Source: Actinomadura sp. BRA 177
Lineage (GTDB): Bacteria > Actinomycetota > Actinomycetes > Streptosporangiales > Streptosporangiaceae
Direction: 5' to 3'
Assembly: GCF_013372625.1 (NCBI RefSeq)
Contig: NZ_JABXFD010000264.1
Coordinates: 1 to 64,000 of the forward strand
DNA length: 64,000 nt
Below the pieces are notes generated by a model. It did not search any database. It saw only the letters and a program-made list of their open reading frames with translations, and was not told the DNA's origin. The position numbers and the translations under genes were made by a program. This document shows, one piece after another, positions 1 through 64,000 of the stretch (within the stretch, counting starts at the first letter, position 1; the number at the start of each line of letters is the position of its first letter).

Positions 1-2
1 GG

Positions 3-995
3 CGGGTACTGCTGCGGCGCGACGACGTGTCCGCCGTCCGCGCCCGGCTGCGGCTGCCGGCCCCGGCCGGCCCGGCCTCGCCCGTTCCTGCGGGGGCACA
101 GGTGAAGGTCCCGGGCATGCCGCCGTTCCGGACGCCCAACCGCGACTTCTACCGGGTGGACACGGCGCTCGTCCTGCCCCAGGTCGATCCCCGGGACTGG
201 ACGCTGCGCATCCATGGCATGGTCGCCCGGCCCGTCGAGCTGACCTTCGAGGACCTGCTGAACCTGGACCTGGTCGAGCGTCACATCACGCTGTCGTGCG
301 TGTCCAACCAGGTCGGCGGGGACCTGGCCGGGAACGCCCGCTGGCTCGGCGCACCGCTCGGGCCGCTGCTGCGGCGGGCGGGGGTGCTGCCGGGCGCCGA
401 CCAGCTCCTGTCCCGCTCGTCCGACGGCATGACGCTCGGCACACCGCTGGAGACCGTGCTGGACGGACGCGACGCGCTGCTCGCCGTCGGCATGAACGGC
501 GAGCCACTGCCGGTGGCGCACGGCTTCCCCGCCCGCCTGGTGGTGCCCGGCCTGTTCGGCTACGTCTCCGCGACCAAGTGGGTCACCGACCTCAAGGTGA
601 CCCGGTTCGCCACCGACCGGGCGTACTGGACGAAGCGCGGCTACGCGGAGCGGGCGCCGGTGAAGACGTTCTCCCGCATCGACGTGCCCAAGCCGTTCGC
701 CCGCGTCAAGGCCGGGCCGGTCGCCGTCGCCGGGACGGCGTGGGCCCAGCACCGCGGCATCGACGCCGTCGAATGGCAGGTCGACGACGGGCCCTGGCGC
801 CCCGCCGGAATGGCCCCGGTCCCCGGCATCGACACCTGGCGGCAGTGGGTCGCCGAGTGGGACGCCTTCCCCGGCTCGCACACGCTGCGCGTCCGCGCCA
901 CCGACGGGACCGGGACCACGCAGCCCGCAGCCCGGACTCCCCCGTTCCCGGACGGCGCCACCGGCTGGCATTCGGTGGTGGTCACCGTGACCTGA
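3..995 (+). CDS. Sulfite-oxidase-family molybdopterin oxidoreductase, 5' partial
   Basis: The reading frame is open from the window edge, so only the C-terminal part (about 330 aa) is present. The LSCVSNQVGG segment carries the Cys expected to bind molybdenum in the sulfite-oxidase fold, and the TPNxDFYRVDTAL and ATKWVTDL stretches match actinobacterial membrane-anchored members. The last third is the Ig-like dimerisation domain (EWQVDDGPW, LRVRATDG). The missing 5' part probably encodes membrane helices. A fasciclin lipoprotein follows after 48 nt, a pairing I have seen in other actinomycetes. Electron donor and acceptor cannot be read from the sequence. An internal GTG at 27 is unlikely to be the true start. 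Confidence 0.85.
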   Translation, partial: RVLLRRDDVSAVRARLRLPAPAGPASPVPAGAQVKVPGMPPFRTPNRDFYRVDTALVLPQVDPRDWTLRIHGMVARPVELTFEDLLNLDLVERHITLSCVSNQVGGDLAGNARWLGAPLGPLLRRAGVLPGADQLLSRSSDGMTLGTPLETVLDGRDALLAVGMNGEPLPVAHGFPARLVVPGLFGYVSATKWVTDLKVTRFATDRAYWTKRGYAERAPVKTFSRIDVPKPFARVKAGPVAVAGTAWAQHRGIDAVEWQVDDGPWRPAGMAPVPGIDTWRQWVAEWDAFPGSHTLRVRATDGTGTTQPAARTPPFPDGATGWHSVVVTVT

Positions 996-1043
996 CCCCG
1001 CACCCGCACCTCGACAGTTCACCCGATCACGAAGGAGTTCACC

Positions 1044-1676
1044 ATGAAGCGCACCCGCATCGCCGCCGGCGTCCTGACCGCCGCCGCGCTCACCGCCGGG
1101 CTCACCGCCTGCTCCGGCAGCGACGACAATGCCGCCGGCGGGGCGTCGCCCAGTTCGGCCGCCGCACCGTCCAGCACGGCCGCCGCCGCACCGGCGGCGG
1201 ACAAGCCGTTCGGGCCCGCCTGCTCGGCCGTCCCCGCCAGCGGCAAGGGCAGCTTCAGCGGCATGGCGGCCGACCCGGTCGCGACGGCCGCGTCCAACAA
1301 CCCGGTGCTGTCCACGCTGGTCACCGCCGTCAAGAAGGCCGGCCTGGTCGACACGCTCAACTCGGCCAAGGACATCACGGTGTTCGCGCCGACCAACGAC
1401 GCCTTCGCCAAGATCCCGAAGGACCAGCTCGACAAGGTGCTGGCCGACAAGGAGACGCTGACGAGCATCCTCACCTACCACGTCGTCGGCAAGCGGCTCG
1501 CGCCCGGCGACCTGTCGGACGGCGACTTCAAGACCCTGCAGGGCGCCATGCTGACGACGAGCGGCTCGGGCGAGTCGTTCAAGGTCGGCGAGGACGCCGG
1601 CGTGGTCTGCGGCAACGTGCAGACCGCCAACGCCACCGTCTACATCATCGACAGCGTCCTGATGCCGCCCAAGTGA
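1044..1676 (+). CDS. Fasciclin (FAS1) domain lipoprotein
   Basis: A 210-aa exported protein. The N-terminus has a signal peptide ending in the lipobox LTAC, so Cys23 is the likely lipidation site. A Ser/Ala/Pro/Thr-rich linker (about residues 25-55) precedes a single FAS1 domain of about 140 residues with the typical ITVFAPTNDAF and LTYHVV segments. A GAAGGAG ribosome binding site lies 7 nt before the ATG. It resembles mycobacterial MPB70/MPT83-type proteins, which are cell-surface adhesion-type proteins of unclear function. Its place behind the molybdoenzyme suggests a shared transcript ending at the hairpin at 1687-1724. Confidence 0.9.
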   Translation: MKRTRIAAGVLTAAALTAGLTACSGSDDNAAGGASPSSAAAPSSTAAAAPAADKPFGPACSAVPASGKGSFSGMAADPVATAASNNPVLSTLVTAVKKAGLVDTLNSAKDITVFAPTNDAFAKIPKDQLDKVLADKETLTSILTYHVVGKRLAPGDLSDGDFKTLQGAMLTTSGSGESFKVGEDAGVVCGNVQTANATVYIIDSVLMPPK

Positions 1677-1686
1677 CCCGCGTGCC

Positions 1687-1724
1687 CATCGGCGGCGGAA
1701 CCGGCGACGGCTCCGCCGCCGATG
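1687..1724 (+). terminator. Strong GC hairpin after fasciclin gene
   Basis: A perfect 13-bp inverted repeat (CATCGGCGGCGGA and its complement) with a 12-nt loop lies 10 nt after the stop codon of the fasciclin gene. There is no long T-run, as is usual for actinobacterial terminators. Confidence 0.7.
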
Positions 1725-1748
1725 CCCGCGCCCCTTAAAGATCGCGTA

Positions 1749-1779
1749 TAGCCGCGTTACTTCGGTCACGTTCCGGCTA
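1749..1779. promoter_or_regulatory. Inverted repeat upstream of PadR-type gene
   Basis: TAGCCG and CGGCTA are separated by 19 nt in the 145-nt gap before the PadR-like gene, next to an AT-rich GCATATATCG at 1781-1790. This may be an autoregulatory operator or promoter; the assignment rests on position and symmetry only. Confidence 0.3.
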
Positions 1780-1821
1780 GGCATATATCGCCGTGGAACC
1801 GAATGCGCGAGGGGGAGACCC

Positions 1822-2256
1822 GTGTGCGGGAGCGAGATCCGCAGCATGCTCCAGCCGTTCCTCCTGCTGCTCATCCACCAGCGGCCCGACCACGGCTACG
1901 ACCTCATCGAGCGGCTCGCCGCGATGGGCGTGACGGGCGTCGAACCGGGCCACGCCTACCGGGTGCTGCGGGCCCTGGAACGCGAGCGGCTGCTCACGTC
2001 CAGCTGGGTGCCCTCGGACGCGGGGCCCGCGCGGCGCCGGTACGAGCTGACCGCCGAGGGCCTCGCCGACCTGCGGACCCGCATGGCGAGCCTCGCGCGG
2101 TTCGGCGGCGTCCTCGATTCCTTCCTGGCCCTGTGGAGCGAGGGGCCGGCCGATCGTGAGGAGCGGACATGGCAGCAGGAGCGGCCGGGATCGTCCAGGC
2201 CGCGTTCGACCGCCGGACGCGCCCGGGGCGCGCGCTGGGCGGGGACGCCGAGCTGA
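1822..2256 (+). CDS. PadR-family transcriptional regulator
   Basis: A 144-aa protein with a winged-helix N-terminal domain: the segment LLLIHQRPDHGYDLIERL, then the recognition helix and the wing (RRRYELTAEG) of the PadR family. The GTG start is chosen for the purine-rich GGGGGAGA just upstream. It is the first gene of the plus-strand set that continues with SIS1, HypC-like and SIS2, so it may control this set or the hydrogenase operon. Its last about 29 codons overlap the next gene by 88 nt in another frame and look unlike PadR sequence (Arg/Ser/Gly-rich). Either the overlap is real or the tail results from loss of an earlier stop. Confidence 0.75.
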   Translation: MCGSEIRSMLQPFLLLLIHQRPDHGYDLIERLAAMGVTGVEPGHAYRVLRALERERLLTSSWVPSDAGPARRRYELTAEGLADLRTRMASLARFGGVLDSFLALWSEGPADREERTWQQERPGSSRPRSTAGRARGARWAGTPS

Positions 2257-2735
2257 TCGCGCTGGCGTGCCGCGACATGGCGGTGCGCTTCCATCGCGGC
2301 GGGAAGCTCCTCGTGTTCGGCAACGGCGGTGCGGCGACGGACGCCCAGCATGTCGCGGTCGAGTTCATGCATCCGGTCATCGTCGGGAAACGCGCGCTGC
2401 CCGCGATGTCACTGGCGGGAGACTTCGCCGAGCGGATGCGGCTTCTCTCGAAGCCGGACGACATCGCGCTCGGCATCTCGGCGGATGGGAACTGCGCGAA
2501 CGTGCTTGAGGCGCTGCGCGAGGCGCGCGAGCGAGGGTTGGAGACCGTCGCGCTGCTGGGCGGGGACGGCGGTGAGATCGCCCGGAGCGGCGCGGCCCAT
2601 CATGTGCTGGTCGCGCGGTCCGACGATCCCTGCGTGGTGAAGGAAGTGCACGTCACCGCCTATCACATCCTCTGGGAGCTGGTTCACGTGTTCTTCGACC
2701 AGCCCGGAACGCTCGAAGGGGAGGCCGTCGGATGA
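2169..2735 (+). CDS. SIS-domain protein 1 (GmhA-like), hydrogenase-associated
   Basis: A 188-aa sugar-isomerase (SIS) fold protein related to sedoheptulose-7-phosphate isomerase. The nucleation loop FGNGGAATDAQH is present, and the GmhA zinc ligands His and Glu can be matched (DAQHVAVE) along with the late His (AYHILWE). However, the phosphate-binding STSGxS motif is changed to SADGNC, and the conserved Gln near the C-terminus is Lys (VVKEVH). A GAGGAG ribosome binding site precedes the ATG. It overlaps the HypC-like gene by ATGA. Such SIS genes recur beside actinobacterial group 1h hydrogenases; their role there is not established. Ordinary heptose metabolism is less likely given the context and motif changes. 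Confidence 0.8.
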   Translation: MAAGAAGIVQAAFDRRTRPGRALGGDAELIALACRDMAVRFHRGGKLLVFGNGGAATDAQHVAVEFMHPVIVGKRALPAMSLAGDFAERMRLLSKPDDIALGISADGNCANVLEALREARERGLETVALLGGDGGEIARSGAAHHVLVARSDDPCVVKEVHVTAYHILWELVHVFFDQPGTLEGEAVG

Positions 2736-2944
2736 CGGAGCCGTGCCACGACGAGGTCTGCATCACCTGCTCGGACGCCGGCGTCCAGGTGCGGGTGCTG
2801 GAGGTCAGGGACGGAGGTCTCGCCATCGTCGAGACCGAGAACGGACCGGAGGAGGTCAGCGTGGCGCTCGTCGACGCCGGGCCCGGAGAGGTCGTGCTGG
2901 TCCATGCCAAGGAGGCGATCGCGGTGGTGGAGGCACGGTCATGA
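2732..2944 (+). CDS. HypC/HupF-family chaperone paralogue
   Basis: A 70-aa small beta-barrel protein of the HypC/HybG family. The usual N-terminal Met-Cys is absent. Instead the N-terminus has three cysteines in CHDEVCITC, a variant typical of group 1h hydrogenase loci. The C-terminal part (GPGEVVLVHAKEAIAVV) matches HypC. ATGA overlaps with both neighbouring SIS genes imply tight co-translation. HypC proteins carry the Fe(CN)2CO unit between HypD and the large-subunit precursor. A second, canonical HypC is encoded at 5845-6117, so the two probably have different partners. Confidence 0.8.
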   Translation: MTEPCHDEVCITCSDAGVQVRVLEVRDGGLAIVETENGPEEVSVALVDAGPGEVVLVHAKEAIAVVEARS

Positions 2945-3594
2945 CGAGTGGCGTCGAGTCCCTGTATCCGTTCCTGTATGCGGACAAGAGCGACATCGAG
3001 TCCGTGCTCGCGGACGTCCGGGCGTCGACCGAGGAGAAGGCCGCCGAGATCGTCGCGCTGCGCGAGTCGCTCGCCGGGCCGCTGGCCGAACGGCTGGTGC
3101 GGTGCGCGCGGGAGATGGCCGCCCGGTTCGCGGACGGCGGCCGGCTGTTCTGCTTCGGCAACGGCGGCAGCAGCACCGACGCGCAGGAGGTCGCCGAGCT
3201 GCACGCGAGCCCTCCCCCGCCGGCCCGGCCGCTGCCGGCGCTGTCGCTGCCGCACGACGTCGCGTCCGTCACCGCGCTGTCCAACGACGTGGGGTTCGAG
3301 GTCGTGTTCGCCCGGCAGATCGCCGCGCTCGGGACGCGCAACGACATGGTGGTGGCGCTGTCCACCAGCGGCGGTTCGGAGAACCTGCTGCGCGCCCTCG
3401 ACGAGGCGAACCGGCACGGCCTGCTGACCGTGGGGTTCGCGGGCTACGACGGCGGCCGGATGGCCGAGGCCGGCCGCGTCGACCACCTGTTCGTCGTGCC
3501 GTCCGCGTCCGTCCACCGGATCCAGGAGGCGCAGACGACCGTGTACCACGTGCTGTGGGAGCTGACGCAGACCGCGCTGCGCGGCGAACTGTAG
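2941..3594 (+). CDS. SIS-domain protein 2 (GmhA-like), hydrogenase-associated
   Basis: A 217-aa SIS protein, started at the ATG that overlaps the HypC-like stop codon (ATGA). It keeps the FGNGGSSTDAQ loop and an intact STSGGS phosphate-binding motif. The GmhA His and Glu zinc ligands are lost (DAQEVAEL instead of DAQHxAxE), while the C-terminal RIQE Gln and YHVLWE His remain. It therefore has the complement of the residues missing in SIS1, and a hetero-oligomer is possible. The gene ends 4 nt from the convergent hypE stop. A role in hydrogenase assembly or in making a sugar-derived cofactor is inference. Confidence 0.8.
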   Translation: MTSGVESLYPFLYADKSDIESVLADVRASTEEKAAEIVALRESLAGPLAERLVRCAREMAARFADGGRLFCFGNGGSSTDAQEVAELHASPPPPARPLPALSLPHDVASVTALSNDVGFEVVFARQIAALGTRNDMVVALSTSGGSENLLRALDEANRHGLLTVGFAGYDGGRMAEAGRVDHLFVVPSASVHRIQEAQTTVYHVLWELTQTALRGEL

Positions 3595-3598
3595 GCGC

Positions 3599-4684
3599 TC
3601 AGCAGATCCGGGGCAGCGGGTCGCCGACGAGCATGTCGACGATCCGCGTCCCGCCGAACGTCGTCTTCAGCAGGACGAGACCGGGCGGTTCCTCGCGGAC
3701 GTGCCCGACCAGTGCGGCGCCCTCACCGAGCGGGTGACCGCGCAGCGCCTCCAGGGCGGCGTCCGCTTGATCTCCGTCGACCACGGCGACGAACCGGCCC
3801 TCGCACGCCACGTACAGCGGGTCGATGCCGAGCAGCTCGCAGGCGCCGTTCACCATGGGACGCACCGGCACGGCCGCCTCGTCCAGCGCGATGCCGACCC
3901 GCGCCGCCTGCGCGATCTCGTTGAGGACGGTCGCCACCCCGCCGCGCGTCGCGTCCCGCATCACCCGCACCCCGCCGGGGACGGCGTCGAGCAGCGCCGC
4001 GATCGGCTCGTGCAGCGGCGCCGTGTCGGAGACCAGGTCGGCCTCGATGTCGAGTTCCCCGCGCGCCAGCATGATCGTGACCCCGTGCTCGCCGATCGGC
4101 CCGGAGACGAGCACGGCGTCGCCCGGCCGGACGGCCGCGGCGCCGAGCGTCACGTCCCGGTCGAGGACGCCGATGCCGGCGGTGTTCACGTAGCAGCCGT
4201 CGGCCTTGCCGCGTTCGACGACCTTCGTGTCCCCGGTGACGATGGTGACCCCGGCGCGGGACGCGGCGGCGGCCATCGACGCGACGACCCGCTGGAGGTC
4301 GGCGACCGGGAATCCCTCCTCCAGGACGAACCCGGCCGACAGGTACATCGGGCGGGCGCCGCAGACGGACAGGTCGTTGACCGTCCCGTTCACCGCCAGG
4401 TCGCCGATATCGCCGCCCGGGAAGAAGATCGGCGACACCACGTAGGAGTCGGTGGTGAAGACGGTCCGGCCGCCGTTCAGGGTGAGCGTGGCGCCGTCCT
4501 CCATCGCTTCCAGCTCCGGGTTGCGGAAAGCGTCCACGAAGACGGCGTCGATGAGGGTCTGGGACGCCTTGCCGCCCGCGCCGTGCGCGAGCGTCACGCG
4601 TTCCTCCTTCACCCTGGCCTTGCGCCGCCGCGCCCGCTCGATGCGCTCCAGCACCTGCTGCTCGGCGCTCACCGTCTCCGTCAT
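3599..4684 (-). CDS. hypE: HypE, carbamoyl-phosphate-derived cyanide carrier of hydrogenase assembly
   Basis: A 361-aa member of the PurM/HypE family. The glycine-rich LAHGAGGKAS start, DSYVVSP, and the C-terminal PRIC ending in Cys are diagnostic. The terminal Cys receives the carbamoyl group from HypF and is dehydrated to thiocyanate, which HypD/HypC use to build Fe(CN)2CO. The ATG chosen overlaps the hypD stop (ATGA at 4681-4684). About 20 extra basic residues precede the usual start. It is the last gene of the hydrogenase operon and converges on SIS2. Confidence 0.95.
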   Translation of the reverse strand: MTETVSAEQQVLERIERARRRKARVKEERVTLAHGAGGKASQTLIDAVFVDAFRNPELEAMEDGATLTLNGGRTVFTTDSYVVSPIFFPGGDIGDLAVNGTVNDLSVCGARPMYLSAGFVLEEGFPVADLQRVVASMAAAASRAGVTIVTGDTKVVERGKADGCYVNTAGIGVLDRDVTLGAAAVRPGDAVLVSGPIGEHGVTIMLARGELDIEADLVSDTAPLHEPIAALLDAVPGGVRVMRDATRGGVATVLNEIAQAARVGIALDEAAVPVRPMVNGACELLGIDPLYVACEGRFVAVVDGDQADAALEALRGHPLGEGAALVGHVREEPPGLVLLKTTFGGTRIVDMLVGDPLPRIC

Positions 4685-5808
4685 GCCCGTGTCGCCTCCT
4701 GCACGCGCTCCCGCGTGAACCGGCCGTAGTTGTAGTAGGCCGCGCACGCGCCCTCGGACGAGACCATGCACGTGCCGATCGGCGTCTCCGGGGTGCAGGC
4801 CGTGCCGAACACCTTGCACTCCCACGGCTTGATGACGCCCTTGAGCACCTCGCCGCACTGGCACGCCTTCGGGTCGGCGACCCGGACGCCCGGCATGTCG
4901 AAGACGCGCTCGGCGTCGTGGACGGCGTACTCCGCGCGGACCCGCAGCGCCGAATGGGAGATGAATCCGAGGCCGCGCCACTCGAAGTGCGGCCGCAGCT
5001 CCATCACCTGGTTGATCGCCTGCAGCGCCTTGGCGTTCCCGTCCCACGGCACGATCCGCGTGTACTGGTTCTCGACCTCGCTGCGGCCTTCGTCGAGCTG
5101 CCGCAGCAGCATGTACACCGACTGCAGGATGTCGAGGGGCTCGAAGCCCGCGCAGACCAGCGGCTTGCCGTAGCCGTCCGAGATGAACGAGTACGGGCGG
5201 CAGCCGATGACCGTGGACACGTGGCCGGGGCCGAGGAAGCCGTCGAGCCGCAGGTCGGGCGAGTCCAGGATCGCCTTGATGCCCGGCAGGATCGTCACGT
5301 GGTTGCAGAAGATCGAGAAGTTCTCGATGCCCTCGGCCGCCGCGCGCAGCACGGTCATCGCCGTGGACGGCGCCGTCGTCTCGAACCCGATCGCCATGAA
5401 GACGACCCGTTTGCCCGGGTTCTGCCTGGCGATCTTCAGGGCGTCCAGCGGCGAGTACACCATCCGGATGTCGGCGCCGGCCGCCTTCGCGTCGAAGAAC
5501 GAGCCCTTGCCGCCGGGCACGCGCATCATGTCGCCGAACGACGTCAGGATGACGTCCGGCTGGGACGCGATGTGGATCGCGTCGTCCACCCGTCCCATCG
5601 GGATCACGCAGACCGGGCAGCCGGGGCCGTGGACGAGCGAGATGCTCTCCGGCAGGTAGTCCTCAAGGCCGTGCTTGTAGATGGTGTGGGTGTGGCCGCC
5701 GCACACCTCCATGAACTTGTAGTGGCGCCCAGGCTCGCACAGCGCGGTGATCTGCGCCGACAGCGCCTGGGCCTGGTCCGCGTCGCGGTACTCGTCGACG
5801 AACCGCAT
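4681..5808 (-). CDS. hypD: HypD, Fe-S scaffold of hydrogenase Fe(CN)2CO assembly
   Basis: A 375-aa protein of full HypD length. Visible hallmarks are EVCGGHTHT, HGPGCPVC, GFETTAPSTA and the C-terminal [4Fe-4S] Cys set (CQCGEVLKG, then two further Cys). HypD with HypC holds the iron while cyanide from HypE is attached. It lies 36 nt after hypC and is translationally coupled to hypE. Confidence 0.96.
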   Translation of the reverse strand: MRFVDEYRDADQAQALSAQITALCEPGRHYKFMEVCGGHTHTIYKHGLEDYLPESISLVHGPGCPVCVIPMGRVDDAIHIASQPDVILTSFGDMMRVPGGKGSFFDAKAAGADIRMVYSPLDALKIARQNPGKRVVFMAIGFETTAPSTAMTVLRAAAEGIENFSIFCNHVTILPGIKAILDSPDLRLDGFLGPGHVSTVIGCRPYSFISDGYGKPLVCAGFEPLDILQSVYMLLRQLDEGRSEVENQYTRIVPWDGNAKALQAINQVMELRPHFEWRGLGFISHSALRVRAEYAVHDAERVFDMPGVRVADPKACQCGEVLKGVIKPWECKVFGTACTPETPIGTCMVSSEGACAAYYNYGRFTRERVQEATRA

Positions 5809-5844
5809 GCCTGCCCTCCCCGGTGGTGTTGATGTTGTCGTCTT

Positions 5845-6117
5845 TCAGGTGATGTCGGATTCGGCGAGCGCGTCCAGCTCGTCGGTGTAGGCCTGGCCGA
5901 GGCCGCGCAGCAGGTCGAGAGTGGCCGCCGCCTCCGCCTCGTCGATCTTCGACATGGCGAACCCGACGTGCACCAGGACCCAGTCGCCGGGGGCCAGCGC
6001 GTCGCGGCCGAGCAGGCCGATGTTCACCGCCCGGCGGACGCCGGCGACCTCGACCTTCGCGAGGTCGCCGCGCTCGGCCGACAGCTCGACGATCTCACCC
6101 GGGATGCCGAGGCACAT
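5845..6117 (-). CDS. hypC: HypC, hydrogenase maturation chaperone
   Basis: A 90-aa protein starting MCLGIPGEI, with the essential Cys2 of HypC and the conserved PGDWVLVHVGFA motif. A GGAAGGA ribosome binding site lies upstream. It acts with HypD in iron-cofactor assembly and delivery to the large subunit. It is the canonical paralogue of the Cys-rich HypC-like protein at 2732-2944. Confidence 0.95.
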   Translation of the reverse strand: MCLGIPGEIVELSAERGDLAKVEVAGVRRAVNIGLLGRDALAPGDWVLVHVGFAMSKIDEAEAAATLDLLRGLGQAYTDELDALAESDIT

Positions 6118-6138
6118 CCGCCGTACCGTCCTTCCCGC

Positions 6139-6279
6139 TCACATGCGCTCGATCTTGTAGTACCGGACCATCGCCGGGAACTCCTTCCAGAGCAGCGCCA
6201 GCGTCCCGATGGCGGCCATCGAGCCGAGCGCCATCCACAGGCCCCGCCGCTGCTTCTCGACCTTCACTTCTCTCTTCAC
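6139..6279 (-). CDS. Small membrane protein (46 aa) of hydrogenase operon
   Basis: A GTG-started 46-aa protein with an AGGGGGAGC ribosome binding site. It has a charged N-terminus (KREVKVEKQRRG), one hydrophobic helix (about residues 14-30) and a conserved-looking tail ending WKEFPAMVRYYKIERM. It sits between the 69-aa gene and hypC. It resembles the tiny DUF6893-type proteins of actinomycetes, though I name that family from memory. A single-span anchor or partner of the hydrogenase is possible; function unknown. Confidence 0.7.
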   Translation of the reverse strand: MKREVKVEKQRRGLWMALGSMAAIGTLALLWKEFPAMVRYYKIERM

Positions 6280-6313
6280 GTGCTCCCCCTCTTCTCGGTG
6301 TGCCGCGCCGGCG

Positions 6314-6523
6314 TCAGCCGGGCGGCAGGTTCGGCATGATCGGCAGGATCGGGTTCCGCTTCCTCGGGCGGATCCCGGTCGACCGCCGCGCGTCGGCGGT
6401 GCCGTCCTTGTGATGTCCGGCCTCGTGCCTGTAGGCGCCCGTCCGGTTGCCCTGGTGGACGCCCTTGACGTGCGAGGGCGTGTCGGGCTTCACGTCGGGT
6501 TTCCCTACGCGGATCTCGGCCAT
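6314..6523 (-). CDS. Small soluble protein (69 aa) of hydrogenase operon
   Basis: A 69-aa hydrophilic protein, Pro/Gly/His/Arg-rich (VKPDTPSHVKGVHQGNRTG, then RRSTGIRPRKRNPI). The second of two ATGs is chosen because it lies 7 nt from an AGGAGGG site; the first ATG lies 1 nt from it. It follows the DUF5947 gene with a 2-nt gap. Low-complexity proteins of this kind recur in actinobacterial group 1h loci. No domain is recognised, and it looks largely unstructured. Confidence 0.7.
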   Translation of the reverse strand: MAEIRVGKPDVKPDTPSHVKGVHQGNRTGAYRHEAGHHKDGTADARRSTGIRPRKRNPILPIMPNLPPG

Positions 6524-6525
6524 GC

Positions 6526-7125
6526 TCATCCCTCCTGGCTCTGCTCGGCGAGGCGGCCGAAGAACGCCTCGATCTCGGTCCAGACGCGGTCTCCCCCGGC
6601 CAGGCCCGTCCACGCTTCGCGGATCAGGCCGACCAGCCGGTAGCAGTCGTCGATCGGCACCAGCCACTGCTCGTCGGCGCCCTTGACGGTGCTGACCAGG
6701 AGCGCCTCCGATCCGGGACGCAGCGACGCCAGCTCCGGGCAGCCCGACGTGGCGGCCGTCCAGGTCTCGGGGTCCACGGTCCAGGCGGTCGCGCCGGCCG
6801 GGCTCGGGTAGCGGGCCGCCACGGTGCCGTCCGGCTCCACGACGAAGAACGCGAGCCCGACCGGGACGCCGAGGTCGGCGGTCCGGACGCCGGCGAGCCT
6901 GATCCGGCGGTCGGGCACGAGCCGGTAGTGGCCCTGCCCCGCCCCGTCCTTCTCGAACAGCAGGGCGCAGGCGCGGCAGGCGCACAGCGGCTCCCCGCTG
7001 TCCTCGTCCAGGACGTGGGCGTGGTCGTCGCCGACCGGGGCCGCGCACAGCCCGCAGACGTCGGCGGCCTCCGGTCCCCCGGCGGACACCCGCTTCACCA
7101 GGCGCTCGAAGGCTCCCGCGGTCAT
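6526..7125 (-). CDS. DUF5947 family protein, hydrogenase-associated
   Basis: A 199-aa protein matching the DUF5947 family that accompanies group 1h hydrogenases. Two metal-binding-type Cys pairs lie near the N-terminus (CGLC at about 24-27 and CACRAC at about 48-53), followed by HYRLVPDRR and a predicted alpha/beta domain. The Cys pattern could hold zinc or a rubredoxin-like iron. It overlaps the NifU-like gene by ATGA. Biochemical role unknown; an electron-transfer or late-maturation role is inference. Confidence 0.8.
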   Translation of the reverse strand: MTAGAFERLVKRVSAGGPEAADVCGLCAAPVGDDHAHVLDEDSGEPLCACRACALLFEKDGAGQGHYRLVPDRRIRLAGVRTADLGVPVGLAFFVVEPDGTVAARYPSPAGATAWTVDPETWTAATSGCPELASLRPGSEALLVSTVKGADEQWLVPIDDCYRLVGLIREAWTGLAGGDRVWTEIEAFFGRLAEQSQEG

Positions 7126-7670
7126 GGCGTCCCGTCCCCCGCCGGGACGGGCCGGTGCATGAGCGCGTCCACCGGGACGAAGGCGGCGGGCTTGGCCGCC
7201 GGCGCCTCGATGAACTCGACCTCCGCCGTGTCCGGGGCCGCGGCGAGCACGGCCTCCCGGACGGTCTCCTTCGCCTTCGCGGCACCGCAGCCGCCGCCGG
7301 CCAGCCGGACCCGCACGGTCGTCCCGTCCATGCCCGCCGACTCGGCGTCGGCGGCGCCCTGCCGCCGCAGGGCGTCGAGGGTCCGGACGATCCGCTGCTC
7401 GGCGGTCTCCGGGTGGATGTCGTGCAAGATCAGCAGATGCCCGAGGAGCTCGTCGTCCATGACCTCCTCGACGAGCCGCCGCTGCCCCGAGACGCGGTCC
7501 ATGACGCGCGCCAGCGCCTCCCCGTACACCTCGGTCAGCAGGGACACCGCGGCCATCGCCGTCTCGGCGGTCGCGCCGGGCGTCCGCTCCAGCGTGCCGA
7601 GCGTCGCGTCGAGCCCGCCCAGCCGGTCGGCGACCGCCGCGGCGTCGAGCCGGCGCGGGACGTCAGCCAT
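7122..7670 (-). CDS. NifU-like protein of hydrogenase operon
   Basis: A 182-aa protein. The C-terminal half resembles the NifU scaffold domain, but the usual GxCxxC is reduced to a single Cys in GGGCGAAKAKETV, so classic [4Fe-4S] scaffolding by a Cys pair is compromised. The N-terminal helical half (about residues 1-95, with LLILHDIHPE) is particular to the hydrogenase-linked group. It overlaps the large-subunit gene by 8 nt. It may help build or hold a cluster of the small subunit; this is inferred from context. Confidence 0.75.
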   Translation of the reverse strand: MADVPRRLDAAAVADRLGGLDATLGTLERTPGATAETAMAAVSLLTEVYGEALARVMDRVSGQRRLVEEVMDDELLGHLLILHDIHPETAEQRIVRTLDALRRQGAADAESAGMDGTTVRVRLAGGGCGAAKAKETVREAVLAAAPDTAEVEFIEAPAAKPAAFVPVDALMHRPVPAGDGTP

Positions 7671-9456
7671 GCGTCGCCCCGAACATCGGCGAGTGCAGCT
7701 TCTTCAGCTCGCGGCCCTTGCCGAGGTACATGTGCACGCCGCACGGCAGGCACGGGTCGAAGCTGCGCACGGCGCGCATGATGTCGACGCCCCGGAAGTC
7801 GTCCGGCCCGTTCTCCTCGAAGATCGGCATGTCCTGGACGGCGTCCTCGTACGGGCCGGGCGTGCCGTACCTGTCGCGCGGGCTCGCGTTCCACGGCGTC
7901 GGCGGGTACGGGTGGTAGTTCGCGATCTTCTTGTCCTTGATGACGAGGTGGTGGGACAGCACGCCGCGCACCGCCTCGTGGAAGCCGCACCCGATGCCCT
8001 CGTCCGGCACCTCGAAGTCCTCGAAGACCTTCGTGTCGCCGCCGCGGACCCGGTCCATGGCCCGCTCCAGGAAGTACACCGCCATCGCCGCCGAGTAGGC
8101 GACGAAGTACGCCCGCGCCCGGTTGCGCTCGAGGGCGTTCGACCAGTCCGGGATCCGCCATTCGAGCGTCATCTCCGGCAGGCTCTGCCCCTTCGGCAGC
8201 GAGATCTGCACGCTGGACCCGGTCGACTTCACGTACGGGGTGTCGACCATGTTCGCCAGCGCCGTCGTGTACAGCCGCGCGAACGCGCCGCCGCCGGTGT
8301 CGAGCGCCAGGTGCTCCCGCGTGTCCGGGTTGAACCAGCGGGGGCTCATCACCCAGCTATACTTGTCGTCGAAGTCGCGCTTCTGCGGGACGGGCAGCGT
8401 CGTCTGGTTCCACGGGTGCCGCATGTCGATCGGGTTGCCGAGCGGGTCATGGGTGACGAACGGCTCCTCGTTCACCCAGTCGTCGTAGTAGGAGCTGCCC
8501 AGCAGGATGCGCATGCCGACGTTGATGTCGACCAGGTTCGTGGTGAGCAGCTTGCCGTCCACGACGATGCCGGGGGTGACGTACATGGCCTTGCCCCAGC
8601 GGTCCATGTTCTCGTACTTGTAGTCGACGACGTCGGGGTCCTGGAACGACCCCCAGCAGCCGAGCAGGATGCGGCGCCGGCCGACCTCCTCGTATCCGGG
8701 CAGCGCCTCGTAGAAGAAGTCGAAGACGTCGTCGTTCATCGCGACGGCCTTCTTGACGAAGTCGACGATGTGCATCAGCCGGGACAGGTAGTCGGTGAAC
8801 ACCGTGGGGTTCGGCATCGTCCCCACACCGCCCGGATAGACGGTGGACGGGTGCACGTGCCTGCCCTCCATCAGGCAGAACATCTCCCGCGTGGTGCGGC
8901 TGATCTGCAGCGCCTCTTTGTAGACCTCGCCCTCGAACGGGTTGAACGCCTCCATGATGTCGGCGATCGTCCGGTAGCCGTGGATGCCGGCGTTCGGTGC
9001 CTCGGTGTTCCTTGCCCGCTTCAGGACGCTCGGGTTCGTGTCCTTCACCATCGCCTCGCAGAAGTCCACGAAGACGAGGTTGTCCTGGAAGATCGTGTGG
9101 TCGAACATGTACTCGGCGGCCTCGCCGAGGTTGATGATCCACTCGGCCAGCGGCGGGTTCTTGATGCCGTAGGCCATGTTCTGCGCGTACACCGAGCACG
9201 TGGTGTGGTTGTCGCCGCAGATGCCGCAGATGCGGCTGGTGATGAACCCGGCGTCGCGCGGGTCCTTGCCCTTCATGAACACCGAGTAGCCGCGGAACAG
9301 CGACGACGTGCTGTGGCACTCGGCGACCTTCCGGTTGGCGAAGTCGATCTTGGTGTAGATGCCGAGGTTGCCGATGATGCGGGTGATCGGGTCCCACGAC
9401 ATCTCCACGAGCTGCCCCGGCTTCGTGCCGGCGGGCATCTGCTCGGTCGTTGCCAT
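7663..9456 (-). CDS. hhyL: Group 1h [NiFe]-hydrogenase large subunit
   Basis: A 597-aa catalytic subunit. The L1 motif RICGICGDNHTTC (Cys77, Cys80, His84) and the L2 motif DPCLPCGVH (Cys569, Cys572, His575) hold the NiFe site. The TSRICGICGDNH form points to group 1h, the high-affinity hydrogenases that let actinomycetes oxidise atmospheric H2. The 22 residues after His575 are the expected C-terminal peptide removed by the maturation protease encoded at 10899-11489. The ATG lies 47 nt after the small-subunit gene. The protein is intact at all key residues. Confidence 0.95.
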   Translation of the reverse strand: MATTEQMPAGTKPGQLVEMSWDPITRIIGNLGIYTKIDFANRKVAECHSTSSLFRGYSVFMKGKDPRDAGFITSRICGICGDNHTTCSVYAQNMAYGIKNPPLAEWIINLGEAAEYMFDHTIFQDNLVFVDFCEAMVKDTNPSVLKRARNTEAPNAGIHGYRTIADIMEAFNPFEGEVYKEALQISRTTREMFCLMEGRHVHPSTVYPGGVGTMPNPTVFTDYLSRLMHIVDFVKKAVAMNDDVFDFFYEALPGYEEVGRRRILLGCWGSFQDPDVVDYKYENMDRWGKAMYVTPGIVVDGKLLTTNLVDINVGMRILLGSSYYDDWVNEEPFVTHDPLGNPIDMRHPWNQTTLPVPQKRDFDDKYSWVMSPRWFNPDTREHLALDTGGGAFARLYTTALANMVDTPYVKSTGSSVQISLPKGQSLPEMTLEWRIPDWSNALERNRARAYFVAYSAAMAVYFLERAMDRVRGGDTKVFEDFEVPDEGIGCGFHEAVRGVLSHHLVIKDKKIANYHPYPPTPWNASPRDRYGTPGPYEDAVQDMPIFEENGPDDFRGVDIMRAVRSFDPCLPCGVHMYLGKGRELKKLHSPMFGATHG

Positions 9457-9503
9457 TCGCGTCGTCCTCTCCGAGTGGTGGTGTGCGCGCGGCGCGAGTC
9501 CCG

Positions 9504-10541
9504 CTACGGCCGCCAGCGCGGGTTGTAGCCGCTGGTCAGCAGCTCACGGTCGTGGCGCCACTTCGGCTCCTCGTTCACGGTGTGGTTGGTGATCCCGCGC
9601 ATCCGGCGGATGAACGCCCCGTACGGCTTGATCATCATCGAGGAGAGGCTGCCGCCGGGCGGGGCGTCCATGAACGGCATGAACTTGTCCGGGAAGCCCG
9701 GCATCGTGCAGCCGATGCAGACGCCGCCCACGTTCGGGCAGCCGCCGACGCCGTTCATCCAGCCGCGCTTCGGCACGTTGCAGTTGACGACCGGGCCCCA
9801 GCAGCCGACCTTCACCTGGCACTTCGGCGAGTTGTAGTCCATGGCGAAGTCGGCCTGCTCGTAGTAGGCGGCGCGGTCGCAGCCCTCGTGCACCGTCTTG
9901 CCGAACATCCACTGCGGGCGCAGCTTGTCGTCCAGCGGCGGCGGGGGCGCGGATCCGGCGGCGTGGTAGAGCACCCAGGTGAGGGTCTCCATGAAGTTCT
10001 CGGGCTGCACCGGGCAGCCGGGGATGTTCACGATCGGCAGCGCGCCCGCCGACGTGAAGTCCCAGCCGAGGTAGTCGGCGAGGCCCATGCAGCCGGTCGG
10101 GTTGCCCGCCATCGCGTGGATGCCGCCGTAGGTGGCGCACGTGCCGGCCGCGACGACCGCCCACGCCTTCGGCGCCAGCCGGTCGATCCACCAGTTCAGC
10201 GTCAGCGGCTCGCCGGTGTCCGGGTCGTTGCCGAACGACGACCAGTAGCCGTCCCCGTTGATCTTCTCGTTGGGGACCGAGCCCTCCAGCACGAAGATGA
10301 ACGGCTCCAGCTCCCCGGCCGCCGCCGCGCGGAACGGGGCGAGGTACTCCTCGCCGCCGAGCGTCGGCGACAGCACCTTGTTGTACAGGTGCACCTTCGG
10401 CAGGCCCGGGATGAGGCCGTTGACGACGTCCTCGATCGCGGGCTGGCTCGACGCCGTCACCGACACGGTGTCGCCGTCGCAGCTCATGCCCTCGGAGATC
10501 CACAGGATGTGGATCTCATCGAAACCCTTCCCCTCGCTCAT
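9504..10541 (-). CDS. hhyS: Group 1h [NiFe]-hydrogenase small subunit
   Basis: A 345-aa electron-transfer subunit. There is no Tat signal peptide. At the proximal cluster site the usual CxxC is CDGD (Cys21, Asp24), which fits the three-Cys/one-Asp [4Fe-4S] coordination described for the Ralstonia actinobacterial-type hydrogenase. Further Cys motifs (AAGTCATYGG, IPGCPVQPEN, CDRAAYYEQ, NCNVP, GCPNVGGVCIGC) supply the other clusters. The ATG overlaps the hypA stop (ATGA). Confidence 0.95.
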   Translation of the reverse strand: MSEGKGFDEIHILWISEGMSCDGDTVSVTASSQPAIEDVVNGLIPGLPKVHLYNKVLSPTLGGEEYLAPFRAAAAGELEPFIFVLEGSVPNEKINGDGYWSSFGNDPDTGEPLTLNWWIDRLAPKAWAVVAAGTCATYGGIHAMAGNPTGCMGLADYLGWDFTSAGALPIVNIPGCPVQPENFMETLTWVLYHAAGSAPPPPLDDKLRPQWMFGKTVHEGCDRAAYYEQADFAMDYNSPKCQVKVGCWGPVVNCNVPKRGWMNGVGGCPNVGGVCIGCTMPGFPDKFMPFMDAPPGGSLSSMMIKPYGAFIRRMRGITNHTVNEEPKWRHDRELLTSGYNPRWRP

Positions 10542-10906
10542 CGCGTTACCTCCTCGTGGGCCGTATCCGGGTCGTCGACGGTGATCGACTCCAGGACGAC
10601 GTCCTCGTGGCCGGTGCTTTCGACGTCGACGGCGCCGCAGGCCGGGCACGCGGCGAGGACCATCGCCGAGTTCACCGGCGTCTCCGCGCCGCAACGGGCG
10701 CAGCGCACCGACAGCGGGTCCAGCACCAGGTCGATGTCGGCGCCCTCGACGAGGGTGCCGAGCGCGGCCACCTGGACGCCCTGCTCGATCACCGCGGGGT
10801 CGACCGGGTGGCCGCCGACGCGGACCCTGATGCCCCGGACCGGACGGCCGTCCGCCCGCCGGAGGGCCGCCTCGACGATGCCCTCGCACATTCCCAGCTC
10901 ATGCAT
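10538..10906 (-). CDS. hypA: HypA, nickel insertion protein
   Basis: A 122-aa HypA. The N-terminus MHELGMCEGIVEA has the Ni-binding His2. The zinc site is the pair CARC and CPAC, and the C-terminal EDVVLESITVDD is typical. HypA delivers Ni2+ to the large subunit together with the GTPase HypB. No hypB is found in this window. It overlaps the protease gene by 8 nt. Confidence 0.94.
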   Translation of the reverse strand: MHELGMCEGIVEAALRRADGRPVRGIRVRVGGHPVDPAVIEQGVQVAALGTLVEGADIDLVLDPLSVRCARCGAETPVNSAMVLAACPACGAVDVESTGHEDVVLESITVDDPDTAHEEVTR

Positions 10907-11489
10907 GCGTGCTCTCCACGTCGGTGGTCGCTGAATGGGTGGTCGCTGAATGGGTGGTCGCTGAATGGGTGGTCGCTGAATGGGTGGTCGCCTCGTCCCG
11001 CGCCAGGTCCGTCACCAGGGCGACCGCCTCGTCCAGCGCGGCGCGCACCCGCTCGGACAGCTCCATGCGCTCGTCGATGACGGCGGGCCGGCAGCCCACC
11101 ACGAGGACGCGGCCGATCTCGCCGCCGAGCTGCCGCAGCAGCCGGAGCACGGCCATGGGGTGCATGCCGTGGCCGTCCACGGCGGGCGGGGTGAGGGGGT
11201 CGGACGGGTCCAGGCCGGCGACGATGTCGTCCACGGCCGCCGCGTCCACCTCGATGACGGCGAGCGTGCCGGGCTCCCCCTCGACCGGCACCGCGTCCAC
11301 CATGATGAGGACGCCGTACCTTCCGTCCAGCAGCTCGTAGGCCAGGTGGACGCCGCGGATGCCGTAGTCGGCGACGTCCACGTTGTCCGGGAGTTCGGCG
11401 GTCGCCATGCGCCGGGCCACCTCGACGCCGAAACCGTCGTCGCCGAGGAAGATGTTGCCGATGCCGGCCACCAGGACCCGGGGGCTCAT
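10899..11489 (-). CDS. Hydrogenase maturation protease with His/Thr repeat tail
   Basis: A 196-aa HyaD/HybD-type endopeptidase. GIGNIFLGDDGFG near the N-terminus has the Ni-sensing acidic residue, VDAVPVEGEPGTL carries the central Asp, and the HGMH segment supplies the third ligand region. It should clip the large subunit after nickel insertion. Its C-terminus, beyond about residue 166, is a run of near-perfect ATTHS pentapeptides (four copies plus a partial) coded by 15-bp DNA repeats. This adds a His/Thr-rich tail not usual for the family. The ATG overlaps the upstream stop codon (ATGA). Confidence 0.92.
   Translation of the reverse strand: MSPRVLVAGIGNIFLGDDGFGVEVARRMATAELPDNVDVADYGIRGVHLAYELLDGRYGVLIMVDAVPVEGEPGTLAVIEVDAAAVDDIVAGLDPSDPLTPPAVDGHGMHPMAVLRLLRQLGGEIGRVLVVGCRPAVIDERMELSERVRAALDEAVALVTDLARDEATTHSATTHSATTHSATTHSATTDVESTHA
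10923..10990 (-). repeat. 15-bp tandem repeat (4.5 copies) in protease gene
   Basis: The unit GGTGGTCGCTGAATG (plus strand) starts at 10923, 10938, 10953 and 10968, followed by 8 nt of a fifth copy. Copies are identical. On the coding strand it encodes the ATTHS pentapeptide in frame, so copy-number change would lengthen or shorten the tail without a frameshift. Confidence 0.95.
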
Positions 11490-12796
11490 AGGGGCTCGAC
11501 CTCGTCGGGCGCGAAGTAGCGGAAGCGGCCGTACCACTGGTTCAGCTCGGCGGCCGGATCGTCCTCGACGGTGACGGCCAGGTGCATGGCGTCGTCCACG
11601 TCGGTCAGGACGGCGTCGACGAGGGCGGTCCGGCCGTCCAGGAACCTGTCCTGCGGATCGGTGCCGCGCGTCCGGGGCCGCAGCCGGACCCGGCTTCCCT
11701 TGGCGACCTCCACGCCCGCCACCACGACGGTGTCGGGCGACGCGCCGGTCACCGGTCCCAGGGAGCGGATCGCGCCGTGCAGGCGGGAGAACACCTCCCG
11801 CGGCATCGACTCGGTACGGTCGAGGATCGCGGCGGCGCGCGCGTCGGTGCCGCGCGCCTCCCGCTTCTCGGCCTCGGTCAGCGTCAGCGTGCGCAGCGAC
11901 AGGATCTCGTCGATCTCCGCCGCGTCGTGCAGGTCGCCGGGGCTCTCCGGCGCGACGCGCGGGTGGTCGTACAGCAGGATCGGCGACGCCAGCACCAGCC
12001 GGCGTTCGCCCTCCGCCCCGGCCAGGACGGGGAACACGTGCACGTTCACGCACTCCTTGACCGCCCGCCGCGCCCAGCCGGGCGGGTCGAGCAGCGAGAC
12101 GAAGGCGCCGTCGTCCGTCCGCAGCAGCACGTGGCAGGCGAGCAGCGATGCGCGCAGCGCCTCCTCGCGGGACGCGGTGACCGGCGTGCCGGTGTCGACG
12201 TTGTCGACCCGCACCCGGATCCGGTCGAGCGGGTGCTCGGTCCCGCACCGCGCCGCCGACACCGTGACGGACGCCGTCAGCGGCCGGCGAAGCCGGACCA
12301 CGCGGCCGAGGGTGTCGCCCTCGTCGTCCAGGACCGGCTCGGTCTCCTCGCCACCGGGAGCCTGGACGGTGAACTTCTGCTCGCCGTCCAGGACGTCCGC
12401 GAGGCGGAACTGGAAGTCGAATTCCTGCGGCACGGCCTCATCGAAGCCGTATTCCGTGCGCTCGCCGGCGTCCAGCGAATCGACCGCCTCATGGCCGCCG
12501 CCGGGTACTCGCTTCTCCACCGCCTTCTGCTGCAACTGGAGAAAGCGCACCTGAAAATGGACGGTGGCGTCGCCGGGCGCCTCGATGAGGCATTCGGTCC
12601 GCTGCCACGGCGCCTCGGCGGAGCCCGCCACACCGGTGTCGTCCAGCCCGTTCGCCGCCGCCCACGCGGGCGGGACCAGCACGCCGAACTGCCAGCGCAC
12701 GCGGTTCTTCCCGGACGAGCGCCGGTACGGATACAGCAGGTAGCCCTCGTAGAGCACCGCGTCGGCGACTGCCTGCGCGCCCTCGAAGCCTGTCAC
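11486..12796 (-). CDS. Uncharacterised conserved protein, first gene of hydrogenase operon
   Basis: A 436-aa protein with no domain I recognise. The GTG start is chosen because GGAGGTGG lies about 8 nt upstream and because the N-terminus TGFEGAQAVADAVLYEGYLLYPYR then looks natural; an ATG eight codons upstream is less likely. The protein is acidic with no signal peptide or membrane segment. KNRVRWQFGVLVPP and a C-terminal GTDPQDRFLDGRTALV followed by QWYGRFRYF are distinctive blocks. Proteins of this type occur in other actinobacterial group 1h loci. Its stop overlaps the protease start (ATGA). A role as assembly factor or redox partner is inference. Confidence 0.75.
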   Translation of the reverse strand: MTGFEGAQAVADAVLYEGYLLYPYRRSSGKNRVRWQFGVLVPPAWAAANGLDDTGVAGSAEAPWQRTECLIEAPGDATVHFQVRFLQLQQKAVEKRVPGGGHEAVDSLDAGERTEYGFDEAVPQEFDFQFRLADVLDGEQKFTVQAPGGEETEPVLDDEGDTLGRVVRLRRPLTASVTVSAARCGTEHPLDRIRVRVDNVDTGTPVTASREEALRASLLACHVLLRTDDGAFVSLLDPPGWARRAVKECVNVHVFPVLAGAEGERRLVLASPILLYDHPRVAPESPGDLHDAAEIDEILSLRTLTLTEAEKREARGTDARAAAILDRTESMPREVFSRLHGAIRSLGPVTGASPDTVVVAGVEVAKGSRVRLRPRTRGTDPQDRFLDGRTALVDAVLTDVDDAMHLAVTVEDDPAAELNQWYGRFRYFAPDEVEPL

Positions 12797-12899
12797 GTGG
12801 TCCCACCTCCCCCGCGGCATGCGAAATGTGCTCAGCCTTTTCGCCGCACAAATCCGATGCGCGGAGTCGGCGGTTCCCTGTTTAGCAATCGGCGACGGC

Positions 12900-12917
12900 C
12901 CGGGTAAGTGCACCCGG
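12900..12917. promoter_or_regulatory. Inverted repeat upstream of hydrogenase operon
   Basis: CCGGGT-N6-ACCCGG is a perfect dyad in the 255-nt gap between the hydrogenase operon (leftward) and the permease gene (rightward), 104 nt from the operon start codon. It is a candidate operator; the binding protein is unknown. Confidence 0.3.
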
Positions 12918-13051
12918 CCAGTACGTGATCGAGGCACTCAGCGCCGAAAGTCGTTCGGGTGACCACCGGGTTCCGTCCCCTGGACCGCCGCGATACCGAG
13001 CGCTGACCAAGTGGCGGGTTTGAACCGACCGTAATTTGCAAGCACTCATAC

Positions 13052-14140
13052 GTGGCTCAAGAATTCGATGCGCAGGTTCAAGTTCCGTCCCCGCTCGTAC
13101 CGTCGCGGCGGGCGATCACCATCGCCGCGGTGGTCTTCGCGGTGCTGACCGCCGCCGGGATGACGTGGGCGAAGTGGTGGCCCTACGCGCACAAGACCGC
13201 CCACGTGCTGAGCACGCACGCGCTCGGCGGCACGTCCACCCTCACCGGTGACGCGCAGGCGCCGCCGGCGCCGTCCTGGCACGCCGCCTGGACGTTCGCC
13301 GCGAGCTACTTCCAGTCGGTGTGGCCCGCGCTCGCCGCCGCGCTCGTCATCGCCGCCGCCGCCGAGGCGCTGCTGCCGCGCCGCTGGCTCGCCCGCACAC
13401 TGGCGCGGGGGCCGCGCCGGCTGGGCGGCTCCACGGCCGGCGGACTGCTGGCGCTGCCGTCGATGATGTGCACCTGCTGCACGTCCCCGCTGGCGGTCAT
13501 GATGCGCCGCCGGGGCGTGCCGCCCGCTTCCGCGCTCGCCTACTGGATCGGGAACCCGACCCTCAACCCGGCCGTGCTCGTCTTCCTGGCCGTGGTGCTG
13601 CCCTGGCAGTGGGTCGGCGTCCGGCTGATCGGGGGCGTGCTGCTGGTGTTCCTGGTCACCGCGCTGGTCGCGCGCCTGGACCGGGGCACCGTGGAGCCGT
13701 CCTGGACGAAGGACGCGGCGGACGAGCCGATGACACCGAGCGCGATGACGCGCCGCTTCGGGAGGGCGCTCGGCCGCCTGTCGATCACTCTCGTCCCGGA
13801 GTACTGCGTGGTGGTGCTGCTGATCGGCGGCCTGCGCGGCTGGCTGTTCCCGGCCGGCGACCAGCTTGCGGCGTGGGGCGTGCTCGGCGTCGTGCTGTTC
13901 GCCGTCGCGGGCGCGCTGTTCGTGATCCCGACCGCCGGGGAGATCCCGATCATCCTCGGGTTGCTCGCGGCCGGGCTCGGCACCGGCCCGGTCGGCGCGC
14001 TGCTGATCACGCTGCCCGCGCTCAGCCTGCCGTCGCTGGTCATGGTCGGACGGTCCTTCTCCGTCCGCACGCTCACGGCGCTGTTCGGCGCGGTCGTGGC
14101 CCTCGGCATCGCGTCCGGCACGGTCCTCGCCGCGTTCTGA
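13052..14140 (+). CDS. Permease with CTCCTSP motif (UPF0718/ArsP-like)
   Basis: A 362-aa membrane protein with about eight hydrophobic segments. The MMCTCCTSPLAVMMRRRG motif and GNPTLNPAV, followed later by IPTAGEIPIILGL, mark the DUF318/ArsP-type permease family that includes organoarsenical and thiol-linked metal exporters. The GTG start has no clear ribosome binding site, so the start is uncertain. It is transcribed away from the hydrogenase operon across the shared 255-nt region and meets the YoaK gene stop to stop. Substrate unknown. Confidence 0.75.
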   Translation: MAQEFDAQVQVPSPLVPSRRAITIAAVVFAVLTAAGMTWAKWWPYAHKTAHVLSTHALGGTSTLTGDAQAPPAPSWHAAWTFAASYFQSVWPALAAALVIAAAAEALLPRRWLARTLARGPRRLGGSTAGGLLALPSMMCTCCTSPLAVMMRRRGVPPASALAYWIGNPTLNPAVLVFLAVVLPWQWVGVRLIGGVLLVFLVTALVARLDRGTVEPSWTKDAADEPMTPSAMTRRFGRALGRLSITLVPEYCVVVLLIGGLRGWLFPAGDQLAAWGVLGVVLFAVAGALFVIPTAGEIPIILGLLAAGLGTGPVGALLITLPALSLPSLVMVGRSFSVRTLTALFGAVVALGIASGTVLAAF

Positions 14141-14812
14141 TCAGCTCTCCTGCTCGGGGGGCTGCGCGAAGGCCGCCGCCGTCAGGACCGCGAGGATGCC
14201 GAGCGGGACGACGGCGGCGGTGCCGCCCCAGTAGCGGAACGCGAAACCGCCCGCCAGGGCGCCGGCCAGGAAGAAGACCAGGACCAGGGCCTGCAGCAGG
14301 TGGCTCGGGTTGGTCTGCTGCGGCAGCGGCCTGCCGCGGAGCCGGCCCGTGTAGTCGACGACCAGCGAGGTGATGGTGCCCGTGATGAAGACCGTCGTCA
14401 CCCCGGGCACGCCCAGCCGGGTCACCGCGCCGCTCTGCAGGCCCATCGCGAGCCCGGCGAGCGCGATGTAGCCGTAGCGCGGCAGCCCGTGCGCGGGCTC
14501 GTCCATGGCCTGCCACCAGCCGAACCAGGCGGCCAGCGGGACCAGCTCGGCCGCCAGGCAGGACGCGAGCAACCGCCGCCGGCCGACGAACACCTGGCTC
14601 GTGACGGCGCCGAGGACGAACCCGCCGAGCGCGCAGACCGAGCGGAGGATCGCGCCGGTCTTCCCGGTCGCGATGCCGATGCCGAGCAGCGCGGTGTTCC
14701 CCGTCATGTTCGCGGTGAACACGTGCCCGAGGCCGAGGTAGCTGATCGCGTCGGTGGAGGCGGCGACCAGCGCGAGGCCGGGCAGCAGCACCGCGCGCCT
14801 GGCGATCGTCAC
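14141..14812 (-). CDS. YoaK/DUF1275 family membrane protein
   Basis: A 223-aa protein with about six hydrophobic helices. ALVAASTDAISYLGLGHVF followed by TANMTGNT is the DUF1275 signature, and GVTTVFITGTITSLV is a second conserved block. These proteins are thought to be transporters of unknown substrate. The start overlaps the stop of the upstream oxidoreductase (ATGA), so the two are co-transcribed. Confidence 0.85.
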   Translation of the reverse strand: MTIARRAVLLPGLALVAASTDAISYLGLGHVFTANMTGNTALLGIGIATGKTGAILRSVCALGGFVLGAVTSQVFVGRRRLLASCLAAELVPLAAWFGWWQAMDEPAHGLPRYGYIALAGLAMGLQSGAVTRLGVPGVTTVFITGTITSLVVDYTGRLRGRPLPQQTNPSHLLQALVLVFFLAGALAGGFAFRYWGGTAAVVPLGILAVLTAAAFAQPPEQES

Positions 14813-17800
14813 GGGCGCCTCGTCATCGGCCTCCGCAAGGCCACCCCGACGCCCGCCGCCGCACCCACTGCGACGACGGCGCCGACGCGGGCGGCGCGGC
14901 GGGAGAACGGCGGCGCGGGCTTGCGCGTGCGCCGCGCCTGTTCCGGCTTACCGCCGATCGGGCCGTCGCTCTCGCGGGCGAGCCGCATGAGCTGCGCGAT
15001 GTGCAGGGCGCGCCGTCCCGTCTTGGCGTCCTCGATCTGGGTCTTGCAGGAGAAGCCGTTGGCGACGATGGCCGTGCCCTCGCCGGCGTCCCGGACGGCG
15101 GGCAGCAGCGCCTGCTCCCCGCAGTCCATCGAGATGTCGTACTTGCCGTTCTCGAACCCCCAGGAGCCGGCGAGCCCGCAGCAGCCGCCCTTGAGGCTCT
15201 CGGTCTCCAGCCCCATCTGTTCGAGGACCTTCTGCTCCGGGTCGATGCCGCCGGTGGCGCGGTGGTGGCAGTGCCCCCACAGCAGCGCCTTGCCGCCGCC
15301 GGGCAGTTCCGGCGGGCGGACGTCGTAGGTCTGGAAGAACTCGGCGAAGTGGTGCGAGTTCGCCGCGAGCCGGGAGGCGTCGTCGTCATGGGGCAGGAGC
15401 TTGGTCAGCTCGTCCTTGAAGACGGCGAGGCAGCTCGGCTCCATGCCGACGACCGGCGTCCCGGCCCGGACGTACGGGCGCAGCACGTCCAGCACGTTGT
15501 GCAGGTAGCGCTCGGCCATGTCGAGGAAGCCGTAGTCGTACAGCGGCCGGCCGCAGCACACGTGCGTCTCCGGCATGACCACCTTCCAGCCGGCGTCCTC
15601 GATCGCCTCGACGCACGCCACGCCGACGTCGGTGTGGAAGTGGTTGTTGAAGGTGTCGGGGAACAGCACGACCGGCCGCCCGTGCGGGTTCGCCGTCCCG
15701 CCGCGCTCGCGGAACCACTGCTGGAGCGTCATCGGCGCGAAGCTCGGCAGCGGGCGCCTGCGGTCGATGCCCGCGACGAGCTTCGCCAGCCGGGCGAGGC
15801 CGGGCGTGTGGGTCGCGAAGTTCGCGATCTCCGGCATCCGGGACGCGAGCCGCGCCGCCTGGTCGATGAACCCGAACGCGTACGCGTACCGGGGGCGCCA
15901 CCGCCGCGCCGACTTGTAGTGGTGGTACAGGAACTCGGACTTGTACGTCGGAATGTCGACGTTGACCGGGCAGTCGTTCGTGCAGCCCTTGCAGGCCAGG
16001 CAGAGGTCGAGCGACTCGGCGACCTCCTTGGACTGCCAGCCGTCGGTGATGACCTCGCCCTGCAGCATCTCGAACAGCAGCCGGGCCCGTCCGCGCGTGG
16101 TGTGCTTCTCCTCGCGGGTCACCTGGTAGCTCGGGCACATGGTGTTGGACGCCTGCGGGACGCGGCACTCCCCGACCCCGATGCAGCGCAGCGCGGCGTG
16201 CGCGAAGTCGCCGCCGTCCTGCTTGTAGGCGAACTTCACCTCCGGGCGCGGCGGGTTGTAGCCGGTGCCGAGCCACAGGTCCTCGTCCATCCGGTAGGCG
16301 TCGATGACCTTGCCGGGGTTCATCTTGCCCTCGGGGTCCCAGATCCGCTTGAACTCGCGCATCGCCCGGATCAGCTCCGGCCCGTACTGGCGTTCGAGCA
16401 GCTCGCCGCGCTGCTGCCCGTCCCCGTGCTCGCCGGACACCGACCCGCCGTAGGAGGTGACGAGGTCGGCGGCGTCCTCCATGAAGGCCCGGTAGGTGGC
16501 GATGCCCTCGGCGCTGCGCAGGTCGAAGCTCATCCGGGAGTGGATGCAGCCCTGCGCGAAGTGCCCGTACATGGCGCCCTCGATGCCGTGCTTGGCCATC
16601 ACGCGGCGCAACGCGCGGACGTACGGTCCCGTCTTGGACGGCGGGACGGCCGAGTCCTCCCAGCCGGGCCAGTGGTCCTTGCCCGGCGGGAAGGCGGTCG
16701 AGGCGAGCCCGGCCTCGCGGACCTTCCACAGGTCCGCGCTGGCACCGCCCTCCTGCCTGCTCTTGGCCGTGATGATCCGCTGGGGGTCGTAGCCCTTCTC
16801 GTCGACGAGCCAGTCGACCAGGCGCCGGGCCTGGGCGACCGAGTCCTCCTTGGTGTCCGCGCCGAGCTGGACGAGCAGCCACGCGCCGCCGTCCTGGAGG
16901 GGCAGTTCCTCGATGTCGGCGATGTTCTTGCCCTGCTGGCGCTGGTCCTCGATGAGCTGGTCGTCGAGGGCCTCCAGCCCGATCGGCCGGAACTTCTCGA
17001 TGATCTCGCCGGTGTGCTCGGCGGCGTCGGCGATGTCCTTGTACTCGACGACGACGAGCGTCCGCTGCAACAGCGCGGGAGTGAGGAGGAGCACCGCCTG
17101 CAGCGCGGTCGCGCACGTGCTCTCGGTGCCGCACAGGGCGCGGGCGACGTTGAAGCCGTTCTCCGGCAGCAGCTCGTCCAGGTTGAAGCCGGACACGCGG
17201 CGCGGCATCTCCGCCACCGACGGGAAGCCGGCGCGGATGGCGTCGGCGTACCGGTTCCGCAGGTCGCGCAGCGCCGCGTAGATCTCGCCCTTGCGCCCGC
17301 CCGCCGCGATGATGTCGTCGAGGTCCTTCTCCTCGTCCACCCCGACCCAGAACCGGTCGCCGCCGTAGGTGACGACCTCAAGGGCGTGGACGTTGTCGGA
17401 CGTGCGCGGCCCCGGCCCGTACAGCTGCGCCTGGACGGAGTGGATGCCGCACGAGTTGTTGCCGATGTTGCCGCCGATCACGCACCGGGAGTGCGTGGAC
17501 GGGTCCGGCCCGAACACCAGGTTCTTCTTGCCGGTGTGCCGGTTGAGCTCCTCGTTGATGACGCCGGGCTCGCACGTGACCCGCCGGTTCTTCTCGTCGA
17601 ACTCGCCGATCCGCGTCAGGTACTTGGAGTGGTCGATGACGACCGCGTAGTTGACGGTCTCGCCGGACAGGCTCGTCCCGCCGCCCCGGTTCAGCACCGG
17701 AGCGCCGTACTGCTTGCAGATCCGGTGGACGGCCACGACGTCGTCCAGCGTCTTCGGGATCACCACGCCGATCGGCACCTGCCGGAAGTTCGACGCGTCG

Positions 17801-17976
17801 CTGGCGTACATGGCCTTCGTCCCGCCGTCGAAGCGGACCTCCCCCTCGACGGCCTTCTCCAGCGCGCGGGCCAGCTTGCGGACCTCGACCACCTGCCGCC
17901 CACGCGGCGGCCCGGGAATCGAGGGAGAGGTCTTCGCCGGCACCTGCCGCGTCTCGGCCACATGCGTCTTCGCCAT
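14809..17976 (-). CDS. FAD-linked oxidase/Fe-S oxidoreductase fusion (GlcD-GlpC type)
   Basis: A 1055-aa fusion. The N-terminal FAD-binding domain (PVLNRGGGTSLSGE) and FAD-oxidase C-terminal domain (SGEHGDGQQRGE) make a D-2-hydroxyacid dehydrogenase module of about 580 residues. Two [4Fe-4S]-type Cys sets follow (CIGVGECR and CLACKGCTNDCPVN), then two CCG domains (HVCCGRPLY, GGCCGLAGSWGF). Such fusions oxidise D-lactate, D-2-hydroxyglutarate or similar acids and pass electrons to quinone. A short hydrophobic C-terminus (GAVVAVGAAAGVGVALRR) may touch the membrane. The enolase-superfamily gene 36 nt upstream suggests sugar-acid catabolism. Substrate not determined. Confidence 0.88.
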   Translation of the reverse strand: MAKTHVAETRQVPAKTSPSIPGPPRGRQVVEVRKLARALEKAVEGEVRFDGGTKAMYASDASNFRQVPIGVVIPKTLDDVVAVHRICKQYGAPVLNRGGGTSLSGETVNYAVVIDHSKYLTRIGEFDEKNRRVTCEPGVINEELNRHTGKKNLVFGPDPSTHSRCVIGGNIGNNSCGIHSVQAQLYGPGPRTSDNVHALEVVTYGGDRFWVGVDEEKDLDDIIAAGGRKGEIYAALRDLRNRYADAIRAGFPSVAEMPRRVSGFNLDELLPENGFNVARALCGTESTCATALQAVLLLTPALLQRTLVVVEYKDIADAAEHTGEIIEKFRPIGLEALDDQLIEDQRQQGKNIADIEELPLQDGGAWLLVQLGADTKEDSVAQARRLVDWLVDEKGYDPQRIITAKSRQEGGASADLWKVREAGLASTAFPPGKDHWPGWEDSAVPPSKTGPYVRALRRVMAKHGIEGAMYGHFAQGCIHSRMSFDLRSAEGIATYRAFMEDAADLVTSYGGSVSGEHGDGQQRGELLERQYGPELIRAMREFKRIWDPEGKMNPGKVIDAYRMDEDLWLGTGYNPPRPEVKFAYKQDGGDFAHAALRCIGVGECRVPQASNTMCPSYQVTREEKHTTRGRARLLFEMLQGEVITDGWQSKEVAESLDLCLACKGCTNDCPVNVDIPTYKSEFLYHHYKSARRWRPRYAYAFGFIDQAARLASRMPEIANFATHTPGLARLAKLVAGIDRRRPLPSFAPMTLQQWFRERGGTANPHGRPVVLFPDTFNNHFHTDVGVACVEAIEDAGWKVVMPETHVCCGRPLYDYGFLDMAERYLHNVLDVLRPYVRAGTPVVGMEPSCLAVFKDELTKLLPHDDDASRLAANSHHFAEFFQTYDVRPPELPGGGKALLWGHCHHRATGGIDPEQKVLEQMGLETESLKGGCCGLAGSWGFENGKYDISMDCGEQALLPAVRDAGEGTAIVANGFSCKTQIEDAKTGRRALHIAQLMRLARESDGPIGGKPEQARRTRKPAPPFSRRAARVGAVVAVGAAAGVGVALRRPMTRRP

Positions 17977-18012
17977 GTACGTCGTCTCCGATCGTCAGTC
18001 GTTCCGGGCCCG

Positions 18013-19143
18013 CTAGGCCGGGCGGGTGCCGTACACGCGGCACGGCTCCGCGTCGTCCCACCTGACGTCCAGGCCGAGGCCGGGACGGTCGGTGGCGGGG
18101 CGGAGCGCGCCGTCCACCGGGCTGAGGTTCCCGTCGAAGAGCAGGTGCTCGACGCGGACGTGGTCGTGGAAGTACTCCAGGTGGCGGAGCCGCTTCACCG
18201 CGCAGAACGCGTGCGCGGACACGGCGGGCGCGCAGTGCGCCGACAGGTCGATCTGCCGCGCCGCCGACAGCCCGGCGATCTGCAGCAGGCCGGTGATGCC
18301 GCCGCAGCGGGTGACGTCGGCCTGCAGGCAGTCGACCGCCGGGCCGTCCAGCAGGTCGGCGAAGTCCTTCAGGACGAACCCGTACTCGCCGGCGGCGATC
18401 TCGGTCCGGCCCGGCCCCTGGTCGCGGACGAGGCGCAGCCCGGTGGTGTCGTCGGAGCTCACCGGCTCCTCGAACCACCGGACGTCCCACTCGTCGCCGA
18501 GGCGCCGCGCCCAGTACAGCGCCTCCTTGCGGGTCAGCGCGCCGTTGGCGTCGGCGAACAGCTGCGGGCCGGCGCCGATCGCCTCCCGGACGGCGGTGAG
18601 CCGCTGCGGGTCCTCGTCCTGCCGCCGGGAGATCTTCAGCTTGACGCGTGGGAGGCCCTGCTCGACCCAGCCGCCGAGCTGGGTGGTGAGCCGGTCGAGC
18701 GGGTAGTTCGTGAAGCCGCCGCTGCCGTAGACGGGCACCCGGTCGTGGAACGCGGGCAGCACCTTGACCAGCGGCAGGTCGAGCAGCCGCGCCTTCAGGT
18801 CCCACAGCGCGATGTCGACGGCGGACACGGCCATCGCCCCGACACCGGGGCGTCCCGCGTTGCGGATCGCGGCGAACATCCGGTCCCAGGTCGCGGCCGG
18901 GTCGAGCGCGTCGGAGCCCTGCACGGTGGACGCGAGCGTCGACTGGATGAACGCCGCGACCGAGACGTCCCCGTAGGTGTAGCCGATCCCGCTCTTCCCG
19001 CCGGCCCGCACCTCGACCAGGACCATGGTCGTCGAGTCCCACTGGAGGGTGCCGTCCTCCTCCAGCCCGTCCGGCCCGTCCGTCGGCACCTCGAAGGCGT
19101 GGACGGTGACGTTCTCGACTTCCACCTCGACCCCCGCTCGCAT
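18013..19143 (-). CDS. Enolase-superfamily (mandelate racemase/muconate lactonizing) enzyme
   Basis: A 376-aa protein with the capping domain followed by the barrel. The catalytic-type KLK (RVKLKIS), FADANGA, WFEEP and AAGEYGF blocks supply the base and the metal-binding Asp/Glu/Glu set. The ATG is preceded by a GAAGGGAGGG ribosome binding site. Likely a sugar-acid dehydratase or epimerase, but the family is too diverse to fix the substrate. It is co-directional with the FAD/Fe-S oxidase. Confidence 0.85.
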   Translation of the reverse strand: MRAGVEVEVENVTVHAFEVPTDGPDGLEEDGTLQWDSTTMVLVEVRAGGKSGIGYTYGDVSVAAFIQSTLASTVQGSDALDPAATWDRMFAAIRNAGRPGVGAMAVSAVDIALWDLKARLLDLPLVKVLPAFHDRVPVYGSGGFTNYPLDRLTTQLGGWVEQGLPRVKLKISRRQDEDPQRLTAVREAIGAGPQLFADANGALTRKEALYWARRLGDEWDVRWFEEPVSSDDTTGLRLVRDQGPGRTEIAAGEYGFVLKDFADLLDGPAVDCLQADVTRCGGITGLLQIAGLSAARQIDLSAHCAPAVSAHAFCAVKRLRHLEYFHDHVRVEHLLFDGNLSPVDGALRPATDRPGLGLDVRWDDAEPCRVYGTRPA

Positions 19144-19257
19144 CGGCCCTCCCTTCCACGTGCCTCTACTACCGCGGAAGGCAGGGCCGAAACGGACGGG
19201 TCGCCGGGGACGATCCGGGCGCGCGGCGGACGACCCCCCGGCCGCCGCGCGCCGGGG

Positions 19258-19635
19258 TCAGTCCCAGGTGGCCGCCCAGGTCGAGGCGTCGATCTCACCG
19301 TCGTCGGCCAGGCCGGCGCGCTGCTGGAGCGACTTGGCGACCTTGGTGGACCGCGGCCCGTACCAGCCGTCGACGCGCAGCGTGTAGCCCTTCTTGCACG
19401 CCTGCCGCTGCCACTGCTCGACGTCCATGCCGTGCATGATCGGCATGCCCGGGCCCTCGTACTTCAGCGTCCGGCGCGGGAACGCCGGCATGCCCCGGAC
19501 CAGCTGGACGATGGTGCGGCGCGGCCGGCGGTGCTTGCCGCCGAGCCCCCGCTGCAGCCACGGCGCCCACTGGATCGGCGCGGCGTACTCCGCCGTCGCG
19601 GTCGTCCCCATCACATCTTGACTCATTGACTCCAC
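19258..19635 (-). CDS. Putative peptidoglycan-binding-domain protein
   Basis: A 125-aa basic protein without a signal peptide. The C-terminal about 60 residues (WQRQACKKGYTLRVDGWYGPRSTKVAKSLQ) resemble the PG-binding-1 fold. The N-terminal half is Arg/Pro-rich (GGKHRRPRRTIVQLVRGMP). GTG at 19635 has AAGGAA 7 nt upstream; the ATG at 19626 is an alternative. It is the last gene of a minus-strand run with the next three genes. Similar proteins occur in phage-like endolysin contexts, but here no partner enzyme is present. Confidence 0.6.
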   Translation of the reverse strand: MESMSQDVMGTTATAEYAAPIQWAPWLQRGLGGKHRRPRRTIVQLVRGMPAFPRRTLKYEGPGMPIMHGMDVEQWQRQACKKGYTLRVDGWYGPRSTKVAKSLQQRAGLADDGEIDASTWAATWD

Positions 19636-19660
19636 CGTTCGTTTCCTTCTGTGCGGGATA

Positions 19661-19831
19661 TCAGCGCGGTGCCAGGCAGGGTCCCGGCGAGGCGGCCAGC
19701 CGGGACATCTCGACACCGATGACGATCGCGCCGAGCAGGGCCAGCGCTATGACGCACACGATGAGCGCCAGGTCCGTCCACACCCGCGAGCGCTCCGGAG
19801 GAGGCGCGATCTCGGGTTCGTGCAAAGTCAT
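19661..19831 (-). CDS. Small single-span membrane protein (56 aa)
   Basis: ATG-started 56-aa protein: a short Pro/Glu N-terminus (HEPEIAPPPERSRVW), one strongly hydrophobic helix (LALIVCVIALALLGAIVIGV) and a short tail. A weak GAGAGA precedes the start. It lies between the PG-binding-like gene and the coiled-coil protein at 19994, within the same minus-strand run. Function unknown. The 162 nt upstream of it hold nothing I can identify. Confidence 0.55.
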   Translation of the reverse strand: MTLHEPEIAPPPERSRVWTDLALIVCVIALALLGAIVIGVEMSRLAASPGPCLAPR

Positions 19832-19993
19832 GTCTCTCTACCGTCCATGGCAAGAATCGAAGTGTTCGCCGGCGGCCACGCCCGGGTGGCCGGCGTGGCC
19901 GCCGGCGGCGGCGGATCTCCTCCCCCATCCGAGACCCGCCCTCGGAAGGTCGTCCCCTTCTCCCCCACATCGGGGGACGACGTCGTTCTGGGC

Positions 19994-20347
19994 TCAGCGC
20001 CCGTCCCAGCTGTGCAGCCGGACGACGCGGCGGAGCTGCTCGGCGTGCGCGCCGGAGTCGTCGCGGGGCAGCGACTCCCAGCGCTTGGCCAGGTCGTAGC
20101 GGGCTTCGGTGAGCGAGCGGTGTTCGCGGAGGGCCTCCGTGCCGAGCGCCTCGGCCCGGTTCTGCGCGGTGACCGCCGCGTCGCGCTGCGAGGCGATGAG
20201 CCGGACGGCCTTCTCCGCCCGGCCGAGCGCCGCCAGCGTCTCCGCCGCCTTCCAGTACAGCTGCCGGCGGCGCCGGGCGGCGAACGCCAGCGTGCCGAGC
20301 AGGATCGCCGCGGCGAGGACGGCGGTCCAGGCCTGGTCTCCACTCAC
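19994..20347 (-). CDS. Membrane-anchored coiled-coil protein (117 aa)
   Basis: An N-terminal helix (WTAVLAAAILLGTLAFAA) followed by RRRR predicts one membrane span with the rest cytoplasmic. Residues about 30-90 are Ala/Glu/Arg-rich and helical, suited to a coiled coil. The GTG start has GAGGTG 5 nt upstream. It follows the 267-aa gene by 9 nt, so the two are probably co-expressed. No family recognised. Confidence 0.6.
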   Translation of the reverse strand: MSGDQAWTAVLAAAILLGTLAFAARRRRQLYWKAAETLAALGRAEKAVRLIASQRDAAVTAQNRAEALGTEALREHRSLTEARYDLAKRWESLPRDDSGAHAEQLRRVVRLHSWDGR

Positions 20348-20356
20348 CGCGTCACC

Positions 20357-21160
20357 TCACAGTCCGGAGGCGCTCTTGGCCCGCGTGTTCCGCCGCACCA
20401 GGGACACCACGCCCCCGGCGCGCGACGGGGACCGCTGCCCGGGCGGCGCCTCCGCGGGCGTCTGCTCGACGTCCTGCGCCTGTGCGTCCTGCGCCTGTGC
20501 GTCCTGCGCCGGCGTGTCCCGCGCCTCCGGCTCGTCGGCGGGCGGCCAGGCCCGGACCGCGAGGACCTCCTCCAGCAGCGGCCACGCGACGGGGACGCCG
20601 TCCTCGTCGAGGAGGGTGAGCTGCCCCCCTTCGACGGAGCTGAGCAGGCCGACCTCCCGGGTGCCGTCGGCGTTGTCGACGCAGACCTGGCAGCCCATGA
20701 GGGACGCGTAGGCGCGGGGCACGCCGACCGGGATGTCGGGTTCCGGGATGAGCGGCGGGGGCGGGGCGCCGGTGCGGGCCCGCTCGTCCGCGTGCAGGGC
20801 GACGACGTGCGCCGCCGCGTACAGCGCGCGCATCGACTCGGCCAGGTGCCCGAACTGCGCGGCGGAGGCGTCCGGCGGCAGCGCCATCCGGATGCTGCCG
20901 ATCGCCAGGCCGAGCCCCTCGTCCTCGTCGGCGACCTCGCGGATCTCGGCGGGGGACGGGATGGGGGCGGCACCGTGCGCGATCGTGAGCAGGAACTTCG
21001 CCTCGGCGGCCAGCCCCTGGTGGCGGTGCAGGACCTCCATGACCTCGAAGGCGGCCTTGCGGTGGTTCTCGAGTTCCTCGTGGGCCCTTTCCACGGCGAC
21101 CTCGTGCTCGGCGACGGAGGCGGCGAGGTCGTTGACGGTGCCCTGACTCAGCCAGTTCAT
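20357..21160 (-). CDS. Uncharacterised helical protein (267 aa) with Gln-Asp-Ala repeat
   Basis: The N-terminal about 130 residues are helical (VAEHEVAVERAHEELENHRK). A middle beta-rich part (about 145-200) contains ASLMGCQVCVDN and VGLLSSVEGGQLTLLDEDG. A low-complexity segment with AQDAQAQDAQAQD is coded by short DNA repeats near 20475-20510, and the tail is basic. No signal or membrane segment. The ATG overlaps the stop of a possible 26-aa leader. No function can be assigned. Confidence 0.6.
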   Translation of the reverse strand: MNWLSQGTVNDLAASVAEHEVAVERAHEELENHRKAAFEVMEVLHRHQGLAAEAKFLLTIAHGAAPIPSPAEIREVADEDEGLGLAIGSIRMALPPDASAAQFGHLAESMRALYAAAHVVALHADERARTGAPPPPLIPEPDIPVGVPRAYASLMGCQVCVDNADGTREVGLLSSVEGGQLTLLDEDGVPVAWPLLEEVLAVRAWPPADEPEARDTPAQDAQAQDAQAQDVEQTPAEAPPGQRSPSRAGGVVSLVRRNTRAKSASGL

Positions 21161-21237
21161 CGGGCGCCTCCGGCGGGGCCGGTGACGCGCGCGGCGGGGC
21201 CGGATGCGGCGAAGGGAGAGGGTGGTGCGGTGTTCAT
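21157..21237 (-). CDS. Possible 26-aa leader peptide
   Basis: An ATG-started 26-codon frame, Ala/Pro/Gly-rich, whose TGA overlaps the ATG of the 267-aa gene. A weak AGAAAGAAG lies upstream. It could couple translation of the larger gene. Low confidence because short GC-rich frames arise by chance. Confidence 0.25.
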   Translation of the reverse strand: MNTAPPSPFAASGPAARVTGPAGGAR

Positions 21238-21262
21238 GTGACTTCTTTCTGCGGGGCGGCTT

Positions 21263-21280
21263 ACGGGTCTCGGCACCCGT
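21263..21280 (-). terminator. Short hairpin between excisionase-like gene and downstream run
   Basis: ACGGGT-N6-ACCCGT just after the stop of the excisionase-like gene. It is short and lacks a T-run; it could attenuate transcription into the downstream genes. Confidence 0.3.
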
Positions 21281-21286
21281 GGGAGA

Positions 21287-21526
21287 TCAGTTCGACCGGT
21301 TCCAGTGGTCGACCGGCTCGACCGGGCAGGCGCCCATGTCCTTGATCGCCTCGAGGTCCTCGTGGGCGAACCGGAACAGGCGCTTGCCGTAACGCCGATG
21401 CGGTATCTCTCCCCGGCTCGCTGCCCGGACGAGCCAGTCACGGGTGAACGACGTGATCTCGGCGGCTTCCTGCGGTGTGTAGAGAAGCCGTTCAACAGGG
21501 ATCTCGCTGCCTGGAGAGGTTGACAT
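21287..21526 (-). CDS. Excisionase/MerR-type helix-turn-helix protein
   Basis: A 79-aa DNA-binding protein. LLYTPQEAAEITSFTRDWLVRAASRGEIPHRRYGKRLFRF is the winged helix-turn-helix of excisionase (Xis) and BldC-like proteins. The ATG at 21526 is preferred because it gives a standard-length protein, although no good ribosome binding site is seen; the frame stays open to an ATG at 21589. It is divergent from the XRE gene, with palindromes between them. No integrase is nearby, so a regulatory role is as likely as excision. Confidence 0.7.
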   Translation of the reverse strand: MSTSPGSEIPVERLLYTPQEAAEITSFTRDWLVRAASRGEIPHRRYGKRLFRFAHEDLEAIKDMGACPVEPVDHWNRSN

Positions 21527-21566
21527 GCCCGGAAGCGTAACGCATCTCAGCGCGTCGTGCAGCTTG

Positions 21567-21578
21567 AAAACGCGTTTT
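21567..21578. promoter_or_regulatory. AAAACGCGTTTT palindrome (operator candidate)
   Basis: A perfect 12-bp palindrome between the divergent excisionase-like and XRE genes. A related AAAACGCGTT occurs 71 nt further on at 21638-21647. AT-rich symmetric sequence is conspicuous in this high-GC region and is a likely binding site for one of the flanking regulators. Confidence 0.5.
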
Positions 21579-21600
21579 AACCATGTCATGTGTTGTTCGA

Positions 21601-21616
21601 TGCACTCCGTTGTGCA
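21601..21616. promoter_or_regulatory. TGCAC-N6-GTGCA inverted repeat
   Basis: A perfect dyad in the same divergent intergenic region, midway between the two AAAACGCGTT sites. Candidate second operator. Confidence 0.35.
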
Positions 21617-21733
21617 GGGAACCGATGCCGACCGTCCAAAACGCGTTACGACTCGTCAAAGTCCGTTTTGCTCCGCTACACTTACGCACCGTGTCAGGCC
21701 GTCACCCCGCGACACAGAAGGAGCCTGATCACG

Positions 21734-22246
21734 TTGGACGACCTCGACGACAGGAACGAGCACGGCCATCCGCCGGAAGCCTGGCGAAGACTGGGGCACA
21801 TGGTCCGGCAGCGCCGGATCGAGCTGGGCTTCGGCTCGCAGGCCAGCCTCGCGGCCGAAGGCGGTCCCTCGCTGTCGGTGGTGAACAAGATCGAGACCGG
21901 CCGCGGCCGGGACTACACCGACCGCGTCATCATCCCGCTGGAGGACCGGCTCGGCTGGCGCCGCGGCAGCTTCCTCGCGATCCTCGGCGGCGGCGACCCC
22001 GTCTGCCTGGACGCCCCCGCTCCCGCGCCCGCCGCGCCGGCCGCCGAGCACACCAATGACGGGAACTATCCGGACGAGGTGGTGGGCGACCCCTTCCTGC
22101 GCTTCATCTGGGACGCACCGGACTCCCTCGCCGACGACGAGGACAAATGGGCGGCGGTGACCGGCGTCCTGCTGAAGCGCATGCGGCCTGCGCCGAGATC
22201 TCTCGACGATCAGTCAGACTCTGGACAGAAGGCCGACAACATATAG
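21734..22246 (+). CDS. XRE-type helix-turn-helix regulator
   Basis: A 170-aa protein with an N-terminal helix-turn-helix (WRRLGHMVRQRRIELGF, then SLAAEGGPSLSVVNKIETGRG) and an Ala/Pro linker followed by an acidic C-terminal part (DPFLRFIWDAPDSLADDEDKW). The TTG start is chosen because AAGGAG lies 10 nt upstream and no in-frame ATG precedes the HTH. Probably regulates itself and the divergent gene through the palindromes in the gap. Confidence 0.65.
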   Translation: MDDLDDRNEHGHPPEAWRRLGHMVRQRRIELGFGSQASLAAEGGPSLSVVNKIETGRGRDYTDRVIIPLEDRLGWRRGSFLAILGGGDPVCLDAPAPAPAAPAAEHTNDGNYPDEVVGDPFLRFIWDAPDSLADDEDKWAAVTGVLLKRMRPAPRSLDDQSDSGQKADNI

Positions 22247-22349
22247 CGTCGGCAACTGGGTAGCAGCCGAATCTGCAATCCAGTTTTTCTGTCTGAGGGT
22301 CGTACTGCCGGGGGCGCGGTCGGCGCGAATGACGCGATCGGGAGACGGC

Positions 22350-23093
22350 ATGGATTTTCCTGATGAACAGCGCCTCAAAGAGACCATCGATCGCCTGACC
22401 CGGGAGAACGCCAAACTGCGCACCCAACTGGCGGTGGCACAGCAGTGGAACCCGCCCCTCGACCTCGAACAGGCGTTCCGGTCGGCTCGGGGCTGGCAGT
22501 GTCTCACGGTACCGCTCATTCCCGAAGAACCGACGCTCATTCTCATCAGCGGAACACAGGACGAAAAGGATGACGAGAAGGAGGACGAGGACGACGACGA
22601 GGCCGGCGAGGTCTGGCGGCACCTGCAGACCGCGTCCCCGCCGCGTGGCCGGATCGGGCCGTTCGCACGGGCCCGGATGCCGAGCCGGCTGCTCGGCTAC
22701 CTCCGCGAGCAGAGCGGCCGCACGATCATCGTCCTCAACCGGGACCTGCGCCGCGGCCAGGTGTCGCGGGCCGCGCGAATGCTCCGGGAGAGCGCCAAAA
22801 GGGGCCGCCCGACGCGGCTGTTAGAGATGTCCGCCATTCCGCTGCTGAGCCTCTGCGCGCTGTTCCACGGCGACATGGCCAAGAGCGCGGTCAGCCTCTC
22901 CGCCGCGGCCGCGGCGGCACCGGCCGCGACCATCATCCTCCCGGCCGCCCTGGCGTCCGCGATAAGTCCCAACCTGGACGTTCACACGATAACCGTCCGG
23001 CCGCAACCCCCGTCCCACACAAGGTCGGTGGATAGACCACCGGCGTGGCCGCCGGGCCCCGCCTCTCCGCGCGGCACGAATCCGTCGCGCTGA
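22350..23093 (+). CDS. Uncharacterised protein with coiled coil and acidic stretch
   Basis: A 247-aa protein. Residues 5-33 (EQRLKETIDRLTRENAKLRTQ) look like a coiled coil. A highly acidic run (about 70-85, DEKDDEKEDEDDDEAGE) follows, then a basic helical middle and a hydrophobic segment (AAAAAAPAATIILPAALASAI) that may span the membrane, with a Pro-rich tail. The ATG has GGGAGA upstream; an earlier in-frame ATG at 22329 is possible. No family recognised. Confidence 0.5.
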   Translation: MDFPDEQRLKETIDRLTRENAKLRTQLAVAQQWNPPLDLEQAFRSARGWQCLTVPLIPEEPTLILISGTQDEKDDEKEDEDDDEAGEVWRHLQTASPPRGRIGPFARARMPSRLLGYLREQSGRTIIVLNRDLRRGQVSRAARMLRESAKRGRPTRLLEMSAIPLLSLCALFHGDMAKSAVSLSAAAAAAPAATIILPAALASAISPNLDVHTITVRPQPPSHTRSVDRPPAWPPGPASPRGTNPSR

Positions 23094-23124
23094 CGAAAAG
23101 ACATCCCGGGGTTGTTCGCTTCTT

Positions 23125-23427
23125 TCACCGCACGTGCTTATCGCACGACGGGGCGTTGATGAGAAAACCTATCGACCCTTGTTCGTCCATCCGGGCGTCC
23201 AGCACTTTGTCGCGCAGGACCGCCGCGGTGGACGACTCCAGGAAGAGGCGGACGCCCTCGGTCTCGACCACCTCGTCGGTCGATGCCGGGACGGCCGCCG
23301 GCGTCAGCGTCAGCAGCGAGGCGTCCCCGTCCCGCGGCGCGATGCGCACGCCGGTGCCACCGGGCAGTTCGGACCGGGAGGACAGATCGCGGATCGCGGT
23401 AGCGGCCGCACCAGTAAGAATGAGCAC
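23125..23427 (-). CDS. HesB/IscA-like small protein lacking the cluster cysteines
   Basis: A 100-aa protein resembling the IscA/HesB fold (LILTGAAATAIRDLSSRSELPGG, then TDEVVETEGVRLFLESST and DARMDEQGSIGFLI). The three Cys that bind Fe-S in IscA are absent; the only Cys is in PSCDKH at the end. GTG at 23427 is chosen because AGGAG lies 6 nt upstream. Such Cys-less actinobacterial proteins are often annotated as adhesin or HesB; function unknown. Confidence 0.65.
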   Translation of the reverse strand: MLILTGAAATAIRDLSSRSELPGGTGVRIAPRDGDASLLTLTPAAVPASTDEVVETEGVRLFLESSTAAVLRDKVLDARMDEQGSIGFLINAPSCDKHVR

Positions 23428-23500
23428 ACCGGACTCCTGAGACACTCGGAAACCGATGTCCCACCTACCCTTCGGCCGCCTCCTCTACTCGAGGTCGCGG

Positions 23501-23683
23501 CTATTCGAAGTCGTCGGGGCTGAGATCCTCCATCTGGCCGCCGCGTCCCTCGGGCGAGTCGGGCCGGAAGCCCTCCTCCGCGTGCTCGTCCTCCGCCGCC
23601 GGCATCGGCCACGCGCCGCCCACCTGCTCCTCCGGCTCCCGCCGGCCCTCGTCGGCGCTTCCGCCGGGTGTCCGCTCGGTCAT
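23501..23683 (-). CDS. Small acidic hypothetical protein (60 aa)
   Basis: A 60-aa Glu/Asp/Gly/Pro-rich protein (ERTPGGSADEGRREPEEQVGG, ending MEDLSPDDFE). GGGGGGATC precedes the ATG. No structure or family is evident; probably disordered. It lies between the HesB-like gene and the divergent catabolic operon. Confidence 0.5.
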   Translation of the reverse strand: MTERTPGGSADEGRREPEEQVGGAWPMPAAEDEHAEEGFRPDSPEGRGGQMEDLSPDDFE

Positions 23684-23753
23684 GTCCGATCCCCCCTTTT
23701 CGCTCTGTCTGCGCCGCCCTACCCGCCCACGCATCCCTCACACGGGCACTGTC

Positions 23754-23768
23754 CGATCTGCACAATCG
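23754..23768 (+). promoter_or_regulatory. Shared motif copy 1, upstream of catabolic operon
   Basis: CGATCTGCACAATCG lies about 98 nt before the aldehyde dehydrogenase start codon. A near copy (CGATCCGCACAATG) lies before the APC permease at 29873. Two copies at the two likely promoters of one operon suggest an operator for the PucR-type regulator coded between them. Confidence 0.45.
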
Positions 23769-23865
23769 CCGGCCCGCGGTGGGTCGGTCGGGACAACGCG
23801 GGCGGGGGCGGGCGCTTCCTAGCATGACCGCGGAACGTCGCAGCCGAACAGGAGCAGGGGGCGCC

Positions 23866-25317
23866 GTGAGCGGCAGGACGGAGCTGCGGAACTTCATCGA
23901 CGGGGAGTTCGCGGCGGCGGCCGGCGGAGGCCGGATGGAGATCACCGATCCGTCGACCGGCGAGGTCTACGCGACGGCGCCGCGCTCGGACGCGCGGGAC
24001 GTCGACCGGGCCTGCGCGGCGGCGGAGCGCGCGTTCGCCGGATGGCGGCGGACGACGCCCGGTGAGCGGATGACGTACCTGCTCCGCATGGCGGACGCGA
24101 TCGAGCGGCACGCGGACGAGCTGGTCGCGATCGAATACCGCGACACCGGCAAGCCTCCGGCGCTGACGATGCGGGAGGAGATCGTCCCGATCGTCGACCA
24201 GATCCGGTTCTTCGCGGGGGCGGCCCGGATGCTGGAGGGCAAGGCGACGGCGGAGTACGTGCGCGGGCATTCGTCGTCCGTCCGCCGGGAGCCGATCGGC
24301 GTCGTCGGGGCGATCGCGCCGTGGAACTACCCGGCGATGATGGCGGTCTGGAAGTTCGGACCGGTGCTGGCGGCCGGGAACACGATCGTGCTGAAGCCGT
24401 CCGACACCACACCTGCCAGTGCCGTCCACATGGCCGGGCTGTTCGCCGAGATCCTCCCGGCCGGCGTGTTCAACGTGGTGTGCGGCGACCGGGAGACGGG
24501 GGCCGCGCTGGCGGCGCACCCCGTCCCGGCGATTGTGTCGATCACCGGGAGCACGGCGGCGGGACGGGCCGTCGCCCGGTCCGCGGCCGACACCGTGAAG
24601 CGCGCGCATCTTGAGCTGGGCGGCAACGCGCCCGTCCTCGTGTTCGAGGACGCCGACATCGAGGCCGCGGCCGAAGGGATCGCGTTCGCCGGGTACTTCA
24701 ACGCCGGGCAGGACTGCACCGCCGCCACCCGCGTGATCGTGGCCGAGGAGGCGCACGACGCGTTCGTCGAAGCCCTGGTCACGCAGGCGCGGCAGGTGGG
24801 GCTGGCACCGGACGAGACCGACGACGGCGCCCTCTACATACCGCCCCTCAACAACCCCGGCCAGCTCGCGCACGTCGCCGGGCTCGTTACGCGGGCGCCG
24901 TCGCACGCGAAGGTCCTGATCGGCGGGGAGCAGGCGGACCGCCCCGGCTACTTCTACCGGCCGACCGTGGTCGACGGCGTCACCGCAGCGGACGAGATCA
25001 GCCGCACCGAGGTCTTCGGCCCGGTCATCACCGTGCAGACGTTCACCGGGGAGGCCGACGCCGTCCGGCAGGCCAACGACTCGCCGTACGGGCTGGCGTC
25101 CAGCGTGTGGACGCGCGACCACGGCCGGGCGCTGCGCGTGTCGGGCGCCATCGACGCCGGCCACGTGGGCGTGAACTGCCACCTGCCGCCGGTGCACGAG
25201 ATGCCGCACGGCGGGGTCAAGCAGTCCGGCTACGGCAAGGACCTCTCGCTCTACTCCGTCGAGGAGTACACGCGCGTCAAGCACGTCCTGTCGGCGCTCG
25301 GCGAGGAGCCCGAGTGA
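23866..25317 (+). CDS. Aldehyde dehydrogenase, aminobutyraldehyde/guanidinobutyraldehyde type
   Basis: A 483-aa NAD(P)-dependent aldehyde dehydrogenase. Catalytic Cys in [11 protein letters not shown], Glu in LELGGN, the Rossmann motif ITGSTAAG and APWNYP are all present. The LRNFIDGEF start and [13 protein letters not shown] block resemble gamma-aminobutyraldehyde and related dehydrogenases. The GTG start follows a GGAGCAGGGGG stretch; an ATG 14 codons upstream is possible. First gene of a seven-gene operon. With the ureohydrolase next door, oxidation of 4-guanidinobutyraldehyde or 4-aminobutyraldehyde is plausible; the exact aldehyde is not proven. Confidence 0.88.
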
Positions 25318-25360
25318 CCCACCCGACCCCGTCCCATCCAGAACGCGGAGGCTGCACCCC

Positions 25361-26332
25361 ATGACGGACGCACCGAGGATCGGCCCGGTGGACGCCACGA
25401 AGATCCCCCGGTACGGCGAGCCGTCCACCTTCGCCCGGCTGCCCCGCACCGACCAGGTCGGCGACGTGGACGTGGCGATCGTCGGGGTGCCGTTCGACAC
25501 CGGCGTGTCCTACCGGCCGGGGGCGCGGTTCGGGCCCGGGCACGTGCGCGCGTCCTCGAAGCTGCTGCGGCCCTACCACCCGCCGCTCGACGTCGAGCCG
25601 TTCCACGCCCAGCAGGTCGCCGACGCCGGCGACATCGGCGTGAACCCGTTCGACATCGAGGAGGCGATCCGGACGATCGAGCGGCGGTCGAACGAGCTGC
25701 GCGCCGACGGCGCGAAGCTCCTGACGATCGGCGGCGACCACACGATCGCGCTGCCGCTGCTCCGGTCGCTGCACCGCGACCACGGCCCGGTCGCGGTGCT
25801 GCACTTCGACGCGCACCTCGACACCTGGGACACCTACTTTGGCGCCCCCTACACACACGGCACCCCGTTCCGGCGGGCCGGCGAGGAGGGCCTGCTCGAC
25901 CCCGAGCACTGCATGCACATCGGGATCCGCGGCCCGCTGTACTCGCGCGAGGACCTGGTGGACGACGGGACGCTCGGCTTCCAGATCATCCGCGCCGACG
26001 ACTACGAGGACGGCGGGACGTCCGCCGCCGTCGAGCGGATGCGGGCCCGGCTGGGCGACCGGCCGGTGTACGTGTCGGTCGACATCGACGTCCTCGACCC
26101 GGCGCACGCGCCCGGCACCGGCACCCCGGAGGCCGGCGGGCTGACCAGCCGGGAGCTGCTCGGCACGCTGCGCGGCCTGGCCGGCCTGAACGTCGTCGGC
26201 GCCGACATCGTCGAGGTCGCGCCGGCCTACGACCACGCCGAGATCACCGGCATCGCCGCAGCTCATGTGGGGTACGAGCTGCTGAGCGTGCTCGCCCTGG
26301 ACCGTTCCGGCAACGCCTCGGAGGAGGAGTGA
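25361..26332 (+). CDS. Ureohydrolase (agmatinase/guanidinobutyrase family)
   Basis: A 323-aa binuclear-manganese ureohydrolase. Metal ligands lie in [17 protein letters not shown] and [19 protein letters not shown]. It would release urea from a guanidino compound such as agmatine, 4-guanidinobutyrate or 3-guanidinopropionate. The loop THGTPFRRA is in the substrate-specificity region. GGAGG lies upstream of the ATG. Stop and next start overlap (TGATG). Neighbouring aldehyde dehydrogenase and permease fit guanidino-compound catabolism; substrate choice is inference. Confidence 0.88.
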
Positions 26333-27951
26333 TGGACACGCACACCACCAAGCCCGCGTTCGCGTGGTCCCCGAAGGGATGGCCGTCGGAGACGGCGTAC
26401 GCCACCCCGGACGCTGAGGAAGTGTGGTGCTACACCGACCGCTTCTCCTACCTTCCCGGCGAGACGGTCACCTTCCACCTGAGCGCGAGCGTCCCGTCCT
26501 TCACGGTCGAGATCACCCGCGACGGCCTGAACCCCGAGACGGTCTGGAAGCGCGACGGCGTCACCGCCGAGCGTCACGAGGCGCCCGCCGACGCCTACGC
26601 GGCCGGCTGCGGCTGGCCCGCCGGCCTCACCCTGGACGTCCCGGACGACTGGCGCCCCGGCTTCTACATCGTCACCGTCCGCACGGTGCAGAGCAACGGC
26701 GAACTGTGGGAGCGCGAGCACTACTTCGTGGTCAAGGCCGCGCCGGAGCGGCGCCCGAAGATGGCGCTCGTCCTCACCACCGGCACGATGCTGGCCTACA
26801 ACGACTGGGGCGGCGCGAACCACTACCGGGGGCTCGGCGACGACCCGCGCGACGACGCGGGGAGCCCGGTGTCGTCGACGCAGCGGCCCATCGCCCGCGG
26901 CATGATCCGCAAGCCGGCGGGCGCGCCCCGCGAGGCGAACCACATGACGCCGCCGATCGGCGGCGCGCCCCGGTACCCGTCCTACGAGTGGGCCCGGCTG
27001 AACGGCTACAGCCGGCACCACGCCGACGCGTTCTGGGCGACGTACGAGCGGCTCTTCGTCCAATGGGCGGAGAAGCAGGGCTACGAGCTCGACTACCTCG
27101 TCCAGCACGACCTGCACGTCGACGAGACGGTGCTCGACCCCTACCGCTGCGTGATCACGGTGGGGCACGACGAGTACTGGAGCTGGGAGATGCGCGACGC
27201 CGTCGACCGGTTCGTGGACGGCGGCGGCGGCCTCGCCCGGTTCGGCGGCAACTACCAGTGGCAGGTCCGGCTGAGCGACGACCTGACCACGCAGTACTGC
27301 TACCGGCTGCCGTCCCTCGACCCCGACACGGCGCGGTCGCCGCGCACGGCCACCACCATGTGGGAGGCCAAGTCGGTGGGACGTCCGGGCGCCATGACCG
27401 TCGGGCTGAACGGCCTCGGCGGCGTCTACACCCGCTACGGGGTCGCCACGCCGCGCTCGTCCGGCGGGTTCACCGTCTACCGCCCGCACCACTGGGCCTT
27501 CGAGGGCACGGACCTCTACTACGGAGACCAGCTCGGTGCCGCGCCGACCTTCCTGGCCGCGTTCGAGGTGGACTCGGTCGAATACACCTTCCGCCGCGGC
27601 CTGCCGTACCCGACGTTCGAGGACGGCGCGCCCGAGACGCTGGAGATCCTCGCGTTGACCCCGGCGGTCCGCGGCGAGGAGGACCGGTTCGGCGGCCTGC
27701 TGCCGATCGGCGGCCCCGAGGAGGAGGTCTACGCCTACAACCGCGAACTGGGCGAGGACCTGCCCGACTACGTCAACGAGGGCGGGATGCACGGCGCCGG
27801 CATGATCGCGGCGTTCACGCGGGGCGGCGGGGAGGTCTTCAACGGCGGCTCCACGGAATGGCCCTACGCGCTGCACGTGGGCGATCCCTTTGTCGACCGC
27901 ATCGTCCGCAATGTTCTCGACCGGTTCCTTTCGCGCGATTCCGAAAGCTGA
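26332..27951 (+). CDS. N,N-dimethylformamidase large-subunit-like protein
   Basis: A 539-aa protein matching the catalytic region of the dimethylformamidase beta subunit family. A beta-sandwich-like N-terminus (about 30-140, SYLPGETVTFHLS) precedes the core with TTGTMLAYNDWGGANHY, then TVGHDEYWSWEMRDAVDRF and GGNYQWQVR, ending PFVDRIVRNVLDRFL. The family has an iron site using Tyr/Glu ligands; HDEYW is the most likely contributor. The described enzyme is larger (about 760 aa) and needs a small alpha subunit, not seen here. Co-translated with the ureohydrolase. Likely an amidohydrolase on an unknown amide. Confidence 0.75.
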   Translation: MDTHTTKPAFAWSPKGWPSETAYATPDAEEVWCYTDRFSYLPGETVTFHLSASVPSFTVEITRDGLNPETVWKRDGVTAERHEAPADAYAAGCGWPAGLTLDVPDDWRPGFYIVTVRTVQSNGELWEREHYFVVKAAPERRPKMALVLTTGTMLAYNDWGGANHYRGLGDDPRDDAGSPVSSTQRPIARGMIRKPAGAPREANHMTPPIGGAPRYPSYEWARLNGYSRHHADAFWATYERLFVQWAEKQGYELDYLVQHDLHVDETVLDPYRCVITVGHDEYWSWEMRDAVDRFVDGGGGLARFGGNYQWQVRLSDDLTTQYCYRLPSLDPDTARSPRTATTMWEAKSVGRPGAMTVGLNGLGGVYTRYGVATPRSSGGFTVYRPHHWAFEGTDLYYGDQLGAAPTFLAAFEVDSVEYTFRRGLPYPTFEDGAPETLEILALTPAVRGEEDRFGGLLPIGGPEEEVYAYNRELGEDLPDYVNEGGMHGAGMIAAFTRGGGEVFNGGSTEWPYALHVGDPFVDRIVRNVLDRFLSRDSES

Positions 27952-27964
27952 GTCACCACCGAAG

Positions 27965-28324
27965 ATGACAATCACCGATATCGTCCGGCTCTCCCCGGAG
28001 ACCGGAACGCCGAACGTCCCTCCGCTGGACGGCTACACGGTCCTCTCCCCCGAGTGGAAGGAGACCGAGTACCTCGCCTACGGCGGCCCTGCCAGCGAAT
28101 ACACCGGCGGGTACTGGACGGGCGAGCCGGGGACGGTCCGCATCGACCCCTGGCCCTATGACGAGATCTGCGTCATTCTCACCGGCCGCGTCGCGGTCGC
28201 CGACCTCGACGGCGGCCGGGAAGAATTCGGCCCCGGCGAGGCGTTCTTCATCCCGCAGGGGTTCGCCGGAGACTGGGTGACCGTCGAGCCCACGACCAAG
28301 ATCTTCGTCGCCGTCACCCGCTGA
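27965..28324 (+). CDS. Cupin (DUF861/ureidoglycine aminohydrolase-like)
   Basis: A 119-aa single cupin domain: YDEICVILTGRVAVADLDGG, then FGPGEAFFIPQGFAGDWVTVEPTTKIFV, which is the DUF861 (Cupin_3) pattern. It starts 13 nt after the dimethylformamidase-like gene. Cupins of this type include ureidoglycine aminohydrolases and small accessory proteins, so it may hydrolyse an amidine/ureido intermediate or bind the substrate. Full length, with no missing blocks. Confidence 0.8.
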   Translation: MTITDIVRLSPETGTPNVPPLDGYTVLSPEWKETEYLAYGGPASEYTGGYWTGEPGTVRIDPWPYDEICVILTGRVAVADLDGGREEFGPGEAFFIPQGFAGDWVTVEPTTKIFVAVTR

Positions 28325-28336
28325 ATCCGCCATTGC

Positions 28337-28354
28337 CGGGCCGTGACCGGCCCG
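28337..28354 (+). terminator. Short hairpin between cupin and PucR genes
   Basis: CGGGCC-N6-GGCCCG lies 12 nt after the cupin stop. It is short and could reduce read-through into the regulator gene. Confidence 0.3.
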
Positions 28355-28370
28355 CGAATACGGTTGCCTC

Positions 28371-29843
28371 GTGGTTCCTCTCCGCCTTTTCGTGACGCGG
28401 CTGTCGCTGCGGCCGCTCGGCACCGCCGATCCGTCCGATCGGTGGGTGCGCTGGGTGCACGTCAGCGAGCTGGCCGACCCGGCGCCGTTCCTGCGCGGCG
28501 GGGAGCTGCTGCTGCTCGCCGGGACCGGGTTCCGGCCCGCCGACAGCCGCGAGTACGTGCGGCGGCTCACCGAGATCGGCGTCGTCGCGATCGGGTTCGG
28601 GGTGACGCCGGTCTTCGACGCCGTGCCGCCGGAGCTCGTCGCCGCGTGCGACGAGTTCGGCATGGCGCTGCTGGAGGTGCCGCCGCGGGTGCCGTTCGCG
28701 TCGATCGTCGAGCTGCACCACGCCGAGCTGGTCCGCACCGAGACCCAGGATCTGAAGCGCCTGTCGGACGGGCAGGCGGTGCTGATCCGGGCGGCGGCCG
28801 GCCCGGGGCCGCTGAAGGCCGTCGTGGAGCGGCTGGCCGAGCTGCTCGACGGCTGGGTCCTCGTCGTCGACCGCAACCGGGACCGGACGTGGTCGGCCGG
28901 CCCCGTCCGGCGCAGCCCCGAACTGACGCGGGCACTCGACCGCGCGGGCGAGAGCAGATCGCCGACGAGCGCCGCGCTCGGCACCGCCGACGAGCACATC
29001 GAGGTCCAGCGGCTGCTCGGCCCGGCCCCGGCCGGGTACGCGATGGCCGTCGCGCGGCGCCGCCCGTTCACCGTCGCCGACCGGGGCATCGTCGGCGTCG
29101 CCGCGTCGGCGCTGTCGCTGCTGTTCACCGCGCCCTCGGCGACGGTGTCGCCGGAGGCGCTCGGCGCGGCGGCCGTGGCCGGCCTGCTGCGGCTTCCGAC
29201 GCTCGCGCGCGGCCTCGCCGACCCGCTCGACCTGGCGGAGGACGCCGGGTGGCGCGTCGTCCGGGGCTCGCTCGGCGCGCCGCCGGGCTCGCGGGAGACG
29301 ATCATCCAGCGGCTGTCGGCGCTGCTCGGCACGCCGTTCGTCGAGCAGGAAGGCGATTCCTTCGTCGCCCTGGTACCGGACGGAGATCCGGTCACCGAGC
29401 TGCGGCGCCTGCTGGACGACGCCGGGTTCCTCGCGGGGATCAGCCGCCCGCACCCGGCCCCGGAACTCGACCCCGCGTGGGGCGAGGCCGGTTCCGCCCT
29501 CGACGCGGCGCGCGTGCAGGGCGGAAGCGTGATCGCGGGGGCCGATCCGGGCGGCGTGCTGGCGCTCCTCGACTCCGCACAGGCGTCGCGGTACACCGAC
29601 CGGCTGCTGGCGCCCCTCGACACCGGCCCGGCCAAGGACACCGCCCTGCTGTTCGCCACGCTGCGCAGCTGGCTCGCCCACCACGGCAACTGGGACCGGA
29701 CCGCCGCCGACCTCGGCGTGCACCGCAACACCGTCCGGCACCGGATACGGCAGATCACCCGGCTCCTCGACCAGGACCTCAACGACCCGGACGTCCGGAT
29801 GGAGTTGTGGTTCGCGCTGCGATGGCGAAGCCAGGTCCGCTGA
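28371..29843 (+). CDS. PucR/CdaR-family transcriptional regulator
   Basis: A 490-aa regulator. The N-terminal about 120 residues are the PucR sensory domain (HVSELADPAPFLRGGELLLLAG). The middle is GGDEF-like/variable. The C-terminal about 60 residues are the HTH_30 domain (LRSWLAHHGNWDRTAADLGVHRNTVRHRI). PucR-type proteins sense purine, allantoin, diamine or amino-acid signals and control catabolic operons. Its place in the middle of this operon and the matching motif at 23754 and 29873 suggest local control. Confidence 0.88.
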   Translation: MVPLRLFVTRLSLRPLGTADPSDRWVRWVHVSELADPAPFLRGGELLLLAGTGFRPADSREYVRRLTEIGVVAIGFGVTPVFDAVPPELVAACDEFGMALLEVPPRVPFASIVELHHAELVRTETQDLKRLSDGQAVLIRAAAGPGPLKAVVERLAELLDGWVLVVDRNRDRTWSAGPVRRSPELTRALDRAGESRSPTSAALGTADEHIEVQRLLGPAPAGYAMAVARRRPFTVADRGIVGVAASALSLLFTAPSATVSPEALGAAAVAGLLRLPTLARGLADPLDLAEDAGWRVVRGSLGAPPGSRETIIQRLSALLGTPFVEQEGDSFVALVPDGDPVTELRRLLDDAGFLAGISRPHPAPELDPAWGEAGSALDAARVQGGSVIAGADPGGVLALLDSAQASRYTDRLLAPLDTGPAKDTALLFATLRSWLAHHGNWDRTAADLGVHRNTVRHRIRQITRLLDQDLNDPDVRMELWFALRWRSQVR

Positions 29844-29872
29844 AAGTACCGGGTCTACTGAAAGCACGGGGA

Positions 29873-29886
29873 CGATCCGCACAATG
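29873..29886 (+). promoter_or_regulatory. Shared motif copy 2, upstream of permease gene
   Basis: CGATCCGCACAATG matches the site at 23754 in 12 of 13 positions over CGATCYGCACAAT. It lies 100 nt before the permease ATG, in the 143-nt gap after the regulator gene, so a second promoter probably sits here. Confidence 0.45.
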
Positions 29887-29986
29887 CGGGCGTCCATCCG
29901 GGGCTGAACGTCCACTTCTGTCGCCCGGACCCGGTACATACCTTTGGCGCAGCGAGCTCCCGTGGACTCCCGGAAGGCGAAAGACC

Positions 29987-31468
29987 ATGTCAACCACCCC
30001 TACTCCAGGCTCCGGCGGCGGCCGCCTGGCGTCGAACGCGATGGGGACGAACGACCTCGTCTTCACGGTCCTGGCGGCACTGGCACCGCTGACCCTGATC
30101 GTCGCCGTGGCGCCGCTGCACTTCCTGAAGGGCGGCGCCGCCGTCCCGGGCGGCTACCTCGTCGCGGGCGTCGTGATGGCGCTGTTCGCGGTCGGCTTCA
30201 TGACCATGAGCAAGTACGTCCGCAACGCGGGCGCGTTCTACGCCACGATCACCCGCGGCCTCGGCCGGCCGCTCGGCTCCGGGGCCGCGACCCTGGCGCT
30301 GCTCGCCTACAACGGCCTGCAGATCAGCACCTACGGGGCGCTCGGCCTGTACGGCGCGGACTCGTTCGAGAAGTACACCGGCGCGTCCGTGCCCTGGTGG
30401 GTGTTCGCGCTGGTCGCGGTCGCGCTGGTGGCGCTGCTCGGCTTCCGCGGCATCCAGACCAGCGCCAAGATCCTCGCGGTGCTGCTCGTCCTCGAAGTCG
30501 CGGTGCTCGTGGTGATGGCCGCGTACGTGCTGGCCAAGGGCGGCGCGGGCGAGACGTCCTTCACCTCCTTCAACCCCGGCACGGTGCTCACGCCGTCCAA
30601 CGCGGCGATGTTCGCGCTGGTGTTCGGCGCCTTCATGGGCTTCGAGTCCACCGCGATCTTCAGTGAGGAAGCGCGCGGCGGGATCCGCACGGTGCGCCGC
30701 GCCACCTACATCGCGGTCGCGTTCATCGCGATCTTCTACGCGTTCATCACCTGGACGATCGTCCAGGCGGTCGGCGCGGACAGCGTCGCGGGCGCCGCCG
30801 AGAAGGACACCGCGGGCCTCGTCACCGGCATCTTCGACGCGTACACGCCGGAGGCGATCACCGCCGTGATGGAGGTCCTGCTGCTCACCAGCGCGTTCGC
30901 GGCGCTGCTGGCGCTGCACAACGCGGCGAACCGGTACCTGTTCGCGCTGGGCCGCGAGGGCCTCATGCCCGCCGCGTTCGGCCGCACCCACCCGCGCACC
31001 CGCTCGCCCTACCTGGCGGGGACCGCGCAGACCGTGCTGGCGCTCCTCGTCGTCGCCGCCTGGGCCGTGTTCGACCTCGACCCCTACCTGCAGCTGCTGC
31101 TGTGGGGCAGCTCGCTCGGCTTCCTCGGGATCATCGCACTGTGGGCGCTGTGCTGCCTCGCCGTGATCGTCTACCTGCGGCGGAACGCGCCGGAGAGCGG
31201 GCTCTGGCGCACGCTGATCGCCCCCGGACTCAGCTTCGCGGGCCTCTGCCTGATCCTCGTCCTGGTGGTCGCCAACATCTCGCTGCTGACCGGCGCGGGC
31301 ACGGCCACCAACGCGGTGGTGCTCGGGCTGTGCGCGGTCGCGTTCGCGGCGGGCATCGGGTCGGCGCTGTCGCTGCGCTCGCGGAACCCGCGGCGGTACG
31401 CCGGGCTCGCGACGACGAACTTCGACGAGGAAACGCAGGAGACGGCCGTCCCGGCAGGGCAGGCATAA
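29987..31468 (+). CDS. APC-superfamily amino acid/polyamine permease
   Basis: A 493-aa inner-membrane transporter with about 12 hydrophobic helices. LASNAMGTNDLVFTVLAALAP at the N-terminus, GFESTAIFSEEAR after helix 6 and ALHNAANRYLFALGREG are APC hallmarks. GGAAGGCG lies before the ATG. It most likely imports the substrate of the surrounding catabolic operon, which would be an amine or amino-acid-like compound. Confidence 0.9.
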   Translation: MSTTPTPGSGGGRLASNAMGTNDLVFTVLAALAPLTLIVAVAPLHFLKGGAAVPGGYLVAGVVMALFAVGFMTMSKYVRNAGAFYATITRGLGRPLGSGAATLALLAYNGLQISTYGALGLYGADSFEKYTGASVPWWVFALVAVALVALLGFRGIQTSAKILAVLLVLEVAVLVVMAAYVLAKGGAGETSFTSFNPGTVLTPSNAAMFALVFGAFMGFESTAIFSEEARGGIRTVRRATYIAVAFIAIFYAFITWTIVQAVGADSVAGAAEKDTAGLVTGIFDAYTPEAITAVMEVLLLTSAFAALLALHNAANRYLFALGREGLMPAAFGRTHPRTRSPYLAGTAQTVLALLVVAAWAVFDLDPYLQLLLWGSSLGFLGIIALWALCCLAVIVYLRRNAPESGLWRTLIAPGLSFAGLCLILVLVVANISLLTGAGTATNAVVLGLCAVAFAAGIGSALSLRSRNPRRYAGLATTNFDEETQETAVPAGQA

Positions 31469-31487
31469 GGGACATGAGGGGGCAGGC

Positions 31488-33977
31488 ATGACGTGGGAGC
31501 GCGGCTACCGGACGCTCGATCTGACGGGGGCGTGGAACGCGCCGCTGACGCTGCTCGACGACGCGGACGCGTCGGTCACCGGGGAGCGCCGCCTCTACGG
31601 ACTGCCGTTCCGCTTCGGCGACGACCTCGGCGGGCCGTCCCTGCTCCGGGTGGACGGGGACGGCACCGCGATCCCGGTGGACGAGGAGTTCGAGTGGGTC
31701 CTGTTCGCCCACGCCCTGGAGGAGCCCGACCTGTTCGAGGGCGCCCCGGTCGGTGAGACGGTCGCCCGCTACACGCTGCGGTACGCGGACGGGGGCACGG
31801 AGACGGTCCCCGTCCGGCAGCGCTTCGAGATCGGGCCGACGCCGCGCCTCTGGGAGGGCCGTCCGATCCCGCTGGACTGGGGCCAGACCCCGTTCCTCGC
31901 GCTCCCGGACGCGCAGCACCGGCTGATGCACCGCACCTGCGGGCGCTACGACGCGGCCGGGGCCAGGTTCGTCGACATCGACGACCCGCAGGCGCGCTCC
32001 CCCTACGTCCTGCCGTACCGGTTCTACCTGTGGCCGTGGCGGAACCCGCACCCCGAGCGCCGCGTGGCCGCGATCGAGATCGCATCGGCCGGGCCGACCG
32101 TGCTGATCGGCGCCATGACGCTCAGCCGGCTGGCCGAGGACCCGTTCGGCCGGACGGTCTCCCGTGAGCTGATCTTCTCCCTGGCCGACGGCTCGGTGGA
32201 CGAGGACGTCGCCGTCGTCGTCGACCGCGGCACCGCCACCTACGCCTACCGGACGGTCGACGACGCCAGCCTGTCGACCCCGCCCGGCTGGGGCGGCGCG
32301 ACGGACCCGCGCACCGGCTACGTCAGGGTCGCCGCGACGCCCTCGGCGACCGTGTCACTGGAGGTCGGCGGTACCGTGACGGCCGCCTTCACCTGGGGCG
32401 ACATCCTCGACCAGGGCGAACTCGCCACGGCCGACGGCACGCGGTGGCGCCTCCCCGAGGCCGGACGGGCCTGGATCAAGGGCACCATCGTGGACGACGC
32501 GACCGGCGAGCCCCTCACCTGCCGCCTGCACTTCCACACCCCGGACGGCGTCCCCCTCGCGCCCTACGGGCACCACGCGCACATCAACTCCGACGGCAAC
32601 ACCTGGAACCTCGACATCGGCGGCGACGTCCGCCTGGGCCAGCGGACCTACGCCTACGTCGACGGCGAGTTCGAAGGCTGGCTCCCCCACGGACAGGTGA
32701 TCGTCGAGGCCGCGCACGGCTTCGACTACGTCCCACTGCGCGAGGAACTGACGATCCGCCCCGGCCAGCGCACCCTCGAACTGCGGCTCAAGCCGTTCCA
32801 CGACCCCGAGGCGGACGGCTACGTGGCGGGCGACACCCACGTCCACTTCGTCTCCACGCACGGCGCCGAACTGGAGGCGCGCGGCGAAGGCGTCCGGGTC
32901 ACGAACCTCCTGATGAGCCAGTGGGGCCACCTCTACACCAACACCGAGGACTTCACCGGCCACCCGCACACGTCCGTGGACGGCAAGACCCACGTCTTCG
33001 CAGGCCAGGAGAACCGGACCGCGATGCTGGGCCACATCAACCTGCTCGGCCTGCGCGAACAGATCCGCCCCTGGACCACGGGCGGCGCGGAGGAGGCCGA
33101 CCTCGGCGGCGGGCTGGAGACCACCCTCGCCCGCTGGGCCGACGAATGCCACGCCCAGGGCGGGACGGTCGTCCTCGCGCACTTCCCCGTCCCGAACGGC
33201 GAGGCGGCGGCGCTGATCGCCACCGGCCGGCTCGACGGCGTCGAGATGATCGCCTACGACGACTACAACATCGCCCAGTACTACCGCTACCTCAACGCCG
33301 GCTACCGGCTGACCCTCGTCGGCGGCACCGACAAGATGAGCAGCGAGGTGCCGATCGGCCTCGTCCGCACCTACGCCCGCGTCCCCGACCCGGCGGCCAT
33401 GACGTACTGGGACTGGTGCACGGCGGTCCGCGAGGGCGACACGGTCGTCACGAGCGGCCCCCACCTGCACTTGTCCGTGGGGGATGCCGCCCCCGGCACC
33501 GTCCTCACCGGCGTCCGGACCGTGCGCGGCACAGCCGATTTCCACTCGATCTTCCCGGTCGACCGCCTGGAGATCGTGGTGAACGGCACGGTCGTAAAGT
33601 CACAACGTTGGGACGCCCCCACCGAGTCCGGCACCCTCGACTTCGACCTCGCCGTCGACGAGTCGTCCTGGGTGACGGCCCGCTGCTACGGCCCCGGCGA
33701 CGGCATCGCCCGCCACCGGGACGTCTGGGAACGTCCGATCATGGCGCACACGTCCCCGGTCTACGTGACGCCGGACGACGCCTACGAGCGCACCGACGAG
33801 GCCGTCCTCACCGAGATGCTGCACCTCATCGACGGCGTCGAGCAGCACATCCGGACCCGCGCCCGGACGGACTGGCCCGGCCCCGCCGACCACCGCCACG
33901 GAGAACCCGACCACGACCGCTTCCTGCTCGCCCCCCTGGCCGAGGCCAGGGAGACGCTCCTCCGCCGCCTCCGCTGA
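31488..33977 (+). CDS. CehA/McbA-family metallohydrolase (PHP domain)
   Basis: An 829-aa protein. The N-terminal about 440 residues are beta-rich accessory domains (including a carboxypeptidase-regulatory-like part around RAWIKGTIVDDATGEPL). The C-terminal part begins with the PHP metal motif GYVAGDTHVHF, followed by VVLAHFPVPNG and LVGGTDKMSSE, as in CehA/McbA hydrolases, a family known for carbaryl (carbamate ester) hydrolysis. No signal peptide is seen. A GAGGGGGC ribosome binding site precedes the ATG. Last gene of the catabolic operon. An amide, carbamate or phosphoester substrate is possible. Confidence 0.8.
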   Translation: MTWERGYRTLDLTGAWNAPLTLLDDADASVTGERRLYGLPFRFGDDLGGPSLLRVDGDGTAIPVDEEFEWVLFAHALEEPDLFEGAPVGETVARYTLRYADGGTETVPVRQRFEIGPTPRLWEGRPIPLDWGQTPFLALPDAQHRLMHRTCGRYDAAGARFVDIDDPQARSPYVLPYRFYLWPWRNPHPERRVAAIEIASAGPTVLIGAMTLSRLAEDPFGRTVSRELIFSLADGSVDEDVAVVVDRGTATYAYRTVDDASLSTPPGWGGATDPRTGYVRVAATPSATVSLEVGGTVTAAFTWGDILDQGELATADGTRWRLPEAGRAWIKGTIVDDATGEPLTCRLHFHTPDGVPLAPYGHHAHINSDGNTWNLDIGGDVRLGQRTYAYVDGEFEGWLPHGQVIVEAAHGFDYVPLREELTIRPGQRTLELRLKPFHDPEADGYVAGDTHVHFVSTHGAELEARGEGVRVTNLLMSQWGHLYTNTEDFTGHPHTSVDGKTHVFAGQENRTAMLGHINLLGLREQIRPWTTGGAEEADLGGGLETTLARWADECHAQGGTVVLAHFPVPNGEAAALIATGRLDGVEMIAYDDYNIAQYYRYLNAGYRLTLVGGTDKMSSEVPIGLVRTYARVPDPAAMTYWDWCTAVREGDTVVTSGPHLHLSVGDAAPGTVLTGVRTVRGTADFHSIFPVDRLEIVVNGTVVKSQRWDAPTESGTLDFDLAVDESSWVTARCYGPGDGIARHRDVWERPIMAHTSPVYVTPDDAYERTDEAVLTEMLHLIDGVEQHIRTRARTDWPGPADHRHGEPDHDRFLLAPLAEARETLLRRLR

Positions 33978-33980
33978 GCG

Positions 33981-34781
33981 TCAGTCGCCGGCGGCTTCCT
34001 TGGTCTCGGCCTGGGCGCGGGCCTCGATGATCTCCTGCTCGGCGCGGGTGTGGCCCTCGACGATGATCCGGACGACCTCCTCCGGGTCGTCGGTGAGGTG
34101 CACCAGGTCGATGTCCTGCGGGGAGATCTTGCCGCTGGGCAGCATGGACGTCTTGACCCAGTCGAGCAGGCCGCCCCAGAACTCCGTCCCGACGAGGACG
34201 ATCGGGAAGCGGGTGATCTTCCTGGTCTGGACGAGGGTGATCGCCTCGAACAGCTCGTCCAGGGTGCCGAAGCCGCCCGGCAGCACCACGAACGCCTGCG
34301 AGTACTTCACGAACATCGTCTTGCGGACGAAGAAGTAGCGGAACTCGATGCCGATGTCGACGTGGTCGTTGAGCTTCTGCTCGAACGGCAGCTCGATGCC
34401 GAGGCCGACGGACAGGCCGCCGCTCTCGTCGCAGCCCCGGTTGGCCGCCTCCATGATCCCCGGGCCGCCGCCGGTGACGACGGCGTACCCGGCCTCGTGC
34501 AGCCGGGCGCCGATGTCGAGGCCGAGCTTGTACTCCGGCGAGTCCGGCTTGGTGCGGGCGCTGCCGAACACGCTGACCGCCTTCGGCAGCTCGGCGAGCA
34601 GGCCGAAGCCCTCCACGAACTCCGCCTGGATCCGCAGCACGCGCCACGGGTCGGCGTGCACCCAGTCGACCGGGCCGCGGCCGTCCAGCAGCCGCTGGTC
34701 GGTGGTGGTCTTCGGGACGGCACGCCCGCGCAGCATCGCCGGGCCCTGGCGCCGCGACGGGGAATCCGGGTTCAAAGTCAT
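33981..34781 (-). CDS. LOG-family (TIGR00730) protein
   Basis: A 266-aa Rossmann-fold protein with GGGPGIMEAANRG and PGGFGTLDEL, the nucleotide-5'-monophosphate phosphoribohydrolase (cytokinin-activating LOG) signature. Members hydrolyse nucleotide monophosphates such as AMP. The ATG overlaps the dapE stop (ATGA), an arrangement common in actinomycetes. It converges on the CehA/McbA gene with a 3-nt gap. Confidence 0.92.
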   Translation of the reverse strand: MTLNPDSPSRRQGPAMLRGRAVPKTTTDQRLLDGRGPVDWVHADPWRVLRIQAEFVEGFGLLAELPKAVSVFGSARTKPDSPEYKLGLDIGARLHEAGYAVVTGGGPGIMEAANRGCDESGGLSVGLGIELPFEQKLNDHVDIGIEFRYFFVRKTMFVKYSQAFVVLPGGFGTLDELFEAITLVQTRKITRFPIVLVGTEFWGGLLDWVKTSMLPSGKISPQDIDLVHLTDDPEEVVRIIVEGHTRAEQEIIEARAQAETKEAAGD

Positions 34782-35854
34782 GGAGACACGGTAGTGGGAA
34801 CGGCCAGCCACGTGCGCATACGTTCTTCGCACTCGGTGATCAGCGGGGTCTCGACGTACTCGTCCTTGGTGTGGGCGAGGGTGGGTTCGCCGGGCCCGTA
34901 GTTGACCGCCGGGATACCGAGTTCGGAGAAGCGCGCGACGTCCGTCCAGCCCAGTTTGGCGCGGACCTCGGCCCCGCTGGACGCGACGAACGCGGCGGCG
35001 GCCGGGTGCGTCAGCCCAGGCCTGGCCGCGGATGCGGCATCCGTGACCGTCACCTCGAAGCCGTCGAAGATTTCCCGGACGTACGCCTCCGCGTCGGCCA
35101 GCGACTTGTCGGGCGCGAACCGGTAGTTCACGGTGACGACGCACTCGTCCGGGATGACGTTTCCGGCGACGCCACCGGAGATGAACACCGCGTTCAGGCC
35201 TTCGCGGTATTCGAGGCCGTCCACAACCGGACGCGCCGGCTCGTAGGCCCGCAGCACGTCGAGGATCTTCCCGGCGGAGTGGATCGCGTTGGACCCCATC
35301 CAGGCCCGCGCACTGTGCGCCCGCTCCCCGCTTGCCGTGACCTCGACCCGCATCGTCCCCTGGCAGCCGCCCTCGATCTGCGCGCCCGTCGGCTCCAGCA
35401 GCACCGCGAAATCGCCGGCGAGCAGCTCAGGACGCGCCGCCGCCAGCTTCCGCAGCCCGTTCCGCTCGGCCTCGATCTCCTCGCACTCGTAGAACACATA
35501 CGTGACATCACGACTGGGCTCGGGCACGGTCGCGGCAAGCCGCAGCGCAACGGCAACGCCGCTCTTCATGTCGGTCGTGCCGCACCCGTAGAGCCGATCC
35601 CCTTCCATCCGCGACGGAAGGTTGCCGTTCAACGGGACCGTGTCGAGGTGCCCGGCCAGCACGACCCGCTCGCCGTGCCCCAGCTCGGTGCGCGCGACGA
35701 CGTTGTGCCCCACCCGCTCCACCACCAGGTGCGGCAGCGCCCGCAGCGCCTCCTCGACGGCGTCGGCGAGCGGCCCCTCCGCCCCGCTGACCGATTCGAC
35801 GTCGACGATCGCCGCCGTCAGCTCCACCACGTCCGCGAACAGATCAAGCCCCAT
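34778..35854 (-). CDS. dapE: Succinyl-diaminopimelate desuccinylase
   Basis: A 358-aa M20-family metallohydrolase of the lysine/diaminopimelate pathway. LAGHLDTVP and GCGTTDMKSG carry the zinc ligand His and bridging Asp, YECEEIEAE the catalytic and ligand Glu, and the C-terminal HTKDEYVE the last His. The ATG at 35854 is preferred over an in-frame TTG two codons upstream. It diverges from the phosphopantetheinyl transferase gene. The partner dapD lies 2.1 kb away, past the TnpB element. Confidence 0.93.
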   Translation of the reverse strand: MGLDLFADVVELTAAIVDVESVSGAEGPLADAVEEALRALPHLVVERVGHNVVARTELGHGERVVLAGHLDTVPLNGNLPSRMEGDRLYGCGTTDMKSGVAVALRLAATVPEPSRDVTYVFYECEEIEAERNGLRKLAAARPELLAGDFAVLLEPTGAQIEGGCQGTMRVEVTASGERAHSARAWMGSNAIHSAGKILDVLRAYEPARPVVDGLEYREGLNAVFISGGVAGNVIPDECVVTVNYRFAPDKSLADAEAYVREIFDGFEVTVTDAASAARPGLTHPAAAAFVASSGAEVRAKLGWTDVARFSELGIPAVNYGPGEPTLAHTKDEYVETPLITECEERMRTWLAVPTTVSP

Positions 35855-35882
35855 GCCCAAGTCCTATCATCACGGTGTGGAG

Positions 35883-36572
35883 ATGCTGGAGTGCGCCGTC
35901 CGCTGGGCGGTCCCCGTCGACGAGCCCCCGATGCGCGCCCTGCTGGACGACCGGGAGCGCGACCGCTACGACCGGTTCATCCGCGCCGAGGACAAGGCGC
36001 GCTTCGTCACCGGCCGCTTCCTCGCCCGCACCGTCCTCGCCGACCTGGAGGGCCTGGCCCCGGAGAGCATCCGGTTCACCACCGACTGCCCGCACTGCGG
36101 CGGCACGCACGGCAAGCCCCGCCTGCCCGGCAGCGACCTCGACTTCTCCCTCTCCCACTCCGGCGACCGCGTCGTCCTCGTCCTCGCCGAGGGCGCCGAG
36201 GTCGGCGTGGACGTGGAGCGGGAGAGCGACCGCGACATCGACCGCCTCGCCGAGATGGTCCTCAACCCCGCCGAACGCGAGGCCCTCGCCGCCATGGCCG
36301 ACCGGCGGCGCGGCTTCCACGCCTACTGGTCCCGCAAGGAGGCCCTGCTGAAGGCCACCGGCCACGGCCTCGCCGCCCCGATGACGGCCATCCACGTCTC
36401 CGCCCCCGACGACCCGGCCGAGGTCATCGCCTGGAACGACGACGCGGCCGTCTCCCCCGTCCGCCTCACCGACCTCACCCCGGGCCCCGGCTACGCCGCC
36501 TCCGCCGCCATCCTCACCGCCCGCCCCCTGAAAGTCACCGAAACCCGCTTCGAGTCAACTACTCGGCCCTGA
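35883..36572 (+). CDS. 4'-phosphopantetheinyl transferase (Sfp type), 3' end altered by IS
   Basis: A 229-aa Sfp-type enzyme that would activate carrier proteins of polyketide, nonribosomal peptide or fatty-acid synthases. The Mg/CoA-binding blocks are GVDVE (108-112) and WSRKEALLK (149-157), with HCGGTHGKPRLPG and FSLSHSGD upstream. GTG at 35877 is an alternative start. The last residues (about STTRP) and the stop codon lie in or at the border of the TnpB element's right-end hairpin, so the native C-terminus was probably replaced by a few IS-encoded residues. The catalytic core is intact. Confidence 0.88.
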   Translation: MLECAVRWAVPVDEPPMRALLDDRERDRYDRFIRAEDKARFVTGRFLARTVLADLEGLAPESIRFTTDCPHCGGTHGKPRLPGSDLDFSLSHSGDRVVLVLAEGAEVGVDVERESDRDIDRLAEMVLNPAEREALAAMADRRRGFHAYWSRKEALLKATGHGLAAPMTAIHVSAPDDPAEVIAWNDDAAVSPVRLTDLTPGPGYAASAAILTARPLKVTETRFESTTRP

Positions 36573-36720
36573 AGGACCGAGCTTGCTCGTTCGGTCCTTG
36601 GGGGCTTTGTTCACGCTCCCGACTGCCCGTTACGGCGGGGCGGTCACGGGTCGCATCCACCAGCCTCCTAGCTATGTGGGGGCGGGTTGGGGCATGTTGA
36701 CGAATACCCACGCCGAGCGT
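36556..36720 (-). ncRNA. Predicted TnpB guide (omega) RNA scaffold
   Basis: In IS605-group elements the tnpB 3' end and right end encode a guide RNA. Here the tnpB-sense strand past the stop codon can form two competing stems: AAGGACCGA with TCGGTCCTT (36572-36599) and CUCGGUCC with GGGCCGAG around 36562-36581, a pseudoknot-like layout. The guide would be read from the adjacent 3' end of the phosphopantetheinyl transferase gene. Boundaries are approximate; assignment by position and structure only. Confidence 0.4.
36564..36579 (-). repeat. IS right-end hairpin repeat
   Basis: CGGCCCTGAAGGACCG; on the tnpB-sense strand it folds as CGGUCC-UUCA-GGGCCG with a G-U pair, extendable to 8 bp. Identical over 16 bp to 37925-37940. 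It contains the stop codon of the phosphopantetheinyl transferase gene. Confidence 0.85.
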
Positions 36721-37850
36721 GCGCGGTCGCGCACGTTGACCCCGGCGACGACGTCGGCGGGCCCAGCGAGACCGCACCGACGACACTGAAAGTGATCCCG
36801 CGCAGAACGGTTGTTCCTGGCGCTGTGGCCGCAGCGCGGGCAGCGCTGCGAGGTGTAGGCCGGATCCACCTCGATGTACGGCACACCGTGGCGGCGGGCC
36901 TTGTAGGCGATGAAGGCGCCGAGTTGGTGGAAGGGCCAACAGGACAGGCGTGCCCGCTGGTCGCGAGGAACCGTGACCCGTCCGCGGATCCCACTCAGTT
37001 CTTCGAGCGCGATGCCGCGTCCGGTGCGTGCCGCGACGGCGACGACCTGCTTCGCGATCTTGTGGTTGACGTGCCGGGCGTGCCGCGCTTCGCGGCGAGC
37101 CCGCTTCTTCAGCAGCCGGGCGGCCGACCGGGTCCGCTTGGCCTGGATCTCGGCGCGTTTGCGGGCCTGCCAGTGCCGGTACCGGTCCAGGCGGCGGCCC
37201 TGATGGTTGTCGCCATCAGAGGTGGTGGCCAGGTTGACGATGCCGCGGTCCACCCCCACCCAGTCGGCAGGCTCGTACACCTGGGGTTCGGGGACGTCGC
37301 AGGTGGCGAGCAGGAACCATTTCCCGTCCCGGTGCACTAGGTCCGATTCACCTTTGCGGTGCGCGGCCAGGGTCTTGGCCTGGTCGGGTGAGCAGGCGAA
37401 CCGCAAGTTCTTGCACCGCCCGGCCACCGTCCAGAGGCTGACCGTGCCCGCGTCCAACTGCCACGACAGGCACCGGTCGTCGAAGGTGTGCGCGGCGTCC
37501 AGGCGGAACGCGATGGGTTTGGACTCGGCTTTGCGGCGGCGTTTGGAGGCCGGGCCGCCCAGGTTGCCGTTGCGGATACCGGCGCGGAGGGTGGTGTAGG
37601 CGTCCACGACGCGTTTGATCACGTGCTGGGCGGCCTGGGCGCCCAGCCCGCCGGCTTTGAGGTCGCCGTAGCACAGCGTCCGCAGGGGCAGTTCACGGCC
37701 GCGCAGCCCGAACTGGGCGAACGCCACGACCGCCACCTGGTTGGCGGCTGTGTTGACCTGGTGAAGGGTGTCGGTCAGCGCCGCCGCCTGCTCGGGCGTC
37801 GGCAGCAGCTTCACCTGCACCACCAATTTCACAGTCCGTGACTGTATCAT
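36672..37850 (-). CDS. tnpB: TnpB, RNA-guided nuclease of IS605-group element
   Basis: A 392-aa TnpB with an apparently intact RuvC centre: Asp201 (GVDRGIVN), Glu283 (ALEELSGIRG) and Asp366 (PADVVAGVN). The zinc finger is Cys337, Cys340, Cys356, Cys359. The arginine-rich helical part lies at about residues 216-265. TnpB proteins cut DNA next to a transposon-adjacent motif using the right-end guide RNA and are the ancestors of Cas12. No frameshift or early stop is seen, so activity is possible. Confidence 0.93.
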   Translation of the reverse strand: MIQSRTVKLVVQVKLLPTPEQAAALTDTLHQVNTAANQVAVVAFAQFGLRGRELPLRTLCYGDLKAGGLGAQAAQHVIKRVVDAYTTLRAGIRNGNLGGPASKRRRKAESKPIAFRLDAAHTFDDRCLSWQLDAGTVSLWTVAGRCKNLRFACSPDQAKTLAAHRKGESDLVHRDGKWFLLATCDVPEPQVYEPADWVGVDRGIVNLATTSDGDNHQGRRLDRYRHWQARKRAEIQAKRTRSAARLLKKRARREARHARHVNHKIAKQVVAVAARTGRGIALEELSGIRGRVTVPRDQRARLSCWPFHQLGAFIAYKARRHGVPYIEVDPAYTSQRCPRCGHSARNNRSARDHFQCRRCGLAGPADVVAGVNVRDRARSAWVFVNMPQPAPT

Positions 37851-37924
37851 TACACGCCCAGGAGTTGACCAGGGCCAGAACCGGGCGGCGCTGACGCGCC
37901 GCGTACGACAGAAGCGATTCCTCC

Positions 37925-37940
37925 CGGCCCTGAAGGACCG
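37925..37940 (-). repeat. IS left-side hairpin repeat
   Basis: Second copy of CGGCCCTGAAGGACCG, 74 nt upstream of the tnpB start codon. The flank extends the stem to CCCGGUCC/GGGCCGGG on the tnpB-sense strand. It may be the left end, or a right-end-like remnant of another element. Confidence 0.8.
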
Positions 37941-37970
37941 GGGTTCCTCACTAGAAACCTGCTGAACCTG

Positions 37971-37995
37971 AGCGCCCCGCCGACAGCGGGGCGCT
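37971..37995 (-). terminator. dapD terminator hairpin
   Basis: AGCGCCCCGC-CGACA-GCGGGGCGCT: perfect 10-bp stem, 5-nt loop, 6 nt after the dapD stop. It separates dapD from the IS. Confidence 0.8.
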
Positions 37996-38001
37996 GCGGG
38001 A

Positions 38002-38838
38002 TCAGGTGTTGATGCCGTGGTCGCGGAGGATGTCGTTGAGGGACGCCTTGTCGTGGCGCTGGCCCTCCTCCAGCCGCTTGAGGATCAGCACGGCCGGGAG
38101 GCCGAACGTCCCGCCCTTGAACTCTTTGTAGCGGGTGCCGCCGACGGCCACGCACCAGTCGGGGATGCGGCCGCGGCTGATCTCCTCGCCCGTCTCCACA
38201 TCGATGACCGGCATGGACGCCGACAGGTTCGTGCCGGAGCCGACGACGGCGCCCTTCCCGACCCGCGCGCCCTCGACGATCATCGAGCGGCTGCCGATCA
38301 TGGCCTCGTCCTCGATGATCACGGGCTTGGCGTTCGGCGGCTCCAGCACGCCGCCGATCCCCACGCCACCCGACAGGTGGACGTTCTTCCCGACCTGCGC
38401 GCACGACCCGACCGTCGCCCACGTGTCGACCATCGTCCCGGAGTCCACATAGGCGCCGATGTTGGTGAACGAGGGCATGAGCACCACGCCCGGCGCGAGG
38501 TAGGCGCCCCAGCGGGCGATGGCGCCGGGCACCACGCGGACGCCGTCCAGCCGGCTCTTCAGCGGGATGCGGTCGTGGTACCGGAAGTCGCCCACCTGCG
38601 CGCGCGCCATGCCGAGGACCTTGAAGCTCAGCAGGATCGCCCGCTTGGCCCGCTCGTCGACGACGACATCGTCGGTCGCGGGGTCGATGTGGGCGACGCG
38701 GGCCTCGCCCGTGTCGATCTGGTCGACGGCGGCCACGATGGCGGCGCGCGCGTCGGCGTCGTCCGGGGTGAGGTCGGCGCGCCGCTCCCACAGCTCGTCG
38801 ATGCCGCCGGAGATCGGGCTGGTGAACGTTTCGGTCAT
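38002..38838 (-). CDS. dapD: Tetrahydrodipicolinate N-succinyltransferase
   Basis: A 278-aa left-handed beta-helix acyltransferase. The hexapeptide-repeat core includes PGVVLMPSFTNIGAYVDSGTMVDTWATVGSCAQVGKNVHLS. The RYHDRIPLKSRLDGVRVVPGA block is typical of the actinobacterial DapD form. It succinylates tetrahydrodipicolinate in lysine/meso-diaminopimelate synthesis, upstream of DapE. It diverges from the membrane-anchored lytic-enzyme-like gene. Confidence 0.93.
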   Translation of the reverse strand: MTETFTSPISGGIDELWERRADLTPDDADARAAIVAAVDQIDTGEARVAHIDPATDDVVVDERAKRAILLSFKVLGMARAQVGDFRYHDRIPLKSRLDGVRVVPGAIARWGAYLAPGVVLMPSFTNIGAYVDSGTMVDTWATVGSCAQVGKNVHLSGGVGIGGVLEPPNAKPVIIEDEAMIGSRSMIVEGARVGKGAVVGSGTNLSASMPVIDVETGEEISRGRIPDWCVAVGGTRYKEFKGGTFGLPAVLILKRLEEGQRHDKASLNDILRDHGINT

Positions 38839-38882
38839 GCCTCATGAGCTTAGTGGGACCCATCTCCCGGTACCTTCTTCGC

Positions 38883-39800
38883 GTGGCTGTTTGGGCGAGG
38901 TTGAAGGCGCGCCCCGACGAGGGGGCGGACGGCGGCGGGCGCCGCCGCGGGCTGTGGTGGGCCGTGGGCCTGGCCGTCGTGGTGATGCTGGTGGTCGTCG
39001 GCGGGTTCGCGCTGTTCGACCGCGCCCAGCCGTACCTGCACGGGTCCGGCTGCGAGGTGCGGACGGCCCAAGGGACGATGCCGCTCGACCTGGAGCAGGC
39101 CGCCAACGCCTCGACGATCGCCGCGGTGGCGTTCCGCAAGCAGCTGCCCGAACGTGCGGCGGTGATCGCCTACGCGACCGCGATCCAGGAGTCGCACATC
39201 CGCAACCTGCCTGGCGGCGACCGCGATTCGGTCGGCATGTTCCAGCAGCGCCCCTCGCAGGGCTGGGGCACCCCGGACAAGCTCCGCGACCCCGTCCTGG
39301 CGACGAGCAAGTTCTTCGACGCCCTGGTGCGCATCAAGGACTACCTCGACCGCGACCTGCACGACGCCGCGCAGCTGGTGCAGCGCAGCGCGGACGGCAC
39401 CGCCTACGCCCAGCACGAGCAGGACGGCAAGCTGCTGGCGACCGCGTTCACGGGCCGCGAGCCGGCGTCCGCGCGCTGCTGGTTCCCGCCCGACAAGCGC
39501 ACCGCGTCCCGCCGCCCGGAGGCGATCCGCGAGATGCGCCGCGCCTTCGGCAGCCGCCTCAAGGTCGGCGGCCCGAGCCCGCTGACCAAGGGCGCGAAGT
39601 CCGACCCGGACTCCTGGAACGCGGTGAAGGCGTCCAGCACCCGCGAGGGCTGGGCCGTCGCGTCCTGGGCCGTCACCCACGCCCAGGTCTACGGCCTCAC
39701 CGAGATCCGCTACGCCGGCAAGCACTGGAAATCCGACGCCGGCCACGACGGCTGGACCGAGGACAAGGACGCCCCAAAGGACTCCGTAATCGTCCAGTGA
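38883..39800 (+). CDS. Membrane-anchored lysozyme-like/uncharacterised protein
   Basis: A 305-aa protein with one N-terminal membrane helix (about residues 22-47, LWWAVGLAVVVMLVVVGGFAL) and an extracellular domain. ATAIQESHIRNLPGGDRDSVGMFQQRPSQGWG resembles the catalytic Glu and GxFQ region of transglycosylase/lysozyme-like folds, and FPPDKRTASRRPEAIREMRRAFGSRL follows. GTG at 38883 is chosen so that the anchor lies near the N-terminus; GTG at 38844 would add 13 residues. Cell-wall hydrolysis is an inference from the fold-like motif. Confidence 0.7.
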   Translation: MAVWARLKARPDEGADGGGRRRGLWWAVGLAVVVMLVVVGGFALFDRAQPYLHGSGCEVRTAQGTMPLDLEQAANASTIAAVAFRKQLPERAAVIAYATAIQESHIRNLPGGDRDSVGMFQQRPSQGWGTPDKLRDPVLATSKFFDALVRIKDYLDRDLHDAAQLVQRSADGTAYAQHEQDGKLLATAFTGREPASARCWFPPDKRTASRRPEAIREMRRAFGSRLKVGGPSPLTKGAKSDPDSWNAVKASSTREGWAVASWAVTHAQVYGLTEIRYAGKHWKSDAGHDGWTEDKDAPKDSVIVQ

Positions 39801-39839
39801 CCCACGGCCGGGGACGGCCAAGGATCGTTTGCCCGGATT

Positions 39840-42314
39840 ATGTCGGTGGTCTCCAGTAAGAATGAGGTCGTGACGTCCAGATTCCAGGGGCCCCTAGAGG
39901 ACGAGACCTGCCGCCGCTTCGTGTTGCCCGCCCTGGAACGGGCGGGCTGGCAAGAGGACCAGATCACCGGCCAGTACCCGATCAACCGGGGCCGGATCCG
40001 CGCCACCGCACGGCGCCATCGTCAGGACAAGCCGCTGAAAGCGGACTACCTCCTGGAGTACTCGGACGGGCTGCCGCTCGCCGTCATCGAGGCCAAGCGG
40101 TCCCGCAGAGATCCAGCGGACGGCTTCGAGCAGGTCAAGAGGTACGCCGAGTTACTGGACGTGCCGTTCGCCTACACGACGAACGGCCACCAGATCTTTG
40201 AACTGGACGCACGCACCGGCCACCTGAACGAGATCCAGGAGTTCCCAAGTCCCGAGGAGCTCTGGGCGCGCTACCGGCAAGACCGCGACCTCACGGACGA
40301 CGGGCAGGCCACCCTGGCCTCGGCACCGTTCAACTCGCGCTCGCGGAACTGGGACGGCAGCTTCAAAGATCCGCGCTACTACCAGCGCGTTGCGATCAAC
40401 AGGACGGTCCAGGCCATCGCGCGCGGCGACACGCGCATGCTGCTCGTCCTTGCCACGGGGACGGGCAAGACCCTCGTCGCCTCACAGATCGTCGCCAAGC
40501 TGTGGAACGCGAACTGGCCGCGCGGACGCAGGCCGCGAGTCCTCTACCTGGCCGACCGCAACATCCTGATCGATCAGCCCAAGGACGACTACTTCCAGCC
40601 GATGTTCGGTGAAGCCGTCCACAAGCTCGGTGGCGGCGAGGCGAAAACAGGACGGCACATCTACCTCGGCCTCTACCAGTCGCTCGACAGCAGCCGCGAC
40701 GAAGAGAGCCTCTACCGACAGTACGAGCCCGGCTACTTCGACCTCGTGATCGTGGATGAGTGCCACCGCGGCAGTGCGAGCGAGAACTCCCACTGGCGCA
40801 AGGTCCTTGAATACTTCTCCCCCGCCGTGCAGATCGGCCTGACCGCCACGCCGGTCATCGGCAAGGACACCGACACCTACGGCTACTTCGGCGAACCGCT
40901 GTACGAGTACACGCTGGCACGCGGCATCGACGACGGTTTCCTGGCCCCCTACCGGGTCCGCAAGGTGCGGCTGAACGTCGACATGACGGGCTGGCGCCCC
41001 GACCCGGGTCAAGCGGACCTCCTCGGCCGGGAGATCCCGGACAAGCTCTACGGCCCCAGGGAGTACGAGCGGGTCCTGGCCATCCTCGACCGGACCGAGG
41101 AGGCCGCCCGCTACCTCACCGACTACCTGCACCGGACGGGCAGGATGGGCAAGACGATCGTCTTCTGCGCGAACACCGACCACGCGTTCCGGATGACGAA
41201 GGCGCTGCACAACGCCAACGCCGACCTCGTCCGGCGCCACGGCTCAACCTATGCGTGCCGGATCACCGCGGCGGACGGCGACGCGGGCCGGGAGCGCCTG
41301 GACGAGTTCCGGCAGGTCGATTCCGACGTACCGGTCATCGCGGTAACGTCCCGGCTGCTCTCGACCGGCGTGGACATCCCGACCCTCCGCAACATCGTGC
41401 TGTTCCGCGTGATCAGGTCGATGCCGGAGTTCAAGCAGATCATCGGACGCGGCACCCGGATCTTCCGCGAGGACGGGAAGCTGTCGTTCGACATCATCGA
41501 CTTCGTGGAGGCGACGCGGCTGTTCAACGACCTCGAGTTCGACGGCCCGCCGATGCGGGTCGTGCGGGACGAGACCGACGCCGAAGGCAACATCGCCGAC
41601 ACCGTCAACGAGGACGTCCCCGGCGATGACGAAGAGATGGTCGCCGAACCCGAGGGCGAGTACACGCAGGAGGACGGCGGGACGCTCCCTCCGCTCGTCA
41701 CCGACCCGGACGAGGTCGACGACATCCTCGCCAACCCGCGCACCTTCTACGTGGACGGCGTCCAGGTGACGCCGTGGGGCAGCGCACTGTACGTGTCGGA
41801 GCCCAGCACCGACGGGACGCGGCTGCGTCTCGTCGAGTACGAGCAGTTCGTCCGCGACCGGATCCTCAAACTGAACCTGGAGCCGCACCAGTTGCTCGGC
41901 GAGTGGGCACAGGCGCAGGGCCGGCGGGCGCTGCGTGAGCGGCTGGACGAGAGCCACATCGCCACAGAGGACCTCGCGGAGTGGGCGGGCAGGCCGGACG
42001 CCGACACGATCGACCTGCTGATGTACCTGGCCTGGGAACTGCCGCTGATGTCGCGCTCGGAGCGGGCACGCCGGGTCGCCGTACGCCACCGCGACTTCCT
42101 GGAGTCGTTCGCGCCCGAGGCGCGGGAGGTGCTCGACAGGGTCCTCGAACAGTACGCCGAGCGCGGCGCCGAGGAGTTGGAGATCGGGGCGCTGCGCTCG
42201 AACGCCTACGAGGATCTCGGCAATGTCCTGGAGATCAGCGAGCGCTTCGGTGGGCGCGACCGCCTGCGCGGCGTGTTGGACGAGTTGAACGCACTCGTCT
42301 ACGAAGCTTCCTGA
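39840..42314 (+). CDS. hsdR: Type I restriction enzyme subunit R (HsdR)
   Basis: An 824-aa translocase-nuclease. The N-terminal PD-(D/E)xK-type nuclease site is ADYLLEY and LAVIEAKR (about residues 68-88). Walker A LATGTGKT, the DECH box (VDECHRG), LTATP and the C-terminal helicase motif (SRLLSTGVDIPTLRN, IIGRGTR) are intact. Length fits the EcoEI/type IB-like HsdR group. The start is uncertain: ATG 39840 or GTG 39870. It is the first gene of the restriction locus; the methylase gene downstream is damaged, which should be harmful if HsdR were active without it. Confidence 0.93.
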   Translation: MSVVSSKNEVVTSRFQGPLEDETCRRFVLPALERAGWQEDQITGQYPINRGRIRATARRHRQDKPLKADYLLEYSDGLPLAVIEAKRSRRDPADGFEQVKRYAELLDVPFAYTTNGHQIFELDARTGHLNEIQEFPSPEELWARYRQDRDLTDDGQATLASAPFNSRSRNWDGSFKDPRYYQRVAINRTVQAIARGDTRMLLVLATGTGKTLVASQIVAKLWNANWPRGRRPRVLYLADRNILIDQPKDDYFQPMFGEAVHKLGGGEAKTGRHIYLGLYQSLDSSRDEESLYRQYEPGYFDLVIVDECHRGSASENSHWRKVLEYFSPAVQIGLTATPVIGKDTDTYGYFGEPLYEYTLARGIDDGFLAPYRVRKVRLNVDMTGWRPDPGQADLLGREIPDKLYGPREYERVLAILDRTEEAARYLTDYLHRTGRMGKTIVFCANTDHAFRMTKALHNANADLVRRHGSTYACRITAADGDAGRERLDEFRQVDSDVPVIAVTSRLLSTGVDIPTLRNIVLFRVIRSMPEFKQIIGRGTRIFREDGKLSFDIIDFVEATRLFNDLEFDGPPMRVVRDETDAEGNIADTVNEDVPGDDEEMVAEPEGEYTQEDGGTLPPLVTDPDEVDDILANPRTFYVDGVQVTPWGSALYVSEPSTDGTRLRLVEYEQFVRDRILKLNLEPHQLLGEWAQAQGRRALRERLDESHIATEDLAEWAGRPDADTIDLLMYLAWELPLMSRSERARRVAVRHRDFLESFAPEAREVLDRVLEQYAERGAEELEIGALRSNAYEDLGNVLEISERFGGRDRLRGVLDELNALVYEAS

Positions 42315-42400
42315 TACTAAAGCTCGCTTTTAGGTTGATGCACCCATCACGCACCAAACTAAAACTGACTATAAGTAGTGATCACGATAGGCTGCCTCGT

Positions 42401-42690
42401 ATGCGGCAGCGGGAAGCGGAACCCCGCGCCCGGTTGTGGCGCCGGGCGGCGCGTCAGCGTGGCTACTTCACCGCCGCCCAGGCACTTGAGGACGGCTACT
42501 CCTACCAGGCGCAGCACTTCCATGTCCGGCGCGGCAACTGGACGCGCGTCGACCGCGGGATCTACCGCTTCCGCGAGTTCGCAGACCTCCCGGCCGGCGA
42601 GAACGACCACCTCGCCCGCTGGACGCTCTGGAGCCGGGGCCTGGCGGTCGTGTCGCACTCGACCGCACTGGGCGTCCACGGCCTGGTTGG
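42401..42690 (+). pseudogene. AbiEi-like antitoxin domain gene, 3'-truncated
   Basis: The first about 95 codons match the type IV antitoxin AbiEi N-terminal region: RLWRRAARQRGYFTAAQALEDGYSYQAQHFHVRRGNW, RVDRGIYRF, and AVVSHSTALGVHGL. At about 42676-42690 homology stops abruptly and the following DNA is hsdM in another frame. The AbiEi frame runs on to 42766 in meaningless sequence. No AbiEii nucleotidyltransferase toxin is present. A deletion that fused the two genes explains this best. Confidence 0.75.
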
Positions 42691-44066
42691 ACCGGCTCCC
42701 TCTGCTGTCATGGCTGCTGTTCCTGCGTGCCTTCGACGCCCTGGAGAAGCAGCGCGCCGCGTATGAGGACGATTTCCGGCCCGCGATCGCCCCCGAGTAC
42801 CAGTGGAGCAATTGGGCCAAGGACGAGAACTTCACCGGCCCGGAACTCCTCAAGTTCGTCAACGAAAGGCTGCTGCCCTACCTCAGCGGCCTCAAAAGCA
42901 ACGAGTCGGGCGACCCGCGCAACGTGCTCGGCCAGGTCTTCAGCGGCATCCAGAACCGCATCGCCTCCGGTTATCTCCTCCGCGATCTCCTCAACCAGAT
43001 CAAGAAGATCGACTTCACGTTCAGCGACGACATCCACACGATGGCGTTCCTGTACGAGTCGCTTCTCAAGGAAGTGCGAGACGCAGCCGGCGACTCCGGC
43101 GAGTTCTACACCCCGCGTCCGGTCATCCGTTTCATGGTCGAGCAGACGTTCCTGGAACTCGGCGAGACGATCCTCGACCCTGCCTGTGGCACCGGAGGCT
43201 TCCTGGTGGAGGCTTACACCGAGCTCACCAAGGATCGTAAGCTGGGCATCCTGCAACAAACGCGTCTCTGGCGAAGCCTGCGAGGCTACGAAAAGAAGTC
43301 GCTCCCGTACCTGCTCTGCATGATGAACCTGATCCTGCACGGCGTGACGGAACCCAACATCCTGCACACCAACGCACTCCGCCACATGCTGGACGAAACA
43401 GGCCCCAGCAGCCGCGTGGACGTGATCCTCACCAACCCGCCCTTCGGCGGCGAAGAGGAAAGTTCGATCGCCAAGGCTTTCCCAAAGGGCTACCAGACCC
43501 AGGAAACAGCCTGGCTCTTCTTGCAATCGGTAATCAAGAAGCTCAAGAACAATGGCCGGTGCGCCATCGTCCTGCCCAATGGCGCCCTGTTCGGTGAAGG
43601 CATCGGCACAAAGATCAAGAAGAAGCTTCTAGACGAGTGCAACCTGCACACCATCGTCCGCCTACCCCAAGGCGTCTTCGCCCCCTACACCCAGATTCCG
43701 GCGAACCTCTTGTTCTTCGACAAGACCGGCCCCACCAAGGAGACCTGGTTCTACCGGGTCAACCCACCCGAGGGCCGCAAGGGCTACGCGAAAACCAGGC
43801 CCCTGCGCTACGAGGAATTCGCCGAATGCACCGAATGGTGGGGCGGCAAAGAGTGCGCCGACCGAGTGGAGACAGAACACGCATGGCGCGTTCCCATCGC
43901 CGATATCGTCGCCAACAACTACAACCTCAACCTCACAAACCCCGAGGAAGAGGACGGCCTGTCCCACCGCCCGCCGGGCGAACTACTCAAAGAATTGATC
44001 TCTACCGAGAACGAGATCCTCGCTCTCCTCTCCTCCCTCGAGCATAGCCTGAAGGAAAACAAGTGA
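42687..44066 (+). pseudogene. hsdM: Type I methylase subunit HsdM, 5'-truncated
   Basis: From LPLLSWLLFLRAFDALEKQ onward, about 455 residues of a type I N6-adenine methylase are intact: GEFYTPRPV, motif I DPACGTGGF, motif IV NPPFGG, and the C-terminal target-subunit contact region. The N-terminal segment before the first helix is missing and is replaced by the AbiEi fragment. The only in-frame start at the junction is TTG 42687; translation might also begin upstream through the fused DNA. Whether methylation activity survives is uncertain. GC content falls through the gene toward hsdS. Confidence 0.8.
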
Positions 44067-45208
44067 ATATGTATCCCGAGATAGCTCTCGGCGAGTTTAT
44101 TGATCTCGACGTCGATGCCGAATCTGTCGATCCAGATAAGACCTACACCACCGCCGGCATCTATTCCTATGGAAGAGGGCTTTTCAGGCGCGCAACCATC
44201 CTCGGCTCGGAAACGAAATACTCCAGGTACACCAAACTTCACGAAGGGCAATTCGTCTACAGCAAGCTCTTCGGTTGGGAAGGCGCGCTGGCAACGGTCG
44301 AGAAGGAGTTTGACGGGCTCTACGTGTCCCACGAGTTCCCAACGTTCACCATTAAGGCAACGGTCGCCGATCTTTCCTACGTCCGACATCTGGCTCGCTG
44401 GGAAGGGCTGCACGCCAAGCTTCGCGACAAGGGAACCGGAATGGGTTCCCGGAGACAGCGCGTCAATATCGACCGCCTCCTGGCAACCACGGTCCCGCTG
44501 CCGGATGTGGAGGAGCAGCGCCGCATCGCCGCCCGCCTGGACTCGACAACTCAAAGACTCTCGCTCGTCCGCGAAAGTCGGGAGCGTGCCGACCAGCTCA
44601 ACAATGCCATAAAGGATTCGATCATTCACCAAGAGGAAGCCAGTCCACTGACGAGACTCGGCGACATTCTCACTCTTGAGAGAATTCCCCTGGACATTGA
44701 CTCTGAATGTGAGTATACACAGATCGGCATACGATCTTTCGGGAACGGGATCTTCCATCGCGACAAACTTCCGGGCCGAGAACTCAGCAAGCTTAAGTAT
44801 TTCTGGATACAACCGGACCGGCTAGTTGTGAGCAACATCATGGCATGGGAGGGCGCAATTGCCATCTCCACAGACGCAGATCAAGGATGTGTTGGCTCCA
44901 GTCGATTTCTAAGCTTCATCCCATCCGACAACACCGATCTGCGATACTTGAACTACTATTTTCAGAGCGGATCAGGCCGAAGTATTGTCCGCAACACATC
45001 AACCGGGACAGTTCTCAGAAATCAGACTATTTCAGTAAGTAAGTTCGAGAACATATGTATTCCACTGCCGGACCTACCCAAGCAGCAGCAGGTCGCCAAC
45101 TTCCTCGACGAATGCGCACTAATAGGCAGAGCTGCACAGGCTCAACTGCCCACCGCATCGGCTCTAAGACAGTCTTTCCTGCATGCTGCATTTAGCGGGG
45201 AGCTCTGA
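44063..45208 (+). CDS. hsdS: Type I specificity subunit HsdS
   Basis: A 381-aa protein with two target-recognition domains, each followed by a conserved helix region (VPLPDVEEQRRIAARLD at about 150 and IPLPDLPKQQQVANFLD at about 335). GTG at 44063 overlaps the hsdM stop (GTGA) and has AAGGA 6 nt upstream; ATG 44069 is the alternative. The DNA is clearly richer in A and T than its neighbours, a usual sign of recent acquisition of specificity genes. The gene is intact. Confidence 0.9.
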   Translation: MNMYPEIALGEFIDLDVDAESVDPDKTYTTAGIYSYGRGLFRRATILGSETKYSRYTKLHEGQFVYSKLFGWEGALATVEKEFDGLYVSHEFPTFTIKATVADLSYVRHLARWEGLHAKLRDKGTGMGSRRQRVNIDRLLATTVPLPDVEEQRRIAARLDSTTQRLSLVRESRERADQLNNAIKDSIIHQEEASPLTRLGDILTLERIPLDIDSECEYTQIGIRSFGNGIFHRDKLPGRELSKLKYFWIQPDRLVVSNIMAWEGAIAISTDADQGCVGSSRFLSFIPSDNTDLRYLNYYFQSGSGRSIVRNTSTGTVLRNQTISVSKFENICIPLPDLPKQQQVANFLDECALIGRAAQAQLPTASALRQSFLHAAFSGEL

Positions 45209-45213
45209 GGGCG

Positions 45214-45250
45214 AGACGTGGCAGCCTGGCAGCTCCAGGCTGCCACGTCT
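45214..45250. terminator. Bidirectional terminator hairpin after hsdS
   Basis: A perfect 16-bp stem (AGACGTGGCAGCCTGG and complement) with a 5-nt CAGCT loop between the convergent hsdS and DUF397 genes. Confidence 0.85.
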
Positions 45251-45256
45251 GCCAGG

Positions 45257-45460
45257 TTACTGCCGGGGGACTGCTCGGAGGTGGTCGAGAAGGCAGCGAA
45301 CTGCCGTATGAGTCAGTTCGAGGAACGGACCGTCCGGATCTCTAGAATCACGGATCAGGAGCCCCTGCCGGAGGGCCGCAACCTCAACGCACTCGCCGCC
45401 CGTTCCGCCGCTGTGGCTGCTCTTACGCCACCGAAGAAGCTCCCGATCCCGACGACTCAC
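45257..45460 (-). CDS. DUF397 protein (second copy)
   Basis: A 67-aa DUF397 protein: LRWRKSSHSGGTGGECVEVA, LLIRDSRDPDGP. DUF397 proteins are small partners of XRE/DUF5753 regulators in actinomycetes, proposed to act as antitoxin- or signal-like elements. It starts at a GTG 2 nt after the first DUF397 stop codon. The two copies share about half their residues, so they are a tandem duplication. Confidence 0.9.
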   Translation of the reverse strand: MSRRDRELLRWRKSSHSGGTGGECVEVAALRQGLLIRDSRDPDGPFLELTHTAVRCLLDHLRAVPRQ

Positions 45461-45462
45461 GA

Positions 45463-45657
45463 TTACTGACCTCGCACTCGGCTAATCAAGTCACGTGCTG
45501 CTGCGATGGTGACACCAAGGTGGGGGCCGTCCGGGTCCTTGGAGTCACGAATCAGGAGATGATCCGGCATCGCAGCTACCTCGACACACTCGCCACCAGA
45601 GCCACCGCTGTAGCTGCTCTTACGCCACTGCGGGACCATAGAGTTCGGGTGCTTCAC
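45463..45657 (-). CDS. DUF397 protein (first copy)
   Basis: A 64-aa DUF397 protein: VPQWRKSSYSGGSGGECVEVA, LLIRDSKDPDGPHLGV. The GTG start overlaps the XRE regulator stop (GTGA at 45654-45657), so translation is coupled. Confidence 0.92.
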   Translation of the reverse strand: MKHPNSMVPQWRKSSYSGGSGGECVEVAAMPDHLLIRDSKDPDGPHLGVTIAAARDLISRVRGQ

Positions 45658-46493
45658 AGGTACTCCTCACGAGTGCGTGTCAAGAGCTCGAAGGTCTCGG
45701 TGCGGGAGAGGGATTCGCCCATCACCAAGGAGAACCGTACTCCGGCTTTGAACATCGTGCTCTTACTCTCGATCAGTTGACCGACACCCGCCGCCTCGAT
45801 GTACATGAGGTCTGCCTCCGCCTCGAAGTTGAGCAACATGAAGCCCCCTTCCAACCCAGCCGGGGCCACCCTGCCGTAAGGCAGTACTCGCACGTCCACA
45901 TCGAGCGAGTGCTCAAACCCGATGAGGTGGTCCAGTTGCTCCACCATGACTTCGCGGCCTCCGACCGGACGGTGTAGCACTGATTCATCCAACACGAATA
46001 TCGTCATCGGAGGGTTCTGCCGCGTGAGGATCGTTTGCCGCTCCATCCGTCCAGCCACCCGTGCCTCTAGGGTCTCTGCGGGTTCTCCTGGCATCATGAG
46101 CCCTCGGGCATAGCGCTCCGTCTGGAGCAGGCCAGGGACGACCTGGGCAGCAAAACACCTGATGCCGATGGCCTTGCCCTCGTGGCGCAAGTATGCGTCG
46201 AAGCCGGGCAGCAGGACGCGGTGGCGGCCGGCGCGGCGGATGGTCTTGTAGATGCGGTGGAAGTGGCCGTCGTCCTGATCCCAGCCATCCGTCTTGAAGT
46301 AGGTGTCCAGGTCGAAGGCCGTCTGCTCGGAGACGGTCTTGTCGGCCTTCTCCAGCTGGCAGATCCACTGCGGGGTGCAGCCGAGGGCGCTGGCGAGCTG
46401 GTTCTGGGACAGCTTCGCGCGCATGCGCGTCCGGCGGAGTTCTTCACCGAAGTGGACGCGCAGGGCGTCAGGGTCGTGCTGGTCGCTGGCCAT
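45654..46493 (-). CDS. XRE-family regulator with DUF5753 domain
   Basis: A 279-aa regulator: N-terminal helix-turn-helix (LRRTRMRAKLSQNQLASALGCTPQWICQLEKAD) and a C-terminal DUF5753 domain (VPGLLQTERYARGLM, and FVLDESVLHRPVGG). These proteins pair with DUF397 partners, as here, and regulate development or defence-like genes in actinomycetes. The ATG is chosen because GGAGG lies 8 nt upstream; the frame is open for 21 further codons. Confidence 0.92.
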   Translation of the reverse strand: MASDQHDPDALRVHFGEELRRTRMRAKLSQNQLASALGCTPQWICQLEKADKTVSEQTAFDLDTYFKTDGWDQDDGHFHRIYKTIRRAGRHRVLLPGFDAYLRHEGKAIGIRCFAAQVVPGLLQTERYARGLMMPGEPAETLEARVAGRMERQTILTRQNPPMTIFVLDESVLHRPVGGREVMVEQLDHLIGFEHSLDVDVRVLPYGRVAPAGLEGGFMLLNFEAEADLMYIEAAGVGQLIESKSTMFKAGVRFSLVMGESLSRTETFELLTRTREEYL

Positions 46494-46659
46494 GGCGGGG
46501 GCCTCCGGCACTCGCTTGACGGGGGGTACGGGGGTGGCCGTGCAGCTGAACACCACTTTCGTAGCTCATTGTAATCAATCAACCGCATGCCGTCCTGGCG
46601 TTTACGCAACGGTCAGGAGCAGTTGGCTGGTTCACGTTCCTGATCGCGCGGTCGCGCCG

Positions 46660-47139
46660 TCACACGCCTTCGGGCACCCAGCCGTATTCGCAGTAATCGA
46701 TCCCCTGCTTGGCATTGGTGAGAGCTCGGCTGACGTAGGCAAGGGCGTCGACGGGCATGTCGTCAGGGGCGGCCCATACAAGCTCGGTGCACTTGTGTGG
46801 TTCACGGATCCGCGGTGTGCCGTCCCAGGAGGCCGTGGTGAAGAAGAAGTCGACGCGAGGTTCGAGAGAACGTCGGAACATCACACCGGCCGGACTGATG
46901 TCGACCGGGGCGAGGACAAGGCCGAGTTCTTCGTTGACCTCGCGGGCAATGCTGTCGGTCGGGGTCTCGCCGAGGTCCACGTGACCGGCGGGCAAGGCCA
47001 GCTGGCCGTCCGCATAGCCGCTGCCGGCTCGGCGCATGAGCAGCACGCGTCCGTCCGTGCGGGTGAGGATGATGTGGGCGGCGACCGGGTAGCGGTCGTG
47101 CTTGGTGTCGAACACGAAGCCGTCGCTGGTACCGCCCAC
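46660..47139 (-). CDS. Nudix hydrolase 1
   Basis: A 159-aa Nudix protein with the full box GHVDLGETPTDSIAREVNEELGL. The GTG start follows AGGAGG by 4 nt and 8 nt after the reductase-like gene, so both are one transcript. Substrate unknown; pairing with a nucleotide-reductase-like protein points to a (modified) nucleotide. The 166 nt between this gene and the XRE start hold the XRE promoter region (an AT-rich stretch near 46560-46590) and no gene. Confidence 0.88.
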   Translation of the reverse strand: MGGTSDGFVFDTKHDRYPVAAHIILTRTDGRVLLMRRAGSGYADGQLALPAGHVDLGETPTDSIAREVNEELGLVLAPVDISPAGVMFRRSLEPRVDFFFTTASWDGTPRIREPHKCTELVWAAPDDMPVDALAYVSRALTNAKQGIDYCEYGWVPEGV

Positions 47140-47147
47140 ATGTCCTC

Positions 47148-48836
47148 CTACAGGGCTTTCGGCTGGCTGGTGCGTGACCCGTCCCGGTAGACGGTAATGC
47201 CTTTGCAGCCCAACTCCCAGGCGCTTCGGTAGATGTCGTGGACGTCGCCCGCGGTGGCGTCCGCAGGCAGGTTGACGGTCTTGGAGACCGCCTCGTCAAC
47301 ACATGCCTGGACGGTCGCGGCCATCGCCAGATGACCTGCTGGGCTGATCTCGGTGGCGGTTGCCAGCAGGCTCCGGAGGGCCTCCGGAAGTCCGGAGGCA
47401 CGGGGCAGGCGTCCGTGCACGACCGCGTATTCGATCAGGTCTGGGCGACCGATCTCGTCCAGCACGCTCCGGACGGCGGGGTGGAGCAGGTCGGGGATGT
47501 GGGGATCGGTCAGCCGGAACAGTGGCTCGATGCCGGTCGAAGCTCCGATCACCGGAGCGCTGCGGCCGGTCGGCGGGATCGCGATCGTGGAGGAGTTGCG
47601 GAGCATCCCGGTTCTGGCGAGACTGGCGGCCAGCGCGGCCCAGTCGCCGCTGGTGACGGTGCGCGCGCCCACGCCGGCGAACCTGGTCAGGAAGGACGGG
47701 TCCGCGTAGCGGGACTCACCCGCAAGGACCGCAGGACACCCGCCCCGCTGGACGGCGAGTTCAGCGGAGGCCACCTTGCTGGCGTAGTTCACGAACGCGA
47801 CCGCGTCACGGGCCAGGTCTCGTCCCGCAACGCTGTCATACGCCAGTCCTGCCGCCAGCAGTAGATCGGCCAGCCCGCACACGCCGACCCCGATCTTCCG
47901 CTTCCCCGCCATGATCTGAGAGGACAGGGCGTGCGGGTAATGCGCAAGGCTGGCCTCGATGGCGTCGTCCAGTGCACGGACGAGCAGGCGTACCGTGTCG
48001 GCCAGCCCGTCCAGGTCCAGAGTCGCCGCTGATCCGCCGGAGCGGAAGCGTGCGAGGTTGACGTAGCCGAACTGGCAGGTCTCCCCCTGGACGAGGCCGA
48101 CTTCGGCGCACGGAGCGGTGGAGACGTAGCGGCCGAACTTCGGAGCGGGGTTGCCCTCGTCCATCCGGTCGGCGAAGAGCAGTCCCGGGTCCGCGCAAGC
48201 GGCGGCGGCCTCGGCGGCCGCCCGGAGCAGGTCGCGTTCCCGGCCGGGTGAGGCCGCGGCGCGCATCTCGGCATCAGTGACGGTCAGGGAGATGTTGAAC
48301 CGCCACTCCTCACCGCGGCCATCGGCCGAGGTCTTGCAGGTGATGAACTCGGCTGCTCTGGGGTGCGCCAGGGACAGGACCGCCATGTTCCCGACCGGCC
48401 GATCTTCCAGGCCGCCGACGGCCCCGGCCACGGCCACGTCGTTGAGGTACCGCAGGACGGCGACCGGGTCGTCGAGGTCGTCGAGGTTGAAGCCCGTGCC
48501 CATCCCGGCGCGGTGGTAGTCGTCGACCACGGCCTTGACCTTCCCGAGGTCGCCGCGCAGGTCGACGGGCGGTACCGCGCACGCGGCCAGCGGCCGGTCG
48601 GCGTACCGACCGGCGTTGGTCATGATGGGGGTGGAGAACACGATCCGGCGGTCGTCGAGTGCCTCACCGAGCCGCTGCCCGAACCCCCCGTCGCCGTCGA
48701 AGTGACGGTCGGCGGCGGCGAAAGTAGCGACGATCCGCTCGACCATGGAGCGGGCACTCTCCCCGTCGCCGACGATGCGCCCGTCGCGCAAGTAGGTCTC
48801 CAGATAGGGGGTGGAAGGGAAATGGGACCGGAACAT
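47148..48836 (-). CDS. Class II ribonucleotide-reductase-like protein, active-site variant
   Basis: A 562-aa protein related to adenosylcobalamin-dependent NrdJ. Cys86 (LAACAVPP), Cys254 (GETCQFG) and the thiyl-radical Cys243 with Glu245 are kept, but the catalytic Asn of NxCxE is Ala241 (APCAE). GASTGIEPLF and GCKGITVYRDGSR are present. The protein then ends within 10 residues, so the C-terminal Cys pair that normally re-reduces the site is absent, as is the N-terminal ATP cone. It is shorter than standard NrdJ (about 700 or more residues). It may act on an unusual nucleotide with the Nudix partner, or be a non-classical paralogue. Confidence 0.8.
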   Translation of the reverse strand: MFRSHFPSTPYLETYLRDGRIVGDGESARSMVERIVATFAAADRHFDGDGGFGQRLGEALDDRRIVFSTPIMTNAGRYADRPLAACAVPPVDLRGDLGKVKAVVDDYHRAGMGTGFNLDDLDDPVAVLRYLNDVAVAGAVGGLEDRPVGNMAVLSLAHPRAAEFITCKTSADGRGEEWRFNISLTVTDAEMRAAASPGRERDLLRAAAEAAAACADPGLLFADRMDEGNPAPKFGRYVSTAPCAEVGLVQGETCQFGYVNLARFRSGGSAATLDLDGLADTVRLLVRALDDAIEASLAHYPHALSSQIMAGKRKIGVGVCGLADLLLAAGLAYDSVAGRDLARDAVAFVNYASKVASAELAVQRGGCPAVLAGESRYADPSFLTRFAGVGARTVTSGDWAALAASLARTGMLRNSSTIAIPPTGRSAPVIGASTGIEPLFRLTDPHIPDLLHPAVRSVLDEIGRPDLIEYAVVHGRLPRASGLPEALRSLLATATEISPAGHLAMAATVQACVDEAVSKTVNLPADATAGDVHDIYRSAWELGCKGITVYRDGSRTSQPKAL

Positions 48837-48940
48837 GCTGCCTCCGTAGTCCGGCTCGTCCGATCGAAGCTGTGCCTCAACCGTCAGGCGGACGCCGGAG
48901 AACCGGCAGATGAGAGCGCATGCGCGGTCATGCGGCGCCG

Positions 48941-48966
48941 TTGCGCGGCTTGCGCGTTCTTGCGCG
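48941..48966. promoter_or_regulatory. Triple TTGCGCG direct repeat
   Basis: TTGCGCG starts at 48941, 48950 and 48960 in the 218-nt gap between the divergent reductase-like and regulator genes. The 9-10-nt period puts the copies on one face of the helix. Likely operator. Confidence 0.45.
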
Positions 48967-49054
48967 TGTGGTGACGAACCGCCTCCCGGCGCTTACCGTG
49001 AGTTGGGACTGAACCGTTCCGTCCCCGCACCGGTTCTTCAAGAAGGAGCCGCAG

Positions 49055-50407
49055 GTGAGCAAGCCGGTGACCAACCACGATCTGGAAGACCTTTTGTCCG
49101 AGGCGACATTCGACCGTTCCCACGCCGCTTTCGCCCGCCAGGTCAACCGAATCGGTGCACAGGACCACGGGCTGATCCTCAGATACGACGGGGCGTCGGT
49201 GTACTGGTGGCTGCGCGGGCGTCGTCCTGAACAGCCCGGGCCCGAGTTGATCGCCAAAGTCCTGTCCGCACGGCTGCGGCGGCGGGTGAACGCCGCCGAA
49301 CTCGGCTTTTCTGGCTTGGATCAGCAGCGGGACGGCCTGCTGTTCCCCGCCACGGTTCCCGAAGCGGTCGAGACGGCCGCTGCCCTGTGGCGCCGGTTCG
49401 GGCAGCGCGGACGGCCGGCGGCGGTCGCGCCGTTCGTCACCGCGGCCGCCGTCGAGGCCGGATGGCGCTGGCACTTCGACCCGCCCGACTCCACCGTCAC
49501 CCGCACGGCGGGCCGCCGCGTCACCGGTCAAGACGTGGAAGTCCTGCGCGCCTGCTTCGACCAGTTCCTGGATCTCGATCGACGGCACGGCGGCGGCCAC
49601 GCCCGAACCTTCCTCGCCGACTTCCTCACCCGCGACGTGGCCCCGCTCCTACGCGGCTCCTACACCGACCCAGTGGGCCGGGAACTGTTCGCGATCGCGG
49701 CCGAACTGACCGGGACCGCCGGATTCATGTCCTACGACATCTCCGAACAGGGCGCCGCCCAGCGCGCCTTCATCCAGGCACTTCGCCTGTCCAAGGCCGC
49801 GGGGGATCGCACGTATGGCGCTCACATCCTGGCCAACCTCGCCACCCAAGCCGTCTTCCTCAACCTCCCCTGCGAAGCCGTCTGACTCTCCCGCGCAGCA
49901 ACCGATGGCGCCGGACGACGGCCCGTCGCCGCGGTATCCGCCCGGCTGCTCTCCAGCCAGGCCACCGCGTGCGCCCTCGCCGGGGACCTGCAGTCCTTCC
50001 GGACGGCGATCGGACAGGCCCAGCACTCGCTCGACCGCTCCGACGGCACCGGCCCCACCTGGGCCCGCTACTTCACCCCCGCCCATCTGGCAGGCAGCAC
50101 GATGCGATCACTGCTCGACCTCGGCCGCCCCGAGGAAGCCCTGACCTTCCAGAAGCAGGCCATGGACGTCGCCCCCGGGAACGCCCGCACGCGAGCCCTT
50201 CACACCGCGCTCACCGCGACCGCCCACGCCCAAGCCGGGCAGATCGACGCGGCGGCCCACCTGGCTCTCGATGCACTCGCCCTCGCCAAGCCAATCCGGT
50301 CCCGCCGAGTCCAGGCCCGCATAACCCTGCTCGCTTCGACACTGGCACCGCACTGTCCGATGCCCGAGGTCGACGCCTTTCTGGAACAGGTCACCACGCC
50401 GACCTGA
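49055..50407 (+). pseudogene. TPR-type transcriptional regulator interrupted by in-frame TGA
   Basis: A 451-codon frame with AAGGAG upstream of a GTG start. The N-terminus looks like a helix-turn-helix without strong consensus (RYDGASVYWWLRGRRP); the rest is helical TPR-like (LAGTAGFM-type blocks, LLDLGRPEEALTFQKQAM, TATAHAQAGQIDAAAHLA). Codon 277 is TGA (49883-49885), and the same frame continues with clear homologous-looking TPR sequence to 50407. A CGA-to-TGA nonsense change would explain it; read-through or a functional 276-aa product is possible. It faces the reductase-like gene and precedes Nudix 2. Confidence 0.75.
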
Positions 50408-50445
50408 TCTAAGCTCGACAGAGACCGTCTCATGCGCCCGTCTTC

Positions 50446-50952
50446 ATGGGGTATTGGAGTACCGTCGAGGAGGTGACCAAGCCGTACCTGGAGCCCAAGG
50501 AGTGGTACGCCACCCTGCCGACCGTCTACGTGTCGGTGTGCGCGCTCCTCACCGACGACCGGGACCGGGTCCTGCTGGTCAAACCCAATTATCGGCCTTA
50601 CTGGGCGATCCCGGGCGGCATCCTCGACCCTGGGGAAGCGCCCCATGAGTGCGTCGACCGTGAACTCAACGAGGAACTCGGTCTCAAGATCCAGGCCAGT
50701 CGGCTGCTCGTCGTCGACTTCGTGCCGCCCCAGGGTGACCGGCCCCGCCCCATGATGAATTTCCTCTTCGACGGAGGCACCGTCGAAGACCCCGGTCTGA
50801 TCCAGCTGGAGGAAGACGAACTCGATACCTTCGAGTTCTTCAGCTGGGAGGACGCGGAGACCAAGATGCCGAGCAATACCGCCGGCCGCGTCCCAGCCGC
50901 CCGTCGCGCCCGAAGACAACAGCAGACGATCTACCTCCCTGCCGCGCACTGA
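50446..50952 (+). CDS. Nudix hydrolase 2
   Basis: A 168-aa Nudix protein: GGILDPGEAPHECVDRELNEELGL is the intact box, preceded by YWAIPGG. It follows the interrupted TPR regulator by 38 nt on the same strand, a pairing seen in actinomycetes. Substrate unknown. The basic C-terminus (ARRARRQQQT) is unusual. Confidence 0.88.
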   Translation: MGYWSTVEEVTKPYLEPKEWYATLPTVYVSVCALLTDDRDRVLLVKPNYRPYWAIPGGILDPGEAPHECVDRELNEELGLKIQASRLLVVDFVPPQGDRPRPMMNFLFDGGTVEDPGLIQLEEDELDTFEFFSWEDAETKMPSNTAGRVPAARRARRQQQTIYLPAAH

Positions 50953-51001
50953 CAGCCGGCGCCGCTCGCCCTGAGAGCATTGTTGGAGGAGGCCGATCGT
51001 G

Positions 51002-51325
51002 GAGTGCTCCGATGCCCATGATCACACCGTTGGCGATGGCGAGCAGCAGACTGATGTGCTGCAGTCTCAAGAGCAGTCCGGCACTGTAAATTATGCTGCC
51101 CGCGGATATGACTGCTGCGATGCCGACACGGTCGACAAGCCACCCCGTGACAGCGGCCCCGGCAACGCCCGTAATGGCCATGGCCGTGTAGCTGGCGGCG
51201 AGCAGGTAGAGGGCATGCTCCGCATCGAGATACAGGGGCCATGCTGTCTTCGACAGGTTCATGCCGGTGTACAGCAACAGATGGGCGACGAGAAGCCGCA
51301 TGACGTCCGGGCGACGCCAGATCAC
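51002..51325 (-). pseudogene. MFS transporter fragment
   Basis: About 108 codons covering the first three or four helices of an MFS exporter (LLVAHLLLYTGMNLSKTAWPLYLD, ITGVAGAAVTGWLVDRVG, LLLAIANGVIMGIGALH). Homology ends at about 51002, and the frame then runs into the unrelated Nudix 2 end. It starts just after the TPR remnant on the same strand, so both come from a decayed operon. Confidence 0.7.
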
Positions 51326-51331
51326 AGTGGG

Positions 51332-51690
51332 TTATGCCCTCTTCTTCAGTTCGGCCTCGACGACTGCGTGGTTCTCGGCAAGGTCCTTCGAGTCGGGGTG
51401 GATACGCAGTCCCTGCTGGAGGATTTCCAGGGCGGCGGCAGGGTTCCGGTGTGACTTGCGATTTCAGCCCGCAGGCTCCAGGCATCTGGAGTCAAATTTG
51501 TGCTCCAAACATGGCGGACATGGGTGGTCAGGACCTCTGCGGCCTCCTCATGCCGACCGATGTCGCTGAGTGCGTAAGCCAGGTCGTATGTGAAAGGACC
51601 AGACGTCTGGGCCGAGGTGGATGGCGCTCTGGAATGCCTTGATGGCCTCGGAGGTGTTACCTTCCCGTCTGCTATCTCCTGGGCACGGCG
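51332..51690 (-). pseudogene. TPR-protein remnant with frameshifts
   Basis: TPR-like pieces lie in different frames: an upstream EGNTSEAIKAFQSAIHLGP, a middle TYDLAYALSDIGRHEEAAEVL to SLRAEIASHT, and a C-terminal AAALEILQQGLRIHPDSKDLAENHAVVEAELKKRA ending at the TAA at 51332. At least two frameshifts (near 51447 and 51600) separate them. Clearly non-functional as a single protein. Confidence 0.65.
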
Positions 51691-51692
51691 AC

Positions 51693-52517
51693 TCATAGAC
51701 CGTAGACCCGCCCGGGGGGAAGGTGATTGCCGACGGCAGACACGATCAGGTCATGGAGATACCGCATGGACTCGGATCCTGGGTCAGGGGCCAGATTCCC
51801 ATGATGTTCTAACACCGCGAGGGTGACTTTCCACTGACGGGCCGTCAGTGCGACCCGCACCTCCTGCGCTGTTCTGGGAAGAGAATCGATCGCGTCGCAG
51901 ACCCGATCGCAGTCTTCGACGATGTCGTCGACGTCGCCCTCCTCGATCTCCATGAGCGCCATCTTCCGAACCTCAGCCCGGACGATGCCCACCTGGTCAG
52001 TGGTCATCTTTACCTCGAAGGTTTCGGTGGCGGTACGGTCTGGCCGTTCGATCGGCTGACCATCGTCGTCGAGTTGGTAGATCCATTCCGGCGCCGTTAC
52101 CGCTGGCCAGAGCCGCAGTAGATGCCATTGCCGACGGGTGTCGAGATAGCGGGAGTACAGGCGTAGTCGGTACATGCCCGTCCCACCCTCGAGGTCAAGC
52201 GCCAGCGCCTGCAAGCCGCTGGCCGACAGTACTCGGAGCCGCGCCGCCTCGAAGGAAACTGAGCTCTCAACGACTTCTGCAAAACCGCCGGTGTCGACTT
52301 GCAGCGGGGGTTCGGTGCCCCATTCTTCAATGGTGATATCGACATTGCGGGCAGTGGTCCCCGTGTCGACGAACACATCTCCTTGGAACAGATCGAAAGT
52401 TCCGTGGCTGCGCATGTCCCGGTCGAGAGCGTCCGGGATGATGTCACCGGTCGAGATGCGATACCATTCGTCCTCGGCGATCTGTACGGCTGCCTCAGCT
52501 GTGGCGAGCGGGCGCAC
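51693..52517 (-). CDS. Uncharacterised protein (274 aa)
   Basis: A GTG-started protein with a strong AGGAAGGAGAGG site. The first about 120 residues are beta-rich (FDLFQGDVFVDTG, ITIEEWGTEPPLQVD, LRLYSRYLD). The C-terminal half is helical (VGIVRAEVRKMALMEIEEGDVDDIVEDCDRV). No signal, membrane segment or known family. It is separated from the secreted nuclease gene by a strong hairpin. Confidence 0.6.
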   Translation of the reverse strand: MRPLATAEAAVQIAEDEWYRISTGDIIPDALDRDMRSHGTFDLFQGDVFVDTGTTARNVDITIEEWGTEPPLQVDTGGFAEVVESSVSFEAARLRVLSASGLQALALDLEGGTGMYRLRLYSRYLDTRRQWHLLRLWPAVTAPEWIYQLDDDGQPIERPDRTATETFEVKMTTDQVGIVRAEVRKMALMEIEEGDVDDIVEDCDRVCDAIDSLPRTAQEVRVALTARQWKVTLAVLEHHGNLAPDPGSESMRYLHDLIVSAVGNHLPPGRVYGL

Positions 52518-52540
52518 GGTGCCTCTCCTTCCTGACGAGG

Positions 52541-52583
52541 AACGGCCAGGGTACCCCGTGAACGCAGGGGCACCCTGGCCGTT
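52541..52583 (-). terminator. Terminator hairpin after nuclease gene
   Basis: A 12-bp stem (AACGGCCAGGGT/ACCCTGGCCGTT) plus an inner CCCC/GGGG after one mismatch, 9-nt loop. It lies 21 nt past the stop of the NucA/NucB-like gene. Confidence 0.85.
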
Positions 52584-52604
52584 GGGCGGGCTAACGCCGG
52601 GCGC

Positions 52605-53942
52605 CTAGTACGTGCTGCACTGCTTTACTGCGGGGATCTGGTTGTCCGGAGGGGCGTTGAGCACCCACACCCAGTACGGGTCGCCCAGGATGTGCTTGCC
52701 GCCCTCGTTGAGGGACGGCAGGATCCGGTTCTTCTTGTACAGCTCGGCGTTCAGCGCCCGGCCGTGGTTGCCGTTCTGGTCTGCCGGCAGGAATGCGCAT
52801 GAGTACCGCGGGTTCGTGCTGCCGCCTTCCTCGCTGGAGGCGTACGGCCACTCGTCGCACTCCATGCCTGCCGGCGCCTTCGCCAGGATCACCGAAGTGC
52901 AGATCGAGTCGTGGTGCTGCCTCCGGGTGACCGGGTCTGTCCGGTGCAGCGGGTTGTGGTATTGGATGTGTCCGTAGTGCTTGAGGTTGTCGCGGATCAC
53001 CATGCCGTACAGGTCGTTCTTGACCACCTCGCGGTAGTCCCCGTAGTTCGGGTCCGCGTTCTTGTAGTCGATGTAGAAGGTTGCGGCAGACGCGTTACCC
53101 ATGTAGTAGACGCAGCCTGAACCTCCGATGTAGCTTTCGCTGTCACAGCGAACGTTGAACGGGAGGTTCAGCCAGTTACTGGCGCCCCTCCCTGGGAACG
53201 CGTTCACGGTGTTGAGGGTCATCACCATCTGCGGGTTGGTGTATTGGATGGAGTCACCCGGAGCCGAGGACGGGATCGAGGTCGCCAGCTCGTAGTAGGT
53301 GTAGGTGTTCGGAACGATCTTCTTCTCCACCGGAGCGGGACGCTGGCAGGTGCCTGGATCGCAGTTCAGCGACACAGCGAACGAAGGCACCGCCTTGATC
53401 AGCTCGGGAGACATACTGGTCACAGTCACACCGGCCTGCATCAGCCAGGTGGGGTTCTTGGCGCTCAGGGTGGCCCACACGTCGTACTGGACGATCGCGG
53501 CGACTTGACCGGTGTCTTCGTTCATGATCCGGCCCACGTCTTCGTAGCAGGCGTGGAAGCGGTCGTAGTTGGTCTTTTTCTGCGCCTTGGAGCACAGAGC
53601 CGCGGGTGGCCTCGGGTCAGCAGCGGCGCGTCTGATCTTCGATTCCGACACCTTGGGGACCTCGGCCGGGTTGGCCGGTTCCAGGCACCAGCGCGTCGCG
53701 TGCCCATCGCGTCGGCTCGTCATGCACTGCTTCTGCCGGCTCCCCATTCCGCGCTGCAGCCGCTTGAGATACCCCTTCGTCGCCCCAGGGTCGCTCGGAT
53801 CGCGGCGAGGGTTTTGCGAACTGGTCGTTGAGGAGGTCGCTGGCGGGTTCCCGTGAGGGGTCGGCGTGAACGCGGTCAGCGACAGCATGCCCGCCATTGC
53901 CGCGACCAGGAGGGGGATGCGACGTCGTTTCATCTGCGTCAC
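52605..53942 (-). CDS. Secreted protein with C-terminal NucA/NucB deoxyribonuclease domain
   Basis: A 445-aa protein. A signal peptide (KRRRIPLLVAAMAGMLSLTAF) is followed by a Ser/Thr/Pro linker and a middle Cys-rich beta domain. The last about 120 residues match the NucA/NucB DNase family: DSICTSVILAKAPAGMECDEWPYASSEEGG, with the acidic CDEWP core. The GTG start overlaps the upstream stop (GTGA), so it is coupled to the I36-like gene. Likely an extracellular DNase for scavenging, competition or mycelial DNA breakdown; no immunity protein is evident unless the partner serves as one. Confidence 0.75.
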   Translation of the reverse strand: MTQMKRRRIPLLVAAMAGMLSLTAFTPTPHGNPPATSSTTSSQNPRRDPSDPGATKGYLKRLQRGMGSRQKQCMTSRRDGHATRWCLEPANPAEVPKVSESKIRRAAADPRPPAALCSKAQKKTNYDRFHACYEDVGRIMNEDTGQVAAIVQYDVWATLSAKNPTWLMQAGVTVTSMSPELIKAVPSFAVSLNCDPGTCQRPAPVEKKIVPNTYTYYELATSIPSSAPGDSIQYTNPQMVMTLNTVNAFPGRGASNWLNLPFNVRCDSESYIGGSGCVYYMGNASAATFYIDYKNADPNYGDYREVVKNDLYGMVIRDNLKHYGHIQYHNPLHRTDPVTRRQHHDSICTSVILAKAPAGMECDEWPYASSEEGGSTNPRYSCAFLPADQNGNHGRALNAELYKKNRILPSLNEGGKHILGDPYWVWVLNAPPDNQIPAVKQCSTY

Positions 53943-54469
53943 CCGCAGAACGTTTCGAACGAGTCGGCCTTGTTATCGGCGTTACCCGTGTAAGTGGATT
54001 CCCCGCCCGGGTTCTCGGTCCACAGGCTGGTCGGCGGCTGCGTGCCCTGGTCATAGACCAGCACGGTGTTCTTGGAGTAGTTCTGCCACGAGGACGTGGA
54101 GTTACCGAAGCCGTAGTCGGTGAGGTACTGCCACAGACCGTTGGGGGCGCAGTCCCTGAAGGTGAGCTTGCGGCCGCCGTAGTTGGTGTACTGGAAGAAG
54201 CAGTACGCCCCTGAGGCGCATACCCCTGCCGCGGCGCCGGCGGCGGGGATGGTCAGGACGACACCGTCGCTGAAGGTGATGATTCCCGGACCGGTCTGCC
54301 GGGCGCCAGGATGGGTGGCCGTGACCTGGTCGACCTGCTGCTGCACGTCCGCCTGCGGGCCGCTGGTGGCGGCCTGCGCGGGAGCGGCGAACGTGGCGGC
54401 CGCGGTCGCAACGGCCACGACGGTGACGGCTTGGACGGTGACAGTCTGGACGAAGTGGCGGGTTTTCAT
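53939..54469 (-). CDS. Secreted peptidase-inhibitor I36-like protein
   Basis: A 176-aa exported protein. A long signal peptide (FVQTVTVQAVTVVAVATAAATFAAPAQA) precedes a mature part with CASGAYCFFQYTNYGGRKLTFRDC, the beta-gamma-crystallin-like motif of I36 (SMPI-type) metalloprotease inhibitors. Five Cys in the mature part suit disulfides. ATG is chosen with GGGGAG upstream. Co-translated with the nuclease gene. Confidence 0.75.
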   Translation of the reverse strand: MKTRHFVQTVTVQAVTVVAVATAAATFAAPAQAATSGPQADVQQQVDQVTATHPGARQTGPGIITFSDGVVLTIPAAGAAAGVCASGAYCFFQYTNYGGRKLTFRDCAPNGLWQYLTDYGFGNSTSSWQNYSKNTVLVYDQGTQPPTSLWTENPGGESTYTGNADNKADSFETFCG

Positions 54470-54578
54470 GCACTCCCCTTGGTGGGTGAACGCTCTGTAA
54501 CCCTTCTGTCGAACAGAGCGGCGAAGTTGTCTTCGCGCCTCGGAAGCTAGGTCAGCCATTCACCGCCAACAAGGGCCC

Positions 54579-55037
54579 ATGCAGGTAAAGATCATTTTAC
54601 CTTCCCTTGACCTGCATAGACAAGATCAATTGAGATCCTGCGTAAACCAATTGGTCCTGCAGGAGTCCTCGCCACCTCAGCAAATTTGGCTCGCGCCAAC
54701 AGGCCTTTCCGGTCCGTCACAATTAACTTTTCCAAATCTTTTCACCAACCGACAGATCCGCAACGGCCACCCGGTGCCCGACACCTGGCAGGCCCGCGCA
54801 GTCCTCATCTCCACCTATAGATCCCTTTCGACCTCGCTTGATCATGACGGCCTGAGTTGTGATCTGACTCGCATTGTGACGGACGCCGACTGCCCACCGC
54901 GGGTTCGTGTCGTCAGCAAGCCCCTCACCGACTACATCCGCTGGGGGCACTCCGTCACCCTCCACAATGGGCGCGCCGTCGGCGCTCGGTTGATGTGGGG
55001 TGCGGGCGGTGAATGTGCGGTTAACATCACTTCATAG
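54579..55037 (+). other. Intergenic stretch with DUF6879-like fragment
   Basis: The 652 nt between the I36-like and small-protein genes hold one open frame of 152 codons. Only its last third (RVRVVSKPLTDYIRWGHSV, 54894-54950) resembles a known family, the DUF6879 C-terminal region. The first half is AT-rich and unlike protein-coding DNA of this genome and overlaps the dyad at 54583. It is probably a decayed DUF6879 gene. Nothing else is recognised from 55038 to 55121. Confidence 0.35.
54583..54602. promoter_or_regulatory. AGGTAAA-N6-TTTACCT dyad upstream of secreted-protein operon
   Basis: A perfect 7-bp inverted repeat, 113 nt before the I36-like start codon, in an unusually AT-rich stretch (54580-54740). 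Candidate operator for the secreted operon or for a rightward gene. Confidence 0.45.
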
Positions 55038-55121
55038 CTCACGGTAATCATCAGAGAGCAATCTGTCCCGCGAATCGAACGACGGCCGACCGCAATCGGA
55101 CGTGAAGGGGCAGGTCAACTG

Positions 55122-55319
55122 ATGAAGAACGCGAGAACGGCTGAACTCGAACGGGACTTCCCCGCCTGGATGGTGTGGGTGTCCCGGCAGGGCGCGTGCT
55201 GGGGCGCCGTCCGGCGTGACCCGAAGTCGAACCTCACGCCGACCGTCATCGCCGACTCCGAGGACGAGTTGCGCGCAGCGCTGGCCGTCCAGCCGAGCGG
55301 CGGGGAACTGAGCCGGTGA
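55122..55319 (+). CDS. Small hypothetical protein A (65 aa)
   Basis: A 65-aa protein (ERDFPAWMVWVSRQGACWGAVRRD, then a C-terminal helix DELRAALAV). Its last codons overlap the next start (GTGA). Paired genes like this, often near XRE regulators and DUF6879, occur widely in actinomycetes with unknown function. A purine-rich GAAGGGGCAGG lies upstream of the ATG. Confidence 0.6.
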   Translation: MKNARTAELERDFPAWMVWVSRQGACWGAVRRDPKSNLTPTVIADSEDELRAALAVQPSGGELSR

Positions 55320-55513
55320 ACCCGGCCGCCGGCCTGAAGCGCTGGATCCCGGGCCTTCAGGTCTGGTACGGCCTCTACACCGGCTCCTGGTGGGCATACG
55401 TGCCGGGTCGCCCGGATCGGCTGATCGAGGCGACCTCCCCTGAAGCCCTTGTGCAACGGCTCTCCCCACTGGCCGGCCTGGTCACGACACCCGGGCCCAA
55501 GCGGTTTCGGTGA
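55316..55513 (+). CDS. Small hypothetical protein B (65 aa)
   Basis: A 65-aa protein: LKRWIPGLQVWYGLYTGSWWAYVPGR, then LIEATSPEALVQRL. Its layout (Trp-rich sheet then helix) mirrors protein A, so the two are probably ancient duplicates. GTG start. The 3' end overlaps the convergent RadC gene by 32 nt. Confidence 0.6.
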   Translation: MNPAAGLKRWIPGLQVWYGLYTGSWWAYVPGRPDRLIEATSPEALVQRLSPLAGLVTTPGPKRFR

Positions 55514-56135
55514 CGATGACGTGATCCAGAAAGCGAAGACCGACCGTTTCGGCCGCGTCGCGCAAGAGCTCGGTCACCTGCGCGTCCGCAGGGCTGGGCT
55601 CAAGGCGTCCGCTCGGATGGTTATGTGCGACACCGAAGGCGGCACCGCCGATCGCGAGCACGGTGCTCAGTACATCGCGGACGGGTATCAGACTGCGGTC
55701 GGCGGCGCCTTCGGTCAGCGGGACGACGCGTAGCACACCGCAGTTACCGTCGCAGGCGACCACGACGACCCGTTCGTGCCGGAGGCCGCGCAGGAACGGT
55801 GCGGCCACGACGGCGATATCCCCCGAACCACGAATCCTGCGCCGCTCCGCTACGCCTGCCGCGCGCCGAGCCAGTTCAAACGCGGCCGTGACCCGTGCGG
55901 CCCTGGCCGGGCCGACCCCACGCAGCCTGCTCAAGGTGTGGGGATCGGCCTGAGCCAGGGCGACCAGGCCGCCACGCTCGTCGATCAACCGTGCCGCCAT
56001 TTCGATCGCATCGCACCCCGGCATTCCGGCCCCGAGCACGAGAGCCAGCAACTCGCGGTCGGACAGCGCCCGCGAGCCCTGCCGCAGCAGGCGTTCGCGC
56101 GGCCTGTCCGACTCGGGCAAGTCCTTGACCCGCAT
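55482..56135 (-). CDS. radC: RadC/JAB-domain protein
   Basis: A 217-aa RadC-family protein: N-terminal helix-hairpin-helix (LSRLRGVGPARAARVTAAFELARR) and C-terminal JAMM-like metal site HNHPSGRLEPSPAD. The second ATG is used because GGGAGG lies 6 nt before it, while the first abuts it. RadC homologues are frequent on mobile and defence islands; no repair role has been firmly shown. Confidence 0.9.
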   Translation of the reverse strand: MRVKDLPESDRPRERLLRQGSRALSDRELLALVLGAGMPGCDAIEMAARLIDERGGLVALAQADPHTLSRLRGVGPARAARVTAAFELARRAAGVAERRRIRGSGDIAVVAAPFLRGLRHERVVVVACDGNCGVLRVVPLTEGAADRSLIPVRDVLSTVLAIGGAAFGVAHNHPSGRLEPSPADAQVTELLRDAAETVGLRFLDHVIVTETAWARVS

Positions 56136-56190
56136 CCGCATCCTCCCTGAGAGCAGGAGAGCAGACGGCTACGACAGAACGCGGCGAGCC

Positions 56191-57882
56191 TCAGTCGTCG
56201 GTGTCCGTGTCCATGACCTCGACCTTCATTGAATGCCGGGTGACCTCGGGGTCGGGCTCCTTGGTGGGGGCCTCAGCGATCGCTGCACCACGCACGAGTT
56301 CCTCCGCCCAGGCGAAGAGCGTCTCCAAACGCGCTGCCAGGAAGCCCTTGTAGTCACGGCGCATGGCCGCGTCGAACGCCTGCGGCGAGACCAGGAGGCT
56401 GTCGAGCCTTTCGCGTATCTCCTGCTCGCCGCTGAAGTCGATCTCGGTCTGAAGGTAGGCGTCCGGAGGTTGGTCGGCTACGAACTGGTTGCTGATCGCG
56501 GTCAGCATGACGATGTTGGCGAGCGTATTGGCCTGCACGTAGCCGATCTCCTGCCGGGCGAGCCACGCCTTGGGGAAGAAGTGGTGATATTGCAGGTCGT
56601 TGGACATGGCGAGGGCACGCCCGGTATCGATCCGCTGCCCCGTCCGCAGATCGCGGGGACCTGCGGCCGCCAGCAGCAGGGCGTGTGCCTTCGTCCGGCC
56701 GCTGTCCCGCCGATACTGCTGCCCGGACCACAGCTTGGTGCTCAACGGCGCGGTGTCCACCTCGATGACCTTGGTCTCGCCTCGCGCGAATGCGGAGACG
56801 GCGGCGAGGTCGGCGGCCATCTTCCGCGAGTTCCAGCCGTCGTAATAGCCGGTGAGCGCGGTCCTCCAGAACCAGCTCCGGATCGCGGTGAACTGGCGCG
56901 CGTCCGGTCTGGGCAGCCGCCTGAAGATCTCGATGACCACCGCCAGCTGGTTCGGGTACGGGAGTGCCTCGGCGGTGGGTGTGCCGATCTCCGTTGAGAG
57001 GAAGTCCACGGCGCGGCGTGCCGCGTCCTCCGTCTGTGCGATGGCCGACGTCAGCTTCTCGGGCGGCAGCGCGGGCAGACCTTCGATGTCCTTCGTGGAG
57101 AACCCCAGGTCCGCCGCCGCTGAGATTGCCCTGAGGAGCAGTTTCCGGTCGATCTGCCCGTAATGTTTGCGGGCGAGGACGTCACGGACCTGGTCGATCG
57201 CGTCCAGCAGGTCGAACTCGTCCGTCCACGTTGCGGCTCGGACGAATTCCACGGTGGTGAGCGGAGTCCCCCGTGTATTGACCCGCTCGAAGATGCGTCC
57301 GACCTCAGTGAACGATGTTGTTTCGAGTGTCACCACGGCGACCTCGTACTGGGTGAACCTATTGAACAGGAGGTCCGCCCTGTCCTCCTGCTCTTTGGGC
57401 AGCTTCGTGACCCGCTTGAAAAAGGCCGACGGGTCGTCGAGGAAGCGGAGCGGGACTTGGTGGGCCGGCGGGTCATCGAGATCCTCGCGGTGCAGGAAAC
57501 GCTCTTCACGCAGGTCGTACACCAGATTCCAGTAGCTCCGCGGGTCGTCCGGCTCCCAGTGGAGCGCGCCGCAGATCGTGGACAGGCGCTGGCAGCCGTC
57601 CAGAAGGTAAGCGGTCACGTCCGCGTCCTCGCGCGCGTCGATCGCGAGGCCGGCGATCGTGCGTTCACTCGCGAGCGGAAGGTCACTACGCCACAGCAGA
57701 AGGCTACCGATCGGGTAGTTGCGTCCTATCGAATCCAGGAGATCGAGAACCTGGCCTCGCGTCCAGACGAACTCACGTTGGAACTTGGGGAGACGGATCC
57801 GCCCCTCCCGGACGCGTGACGCGAGTCCCGTGATCAGCTCCGGTACCGGTCTGTGCTCCCGTTCCTGGGATCTTCTCGACAC
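56191..57882 (-). CDS. DUF262/DUF1524 protein (GmrS/GmrD-like)
   Basis: A 563-aa protein. The N-terminal DUF262 domain has QREFVWTRGQVLDLLDSI and GSLLLW. Its nucleotide-binding-like DGQQR motif is DGCQR here (LLDGCQRLST). The C-terminal part has an HNH-type QYHHFFPKAWL segment and NTLANIVML, as in DUF1524. GmrSD enzymes are modification-dependent restriction nucleases; DUF262 proteins are common in defence islands. Its position near the type I system fits, but function is inferred. Confidence 0.82.
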   Translation of the reverse strand: MSRRSQEREHRPVPELITGLASRVREGRIRLPKFQREFVWTRGQVLDLLDSIGRNYPIGSLLLWRSDLPLASERTIAGLAIDAREDADVTAYLLDGCQRLSTICGALHWEPDDPRSYWNLVYDLREERFLHREDLDDPPAHQVPLRFLDDPSAFFKRVTKLPKEQEDRADLLFNRFTQYEVAVVTLETTSFTEVGRIFERVNTRGTPLTTVEFVRAATWTDEFDLLDAIDQVRDVLARKHYGQIDRKLLLRAISAAADLGFSTKDIEGLPALPPEKLTSAIAQTEDAARRAVDFLSTEIGTPTAEALPYPNQLAVVIEIFRRLPRPDARQFTAIRSWFWRTALTGYYDGWNSRKMAADLAAVSAFARGETKVIEVDTAPLSTKLWSGQQYRRDSGRTKAHALLLAAAGPRDLRTGQRIDTGRALAMSNDLQYHHFFPKAWLARQEIGYVQANTLANIVMLTAISNQFVADQPPDAYLQTEIDFSGEQEIRERLDSLLVSPQAFDAAMRRDYKGFLAARLETLFAWAEELVRGAAIAEAPTKEPDPEVTRHSMKVEVMDTDTDD

Positions 57883-58081
57883 CTGTCTCCCGCTTCACCC
57901 GCCTGTCATTCCTTGACCGCATCATGACACTTGCCTGCGACACCCTGATGTTCCATTCCAGAAAGTTGCGACCTTTCGGCCGGTTCGCGCCAGGCGACCC
58001 TGGTGCCGCCCTCGACGACATCGCATCGACACGTGGCCTGGTGCCCGGTTGGAGGGCGTCTGTGCGGGAAGTCGTGGTCGC

Positions 58082-59260
58082 ATGGAGATACCGCGGACTC
58101 TGGTGCTGACTGGGCATTTCCCCCCGGAGCCCGGTGGGGTGCAGACGTTCACGTGGGAGCTGGTGCGGCGGTTGCCGGCGGATCGGGTGGTCGTGGTGGC
58201 GCCGGCGCGGGACGGGGCCGCGGAGTTCGACGCCGGGCTGGGGTTTCCGGTGGTGCGGCGGCGCGGGTACCTGCTGTTCCGGGGGTTGCGGGGGCTGGTG
58301 GCGCGGTACCGGATCGAGGCGGGGTGGATCACGGCGGCGGCGCCGTTCGGGCTGTACGCGCCGCTGGTGCGGGCGGCGGGGGTGCGGCGGCTGGTCGGCT
58401 CGGCGCACGGGCAGGAGCTGGGGTGGTTCCGTGCGCCGCCGACGCGGGCGGCGCTGCGGGCGGCGGCCCGGTCGTTCGACGTGCTGACCCATCTGTGCGA
58501 CACGACGCTGCCGGAGGTGGCGGGCGCCGTCGGGGACCGGACGCGGCTGGTGCGGCTCGCGGGCGCGGTCGACACGGTGCGGTTCCGGCCGGGGCTGGAC
58601 GGGTCGGCGGTCCGGCGGCGGCATGGGCTCGGCAAAGGTCCCGTGGTGCTGAGTGTGGCGCGGCTCGTCCGGCGTAAAGGGCACGACATGCTGGTGCGCG
58701 CGTGGGGCGACGTGGTGCGGAGGCGGCCGGACGCGCGGCTGGTCATCGTGGGGGACGGTCCGATGCGGCACCGGCTGCAGGAGATGGCGGACGGGTTGGC
58801 GCCCGGCACGGTCACGCTGACCGGGCACGTGTCGGCGGCCGATCTGCCGCGCTACTACGCCGCCGCCGACGTGTTCACGCTGCCGTGCCGCGACGACCGG
58901 CACGGGCTGCAGACGGAGGGGCTGGGCCTGTCGGTGCTGGAGGCGTCCGCGGCGGGGCTGCCGGTGGTGGTCGGACGGTCGGGCGGGAGCCCGGCGTCCC
59001 TGGTCGACGGGCGGACGGGCGTGCTGGTCGACGCGACCCGCCCGGACGAGCTGGCCCTGACCCTGCACCGGCTGCTGTCCTCTCCGGAGCGGGCCGCCGC
59101 GATGGGGGCCGCGGGACGCGAGTGGACGTGCGAGAACTGGAGCTGGGACGCGGCCGCCGTCAGGCTCGGAGCCCTGCTGGCCGACTCTCCGTACCTCGAT
59201 TCGCCGTCGCAGTACGCCAGACCGGGGATGGAGCCCGTATGGGACTCAAGGAGCAGCTGA
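58082..59260 (+). CDS. GT4 glycosyltransferase (PimB-like)
   Basis: A 392-aa GT-B glycosyltransferase. N-terminal TGHFPPEPGGVQTF binds acceptor, VLSVARLVRRKGHD marks the linker to the nucleotide-sugar domain, and GLGLSVLEASAAGLPVVVGRSGG is the GT4 E-x7-E-like donor site. Similar to mannosyltransferases acting on phosphatidylinositol mannosides; the true acceptor is unknown. ATG at 58082 gives the expected N-terminus. The 199 nt before it contain nothing recognised. Confidence 0.88.
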   Translation: MEIPRTLVLTGHFPPEPGGVQTFTWELVRRLPADRVVVVAPARDGAAEFDAGLGFPVVRRRGYLLFRGLRGLVARYRIEAGWITAAAPFGLYAPLVRAAGVRRLVGSAHGQELGWFRAPPTRAALRAAARSFDVLTHLCDTTLPEVAGAVGDRTRLVRLAGAVDTVRFRPGLDGSAVRRRHGLGKGPVVLSVARLVRRKGHDMLVRAWGDVVRRRPDARLVIVGDGPMRHRLQEMADGLAPGTVTLTGHVSAADLPRYYAAADVFTLPCRDDRHGLQTEGLGLSVLEASAAGLPVVVGRSGGSPASLVDGRTGVLVDATRPDELALTLHRLLSSPERAAAMGAAGREWTCENWSWDAAAVRLGALLADSPYLDSPSQYARPGMEPVWDSRSS

Positions 59261-60510
59261 GCCGCCAGGATTTCCGGCGGCTCATCGTCGGTCAGACGGT
59301 CTCCTCCTTCGGCGACTGGGTGGGCACGCTCGCGCTGATGTACTTCGTCCTGGAGCTGAGCGGCTCCACGACGGCGGTCGGTGGGGTGCTGGTGCTGCGG
59401 CTGCTGCCGTCCGCGGTGGGCGCGCCGGTGGCGGCGCGGGTGGTGACGCGGTGGCGGCGGCGCAGCGTGATGCTGTGGTCGGACATGATCCGGACGGGCA
59501 TGGCGTTCGCGCTGCCGCTCGTCCCGTGGCTGTGGTGGGTGTACTTCTGGGCGTTCCTGATCGAGGTCGTCGGGCTGATGTTCCTGCCGGCGCGGGACGC
59601 GGCGATCCCGTTCCTCATCGAGGACGAGGAGGACCAGCACGACACCGGCACGCTGGAGATGGCCAACGGCATCACGATGGCGACGTCCTACGGGATGATC
59701 CCGCTGGGCGCGGGGGCGTTCGGGCTGCTGCTGTGGCTGTCGAACCAGGCCGGCTGGGAGGGCCACTGGCGGTACGTCGTCGTCTTCTGGCTGAACGCGG
59801 TGACGTACCTGGTGTCGTACTTCATGATCCGCTCGATTCCCGACCTCGGGCCCGGCCCGGTCGAGAAGGCGGACATGGAGCACAGCGAGCGGGAGTCGCA
59901 GGGCGGCTTCTTCCGGGCACTGCGCCTTCCGGTCCTGCGCGGCGTCCTGCCGGGCGTCGCGGTGGTGGCGCTCGGGCTGGGCGCGCTGTTCTCGCTGGGC
60001 GTGGTGTTCGTGAAGAACACGCTGGACGCGGGCGCGGTCGGGTTCGGCGCGCTGGTGGTGCTGTTCGGCGTGGGCGCCATCGCGGGCCTGCTGCTGATCC
60101 ACCGCAAGGCGGGCAGCCTGATGACGCAGGTCCGGCTGGGGACGGCCGCGCAGGGCATCGTGATCGCCCTGATGGGCGCGCTGGGGTCGATCACCTGGTC
60201 GTTCATCGGGGCCGTCGTGTTCGGCGCCGCCGCCACGAGCGCCCTGGTGGGCGGCATCACCTACCTCCAGGAGGAGCTGAGCGGGGTCGAGCGAAACCTG
60301 GCGCTGACCGCGTTTCACGCGGTGCTGCGGTTCGGGCTGGCGCTCGCGGCGCTGCTGTCGGGCGGCGCGGCCGACCTCCTGAAGGAGGCCGGCGCGTCCC
60401 CGCTCGGCCTGGCACCGGGCCAGTTCGTGCTGGCGGCGTCCGGCCTGGTGGTCCTCCTCGGCACGTTCCTGATCCGCGCCCCCGACGCGCGCGAGATGTC
60501 GCCTACCTGA
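59239..60510 (+). CDS. MFS transporter
   Basis: A 423-aa membrane protein with about 12 helices. The N-terminus SRQDFRRLIVGQTVSSFGDWVGTLAL and FLPARDAAIPFLI are typical of MFS_3-type exporters. It overlaps the glycosyltransferase gene by 22 nt, so it is co-translated and may export a glycosylated lipid or drug; inference only. It converges with the DHA2 transporter, overlapping by 8 nt. Confidence 0.88.
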   Translation: MGLKEQLSRQDFRRLIVGQTVSSFGDWVGTLALMYFVLELSGSTTAVGGVLVLRLLPSAVGAPVAARVVTRWRRRSVMLWSDMIRTGMAFALPLVPWLWWVYFWAFLIEVVGLMFLPARDAAIPFLIEDEEDQHDTGTLEMANGITMATSYGMIPLGAGAFGLLLWLSNQAGWEGHWRYVVVFWLNAVTYLVSYFMIRSIPDLGPGPVEKADMEHSERESQGGFFRALRLPVLRGVLPGVAVVALGLGALFSLGVVFVKNTLDAGAVGFGALVVLFGVGAIAGLLLIHRKAGSLMTQVRLGTAAQGIVIALMGALGSITWSFIGAVVFGAAATSALVGGITYLQEELSGVERNLALTAFHAVLRFGLALAALLSGGAADLLKEAGASPLGLAPGQFVLAASGLVVLLGTFLIRAPDAREMSPT

Positions 60511-61960
60511 CGGGTGCGGGCTCGGGGTCCCGCTCGGTCTCCACGGCGGACGCCTCACCGTGGCTGTTGGCGGCGCGGAGCGCGACGACGGCCGCGGCGG
60601 CCAGGAAGACGCTGCACGCGAGCAGCGCGCGGGAGAACCCGGCGGTGAGCGCCTCCGGCATCGGCGTCCGGCCGGCGATCAGCCCGTTGGTGCGGGACGT
60701 GGCGACCGCGGTGAAGATCGCCAGGCCGAGCGCGCCGCCGAGCTGCTGGGAGGCGTTGAGCAGGGCGGCGGCGAGCCCGGCCTGGTCCGGCGGGACGTTG
60801 GCGTTGGCGGCGGTGGTGACGGACACGAACGCGGCGCCGAGCCCCAGCGAGCTGATCAGCAGCCCCGGCAGCAGGTCGGTCGGGTAGGAGCCGTCCACCG
60901 GGATGCGCGACAGCCAGTAGACGCCCCCGGCGGCGAGCAGCAGCCCGGCGACCAGCACCGGACGCGTGCCGATCCGGGTGAGCAGCTGGGACGAGACGCC
61001 CGCGGCGACGGCGACGCCGAAGCACAGCGGCAGGTAGGCCGAGCCCGTCTCCAGCGGCGAGTAGCCGAGGACGTTCTCCATGTACAGGCTGAGGAAGAAG
61101 AACATCGAGCCGATGCCCGCGACGGCGACGAGCTGGGTGACGTCCGCCGCCGCGAGCCCCCGGATCCGGAAGATCGACAGCGGCAGCAGCGGGTTGCGGC
61201 CGCGCTGCTCGTTCACCAGGAACGCCAGGAGCAGGACGAGGGAGCCGGCCAGCCCGCCGGTCGTCCGGCCCGCGTCCCAGCCGGCCTCCGGCGCCTTGAC
61301 CAGGGTGAACACGAGCAGCAGCATCCCGCTGGTGACCAGCACGGTGCCCAGGACGTCGAAGTTCGCGAGCCGGGCGCTGCGCCGGTCGCCGTCCACGAGC
61401 AGGAACAGCCCGGCGATCACCAGCACGCAGACCGGCACGTTCACCAGCATCACCCAGCGCCAGCCGGGACCGTCGGTCAGCAGCCCGCCGAGCAGCACCC
61501 CGGCGGCGGACGCGCCGCCCGCGACGCCGCCCCAGACGCCGAGCGCCCTGCCCCGGTCGCCGCCCTCCCGGAACATCGTCGTCAGGATCGACAGCGTGCC
61601 CGGCAACATCAGCGCGGCCCCCGCACCCTGGGCGAGCCGCGCGCCGATCAGCATGCCGGACGTCGTGGCGAACCCTCCGGCGATGGCCGACAGCGAGAAC
61701 AGCACGGTGCCGGCGACAACGACGCGGCGGCGTCCGAGCAGGTCGGCGAGTCGGCCGCCGAGCAGCATGAACCCGCCGTAGGTGAGCAGGTAGCCGGACG
61801 GCACCCACTGCAGGTCCTCGACCGAGAAGCCCAGGTCAGTGCGCATCGCGGGCAGCGCCACGTTGACGATCGAGGCGTCGATGAAGTCCAGGAACGCGAT
61901 CGTGCACAGCAGCGTCAGCGTGATCTTGCCGCGTCTCGTGGCGAGAAAGGAGCCGGTCAT
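60503..61960 (-). CDS. DHA2-family (14-helix) MFS drug exporter
   Basis: A 485-aa MFS protein. LDFIDASIVNVALPAMRTDLG, LQWVPSGYLLTYGGFMLLGGRLADLLGRRR and GVWGGVAGGASAAGVLLGGLL are the DHA2 motifs A to C. The ATG is chosen with GGAGGG 6 nt upstream. It is divergent from the ECF sigma gene and may be under its control. Substrate unknown. Confidence 0.9.
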   Translation of the reverse strand: MTGSFLATRRGKITLTLLCTIAFLDFIDASIVNVALPAMRTDLGFSVEDLQWVPSGYLLTYGGFMLLGGRLADLLGRRRVVVAGTVLFSLSAIAGGFATTSGMLIGARLAQGAGAALMLPGTLSILTTMFREGGDRGRALGVWGGVAGGASAAGVLLGGLLTDGPGWRWVMLVNVPVCVLVIAGLFLLVDGDRRSARLANFDVLGTVLVTSGMLLLVFTLVKAPEAGWDAGRTTGGLAGSLVLLLAFLVNEQRGRNPLLPLSIFRIRGLAAADVTQLVAVAGIGSMFFFLSLYMENVLGYSPLETGSAYLPLCFGVAVAAGVSSQLLTRIGTRPVLVAGLLLAAGGVYWLSRIPVDGSYPTDLLPGLLISSLGLGAAFVSVTTAANANVPPDQAGLAAALLNASQQLGGALGLAIFTAVATSRTNGLIAGRTPMPEALTAGFSRALLACSVFLAAAAVVALRAANSHGEASAVETERDPEPAPVR

Positions 61961-62108
61961 GAAGCCCTCCGAGTGGTTTCGTTTCGCGGCCTTGGAGAGG
62001 ACGGGCGTCCGGAAGTGTGACGCGATGAGGCCCACATCACATCTGCGCGGCGGATGTCACACTTCGGGCGGGCGGGCCCTCTAGGGGGTGAGCAGAGGAG
62101 GTCGAGCC

Positions 62109-62999
62109 ATGCCCGAGGACGGGGCCACACGGGTCTTCGCCGACCACCGGGAGCTGCTGTTCTCGGTCGTCTACAACATGCTGGGCAGCGTCGCCGACAC
62201 CGAGGACGTCCTGCAGGACACCTGGCTGGCGTGGGCGGCGCGGAACACCGCCGGCGGCGAGGAGATCGAGAATCCGCGCGCCTACCTGGTGCGGGTCGCG
62301 GTCAACACCGCACTGTCCCGGCAGGCCGCGATCAGCCGCCGCCGCGAGACGTACGTGGGGCCGTGGCTGCCCGAGCCGCTGGTGAGCGAGGCGGGCGCGG
62401 ACGAGTCCGCCGAGCGGACGGAGGCGGTGTCGATGGCGCTGCTCGTCGTCCTGGAGACGCTCACGCCCCTCGAACGCGCCGTGTTCGTCCTGCACGAGGT
62501 GTTCGGGTACGCGCACACGGAAATCGCGCCGATCCTGGACCGCAGCCCGTCGGCGGTCAGGCAGCTCGCGCACCGGGCGCGGGAACACGTCCACGCGCGC
62601 CGTCCCCGCTACCAGGCCGACCCGAAGGTGCAGCGCCAGGTGACGGAACGCTTCCTCCAGGCTGCCCTGGGCGGCGACCTGGAGTCACTGATGGGCATCC
62701 TGGCGCCGGACGTGACCCTCTGGACGGACGGCGGCGGCAAGGCCGGTCGTACGGCCGCCCTTCGCCCGATCCAAGGCGCCGACAAGGTGGCGCGCGTCAT
62801 CACGAGCACCGCCGGATGGGGACCGGCCGACCTGGACATCCGCTACCGGACGGTCAACGGCGACCCGTCAGCCGTGCTGTTCGACGCCCACGCGCCGTTC
62901 GCCGTCATGGTCCTCGACCTGGACCCGGACGGCGACCGCATCCGCGGCGTCTACGCCGTCACCAACCCCGACAAACTCACGCACATCGAGGACGACTGA
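62109..62999 (+). CDS. ECF41-type RNA polymerase sigma factor with SnoaL-like tail
   Basis: A 296-aa sigma factor. Region 2 is FADHRELLFSVVYNMLGSVADTEDVLQDTWLAWA; region 4 is LTPLERAVFVLHEVFGYAHTEIAPILDRSPSAVRQLAHRARE. The C-terminal about 110 residues form a SnoaL_2/NTF2-like domain that controls activity in ECF41 factors. GAGGAGG lies 7 nt before the ATG. ECF41 genes sit beside carboxymuconolactone decarboxylase or oxidoreductase genes; such a gene lies at the window end. Confidence 0.92.
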   Translation: MPEDGATRVFADHRELLFSVVYNMLGSVADTEDVLQDTWLAWAARNTAGGEEIENPRAYLVRVAVNTALSRQAAISRRRETYVGPWLPEPLVSEAGADESAERTEAVSMALLVVLETLTPLERAVFVLHEVFGYAHTEIAPILDRSPSAVRQLAHRAREHVHARRPRYQADPKVQRQVTERFLQAALGGDLESLMGILAPDVTLWTDGGGKAGRTAALRPIQGADKVARVITSTAGWGPADLDIRYRTVNGDPSAVLFDAHAPFAVMVLDLDPDGDRIRGVYAVTNPDKLTHIEDD

Positions 63000-63132
63000 G
63001 CGAGTCAGGTCGCGGCCTCGCCGCCGGGCGGCGCCCCTGGTCAGCTGCGCCCAGAAGACGTCCTCCCCGCCCAGTACTGGACGTCAAGCTGTACCGGTGC
63101 GCCAGCGGGTGAACCGGCGCTCCAGCAGGACG

Positions 63133-63264
63133 AGGCGGCACGGCGAGGGCCTCCACCGTCGCGACGTCGCCGGCGCCGAGGCCGTTGCGCCGCAGGTAGA
63201 GGTCTAGGACGGCCTGGGCGTGGCCGCCGAGCGTGTTCATGCCGATCTTCTTGCCGACGAGGTC
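63133..63264 (-). pseudogene. Substrate-binding protein fragment (SsuA/NMT1-like)
   Basis: About 44 codons ([40 protein letters not shown]) match the first lobe of ABC sulfonate/nitrate-type substrate-binding proteins. No start, signal peptide or second lobe is found. A remnant in the non-functional stretch 63000-63596. Confidence 0.6.
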
Positions 63265-63370
63265 CCGCGGCCGAGGCGCCGTTGAAGGCCCCGCCGAACG
63301 CGACCGGCCGGTGGCGGCGGTCTGGACGTTCTGCGGGCCGCTGGAGGTGTTGCCCACCCACTCCAGCCGG

Positions 63371-63553
63371 ACGTCGCCGGGAGACCTCATCGTGTTCGAC
63401 AACCGGATCACCCAGCACTACGCGTCCGACGACTACGGCGACCTGCCGCGGCTGCTGCACCGCGTCACCGTCGCCGGCGACGTCCCGGTCGGCGTGGACG
63501 GGCGGGAGAGCTACCGCGTCGAGGGCGACGACCCCTCGCACTACACCCGTCCG
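63371..63553 (+). pseudogene. TauD/TfdA dioxygenase C-terminal fragment
   Basis: About 61 codons ([44 protein letters not shown]) match the end of alpha-ketoglutarate-dependent sulfonate/aryloxyalkanoate dioxygenases, with the late metal-ligand His of LLHRVTV-type motifs. The rest of the gene is absent. With the nearby substrate-binding fragment it suggests a lost sulfonate-use locus. Confidence 0.65.
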
Positions 63554-63596
63554 CGGCCTGAACCGGCCATGAGCCCGGGTCCGGGCCCGGCCGCCG

Positions 63597-64000
63597 TCAC
63601 GGCTTCGGCAGCATGCACATGGTGTCGAGGCCGAGGACGTGGTTGAGGCGGCCGAACGCTAGCCAGGAACCGATGCACATGCTCAGTTCGACGATCTCGC
63701 GCTGGGAGTAGTGCGCGGTCATGCGCTCCCAGAAACTCGTCGTCCAGGCCGTGGTGATCGAGGGCGTAGCGTTCGGCGTATTCGGCGGCGAGGCGGGTGC
63801 GGTCGTCGAAGCGGTCGGTGGTGCGCCATTCGGTGACCGCGTCGGCGAACTCCTCTTCGACCTTCTGGCCGTCGCGGTCCGTCCGCCAGTCGAGGCAGAA
63901 CACGCATCCGTTGATCTGCGCGATGCGGAGGCGGGCGGCCTCGAACTCGCGGAGGCCCAGCGTGGTGTGCGCGTACACGGCGAGCGACAGGTTGGACGCG
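63597..64000 (-). pseudogene. Carboxymuconolactone decarboxylase family gene, frameshifted and 5' partial
   Basis: The N-terminal part (YAHTTLGLREFEAARLRIAQ, INGCVFCLDWR, with a CxxC site) reads in one frame to DDEF at about 63730. The next frame then gives [40 protein letters not shown], the proper C-terminus, ending at the TGA at 63597. One extra T in TTTCTGG explains the shift. The 5' end lies beyond the window. Such AhpD-like genes are usual ECF41 partners, so its loss would matter for that regulon. A sequencing error is also possible. Confidence 0.75.

Follow-up and report, generated by a model that had tools for sequence, protein, structure and literature searches.

Here we describe a type I restriction-modification locus of Actinomadura sp. 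BRA 177 in which the first part of abiEi, an abortive-infection antitoxin gene, passes directly into the body of hsdM in another reading frame. Our reading, to which we give a probability of roughly 0.9, is that the locus is a five-gene defence operon broken by one deletion of about 1.29 kb, and that the cell is now r-m- without toxicity. The sequence comparisons below identify the unusual join as what a deletion of about 1.3 kb left behind, a case of ordinary decay. The value of this scar lies in what it exposes: an AbiE toxin-antitoxin pair set within a type I operon and equipped with a conserved predicted operator of its own, an arrangement that spans Actinomycetota, Planctomycetota and Nitrospirota and in which the toxin has repeatedly been lost. 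Alongside PrrC and DarTG2/RptR, it offers a testable case of a toxin-antitoxin pair that may control or guard a restriction system, and the loci of one genus form a natural series of decay stages.

Results

The locus and its intact genes

The window, by which we mean the whole stretch of 64,000 nucleotides that was analysed, comes from an 8.03-Mb draft genome of 735 contigs. The features of the locus, all on the forward strand, are as follows.

39840..42314 (+): hsdR, intact; type I restriction subunit of the EcoAI/FtnUII family, 824 codons
42329..42363 (+): predicted AbiEi operator dyad, TTTAGGTT-n19-AAACTAAA, 37 bp before abiEi; 15 of 16 positions equal the family dyad
42370..42375 (+): TATAAG next to the dyad's right arm, a putative -10 element proposed from conservation
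42401..42766 (+): what remains of abiEi; 95 codons of its own (winged-HTH region), then 26 out-of-frame codons read from hsdM DNA
42685..42687 (+): deletion junction; intact relatives have 1,292-1,299 bp extra at this point
42687..44066 (+): hsdM without its first 35 codons; 459 codons remain, with catalytic motifs DPACGTGGF and NPPF present
44063..45208 (+): hsdS, intact, 381 aa, with a 4-nt overlap between its start and the hsdM stop

As the original prediction held, HsdR and HsdS are intact. HsdR has the helicase and nuclease domains of a functional type I system, passes the equivalog cutoff of NF046051 (EcoAI-type HsdR) with 859 bits against a cutoff of 550, and is 81% identical to the HsdR of both Actinomadura sp. 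KC345 and Spirillospora albida; the closest relatives of the locus belong to Actinomadura and Spirillospora. HsdS likewise has the two target recognition domains of a functional system. It is 62% identical to the HsdS of a third species of the genus (locus L124) and just 35% identical to that of KC345 (L022), despite these loci having near-neighbour HsdMs, and because the identities differ in this way the hsdS target domains have probably been exchanged. A TnpB/OrfB-like protein of the IS605 kind (PF07282, PF01385) is encoded 2 kb upstream of the hsd locus, at 36675-37850 on the reverse strand.

The junction between abiEi and hsdM

The abiEi gene starts at ATG 42401 and shows 84-86% DNA identity to the abiEi genes of KC345 and S. 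albida (L023) until 42684-42686, after which its frame runs into an unrelated tail and ends at TGA 42764-42766. Homology to hsdM begins at 42687, in the +1 frame and at codon 36 of the intact relatives. The passage of abiEi into hsdM in another frame and the loss of the hsdM start, both noted from the DNA beforehand, are thus borne out. The AbiEi remnant scores 6.8e-37 against the PADLOC AbiEi models and the window HsdM 2.9e-66 against N6_Mtase, so these resemblances are not due to chance. What is left of AbiEi is the N-terminal winged helix-turn-helix (PF13338 at residues 15-57); the C-terminal antitoxin domain that belongs to an AbiE system is gone past residue 95. HsdM, too, falls short of a complete protein with HsdM_N, N6_Mtase and a translation start, its HsdM_N score being 23.2 against a cutoff of 24.5. 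In the hsdM frame, start codons are limited to TTG 42687 and the out-of-context GTG 42378, GTG 42459, TTG 42486 and ATG 42522, which sit within or shortly before abiEi.

A shortened HsdM might nonetheless be made, from TTG 42687, from one of the in-frame starts upstream or by +1 frameshifting from abiEi, and the type I system might still work. The hsdM body reads through without stops and retains its catalytic motifs, no relaxed selection is detectable on it, and the predicted operator dyad and -10-like element are kept upstream. However, we see no Shine-Dalgarno-like sequence before TTG 42687, and the lost N-terminus holds eight residues (L15, R23, M26, R27, D29, G31, L32 and N33) that do not vary among 20 homologues drawn from several phyla. 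In a model of the intact HsdM, helix 1 comprises residues 11-30, so that all of it would fall within the lost part. AlphaFold2 gives the shortened protein a mean pLDDT of 63.3 and the protein of an intact relative 78.7, a comparison that is weak evidence and no test of folding. In PacII, mutations of the N-terminal domain at the M1-M2 interface reduce methylation (PMC9613975), which by analogy would also speak against a working protein. We regard a working shortened HsdM as improbable.

The hsdR, hsdM and hsdS frames of the window are free of stops. Pairwise dN/dS of the window HsdM is 0.15-0.18 against three intact relatives and 0.10-0.18 among those relatives, which are distant ones; the values being alike, decay after the deletion is not detectable. 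On relaxed selection after the deletion, pairwise dN/dS and the branch-unique changes give no clear signal either way, the relatives being too distant. Clean frames together with a dN/dS that shows no relaxation suggest that the deletion is recent or, less likely, that the shortened HsdM still works.

Sizing the deletion against intact relatives

The gene order hsdR-abiEi-abiEii-hsdM-hsdS is found in Actinomadura sp. KC345, in S. albida and in the third species of the genus. Comparison with intact relatives, which had been proposed as a means of sizing the deletion, shows the window to be shorter by one segment, of 1,299 bp against KC345, 1,292 bp against S. albida and 1,297 bp against L124. 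The segment comprises the C-terminal half of AbiEi, the whole AbiEii toxin (288 aa in S. albida, PF08843 at 3.1e-33) and the first 35 residues of HsdM. A short direct repeat, CGACCTGG, is present at both breakpoints in L124; a clean collapse of this repeat was rejected as the route of the deletion because 4 extra nucleotides are retained in the scar.

That the junction is an assembly join had been raised at the outset, either as distant pieces brought together or as 1.3 kb dropped, and a draft of 735 contigs gives some ground for the concern. We consider it very unlikely. The junction lies inside a contig of 88 kb, both of its flanks run colinear with those of intact relatives that occupy the same site on the chromosome, and deletions occur at the same place in other species. 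Moreover, protein and DNA searches of the rest of the assembly (G000) gave no match to the lost segment beyond a 31-bp chance hit, in runs whose control genomes matched at full length, both G059 and G056 when searched as protein and G059 when searched as DNA. By the same searches the AbiEii nucleotidyltransferase toxin that an AbiE system requires is absent from the window locus and from the entire assembly.

The chromosomal site within the genus

The hsd locus is flanked upstream by dapD and a 318-aa gene and downstream by a DUF397/XRE cluster, and the intact operons of KC345 and S. albida sit between the same neighbours. The 318-aa protein (38844-39797) has no Pfam match, and its gene adjoins dapD in 64 of 65 genus genomes; the site beside it holds an hsd locus, remnants of one, or nothing. 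At this site hsdR of L123 is gutted and hsdM is gone, beside an intact AbiEi and a toxin that breaks off after about 115 aa. L122 lacks hsd genes and encodes AbiEi together with a toxin from which an internal stretch has been deleted in frame. L137 retains a mere scrap of hsdR, and in L130, L132 and L133 the site is without hsd genes. Taken with the window, these varied states at one site amount to several decay stages within the genus. In L122 and L123 an intact AbiEi has outlasted hsdM and most or all of hsdR.

The intact nested operon and its predicted operator

Both AbiEi and AbiEii are present in 41 of 83 related loci, a frequency that is not unbiased as the loci were gathered by similarity to HsdM. 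The named phyla among the 41 are Actinomycetota (35), Planctomycetota (2) and Nitrospirota (2). In the intact relatives a complete toxin-antitoxin pair thus lies inside a complete hsd operon, and this nesting recurs across many genomes. The genes are tightly packed: in these 41 loci abiEi and abiEii overlap by a median of 4 nt, the distance from abiEii to hsdM has a median of 1 nt (middle half -4 to +5), and the sole real spacer is that between hsdR and abiEi, with a median of 83 nt. Translation of toxin and methylase is probably coupled in the intact relatives.

The spacer carries a dyad, TTTAGTTT-n19-AAACTAAA, mostly 37 bp upstream of abiEi, which is significant in 30 of 37 loci with the toxin-antitoxin pair and in 0 of 14 loci without it. 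This dyad gives the nested pair a dedicated predicted operator upstream. The window's TATAAG also occurs in L023 and L024, with TTGAAG in L022; a generic sigma-70 promoter scan found no promoter, so it is conservation that points to this putative -10 element. In Streptomyces sp. NBC_01549 (L045) the dyad is retained though abiE is gone; the family-wide dyad scan had ended short of it. S. agalactiae AbiEi is a repressor of the operon that encodes it and binds inverted repeats (PMC3985639), and because of this precedent control of the downstream hsdM and hsdS by AbiEi would be the natural inference for the intact relatives.

The original prediction had also offered a natural coupling of Abi control to restriction. 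At the level of the family, in the intact relatives, that suggestion stands; it fails for the junction itself, which is a deletion that removed the coupling. A selected, functional AbiEi-HsdM fusion would draw on the Abi and hsd genes being true neighbours in the relatives and on the probable coupling of toxin and methylase translation there. Against it, the AbiEi and HsdM parts do not share a reading frame, the AbiEi frame stopping at 42764, the junction is shared by none of the 65 genus genomes searched, and both the antitoxin domain and helix 1 of HsdM are missing. We find such a fusion barely credible.

Repeated loss of the toxin

On the HsdM tree we count at least seven events of toxin loss, a figure that depends on one quick tree: the window, L024 with L025, L035 (a frameshift), L039, L045, L048 and L080. 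AbiEi or its operator often survives the loss. L080 has a complete AbiEi beside a toxin reduced to its tail, and L024 keeps 157 AbiEi residues. In L045 (7829-7975) abiEi and abiEii are deleted, and the hsdM start is also lost: an in-frame TAG stands at 7929, and the first start codon, ATG 7971, lies about 25 residues in. The HsdR of L045 shares 97% identity with that of a strain whose operon is intact. Since hsdM follows directly on abiEii, a deletion that takes the toxin readily extends into hsdM.

Discussion

We propose that the ancestor of the window carried a type IV AbiE pair within an EcoAI-like type I operon, hsdR-abiEi-abiEii-hsdM-hsdS. A single deletion of about 1.29 kb brought codon 95 of abiEi up against codon 36 of hsdM. 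Lost with it were the AbiEi antitoxin domain, all of AbiEii, and the start of hsdM together with the part that encodes helix 1. The winged-HTH remnant has no toxin left to neutralise, and its repression is very probably lost too; S. agalactiae AbiEi fragments without the C-terminal domain are unstable and do not repress (PMC3985639), and for this reason the 95-residue remnant is probably inert. An active methylase is very probably not made, and HsdR without M2S would be inert, leaving the cell r-m- with no toxicity. A dead type I system is the likeliest outcome, in keeping with the silent system that was one of the options offered beforehand, and the loss of the HsdM start and helix 1 points that way.

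The same earlier reading had feared that an active nuclease without methylation would be toxic. This is contradicted by the enzymology: type I HsdR restricts solely within the R2M2S complex (PMC12707154, PMC12255303). Without HsdM, restriction would therefore go together with modification, which leaves no toxicity to account for.

The window resembles EcoAI-family (type IB-like) systems in an HsdR that passes NF046051, in the N6_Mtase motifs of HsdM and in the two target domains of HsdS; it differs in an hsdM without its first 35 codons, and its relatives differ in holding an AbiE pair between hsdR and hsdM. The intact relatives share with the AbiE type IV system (Dy et al. 2014, PMC3985639) a winged-HTH AbiEi whose gene overlaps that of a nucleotidyltransferase AbiEii, and a predicted inverted-repeat operator upstream. 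Unlike that system, the pair leads without a gap into hsdM and hsdS, the window keeps only the winged-HTH region of AbiEi, and the AbiE dyad described there is TGTTGCTTTTA-n27-TAAAAGCAACA, as against TTTAGTTT-n19-AAACTAAA in the hsd-nested family.

Toxins encoded within type I operons are known from earlier work. DarTG2 sits between hsdS and hsdR of an E. coli type I system, where RptR represses it (Zhang et al. 2025, PMC12255303); it is alike in being a toxin-antitoxin pair inside such an operon that has its own repressor and operator repeats, and unlike in its toxin pair, in its slot (hsdR-hsdM here) and in that here the antitoxin itself is the candidate repressor. The PrrC anticodon nuclease of EcoprrI, activated upon EcoPrrI inhibition (PMC12707154), is similarly a host-toxic effector encoded within a type IC operon, in this case by a single gene as opposed to the two-gene type IV AbiE pair. 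Among openly licensed papers, full-text searching turned up no account of an AbiE pair inside an hsd operon, and the arrangement is apparently both recurrent and undescribed.

For the intact relatives we tentatively suggest, at somewhat less than even odds, that AbiEi represses one internal promoter serving abiEi-abiEii-hsdM-hsdS, with hsdR upstream, so that the antitoxin level would set methylase expression while translation of toxin and methylase is coupled. The toxin would then serve as a guard set off by attack on, silencing of or loss of the locus, so that the pair makes the restriction-modification system addictive, and the toxin's recurrent loss, in some cases along with the start of hsdM, would amount to an escape from its hold.

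Among relatives outside Actinomycetota, the slot between hsdR and hsdM holds HicA (L074), a ThsB-like TIR protein (L098), an OLD/GajA-like ATPase (L092), a PLD protein (L100), DUF6119 (L066) or DUF4238 (L071). With other cargo in the slot elsewhere, AbiE is the common actinobacterial occupant of a cargo slot.
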